Shown in pieces: positions 1-11,857 of a DNA stretch of 11,857 nucleotides. Made by a program: the position numbers and the translations under genes. The DNA is taken from assembly GCA_003693905.1 (NCBI GenBank), contig RFLL01000445.1, positions 1-11,857 on the forward strand, written 5' to 3'. Positions within the stretch are counted from its first letter, which is position 1, and each line of letters opens with the position of its first letter. The notes beneath the pieces are model-generated. The model searched no databases. It was not told the origin of the DNA and was given only the letters and a program-made list of their open reading frames with translations. This DNA comes from Alphaproteobacteria bacterium. GTDB taxonomy: Bacteria; Pseudomonadota; Alphaproteobacteria; Kiloniellales; J153.

Positions 1-1
1 C

Positions 2-619
2 CTGCTACCTTGGATTTTCATGGCGCTTTCCGATGCCGGCATGGCAACGGGTGTCGCCGTTGTCGCCCTGGGCGGGGCCGCAGCTATCGTTGCGGTCTGC
101 GTTCTCGGCGCACTGCGCGGGCGAACCGGCCTCAGCATGCGTCTGCCTGCCGGGTTGCGCAATCATGTGCTGTTCCGCCTGGCGTTCGATCTTGCAACCG
201 TCACACGGGTCATTTTTCGAGCCCCGGTGCCGGCCGGCAGCGCACTTGTCGCAAGCTTGGCAGTCAGCGCCTTAAATGCAGCCATCATCTATATTCTTCT
301 GATCGACCTAGGGGCCGTGCTCACGCTTTTCGAGAGCCTTCTTCTGGTGCCGACGATCATGGAAATCGCCATGCTTCCGATCACCATTTCAGGCTGGGGC
401 GTGCGTGAAGGTCTGATGGTCGCCGCCTTCAGCTCGCTCGGCATCGATGGCAGTATCGCACTTGGGAGCTCGATTCTTTTCGGCCTCGGTGGGCTCGCAT
501 TTGCCCTCACGGGCGGTGTTCTGTGGCTGATGAGTCGCCCGCACCGCAGCAAAGGCTCCATGGCCGGCGAGCCGGCAGCCGCCCCCTCCCCCGCGATCGC
601 CGACAACCGCGGGCGATAA
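2..619 (+). CDS. Flippase-like / LPG-synthase membrane-domain protein, C-terminal part
   Basis: This is the 3' part of an integral membrane protein. The frame is open to the left window edge, so the ATG at 20 is probably internal. The product is very hydrophobic, with about four to five likely membrane segments (numbering from the ATG at 20: about 8-32, 75-97, 100-125 and 145-171), then a polar Ala/Pro-rich tail. The motif TISGWGVREG at 122-131 is typical of the lysylphosphatidylglycerol synthase membrane region / flippase-like family (UPF0104, PF03706), where a Pro...GGxGxRE motif is conserved near the C-terminus. Many members lie in surface-polysaccharide or lipid-carrier loci, which fits this neighbourhood, but the substrate cannot be read from the sequence. 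It ends 54 bases before the convergent E1 beta gene. The family call is fairly safe; the function is open. Confidence 0.72.
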   Translation: MLPWIFMALSDAGMATGVAVVALGGAAAIVAVCVLGALRGRTGLSMRLPAGLRNHVLFRLAFDLATVTRVIFRAPVPAGSALVASLAVSALNAAIIYILLIDLGAVLTLFESLLLVPTIMEIAMLPITISGWGVREGLMVAAFSSLGIDGSIALGSSILFGLGGLAFALTGGVLWLMSRPHRSKGSMAGEPAAAPSPAIADNRGR

Positions 620-639
620 AGCCAAAACCTGTGCCGGCA

Positions 640-664
640 GGGAAGCGGCTCGCTTGCCGCTCCC
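640..664. terminator. Hairpin between convergent genes, candidate bidirectional terminator
   Basis: GGG-(A bulge)-AGCGGC pairs with GCCGCTCCC across a six-base loop (TCGCTT), giving a nine-pair GC-rich stem. It lies between the TAA of the membrane protein (617-619) and the stop of the E1 beta gene (TCA at 674-676 on the plus strand), where two transcripts converge. There is no clear T-run on either side, so it is a structural candidate, not a textbook intrinsic terminator. Confidence 0.45.
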
Positions 665-673
665 AGAAGTTCT

Positions 674-1708
674 TCAGTACGGCCCTTTGAAAGTGTCTTC
701 CCGGTCGATATCACCGACCAGTTCCGGATCGATCCCGATCACGTGCAAGGCCAAGCGTGCAATGGTCGAAGCCTTCGGATAGAAGGCCTGCTCTAATGTC
801 TGCGACACCGGAGCCGGGCAATCAGCCAAGGCCAAGCGGCGCACCGGCGCTTTGAGATCGTGGAACGCCTTTTCCGCACACAATGCCGCGATCTCGCTCG
901 TCACGCCGCATCGCTCCCAACTCGTATCGGCAACGATCACGCGCCCCGTTTTCTTCACCGACGCCAGAACCGTCTCCTCATCGAGCGGGCGAATGCTGCG
1001 CAGATCGACAACCTCTGCATCAACATCATGGCGGGCCAGTTCCTCGGCCGCATCCAGTGCCTCCTGAACCATGAGCGAGGTGGCGACGATGGTGAGATCC
1101 CGTCCCGGGCGCAGGATCGCCGCCTTTCCGATCGGCGTTTCTTCCGGTTCTTCCGGTACTTCGCCTTCCACGTTGTAAAGTGCGCGGTGCTCCAGAATGA
1201 TTGTCGGATGATCATGACGGCAGGCACTGAGCAGCAGGCCCTTGGCATCGCGCGGGGTCGCCGGCATCAACACCGTCAATCCCGGAAAATGTGCCAGCGG
1301 CGCTTGCAGACTCTGTGAATGGGTCGCCCCCTGCCCCCATCCCTTGCCGATGACCGCACGCACCACGATGGGCACCGAGCCCGCGTTGCCGCCGTACATA
1401 TAACGCCATTTTGCGGCCAGGTTGATAAGCTGATCAAAGGCCAGAAGCATGAAGTCGTTGCGCGGGTGGACCATGATCGGTCGTTTGCCCATGGCCGCGG
1501 CCCCGATGCAGATGCCCGTGAAGGCATTTTCCATGGCCGGTGTATCGAAGACTCTGGCCGGGCCGAATCGCTTCAACGCCTCTGTCGTGGTGCCGAAAAT
1601 ACCCGACGGATAGTCGACTGCAATCCCGGCGCAAAAAACGTTGGGATCGCGCTCCATAGCCTGAACGGTGCCTTCGGATATGGCCTGATGGTATTTGAGC
1701 GTGCGCAT
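674..1708 (-). CDS. Thiamine-diphosphate 2-oxoacid dehydrogenase E1-type, beta subunit
   Basis: This 344-residue protein matches the usual length of a 2-oxoacid dehydrogenase E1 beta subunit (PDH/acetoin-dehydrogenase type). Residues about 1-180 form the pyrimidine-binding transketolase-like domain. Glu60 in DTPAMENAFTGICIGAA sits where the ThDP-activating glutamate is found. The segment around GKGWGQGATHSQS (about 121-133) and His130 match the family's substrate loop. Residues about 203-330 form the transketolase C-terminal domain, including VVDLRSIRPLD (233-243). With the alpha subunit it should bind ThDP and decarboxylate a 2-oxoacid, or transfer the resulting C2 unit. It lies 72 bases downstream of the alpha gene in the same operon; a Shine-Dalgarno is weak (GAAAG about 12 bases upstream). 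No E2 or E3 gene is visible, so a role in the energy-metabolism complex is doubtful. A sugar-modifying C2 transfer is an inference from the neighbours. Confidence 0.88.
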   Translation of the reverse strand: MRTLKYHQAISEGTVQAMERDPNVFCAGIAVDYPSGIFGTTTEALKRFGPARVFDTPAMENAFTGICIGAAAMGKRPIMVHPRNDFMLLAFDQLINLAAKWRYMYGGNAGSVPIVVRAVIGKGWGQGATHSQSLQAPLAHFPGLTVLMPATPRDAKGLLLSACRHDHPTIILEHRALYNVEGEVPEEPEETPIGKAAILRPGRDLTIVATSLMVQEALDAAEELARHDVDAEVVDLRSIRPLDEETVLASVKKTGRVIVADTSWERCGVTSEIAALCAEKAFHDLKAPVRRLALADCPAPVSQTLEQAFYPKASTIARLALHVIGIDPELVGDIDREDTFKGPY

Positions 1709-1780
1709 TCGTCGACTGCTTTCAAGTTCACGAAAACCAACAATGTAAAGTCACGTCGCAGGTACCGAGCGCCCGCGACT

Positions 1781-2839
1781 CTATAAGTAATCGAACAGAT
1801 CCCCGGCTTCTGGCCAAGGCGCGCGGCGGGCACGTTCGAAATCGGCAACAACCTCTTTTTCGATTTCTGCCGCCCAAGCGGAAATTTCTCTTTCGTCGGC
1901 AAGCCCGAGCGAGATCAGACGTGCGGCACTTTGCTTGAGTGGACAGCGTTCAACCCACAGATCGAATTCTTCCTTGGTGCGATATGTGCGCCCCGCATCA
2001 TGATCAAACTGAGGGCCGACGTGCTCACGCCAACGGTAGGTCATGCATTCGATAAACGACGGCCCTGCTCCGCTTCGCGCGCGGTCCACCGCTCGCCGGG
2101 CCGCCAGATAGACTGCGGCCACATCATTACCGTCAACCTTTTCTGCCGGCACCGAAAAGCTCTCGGCACGGGCACAAAGCTCGGTTCCCGGAGGTTGACG
2201 AACCGATAGCGGACTTTCCGTCGAATAGAGATTGTTCTCGCAGACGTAGATGACCGGCAATCGGTTGATCGCGGCAAAATTCATGCTTTCGTAGATGACG
2301 CCTTCTTCACAGGTTGCCTCGCCGAAGAATGTCACCGCAACACGATCGACCCCATCCATCCGAAACGCCAAGGCGCTGCCTGTCGCCACGGCCACCGTTT
2401 GTCCGAGAATAGCGCTGGAAACGATGAAACCGTTGTCGCGATCGGTCAGATGGACCGAGCCGCCACGCCCACGTGCGGCACCGTCAACACGCCCGTAGAG
2501 CTCTGCCGCAAGTCGATAAACGCTGCCGCCACAGGCCAGATAATGATTGTGGCAACGGTGGTGGCTGTAGAGCGCATCATCTCTGCGAACCGCCGCTGCA
2601 ACACCGGCAGCGACGGCCTCCTGCCCGGTCCCGAGGTGGGTCGGGGTACGCATCTCCTGCTGCGGATAAAGTCGCGCAATGGTTTCTTCGGTATGGCGGA
2701 TGCGCTGCATGCTGCGGTGCAGATCGAGCAGGACAGACGCCGCAAGCGCCTGCCCGTGAACGGTAACACGTCTTTCCCGAAGGTCGCGCGTTCCCCAGCT
2801 TTCCGGCATCTCCGTCTTCTGCTCCAATCGATTCGACAT
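1781..2839 (-). CDS. Thiamine-diphosphate 2-oxoacid dehydrogenase E1-type, alpha subunit
   Basis: A 352-residue E1 alpha-family protein of usual length. THLGTGQEAVAAGV (67-80), RGRGGSVHLTD (123-133, with His130) and GQTVAVATGSALA (146-158) are characteristic of the ThDP-binding alpha subunit. The diphosphate/Mg-binding motif runs from GEAT at 173-176 to ENN at 201-203. The usual GDG is changed to GEA here, with the acidic metal ligand kept as Glu. The ATG at 2839 is supported by GAAGGG (plus-strand 2846-2851) six bases upstream. It is the first gene of a two-gene minus-strand operon, divergent from the sugar operon across 384 bases. Together with the beta subunit it should form an alpha2beta2 E1-like enzyme. 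E1-like pairs without E2/E3 occur in nucleotide-sugar pathways that attach a two-carbon branch; that role is inferred here. Housekeeping PDH, acetoin or branched-chain oxoacid dehydrogenase are less likely from context. Confidence 0.88.
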   Translation of the reverse strand: MSNRLEQKTEMPESWGTRDLRERRVTVHGQALAASVLLDLHRSMQRIRHTEETIARLYPQQEMRTPTHLGTGQEAVAAGVAAAVRRDDALYSHHRCHNHYLACGGSVYRLAAELYGRVDGAARGRGGSVHLTDRDNGFIVSSAILGQTVAVATGSALAFRMDGVDRVAVTFFGEATCEEGVIYESMNFAAINRLPVIYVCENNLYSTESPLSVRQPPGTELCARAESFSVPAEKVDGNDVAAVYLAARRAVDRARSGAGPSFIECMTYRWREHVGPQFDHDAGRTYRTKEEFDLWVERCPLKQSAARLISLGLADEREISAWAAEIEKEVVADFERARRAPWPEAGDLFDYL

Positions 2840-3223
2840 CCCAGACCCTTCGTTCCAGACCCCTGCTCTAGTCCTTCTTGTTCGCCGCCGCCCCTTGCGT
2901 TGCCGTTCGCCCTCCGTTCAATGGTCGGATCGCGCAACGCAAATTGTGCGCACACAAGCGATTTCAGGCCGTTCCCCGGCACCGCCCCTTTTTTGTTTGC
3001 GCCGGTCGCAAATTGGGGTTTCATCGGTTGGTTAATGCATGTACATAACCGCCCGCTGGGGCAGGGGCAAGGCCTCTCAAGCTCGGAACGAAACCGGAAC
3101 GCTCGACCGCAAGCGACGACCGGGAACCGTGCGGGGCAAGGGTTGCGGTTGTGCCTGCGCCGGCATGGAAGTCTGTTCCGATCCGGCCCTTTCAGGCAGC
3201 CTCGAAACCATGACCGTAACGAG
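2840..3223. promoter_or_regulatory. Divergent intergenic region between E1 operon and sugar operon
   Basis: These 384 bases separate the start of the minus-strand E1 alpha gene from the plus-strand SIS gene, so promoters for both operons are expected here. I could not find a convincing -35/-10 pair in either direction. Visible items are the E1 alpha Shine-Dalgarno (2846-2851), a palindromic element at 2944-2957, a T-rich patch (about 2987-2999) and an AT-richer stretch around 3011-3048. Open frames run through it on both strands, but none resembles a known protein. Confidence 0.5.
2944..2957. promoter_or_regulatory. Palindromic element, candidate operator
   Basis: TTGTG-CGCA-CACAA is a perfect five-base inverted repeat with a four-base spacer; within it TGTGCGCACA (2945-2954) is a perfect ten-base palindrome. 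It lies 105 bases upstream of the E1 alpha start and 266 bases upstream of the SIS start, a position suited to control of one or both operons. A single short palindrome in GC-rich DNA can arise by chance, so this is only a candidate. Confidence 0.25.
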
Positions 3224-3808
3224 ATGACCCATACCGGCACCTACTTCAACGAAGTCTCCCGGATCGCCCGCGATATCGATATAGAGGCGATCGAAGCCAT
3301 GGTCGAAGAACTGCGGGCCCTGCGGGCACGTGGCGGACGCCTGTTTCTGCTGGGGGTTGGCGGCAGTGCCGCGAATTGTTCCCATGCCGTCAATGATTTT
3401 CGCAAACTGTGCGGAATCGAAGCCTATACCCCCACCGACAACGTTTCCGAACTGACCGCACGCACCAATGACGAAGGATGGGAGAGCGTTTTCGCCGGCT
3501 GGCTGAAAACCAGCCGGCTGAGCGACCAGGATGCGATTTTCGTTCTTTCGGTGGGCGGCGGCGACGCTGCCCGCAATGTCAGCCCCAATCTGGTCAGGGC
3601 GCTCGATTTCGCGGTCGAACGCGGCGCGCGCATTCTCGGCGTGGTCGGACGCGATGGTGGTCATGCAGCGCGCACGGGCGACGCCGTGGTGGTGATCCCG
3701 ACCGTTGCGCCGGATCGGGTCACACCGCATACGGAGGCATTCCAGGCCGTGATCTGGCATTGCCTTGTCTCGCACCCCCGTCTGCAGACGGCGGCAACCA
3801 AGTGGTAG
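3224..3808 (+). CDS. SIS-domain sugar-phosphate isomerase, GmhA-like
   Basis: A 194-residue SIS-domain protein, the size of phosphoheptose isomerase (GmhA), which converts sedoheptulose 7-phosphate to a heptose 7-phosphate in the cytoplasm. GVGGSAANCSH (44-54) matches the first phosphate-binding loop of GmhA. LSVGGGDAARNVSPN (108-122) takes the place of the usual STSGNSxNV loop, and GRDGGHAARTGD (142-153) matches the GKDGG segment. His179, in the C-terminal helix, lies close to the catalytic His of GmhA; the catalytic Glu of E. coli GmhA appears to be Asp58. It is therefore a divergent subfamily and its substrate may not be sedoheptulose 7-phosphate. The start at 3224 was chosen because it precedes the conserved region; upstream sequence in this frame does not look coding. 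The Shine-Dalgarno is poor. The gene opens the operon and stops seven bases before the phosphatase-transaldolase gene. Confidence 0.85.
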   Translation: MTHTGTYFNEVSRIARDIDIEAIEAMVEELRALRARGGRLFLLGVGGSAANCSHAVNDFRKLCGIEAYTPTDNVSELTARTNDEGWESVFAGWLKTSRLSDQDAIFVLSVGGGDAARNVSPNLVRALDFAVERGARILGVVGRDGGHAARTGDAVVVIPTVAPDRVTPHTEAFQAVIWHCLVSHPRLQTAATKW

Positions 3809-3815
3809 CTGGCCA

Positions 3816-5120
3816 ATGGTAGATGGAGCCCCCCTTCGCAAAGCCGTTTTTCTTGACCGCGACGGGGTCATCAATCGTGCCTGGATCAAGAACGGTCGCC
3901 CCTTTCCACCGCCCTCCCCCGCCGACTTTTCGCTTCTTCCCGGAGTTGCTGCGGCGGTGCGCCGCCTGCATGCGGCCGGTTACCTGATCGTCGTCTGCAC
4001 CAACCAGCCCGATGTGGCGACCGGCCGCCAGTCGCGCGAGGCGGTCGAGGCCATGCACGCGAAGCTGCGCAGTTGGCTGCCGGTGGACGATATCCGCGTC
4101 TGCTATCACATCGACGAACACGACTGTACGTGTCGAAAGCCACGCCCCGGCATGCTGACCGGTGCCGCCGCGGCGTTGGGCATCGACCTCGGCCGCAGTT
4201 ACATGGTCGGTGACCGATGGCGCGATATAGAGGCGGGACAGGCTGCCGGCTGCTTCCCCATTCTGATCGAATCGGACTATAGTGAATGCAGACCCGACCC
4301 GCCGTTCATTCGCGTAAGTTCGCTGGCCGAGGCCGCTGCGTTCATCATAAATCGCGACACACACAACGAGAGTTCCGCCATGCCTTCCGTCCACGGTCTC
4401 CGCGTAAAGATCTTTGCTGATGGCGCCGACCTTGCCAGCATCGAACGGCTCTATGCCGATCCGATCATCAAGGGATTCACAACCAACCCGACCCTGATGC
4501 GCAAGGCAGGCGTGAGCGATTACGAAGCCTTTGCCAGAAAGGTGCTCACGATCGTGCCCGACCGGCCGGTTTCGTTCGAGGTTTTCGCCGATGATCATGG
4601 CGAGATGGAAACTCAGGCAAAGCATATTCAGTCCTGGGGACCGAACGTATTCGTCAAGATTCCGGTGACCAACACGCGCGGCGAATCTTCGGCCCCTCTG
4701 GTCCGCCGGCTGGCAGCGGAGGGCGTACAAGTCAACGTGACGGCACTGTTTACCCTCGATCAGGTACGAGAGATCACCGATGCCCTGCACCCGGAAATCG
4801 CGGCGAATATTTCGGTGTTCGCCGGTCGTATTGCTGACAGTGGGCGCGACCCGATGCCGATCATGGCCGAAGCCGTGGAGATCATGAAGGCACGGCCCAA
4901 GGCGGAACTTATCTGGGCCAGCCCGCGCGAGCTGCTCAACGTATTCCAAGCCGATGCGGTGAACTGCCACATCATTACGGCAACGCCGGATATTCTCAAA
5001 AAGCTCGAACTGGTGGGCAAGGATCTCGATCAGTTCTCGCTTGATACCGTGGCCATGTTCTACCGTGATGCACAGGCCGCAGGGTACAGTATCGACATCG
5101 GTCGTTGCGCTGCCGAATAG
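3816..5120 (+). CDS. Fused HAD phosphatase (GmhB-like) - transaldolase
   Basis: One uninterrupted 434-residue frame carries two enzymes. Residues 1-188 are a HAD-IIIA phosphatase like GmhB (heptose 1,7-bisphosphate 7-phosphatase): motif I FLDRDGVIN (12-20, Asp14 and Asp16), motif II CTNQ (61-64), a zinc loop with Cys96, His98, Cys104 and Cys106 followed by RKPRPG, and motif IV VGDRWRDIEAG (131-141). Residues 189-434 are a class I transaldolase: FADGAD (200-205), FTTNPTL (221-227), VFVKIPVT (278-285) with Lys281 as Schiff-base lysine, VNVTALFT (306-313) and SVFAGRIADSGRD (333-345). Both halves are full length with their key residues intact. The protein could supply a ketose phosphate by C3 transfer and later remove the terminal phosphate of the bisphosphate intermediate. 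An internal ATG at 4380 marks the join. The fusion is seen directly in the sequence; the substrates are inferred. Confidence 0.87.
   Translation: MVDGAPLRKAVFLDRDGVINRAWIKNGRPFPPPSPADFSLLPGVAAAVRRLHAAGYLIVVCTNQPDVATGRQSREAVEAMHAKLRSWLPVDDIRVCYHIDEHDCTCRKPRPGMLTGAAAALGIDLGRSYMVGDRWRDIEAGQAAGCFPILIESDYSECRPDPPFIRVSSLAEAAAFIINRDTHNESSAMPSVHGLRVKIFADGADLASIERLYADPIIKGFTTNPTLMRKAGVSDYEAFARKVLTIVPDRPVSFEVFADDHGEMETQAKHIQSWGPNVFVKIPVTNTRGESSAPLVRRLAAEGVQVNVTALFTLDQVREITDALHPEIAANISVFAGRIADSGRDPMPIMAEAVEIMKARPKAELIWASPRELLNVFQADAVNCHIITATPDILKKLELVGKDLDQFSLDTVAMFYRDAQAAGYSIDIGRCAAE
4368..4372 (+). promoter_or_regulatory. Internal Shine-Dalgarno before the transaldolase domain
   Basis: GAGAG sits seven bases before the in-frame ATG at 4380, exactly where the HAD domain ends and the transaldolase domain begins. 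This looks like the ribosome-binding site of a formerly separate transaldolase gene, and may still produce a 246-residue free transaldolase alongside the fusion. There is no stop codon in this frame between the domains. Confidence 0.45.
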
Positions 5121-6193
5121 TTGGCAGCGCTGTCCTGCAATGGAACGACGACACGAAAGAAACACACTCATACCAAGGAAGTGAGCGGGCCGAGAAGAAA
5201 GTTTTGGTGACCGGTGGTGCCGGCTATGTCGGCAGCGTGCTTACGCCGCAGCTTCTCGATGAAGGCTACGACGTGACCGTTTATGACATCATGTTCTTCG
5301 GCGATGACTTCCTGCCGAAAGATCACCCGCGCCTCAATACCATTCGCGGCGATATTCGCGATACAAAGTATCTCGCCAAGGTTTTGGCCGGCCAGGATGC
5401 GGTAATCCATCTCGCCTGTATTTCGAACGATGCGAGCTTCGAGCTCGACGAATCACTCAGCACTTCGATCAACCTTGACGCCTTCGAGCCGATGGTGATC
5501 GCTGCCAAAGAAGCCGGCGTGAAGCGGTTCATCTATGCATCGTCGAGCTCGGTCTACGGCGTCTCCGACGCCCCCGAGGTAACCGAGGACCATCCACTTG
5601 TCCCCCTTACGCTGTACAACAAATATAAAGGCATGTGCGAACCGCGCTTGTTCGCCCACACGGACGAGACGTTCACCGGCGTCGTCTTTCGTCCGGCGAC
5701 GGTCTGTGGCTATGCTCCGCGCCAACGACTTGATCTGTCCGTGAACATCCTCACCAATCATGCAGTGACCAATGGCAAGATCACCGTGTTCGGTGGCAGC
5801 CAGCTCCGACCCAACCTGCACATCCAGGATTATGTTGATCTGTGCAAACTGCTTCTTGTCGCACCCAAGGAGAAAATTGCCGATCAGATTTTCAACTGTG
5901 GTTATCAGAACATGAGCATCATGGACCTTGCGGTGCTCGTAAAGAAGGTAGTCGAGGAACACTTCCCGGAAAAGGCTCCGATCGACATCGTAACCACCCC
6001 GACCGACGATATCCGTAGCTATCACATTAATTCCGACAAGATCCGTCGCGTGCTCGGTTTCCAGCCCAAGCATACGATCGAGGAGGCGATTGCCGATCTA
6101 TGCCGGGCATTCGGAGATGGCCTTCTGCCCGACAGTATGACCAATGACTGGTATTACAATGTGCGTATGCTCAAGAAGCTGAACGCCGCATGA
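5105..6193 (+). CDS. NAD-dependent epimerase/dehydratase (extended SDR)
   Basis: This is an extended short-chain dehydrogenase/reductase that acts on nucleotide-activated sugars. Numbering from the TTG at 5105, the NAD-binding motif TGGAGYVGS is at 36-44, the Ser region ASSSSVYG at 146-153, and the catalytic Tyr/Lys pair is Tyr172 and Lys176 in LYNKYK. Family members include 4-epimerases and 4,6-dehydratases; I cannot choose the reaction. The start is unresolved: no in-frame ATG precedes KKVLVTGG, and the listed TTG overlaps the transaldolase gene by 16 bases and adds about 30 residues. Other candidates are TTG 5204 and GTG 5207, which would cut the first beta strand. A good AAGGAAG lies at 5175-5181 without a matching in-frame start. 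It ends in a four-base ATGA overlap with the next SDR gene, implying coupled translation. Confidence 0.8.
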   Translation: MRCRIVGSAVLQWNDDTKETHSYQGSERAEKKVLVTGGAGYVGSVLTPQLLDEGYDVTVYDIMFFGDDFLPKDHPRLNTIRGDIRDTKYLAKVLAGQDAVIHLACISNDASFELDESLSTSINLDAFEPMVIAAKEAGVKRFIYASSSSVYGVSDAPEVTEDHPLVPLTLYNKYKGMCEPRLFAHTDETFTGVVFRPATVCGYAPRQRLDLSVNILTNHAVTNGKITVFGGSQLRPNLHIQDYVDLCKLLLVAPKEKIADQIFNCGYQNMSIMDLAVLVKKVVEEHFPEKAPIDIVTTPTDDIRSYHINSDKIRRVLGFQPKHTIEEAIADLCRAFGDGLLPDSMTNDWYYNVRMLKKLNAA

Positions 6194-7185
6194 TGTCCGA
6201 ACCGCTTGCCGTCGTCACCGGCGGAGCTGGATTTATCGGCAGCCACATGGTCGATCTGCTGATCGACCGGGGTTTTCGTGTCCACGTGATTGATAATCTG
6301 GTCGGTGGACGGCGCGCCAACCTTGCCCATCACGCCGACAATCCGCGTGTCCGTCTGTTCGAGACGGACGTGCGGACTTGCATGCCGGGAGATCTGGCTT
6401 TTGACGGGGCACACTATGTCTTCCACTTTGCCGGGATCGGCGACATCGTGCCGTCGATTGAAAAACCGGCCGAGTACATGTCGGTCAACGTCCAAGGCAC
6501 GGTGCAGGCACTGGAATGCGCGCGAGCAGCGGGCGTCAGAAAATTCGTCTACGCGGCATCATCATCGTGCTATGGCGTCGCCGAGACGCCAACCCGCGAG
6601 GATCATCCGATCCGTCCGCTCTACCCCTACGCACTCAGCAAGTACATGGGCGAGGAAGCAGGCTTCCACTGGTGCCGGGTCTACGGGCTGCCGGTCAACT
6701 CGATCCGCATTTTCAACGCCTATGGCACCCGTTCGCGCACATCGGGCGCCTACGGTGCGGTGATCGGCGTTTTCCTGCGCCAGAAGCTCGCCGGTGCGCC
6801 GTTCACGGTGGTTGGCGACGGTACTCAGTCGCGCGATTTCGCCTATGTTACCGACGTTGCACGGGCCTTCTTTCTGGCCGCCGAGACCGACCGCGTGGGG
6901 GAAGTGTGGAACGTGGGCTCCAACAATCCGCAGACCGTCAACCGTCTGGTCGAGCTGCTTGGCGGCGGACCTGTCGAATACCTGCCGAAACGCCCAGGCG
7001 AACCCGACGTAACCTGGGCCGACACAGGCAAGATCGAACGCGAACTCGGCTGGAAGCCAGAAGTCTCGTTCGAAGAAGGTATTGCCCGGATCATCGAGAA
7101 CATCGACTACTGGCGCGATGCGCCGCTGTGGACGGCAGAGACCATCGATGCTGCCACCCGGACCTGGTTCAAATACATGCGTTGA
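6190..7185 (+). CDS. NAD-dependent epimerase/dehydratase, UDP-glucose 4-epimerase-like (extended SDR)
   Basis: A 331-residue extended SDR with TGGAGFIGSH (10-19), AASSSCYGVAE (122-132), the catalytic YPYALSKY (145-152; Tyr147, Lys151), RIFNAYGTRSR (173-183) and the C-terminal GDGTQSRDFAYVTDVA (209-224) typical of UDP-hexose 4-epimerases and related dehydratases. All catalytic residues are present, so it should be an active enzyme on an NDP-sugar. ATG codons at 6190 and 6193 are both possible; the first overlaps the previous stop (ATGA), which suggests translational coupling. It ends 12 bases before the HldE-like gene. Likely reactions are C4 (or other ring-carbon) epimerisation or oxidation to a keto sugar; an NDP-heptose epimerase is a reasonable alternative given the neighbours. 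Confidence 0.86.
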   Translation: MMSEPLAVVTGGAGFIGSHMVDLLIDRGFRVHVIDNLVGGRRANLAHHADNPRVRLFETDVRTCMPGDLAFDGAHYVFHFAGIGDIVPSIEKPAEYMSVNVQGTVQALECARAAGVRKFVYAASSSCYGVAETPTREDHPIRPLYPYALSKYMGEEAGFHWCRVYGLPVNSIRIFNAYGTRSRTSGAYGAVIGVFLRQKLAGAPFTVVGDGTQSRDFAYVTDVARAFFLAAETDRVGEVWNVGSNNPQTVNRLVELLGGGPVEYLPKRPGEPDVTWADTGKIERELGWKPEVSFEEGIARIIENIDYWRDAPLWTAETIDAATRTWFKYMR

Positions 7186-7197
7186 GAGGCGCGCTCA

Positions 7198-8748
7198 ATG
7201 GATTCGGCGACCCGCAAACAACTCGGTCGGAAGATTAAAACTCTGGACGAGCTTTATTCGATCATCGGCCCACGACCGCGCGAGAAAAAGGTCATCATGT
7301 GTCACGGCACCTTTGATGTCGTGCATCCTGGCCATCTGCGCCACCTGATGTATGCCAAATCGAAGGCTGATATCCTGATCGCCAGCCTGACGGCCGACGC
7401 CCATATCGCCAAGGCACACTTTCGTCCTTACGTGCCGCAGGACCTCAGGGCACTCAACCTCGCCGCCTTCGAGATTGTCGATTACGTCATCATCGACCCG
7501 AATCCGACGCCGCTTGAACATTTGCGCATTCTTCAGCCCGACTATTTTGCCAAGGGCTACGAATATGCGAATGGCGGCCTGCATCCCAAGACCCAGGAAG
7601 AAGTCGCCGTTCTCGAAAGTTACGGTGGCGAGATGATTTTCACCCCTGGTGATGTCGTCTATTCGTCCTCGCACCTTATTGATCTCGCCCCGCCCGACAT
7701 CCGCACCGAAAAGCTGATGATGCTGCTCGATGGCGAAGGGCTGTCTTTCCGCGACCTATACGAGTGTCTGCCCCGTCTGTCCGGGCTCAAGGTCCACGTC
7801 GTAGGCGACACCATTGTCGATACACTGACCAACTGCACGATGATCGGCGGGATCACCAAGACGCCGACGATCAGCGTACGGTTTGGAAACAAGGAAGACT
7901 TCGTAGGCGGTGCCGGCATCGTCGCCAAACACCTCAGGGCGGCCGGCGCCGATGTAACCTTTACCACCGTGCTCGGTGATGATGCTTATCGTGATTTCGT
8001 ACTCGACGACCTGCGCTCTTTCGGCGTCAACGTCAACGCGATCATCGATGAAACCCGGCCGACGACCAACAAGAATGCAATCGTGGCTGGCGGCTATCGG
8101 CTGCTCAAGGTGGATACCCTCGACAATCGCTCCATCTCCGACAAGATCGTCGAGCGCTTTTGCAATGACATTGCAGCCCACAAATCCGATGTAGTGGTGT
8201 TCAGCGATTTTCGCCACGGCATTTTCAACCGACACACCATATCACCCATGATCGAGGCAATTCCCTCCGCCGCGCTGCGGGTGGCCGACAGTCAGGTCGC
8301 AAGCCGTTGGGGCAACATCCTCGAATTTCAGGGGTTCGATCTGATTACCCCGAATGAACGGGAAGCACGCTTTGCACTGGGGGACCAGGACTCGGTGGTT
8401 CGTCCATTGGCAACTGAGCTGCATCGGCGCGCACACTGCAAAACTCTGATCCTCAAGCTCGGCGACCGTGGCATCCTGACCTACCGCACTCGCCCCGAAG
8501 GTGATCCGCGCACCTTCTTCGTCATCGACAGCTTTGCCGGTCACGTGCGCGATGCCGTGGGAGCCGGCGACGCATTGCTTGCCTATGCCGCGCTGACCCT
8601 TGCCGCCACCGGCAACGAGGTACTGGCATCCGTCATCGGCTCGATGGCGGCAGGCATTGAATGCGAGTTTGACGGTAACCAGCCGGTTACACCTGACAAC
8701 GTACACAAGAAGATTTCTGACATCGAGCGCGAAGCCAACTACGGCTGA
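7198..8748 (+). CDS. HldE-like bifunctional nucleotidyltransferase-PfkB kinase, domains in reversed order
   Basis: A 516-residue, two-domain protein. Residues about 30-165 are a cytidylyltransferase-fold nucleotidyltransferase like the RfaE/HldE nucleotidyltransferase domain: HGTFDVVHPGH (36-46) holds the HxGH signature (His43, His46), and YSSSHLID (155-162) aligns with the closing STT/STS motif. Residues about 195-505 are a PfkB/ribokinase-type kinase like the HldE kinase domain: VVGDTIVD (201-208), FVGGAGIVAKHL (235-246), TPNEREA (384-390) and DAVGAGDALLAY (452-463) with Asp458 as probable catalytic base. In E. coli HldE the kinase comes first; here the order is swapped. Expected activities are phosphorylation of C1 of a sugar phosphate and, after phosphatase action, NMP transfer to give an NDP-sugar. 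GAGAGG (7184-7189) eight bases before the ATG supports the start. The GmhA- and GmhB-like neighbours support a heptose-type pathway. Confidence 0.88.
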   Translation: MDSATRKQLGRKIKTLDELYSIIGPRPREKKVIMCHGTFDVVHPGHLRHLMYAKSKADILIASLTADAHIAKAHFRPYVPQDLRALNLAAFEIVDYVIIDPNPTPLEHLRILQPDYFAKGYEYANGGLHPKTQEEVAVLESYGGEMIFTPGDVVYSSSHLIDLAPPDIRTEKLMMLLDGEGLSFRDLYECLPRLSGLKVHVVGDTIVDTLTNCTMIGGITKTPTISVRFGNKEDFVGGAGIVAKHLRAAGADVTFTTVLGDDAYRDFVLDDLRSFGVNVNAIIDETRPTTNKNAIVAGGYRLLKVDTLDNRSISDKIVERFCNDIAAHKSDVVVFSDFRHGIFNRHTISPMIEAIPSAALRVADSQVASRWGNILEFQGFDLITPNEREARFALGDQDSVVRPLATELHRRAHCKTLILKLGDRGILTYRTRPEGDPRTFFVIDSFAGHVRDAVGAGDALLAYAALTLAATGNEVLASVIGSMAAGIECEFDGNQPVTPDNVHKKISDIEREANYG

Positions 8749-8796
8749 TCCCGCCTTCATGCTGGAAGACGCAGGAGATGGAGATAGAGAGGCGTC

Positions 8797-9741
8797 ATGC
8801 GCGTCATCGTCGTCGGCATGGGAATACAGGGAGCCAAGCGACGCGCCGTGGCAGGTGCCGACGTAGTCGCCACAGTCGACCCACTGCGCGATGATGCCGA
8901 CCGACGCGACGTGCAGGAAGTTCCCCTAGATACCTATGACGCCGCCCTGGTCTGTACACCCGACGAACCCAAGATCGCGTTGATCGAATATCTGCTCGGC
9001 CACCAGAAGCACGTACTGGTTGAGAAGCCTCTGTTCGCACCCGACGGCGATACGGCCTTCGACCGGCTGGCAGCCCTCGCCCGCGACAACAATGTGATAT
9101 GCTACACTGCTTATAACCACCGCTTCGAGCCCCATTTCCAGCGCATGAAGGAGGTGCTGGATTCGGGAGTGCTCAAGACCGTCTATGCGCTGCGTATGTT
9201 CTACGGCAATGGCACCGCGCGACTGGTCCGCGAATCGGGATGGCGCGATCGGGGGGCGGGCGTCTTGCCTGACCTCGGCTCGCATCTTCTCGACACGGTG
9301 TTGTTCTGGCTCGGTCAACCACCCGAGGCGCCGTTCCAGGTACAGCTTGCACGATGCCACGAGAATCGGGCGTTCGATCATGTAGTGATCACCTGCGATG
9401 GTGCGCCGGCCATTCAGCTTGAAATGATGCTTCTGTCGTGGCGCAACGAATTCTATGCCGACCTCTACGCTGAAGCGGGCAGTGCGCACATCCGCTCACT
9501 CTGCAAGTGGGGACCGAGCAGTTTCATCCTGCGCGACCGCAAACTGCCCAGCGGTCGCCCTGACGAGCGAGCCGAAACCCTGGTCCAGCCCGACCCGACA
9601 TGGGCACTTGAATACGCACACTTCAAGCGTCTGTGCGCCGCGCCGGCTGCGCATGGCTTCGGCAATCTCGACAATGACCGCTGGATCGGCGCTGTGCTTT
9701 CCGACCTTGCGCGCCAGGCACTCGGAGATAAGGCAAACTGA
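8797..9741 (+). CDS. Gfo/Idh/MocA-family oxidoreductase
   Basis: A 314-residue NAD(P)-dependent oxidoreductase. The N-terminal Rossmann motif is VVGMGIQGAKR (5-15), with the acidic VDP at 27-29 suggesting NAD. VCTPDEPK (52-59) and VEKPLF (75-80, Lys77) are the family signatures; YNHRFEP (106-112) and LPDLGSHLLD (157-166, with Asp159 and His163) match the substrate-binding part of the second domain. Family members oxidise or reduce hydroxyl/keto groups of sugars, including nucleotide sugars in surface-glycan pathways, where they often act at C3. The purine-rich stretch ending GAGAGG at 8787-8792, just before the ATG, serves as ribosome-binding site. It follows the HldE-like gene after 48 bases and stops one base before the UGD-like gene. 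The exact substrate is unknown. Confidence 0.86.
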   Translation: MRVIVVGMGIQGAKRRAVAGADVVATVDPLRDDADRRDVQEVPLDTYDAALVCTPDEPKIALIEYLLGHQKHVLVEKPLFAPDGDTAFDRLAALARDNNVICYTAYNHRFEPHFQRMKEVLDSGVLKTVYALRMFYGNGTARLVRESGWRDRGAGVLPDLGSHLLDTVLFWLGQPPEAPFQVQLARCHENRAFDHVVITCDGAPAIQLEMMLLSWRNEFYADLYAEAGSAHIRSLCKWGPSSFILRDRKLPSGRPDERAETLVQPDPTWALEYAHFKRLCAAPAAHGFGNLDNDRWIGAVLSDLARQALGDKAN

Positions 9742-9742
9742 C

Positions 9743-11026
9743 ATGACCCCACGTCCCACGGTCGGTTTTGCCGGCATGACCCACCTTGGCCTCAACTCGG
9801 CGGCGGCGGCCGCAGCGCGCGGTTTCGCCACCGTGTGCTATGACCCCGATACGACCCTGATCGACCGGATCGAGGTGGGTGACCTGCCAGTAGTCGAACC
9901 CGATCTGCTGGAGACCATCGCCAAGAACACCGATCGGCTGACCTTTACGGCAGATGCACAACGGCTTGGCGAGTGTGACGTTATTTATATTGCCGCTGAT
10001 GTACCTACCGATGACCATGGTGAGAGCAACCTTGCACCCATTGAAAGGCTGTTCGCCACGGTCTCGGCCCAAGCCCGCACCGATGCCGCAGTAGTAATCC
10101 TGAGCCAAGTACCACCCGGCTTCACTCGCCGTCTTGCAGGTGACGGGAAACAGCTTTTCTATCAGGTCGAAACCCTGATCTTCGGCCGCGCGGTGGACCG
10201 CGCACTCAATCCTGAACGGTTCATCGTCGGCTGCGCCGATCCGGCGCACCCCTTACCTGCGGCGTTGCATGCCTTTCTCGCGGCCTTCGAGTGCCCGATT
10301 CTGCCCATGCGCTATGAAAGCGCCGAACTTGCGAAGATTTCGATCAACTGCTGCCTAGTCGCCTCGATCAGCGTTGCCAACACGCTTGCCGAACTCAGCG
10401 AGAAGATCGGCGCCGACTGGGCGGAGATCGCGCCGGCATTGAAGCTGGACCGGCGCATCGGCCCTCATGCCTATCTGACCCCGGGACTTGGCATCGCAGG
10501 CGGCAACCTGGAACGCGATCTCGCGACCGTCTGTCGCTATGCCGATGCGCACGGTACTGATGCCGGCGTGGTGCGGGCGTGGATCGCCAACAGTCGCTAC
10601 CGCAAGGACTGGGCGCTGCGCACCGTGCACACGACCACCATCGCCGCGATCAAGGCGCCGGTGATCGGCATTCTGGGGCTCGCCTACAAGGAGAACACCC
10701 ATTCGACCAAGAATTCACCGGCGATCGCCTTGATCGAGGCGTTGAGACCGTTTGCGCTGCGCCTCCACGACCCGGTGGTTCCGGCTTCAGCCGCCCCGCA
10801 CCCGAACGCCGAGGGGTGTTCTGATGCATTGGCGGTTTGCAATGGTGCGGATGCGGTGCTGATCATGACCCCTTGGCCCGAATACCGCGCGCTTGAACCT
10901 GGACAGATGGCGCAAAAGATGCGTGGGCGCGTGGTGATCGACCCTTACGCGGTTCTCGACGAAGCCGCCTGTCGCGCTACCGGGCTGACCTACCGGCGTC
11001 TTGGCATGATGCCGAACGAAAGTTGA
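9743..11026 (+). CDS. UDP-glucose/GDP-mannose dehydrogenase-like protein lacking the catalytic cysteine
   Basis: A 427-residue protein with the three-domain layout of nucleotide-sugar dehydrogenases. The N-terminal NAD motif is VGFAGMTHLG (7-16), NPERFIVGC (156-164) matches the family's PE motif, and the central helix ESAELAKISIN (192-202) keeps Lys198 and Asn202. The C-terminal UDP-binding domain is visible from about 305 (VIGILGLAYKENT, then STKNSPA). The active-site loop, normally GFGGSCFPKD, reads GIAGGNLERD at 250-259, so the nucleophilic Cys is Asn255. Without it the four-electron oxidation to a uronic acid by the known mechanism should not occur; a two-electron oxidation or reduction, an epimerase-like role, or a non-catalytic role is possible. 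The start at 9743 gives the expected N-terminus and is preceded by AAGG (9730-9733). It lies one base after the MocA-family gene. Confidence 0.82.
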   Translation: MTPRPTVGFAGMTHLGLNSAAAAAARGFATVCYDPDTTLIDRIEVGDLPVVEPDLLETIAKNTDRLTFTADAQRLGECDVIYIAADVPTDDHGESNLAPIERLFATVSAQARTDAAVVILSQVPPGFTRRLAGDGKQLFYQVETLIFGRAVDRALNPERFIVGCADPAHPLPAALHAFLAAFECPILPMRYESAELAKISINCCLVASISVANTLAELSEKIGADWAEIAPALKLDRRIGPHAYLTPGLGIAGGNLERDLATVCRYADAHGTDAGVVRAWIANSRYRKDWALRTVHTTTIAAIKAPVIGILGLAYKENTHSTKNSPAIALIEALRPFALRLHDPVVPASAAPHPNAEGCSDALAVCNGADAVLIMTPWPEYRALEPGQMAQKMRGRVVIDPYAVLDEAACRATGLTYRRLGMMPNES

Positions 11027-11045
11027 CTGAAAAGAGATACAAAGC

Positions 11046-11857
11046 ATGCTTCACCATCACCTTTCTACACCCGACAATCCCGCACGCGTCGTCGTACTTG
11101 GGGCGCGCGGCTTTCTGGGGGCTGCGACCTGCCGGCAACTCGCCGCTCTGGGTATCGAGACCTTGGCACTGGGTTCAAGCGATCTCGACCTTGCCGCCGA
11201 CGATGCCGCGGACCGGCTGTCAAAACAGATCAGGGGTGACGATTCGCTGGTCATGTTCGCGGCTTTGACCCCGGATCGCGGGCGCGACATAGCCACCATG
11301 ATGACCAACCTGCGCATGGCCGAGGCGGTCTGCAACGCGATTATGCGTGCGACTCCGGTTCATATGGTCTACGTCAGCTCGGATGCGGTATATTCCTTCC
11401 GCAGTGCCCTGGTGAACGAAACCACGCCGGCCGAGCCGGGCGACCTTTACGGCGCCATGCACCGCACCCGCGAACTGATGTTCGCGGCAAGCGCAGGAAA
11501 AGCACCGCTCGCCATTTTGCGCCCGACCCTGATCTATGGCCCGGGCGATACTCATAATTCATACGGTCCCAACCGCTTCCGCCGCATGGCCGCCAAGGAC
11601 GGGCGCATTGTTCTCGGCGGTGCGGGTGAGGAGACCCGCGATCATCTGTTCATCGAGGATGCCGCCGAGCTGATCGTCCGCGTGCTGCGCCAACGCAGTG
11701 CCGGGCTGCTCAATCTGGCAAGTGGACGTTCGACAAGCTTCCGCGAGGTGGCCGACCTGGTCGCGGAGCAGTTCGATCCGCCGGCCGCGGTCGACACCAC
11801 CGAGCGCCGCGCGCCGGTCACCCATCGCAGCTTCGATGTCACCGCTCTGCACAAGGC
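11046..11857 (+). CDS. NAD(P)-dependent sugar epimerase/reductase (SDR), cut by window end
   Basis: The frame opened by the ATG at 11046 stays open to the window edge, giving about 270 residues and no stop. It is an extended SDR: VVVLGARGFLG (15-25) is the coenzyme loop, VYVSSDAVYS (108-117) the Ser region, LRPTLIYGPGDT (158-169) and ETRDHLFIEDAAELI (196-210) are typical of nucleotide-sugar epimerases/reductases. The catalytic pair is atypical: Tyr135 is followed by GAM and then His139, where Lys is expected. AAAGAGA (11031-11037) lies eight bases before the start. The gene follows the UGD-like gene after 19 bases and continues the operon. It could be an NDP-4-keto-sugar reductase or epimerase; the missing Lys leaves the activity uncertain. 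Confidence 0.8.
   Translation, partial: MLHHHLSTPDNPARVVVLGARGFLGAATCRQLAALGIETLALGSSDLDLAADDAADRLSKQIRGDDSLVMFAALTPDRGRDIATMMTNLRMAEAVCNAIMRATPVHMVYVSSDAVYSFRSALVNETTPAEPGDLYGAMHRTRELMFAASAGKAPLAILRPTLIYGPGDTHNSYGPNRFRRMAAKDGRIVLGGAGEETRDHLFIEDAAELIVRVLRQRSAGLLNLASGRSTSFREVADLVAEQFDPPAAVDTTERRAPVTHRSFDVTALHK

Follow-up and report, generated by a model that had tools for sequence, protein, structure and literature searches.

The GDP-octose of the lincosamides lincomycin and celesticetin is made by a gene set (LmbR, N, P, K, O, M, L, Z) in which LmbL, LmbZ and LmbM have UGD, MocA and SDR folds. E1-type (alpha-KADH2) pairs, among them AviB1/AviB2 and Pau11/Pau12, put C2 branches on keto sugars, which in these antibiotic pathways are derived from hexoses. 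Caryophyllose is linked to a YerE-like decarboxylase in the part of the literature on that sugar considered here, and one LOS paper does not mention transaldolase, transketolase or pyruvate dehydrogenase. For the capsule of Campylobacter jejuni, the portion of PMC10680097 considered here describes GDP-heptose routes in which isomerase, kinase, phosphatase and nucleotidyltransferase are followed by C4 oxidation of the NDP-heptose, and names no transaldolase, UGD-like, MocA or ThDP enzyme. Finally, the genes for bradyrhizose, a C10 sugar, were called unknown until an eleven-gene gdh cluster of photosynthetic Bradyrhizobium, tied to the sugar by mutation, was proposed (PMC4743980); bradyrhizose is the only component of the O-antigen that goes with this cluster.

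Here we analyse a stretch of 11,857 nucleotides, the window, which is the entire contig C203 of an alphaproteobacterial draft genome (59.6% complete). Its gene set probably builds an unusually large sugar, and we found no description of this cassette in the open-licence literature.

Results

Domain and model searches recovered all of the genes named in the first-pass annotation, in two divergent operons (Table 1), with the minus-strand E1 alpha/beta pair facing away from a plus-strand operon that runs from the GmhA-like gene to SDR3. That annotation needs amending at two points: the phosphatase and the transaldolase are both present but share a single open frame (3816-5120) that has no stop between the two parts and an internal ATG at 4380, and the UGD-like protein is an unlikely source of a uronic acid (see below). 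There is no glycosyltransferase gene within the window. A homologue (36%) of the flippase-like protein at its left end adjoins GmhA in one related locus (L089).

Table 1. Features of the window, with the domain, model or structure matches that bear on each
Feature	Position	Strand	Evidence or remark
Flippase-like membrane protein (LPG_synthase_TM), 3' part	2..619	+	PF03706 42.7 bits, cut-off 33.4; neighbour, membership unsure
E1 beta, ThDP-dependent, C2 transfer proposed	674..1708	-	Transket_pyr and Transketolase_C
E1 alpha	1781..2839	-	E1_dh 224 bits
GmhA-like SIS isomerase, altered active site	3224..3808	+	SIS_2 27.5-27.8 bits, cut-off 27
HAD phosphatase, GmhB-like, in frame with transaldolase	3816..4379	+	PRK08942 121 bits, below cut-off 178
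Transaldolase, TIGR02134 type	4380..5120	+	TIGR02134 342 bits, cut-off 282
SDR1, proposed NDP-sugar C4 dehydrogenase	5186..6193	+	Top solved relative 6vo6, 124 bits
SDR2, GalE-like epimerase or dehydratase	6190..7185	+	GalE-type structures 4zrm, 7ys8 at 167 bits
HldE-like bifunctional enzyme	7198..8748	+	CTP_transf_like 35-125, then PfkB 199-474
MocA/Gfo/Idh oxidoreductase	8797..9741	+	PF22725, PF01408
UGD-like NDP-sugar dehydrogenase without catalytic Cys	9746..11026	+	Three UGD domains
SDR3, cut at contig end	11046..11857	+	Lys of YxxxK is His

Compared by class rather than by orthology, the transaldolase, isomerase, kinase, phosphatase and nucleotidyltransferase of the lincosamide route all have a match in the window, as do its epimerase, dehydrogenase and oxidoreductase. 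The window differs in the fusion of kinase and nucleotidyltransferase as an HldE-like protein, in its extra SDRs and ThDP enzyme, and in what it lacks: domain and curated-model searches of the window found no aminotransferase (LmbS-type, for C6) and no lincosamide condensation or S-transfer enzyme, S-glycosyltransferase included. The C. jejuni routes have in common with it the isomerase, kinase, phosphatase and nucleotidyltransferase. Like AviB1/AviB2 and Pau11/Pau12, the E1 genes of the window adjoin sugar-nucleotide genes, but the genes around them suggest a C7 or C8 sugar.

The bradyrhizose-type cluster matches the window in its swapped HldE (32%), SDR1 (44%) and GmhA (28%) and matches relatives of the cassette, not the window itself, in SDR4/gdh (34%), TktN (42%), TktC (40%) and a methyltransferase (42%), so that seven gene families are common to this cluster and the cassette family, three of them in the window. 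Its GmhA has the same active-site signature as that of the cassette and is overall slightly closer to housekeeping GmhA (31%) than to the window protein. The cluster has no counterpart of the transaldolase, SDR2, MocA, UGD or SDR3 and possesses an additional nucleotidyltransferase and an alcohol dehydrogenase; the window, for its part, has an E1 pair where the cluster has a split transketolase, and no gdh-type SDR before the contig ends inside SDR3. We rejected the idea that the cassette is the bradyrhizose cluster itself, since that cluster is without transaldolase, MocA and UGD, and also the equation of gdh (PMC4743980) with SDR1, since gdh is the SDR4 counterpart.

Conservation was assessed for nine core functions (GmhA-like, HAD, transaldolase, SDR1, SDR2, HldE-like, MocA, UGD-like and SDR3) in loci picked by a close HldE (the best 80 of at least 532 relatives) or by a TIGR02134-type transaldolase; the counts describe these sets, gene presence being scored by BLAST on mechanical open frames in loci many of which end at contig ends. 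The genes stay together in relatives: of the 96 loci that have a close HldE, 78 contain seven or more of the nine functions, in an order that, judged by eye, is mostly the same, and the titles of their records, including MAG titles taken at face value, name 13 phyla. The co-occurrence around TIGR02134-type transaldolases is more than chance, with five or more of the nine core genes in 16 of 27 regions taken from the class; the remaining 11 are without the cassette, and this transaldolase type therefore serves other routes too. Beyond the core, a methyltransferase of the bradyrhizose-cluster kind occurs in 49 of the 53 related loci that extend 6 kb or more past UGD (duplicates included), and a DegT-like protein, its family assigned by eye, in 19 of 80 related loci. 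Plasmid records (41 and 432) held no close cassette, all matches being below 60% identity.

Housekeeping counterparts are encoded elsewhere in the same genome, where gmhA, hldE (contig C296) and PDH E1 alpha (contig C418) were found, and the earlier description of the window's proteins as divergent from such forms is borne out by their scores. The HldE kinase domain reaches 134 bits in the window versus 349 on C296 (cut-off 345), the PDH E1 alpha model 286 versus 518 on C418 (cut-off 394), and SIS_2 27.5-27.8 versus 76.9 on C296. With the curated heptose models, the GmhA-like, GmhB-like and HldE-like proteins of the window all fall below the cut-offs, and the genome's own HldE passes. Two of the conditions that the first-pass annotation named as refuting, heptose genes found nowhere else in the organism and a set not kept together in relatives, were checked, and neither refuted it.

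Several of the active sites are altered. Direct alignment of the GmhA-like protein puts Asp at E. coli Glu65 and Gln at His175; loss of His180 was ruled out as the signature by the same alignment, in which that residue is kept. The HAD part scores above the own cut-offs of the HAD-IIIA and histidinol-phosphatase domains, the transaldolase active-site Asp, Thr, Asn, Glu and Lys are intact in 78 of 78 rows, and the HldE-like protein has its domain order swapped, with the nucleotidyltransferase first and the kinase second. In the UGD-like protein, Asn254 replaces the catalytic Cys in all 86 readable rows, with Lys and Asn kept, and the same replacement is found in 120 of 120 proteins among the matches listed; this GGxCxPKD position is Cys in E. 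coli Ugd, numbered Cys253 by a column-dropping alignment that makes the number inexact. With the catalytic Cys missing, an acid product is unlikely (judging from these residues, the protein should not make one), and uronic acid formation was rejected. Among solved structures SDR1 is closest to 6vo6 (124 bits, runner-up 85), which we take to be the GDP-heptose C4 dehydrogenase Cj1427. The EKP motif of MocA is retained in readable rows, SDR3 has His in place of the catalytic Lys of YxxxK in 70 of 70 readable rows, and SDR4, present in related loci, is of the 4,6-dehydratase type.

Near the cassette, the ThDP enzyme is either a transketolase (39 of 94 rows) or an E1 (17 rows), with both in a single row and none in 37; a Fisher test of E1 versus transketolase, in which kinship is ignored and three duplicate loci are still included, gives p = 1.6e-4. 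On a quick HldE tree, 27 of whose 92 inner branches have less than 80% support, the two have been exchanged at least 12 times, and the E1 label, with 15 changes versus a shuffled mean of 15.8, is no less scattered than in the shuffles. The E1 beta of the window is 66-72% identical to those adjoining cassettes in three other loci (L033, L062, L069), and its E1 pair is distinct from the genome's PDH, the two E1 alpha proteins being 36% identical. The ThDP genes border the cassette or, as here, lie on the opposite strand. Although 41 of 53 long loci carry a ThDP enzyme, none is nearby in the other 12, and it may therefore be optional or unrelated.

Discussion

On balance we favour reading the locus as one form of a widespread route dedicated to a C7 or C8 sugar that is nucleotide-activated, oxidised and, here, C2-extended for a surface glycan. 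Along this route, the transaldolase would lengthen a sugar phosphate by a C3 unit to give an octulose 8-phosphate (or a heptulose 7-phosphate), the altered GmhA would convert this ketose to an aldose, and the HldE kinase, the HAD phosphatase and the HldE nucleotidyltransferase would activate it. The ring might then be oxidised by SDR1, perhaps at C4, and another alcohol by the Cys-less UGD-like enzyme with no acid made, and MocA, SDR2 and SDR3 could contribute reduction or epimerisation. With pyruvate as donor, the E1 pair would place an acetyl unit on a keto group, a step for which a split transketolase, presumably carrying hydroxyacetyl, would stand in elsewhere, and the finished sugar would enter the surface glycan. 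The higher-carbon sugar suggested in the first-pass annotation finds support in the class match to the lincosamide octose genes and in the families in common with the bradyrhizose cluster; an octose rather than a heptose backbone, action of the E1 pair on the sugar of the cassette, and a surface glycan as the destination we infer, as we do the substrates, the positions, the C2 acceptor and the product.

We think it unlikely that the genes instead specify a modified heptose without C2 extension, much as in the Campylobacter capsule, with a transaldolase that only feeds in sedoheptulose 7-phosphate and an E1 pair that serves something else. The isomerase, kinase, phosphatase and nucleotidyltransferase are all heptose-type, the same GmhA signature in a bradyrhizose-type cluster that has no transaldolase speaks for a heptose, a ThDP enzyme is missing from 12 of the 53 long loci, and SDR1 is nearest to the presumed Cj1427 structure. 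A GDP-heptose C4 dehydrogenase function is given for Cj1427 in the portion of PMC10680097 considered here. However, sedoheptulose 7-phosphate does not need a dedicated transaldolase, the GmhA active site is changed, and most of the long loci (41) do carry a ThDP enzyme.

The location of the ThDP genes at the cassette edge or on the opposite strand, the 4,6-dehydratase type of SDR4, and the fact that the known products of such ThDP enzymes are C2 branches on hexoses would all fit two sugars made side by side, one by the nine-gene set and a separate, C2-branched one by E1 or transketolase together with SDR4 and the methyltransferase, the two being co-inherited. This is rather improbable, as the bradyrhizose-type cluster holds GmhA, HldE, SDR1, gdh (the SDR4 counterpart), transketolase and methyltransferase together, and bradyrhizose is the sole component of its O-antigen. 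Still less probable is a small secondary metabolite of the lincosamide kind that is not part of a surface glycan: the enzyme classes match the octose genes, but the condensation and S-transfer enzymes are missing from the window, the cassette is spread across many phyla, and the related bradyrhizose-type cluster makes an O-antigen. Duplication of the usual pathway that supplies ADP-heptose to the LPS inner core, a reading for which the broadly similar enzyme families might argue, was rejected as scarcely credible in a genome with its own housekeeping copies, given the reversed HldE order, the scores below every curated heptose cut-off and the uniformity of the active-site changes.

If the favoured route to an oxidised and C2-extended C7 or C8 sugar is placed in a wider frame, it is tempting, though still tentative, to envisage a multi-phylum route in which an NDP-octose undergoes oxidation that yields no acid, after which an interchangeable C2 enzyme extends or branches it to at least ten carbons, with E1 supplying acetyl and split transketolase hydroxyacetyl; bradyrhizose would be the one known product of this superfamily. 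The cassette bears on the question of how bacteria synthesise surface sugars that are bicyclic or of higher carbon number. With its conserved genes and exchangeable C2-transfer step, it presents a route that is testable enzyme by enzyme, and its carriers include cultured bacteria whose glycans can be analysed, such as Skermanella aerolata and Bradyrhizobium manausense, the latter with a split transketolase. The conserved set also suggests that bacterial surfaces may carry sugars of eight to ten carbons far more often than has been recognised.

Gene content of the window and its housekeeping counterparts

The window is one complete contig of a draft genome that is 59.6% complete, and its genes are as the first-pass annotation had described them. 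They comprise an E1 alpha/beta pair and, on the opposite strand, an operon running in the order GmhA-like SIS isomerase, HAD phosphatase and transaldolase, SDR1, SDR2, HldE-like, MocA, UGD-like and SDR3. The transaldolase lies above the curated TIGR02134 cut-off (342 vs 282 bits), none of the curated models for GmhA, GmhB and HldE reaches its cut-off in the window, and the HldE-like protein has its nucleotidyltransferase domain before the kinase.

Features of the window and of related loci
Feature	Locus	Position	Remark
E1 beta	window	674-1708	minus strand
E1 alpha	window	1781-2839	minus strand
Operon of cassette genes	window	from 3224	strand opposite to E1 pair
HAD phosphatase + transaldolase	window	3816-5120	single open frame
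SDR3	window	11046-11857	truncated by end of contig
HAD phosphatase + transaldolase	L061, nearest relative	6512-7783	single open frame, as in the window
NodU-type-like protein	L033	12617-14458	near cassette
NodU-type-like protein	L115	18649-20490	near cassette
Likely 11-gene bradyrhizose cluster	L148	5972-16069	same arrangement in L147, L149-L152
ORF fitted by published gdh primers	L148	9870-10868	

This set is distinct from the housekeeping set of the same genome. Separate gmhA and hldE genes, which the first-pass annotation had suggested looking for, lie side by side on another contig (C296). The PDH E1 alpha on a third contig (C418) scores 518 bits and the E1 alpha of the window 286; the two are 36% identical, and the window's protein is 56-65% identical to the E1 alpha near cassettes in three relatives (L033, L062 and L069).

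Conservation and spread of the cassette

Within the class, the TIGR02134 cut-off is passed in 26 of 289 genomes, the window's own included, and we fetched 27 regions, namely the other 25 together with two matches just under the cut-off. Of these, 16 have five or more of the nine core genes and 11 have no more than four; in six of the latter the only one is the transaldolase. This type of transaldolase thus evidently serves other routes too. In L040 and L052, GmhA, HAD and transaldolase occur but the other cassette genes do not, which may reflect a different use of these initial steps.

When named genomes were scanned with an HldE alignment, at least 532 relatives were found, the 80 best being retained. 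Altogether, a close HldE is present in 96 loci. Alongside it are MocA (94 loci), UGD (91), SDR1 and SDR2 (87 each), transaldolase (80), SDR3 (72), HAD (68) and GmhA (62). The full set of nine functions is found in 39 loci and seven or more in 78, many of the loci being truncated by the end of a contig, and the gene order, judged by eye, is mostly constant, with exceptions that include L049, L074, L093 and L108. The genes are conserved together in relatives, and the earlier idea of a higher-carbon sugar set agrees for the most part with the gene content and its conservation. Removal of three duplicates leaves 93 loci; the record titles name 13 phyla, most of the records being MAGs whose labels we give as recorded. 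Phyla are intermixed on the HldE tree, as horizontal transfer would produce, and the window's nearest row is Magnetospira (L061).

Several loci have peculiarities of their own. The cassette HldE of L105, a record titled Frankia sp. RB7, is nearly identical to that of Bradyrhizobium; L081, L091, L099 and L119 are noted with it, and the MAG titles Akkermansia muciniphila and Bordetella parapertussis look wrong. The Skermanella aerolata genome of L066 (G293) has a second SDR1 homologue on another contig, with 73% identity to the window's, and may therefore carry two cassettes. A protein of ~610 residues, presumably resembling a NodU-type carbamoyltransferase, lies near the cassette in 7 of 80 loci and in L033.

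Exchange of the ThDP enzyme

Past SDR3, many relatives have a methyltransferase of ~218 residues, often SDR4, and then a ThDP enzyme, either split transketolase or E1 pair. Once duplicates are taken out and the window is counted in, 39 rows have a transketolase, 17 an E1 pair, one both and 37 neither. In the 53 loci whose sequence continues for 6 kb or more past UGD (duplicates retained), the corresponding numbers are 29, 11, one and 12, and the methyltransferase is present in 49. The ThDP step may be optional, as 12 of these long loci are without a gene for it. The HldE tree requires 12 or more switches between E1 and transketolase, and such repeated exchange suggests that the two do comparable jobs, i.e. 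C2 transfer. In the window's E1 alpha, Glu takes the place of the Asp that is usual in the ThDP motif; the same holds for 8 of the 19 rows of cassette E1 alpha.

According to a review, E1-type pairs put C2 branches on keto sugars and take the C2 unit from pyruvate, on evidence from feeding, from knockouts and from one enzyme assayed in vitro with ketones. It puts forward split transketolases as hydroxyacetyl transferases, a role that had yet to be tested in vitro, and names them from streptomycetes only (PMC12247030). For AviB1/B2 and Pau11/12, the proposed role is addition of the acetyl branch in the avilamycin and paulomycin sugars (PMC4753412).

Active-site residues

The positions compared are those we take to be catalytic in the reference enzymes. 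The transaldolase retains Asp14, Thr35, Asn36, Glu67 and Lys93 throughout (78/78 rows), and HldE retains HxGH in 94 of 94 rows and both Gly and Asp of GAGD in all 93 readable ones. The catalytic Cys position of the UGD-like protein is Asn in each of the 86 readable rows (89 in all), with Lys and Asn retained in 87 of 87, and is also Asn in 120 of 120 proteins among the matches listed from a profile search over 8000 scored candidates. Such a Cys-less enzyme may oxidise an alcohol and should not form an acid. In SDR3, His replaces the catalytic Lys in every one of the 70 readable rows and Tyr in 51 of them; the window retains the Tyr. GmhA-like proteins have Asp at the E. coli Glu65 position (59/59 readable rows) and Gln at that of His175 (56/60), and keep His180 (60/60).

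Relation to the bradyrhizose-type cluster and the lincosamide route

A gdh mutant of Bradyrhizobium ORS285 is without bradyrhizose O-antigen, although polar effects cannot be excluded; gdh belongs to a cluster of 11 genes, which is conserved across six photosynthetic strains and lies ~40 kb from rfaL, and the bradyrhizose genes are described there as unknown (PMC4743980). The core of the forward gdh primer, allowing two mismatches, is found in 6 of 242 Bradyrhizobium genomes. In one of these (G453), the ORS285 gdh and rfaL forward primer cores both match without mismatch, ~46 kb apart, for which reason we take it to be that strain or one close to it. The rfaL core of ORS278 is matched equally well by G471, G459 and G453. 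In L148, from G471, eleven genes run from HldE-like to methyltransferase (two labels were assigned by eye), among them a domain-swapped HldE, SDR1-type and GmhA-type genes, gdh and a split transketolase, and we infer that these are the published eleven. Just past them lie two C-methyltransferase-like genes.

Seven genes of this cluster have counterparts in the cassette family, with identities of 32% (HldE), 44% (SDR1) and 28% (GmhA) to the window itself and of 34% (gdh/SDR4), 42% (TktN), 40% (TktC) and 42% (methyltransferase) to its relatives. Its GmhA and the cassette GmhA have N51, N57, D58, E171, Q174 and H179 in common, five of which differ from E. coli, although overall the Bradyrhizobium protein is slightly closer to the housekeeping GmhA of the window's genome (31%) than to the window's. 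Bradyrhizose has ten carbons and is the sole component of its O-antigen (PMC9912281), so the shared families probably serve one sugar. By our own arithmetic, a heptose, a C2 unit and one methyl would make ten carbons.

Eight enzyme classes are common to the cassette and the lincosamide octose route, compared by class rather than sequence, with LmbL, LmbZ and LmbM presumably having UGD, MocA and SDR folds. In that route, four functions are given as confirmed, namely those of LmbR (transaldolase), LmbN (isomerase), LmbK (phosphatase) and LmbO (guanylyltransferase), and one, that of the kinase LmbP, as predicted (PMC4351081); GDP-octose is converted to GDP-lincosamide by LmbM, LmbL, CcbZ and CcbS (PMC12945683).

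The near-constant presence of the transaldolase, together with this lincosamide parallel, argues for an octose backbone, which we consider somewhat probable. A heptose backbone, to which the same GmhA signature in the transaldolase-less bradyrhizose-type cluster would point, seems to us the less probable alternative. The solved structure nearest SDR1 is 6vo6, which we take to be Cj1427. Cj1427 oxidises C4 of GDP-heptose (PMC10680097); a ketone at C4 would suit ThDP branching, the acceptor position being a guess. Judged by its sequences, the set belongs with the known pathways to higher-carbon sugars, as a form of its own.
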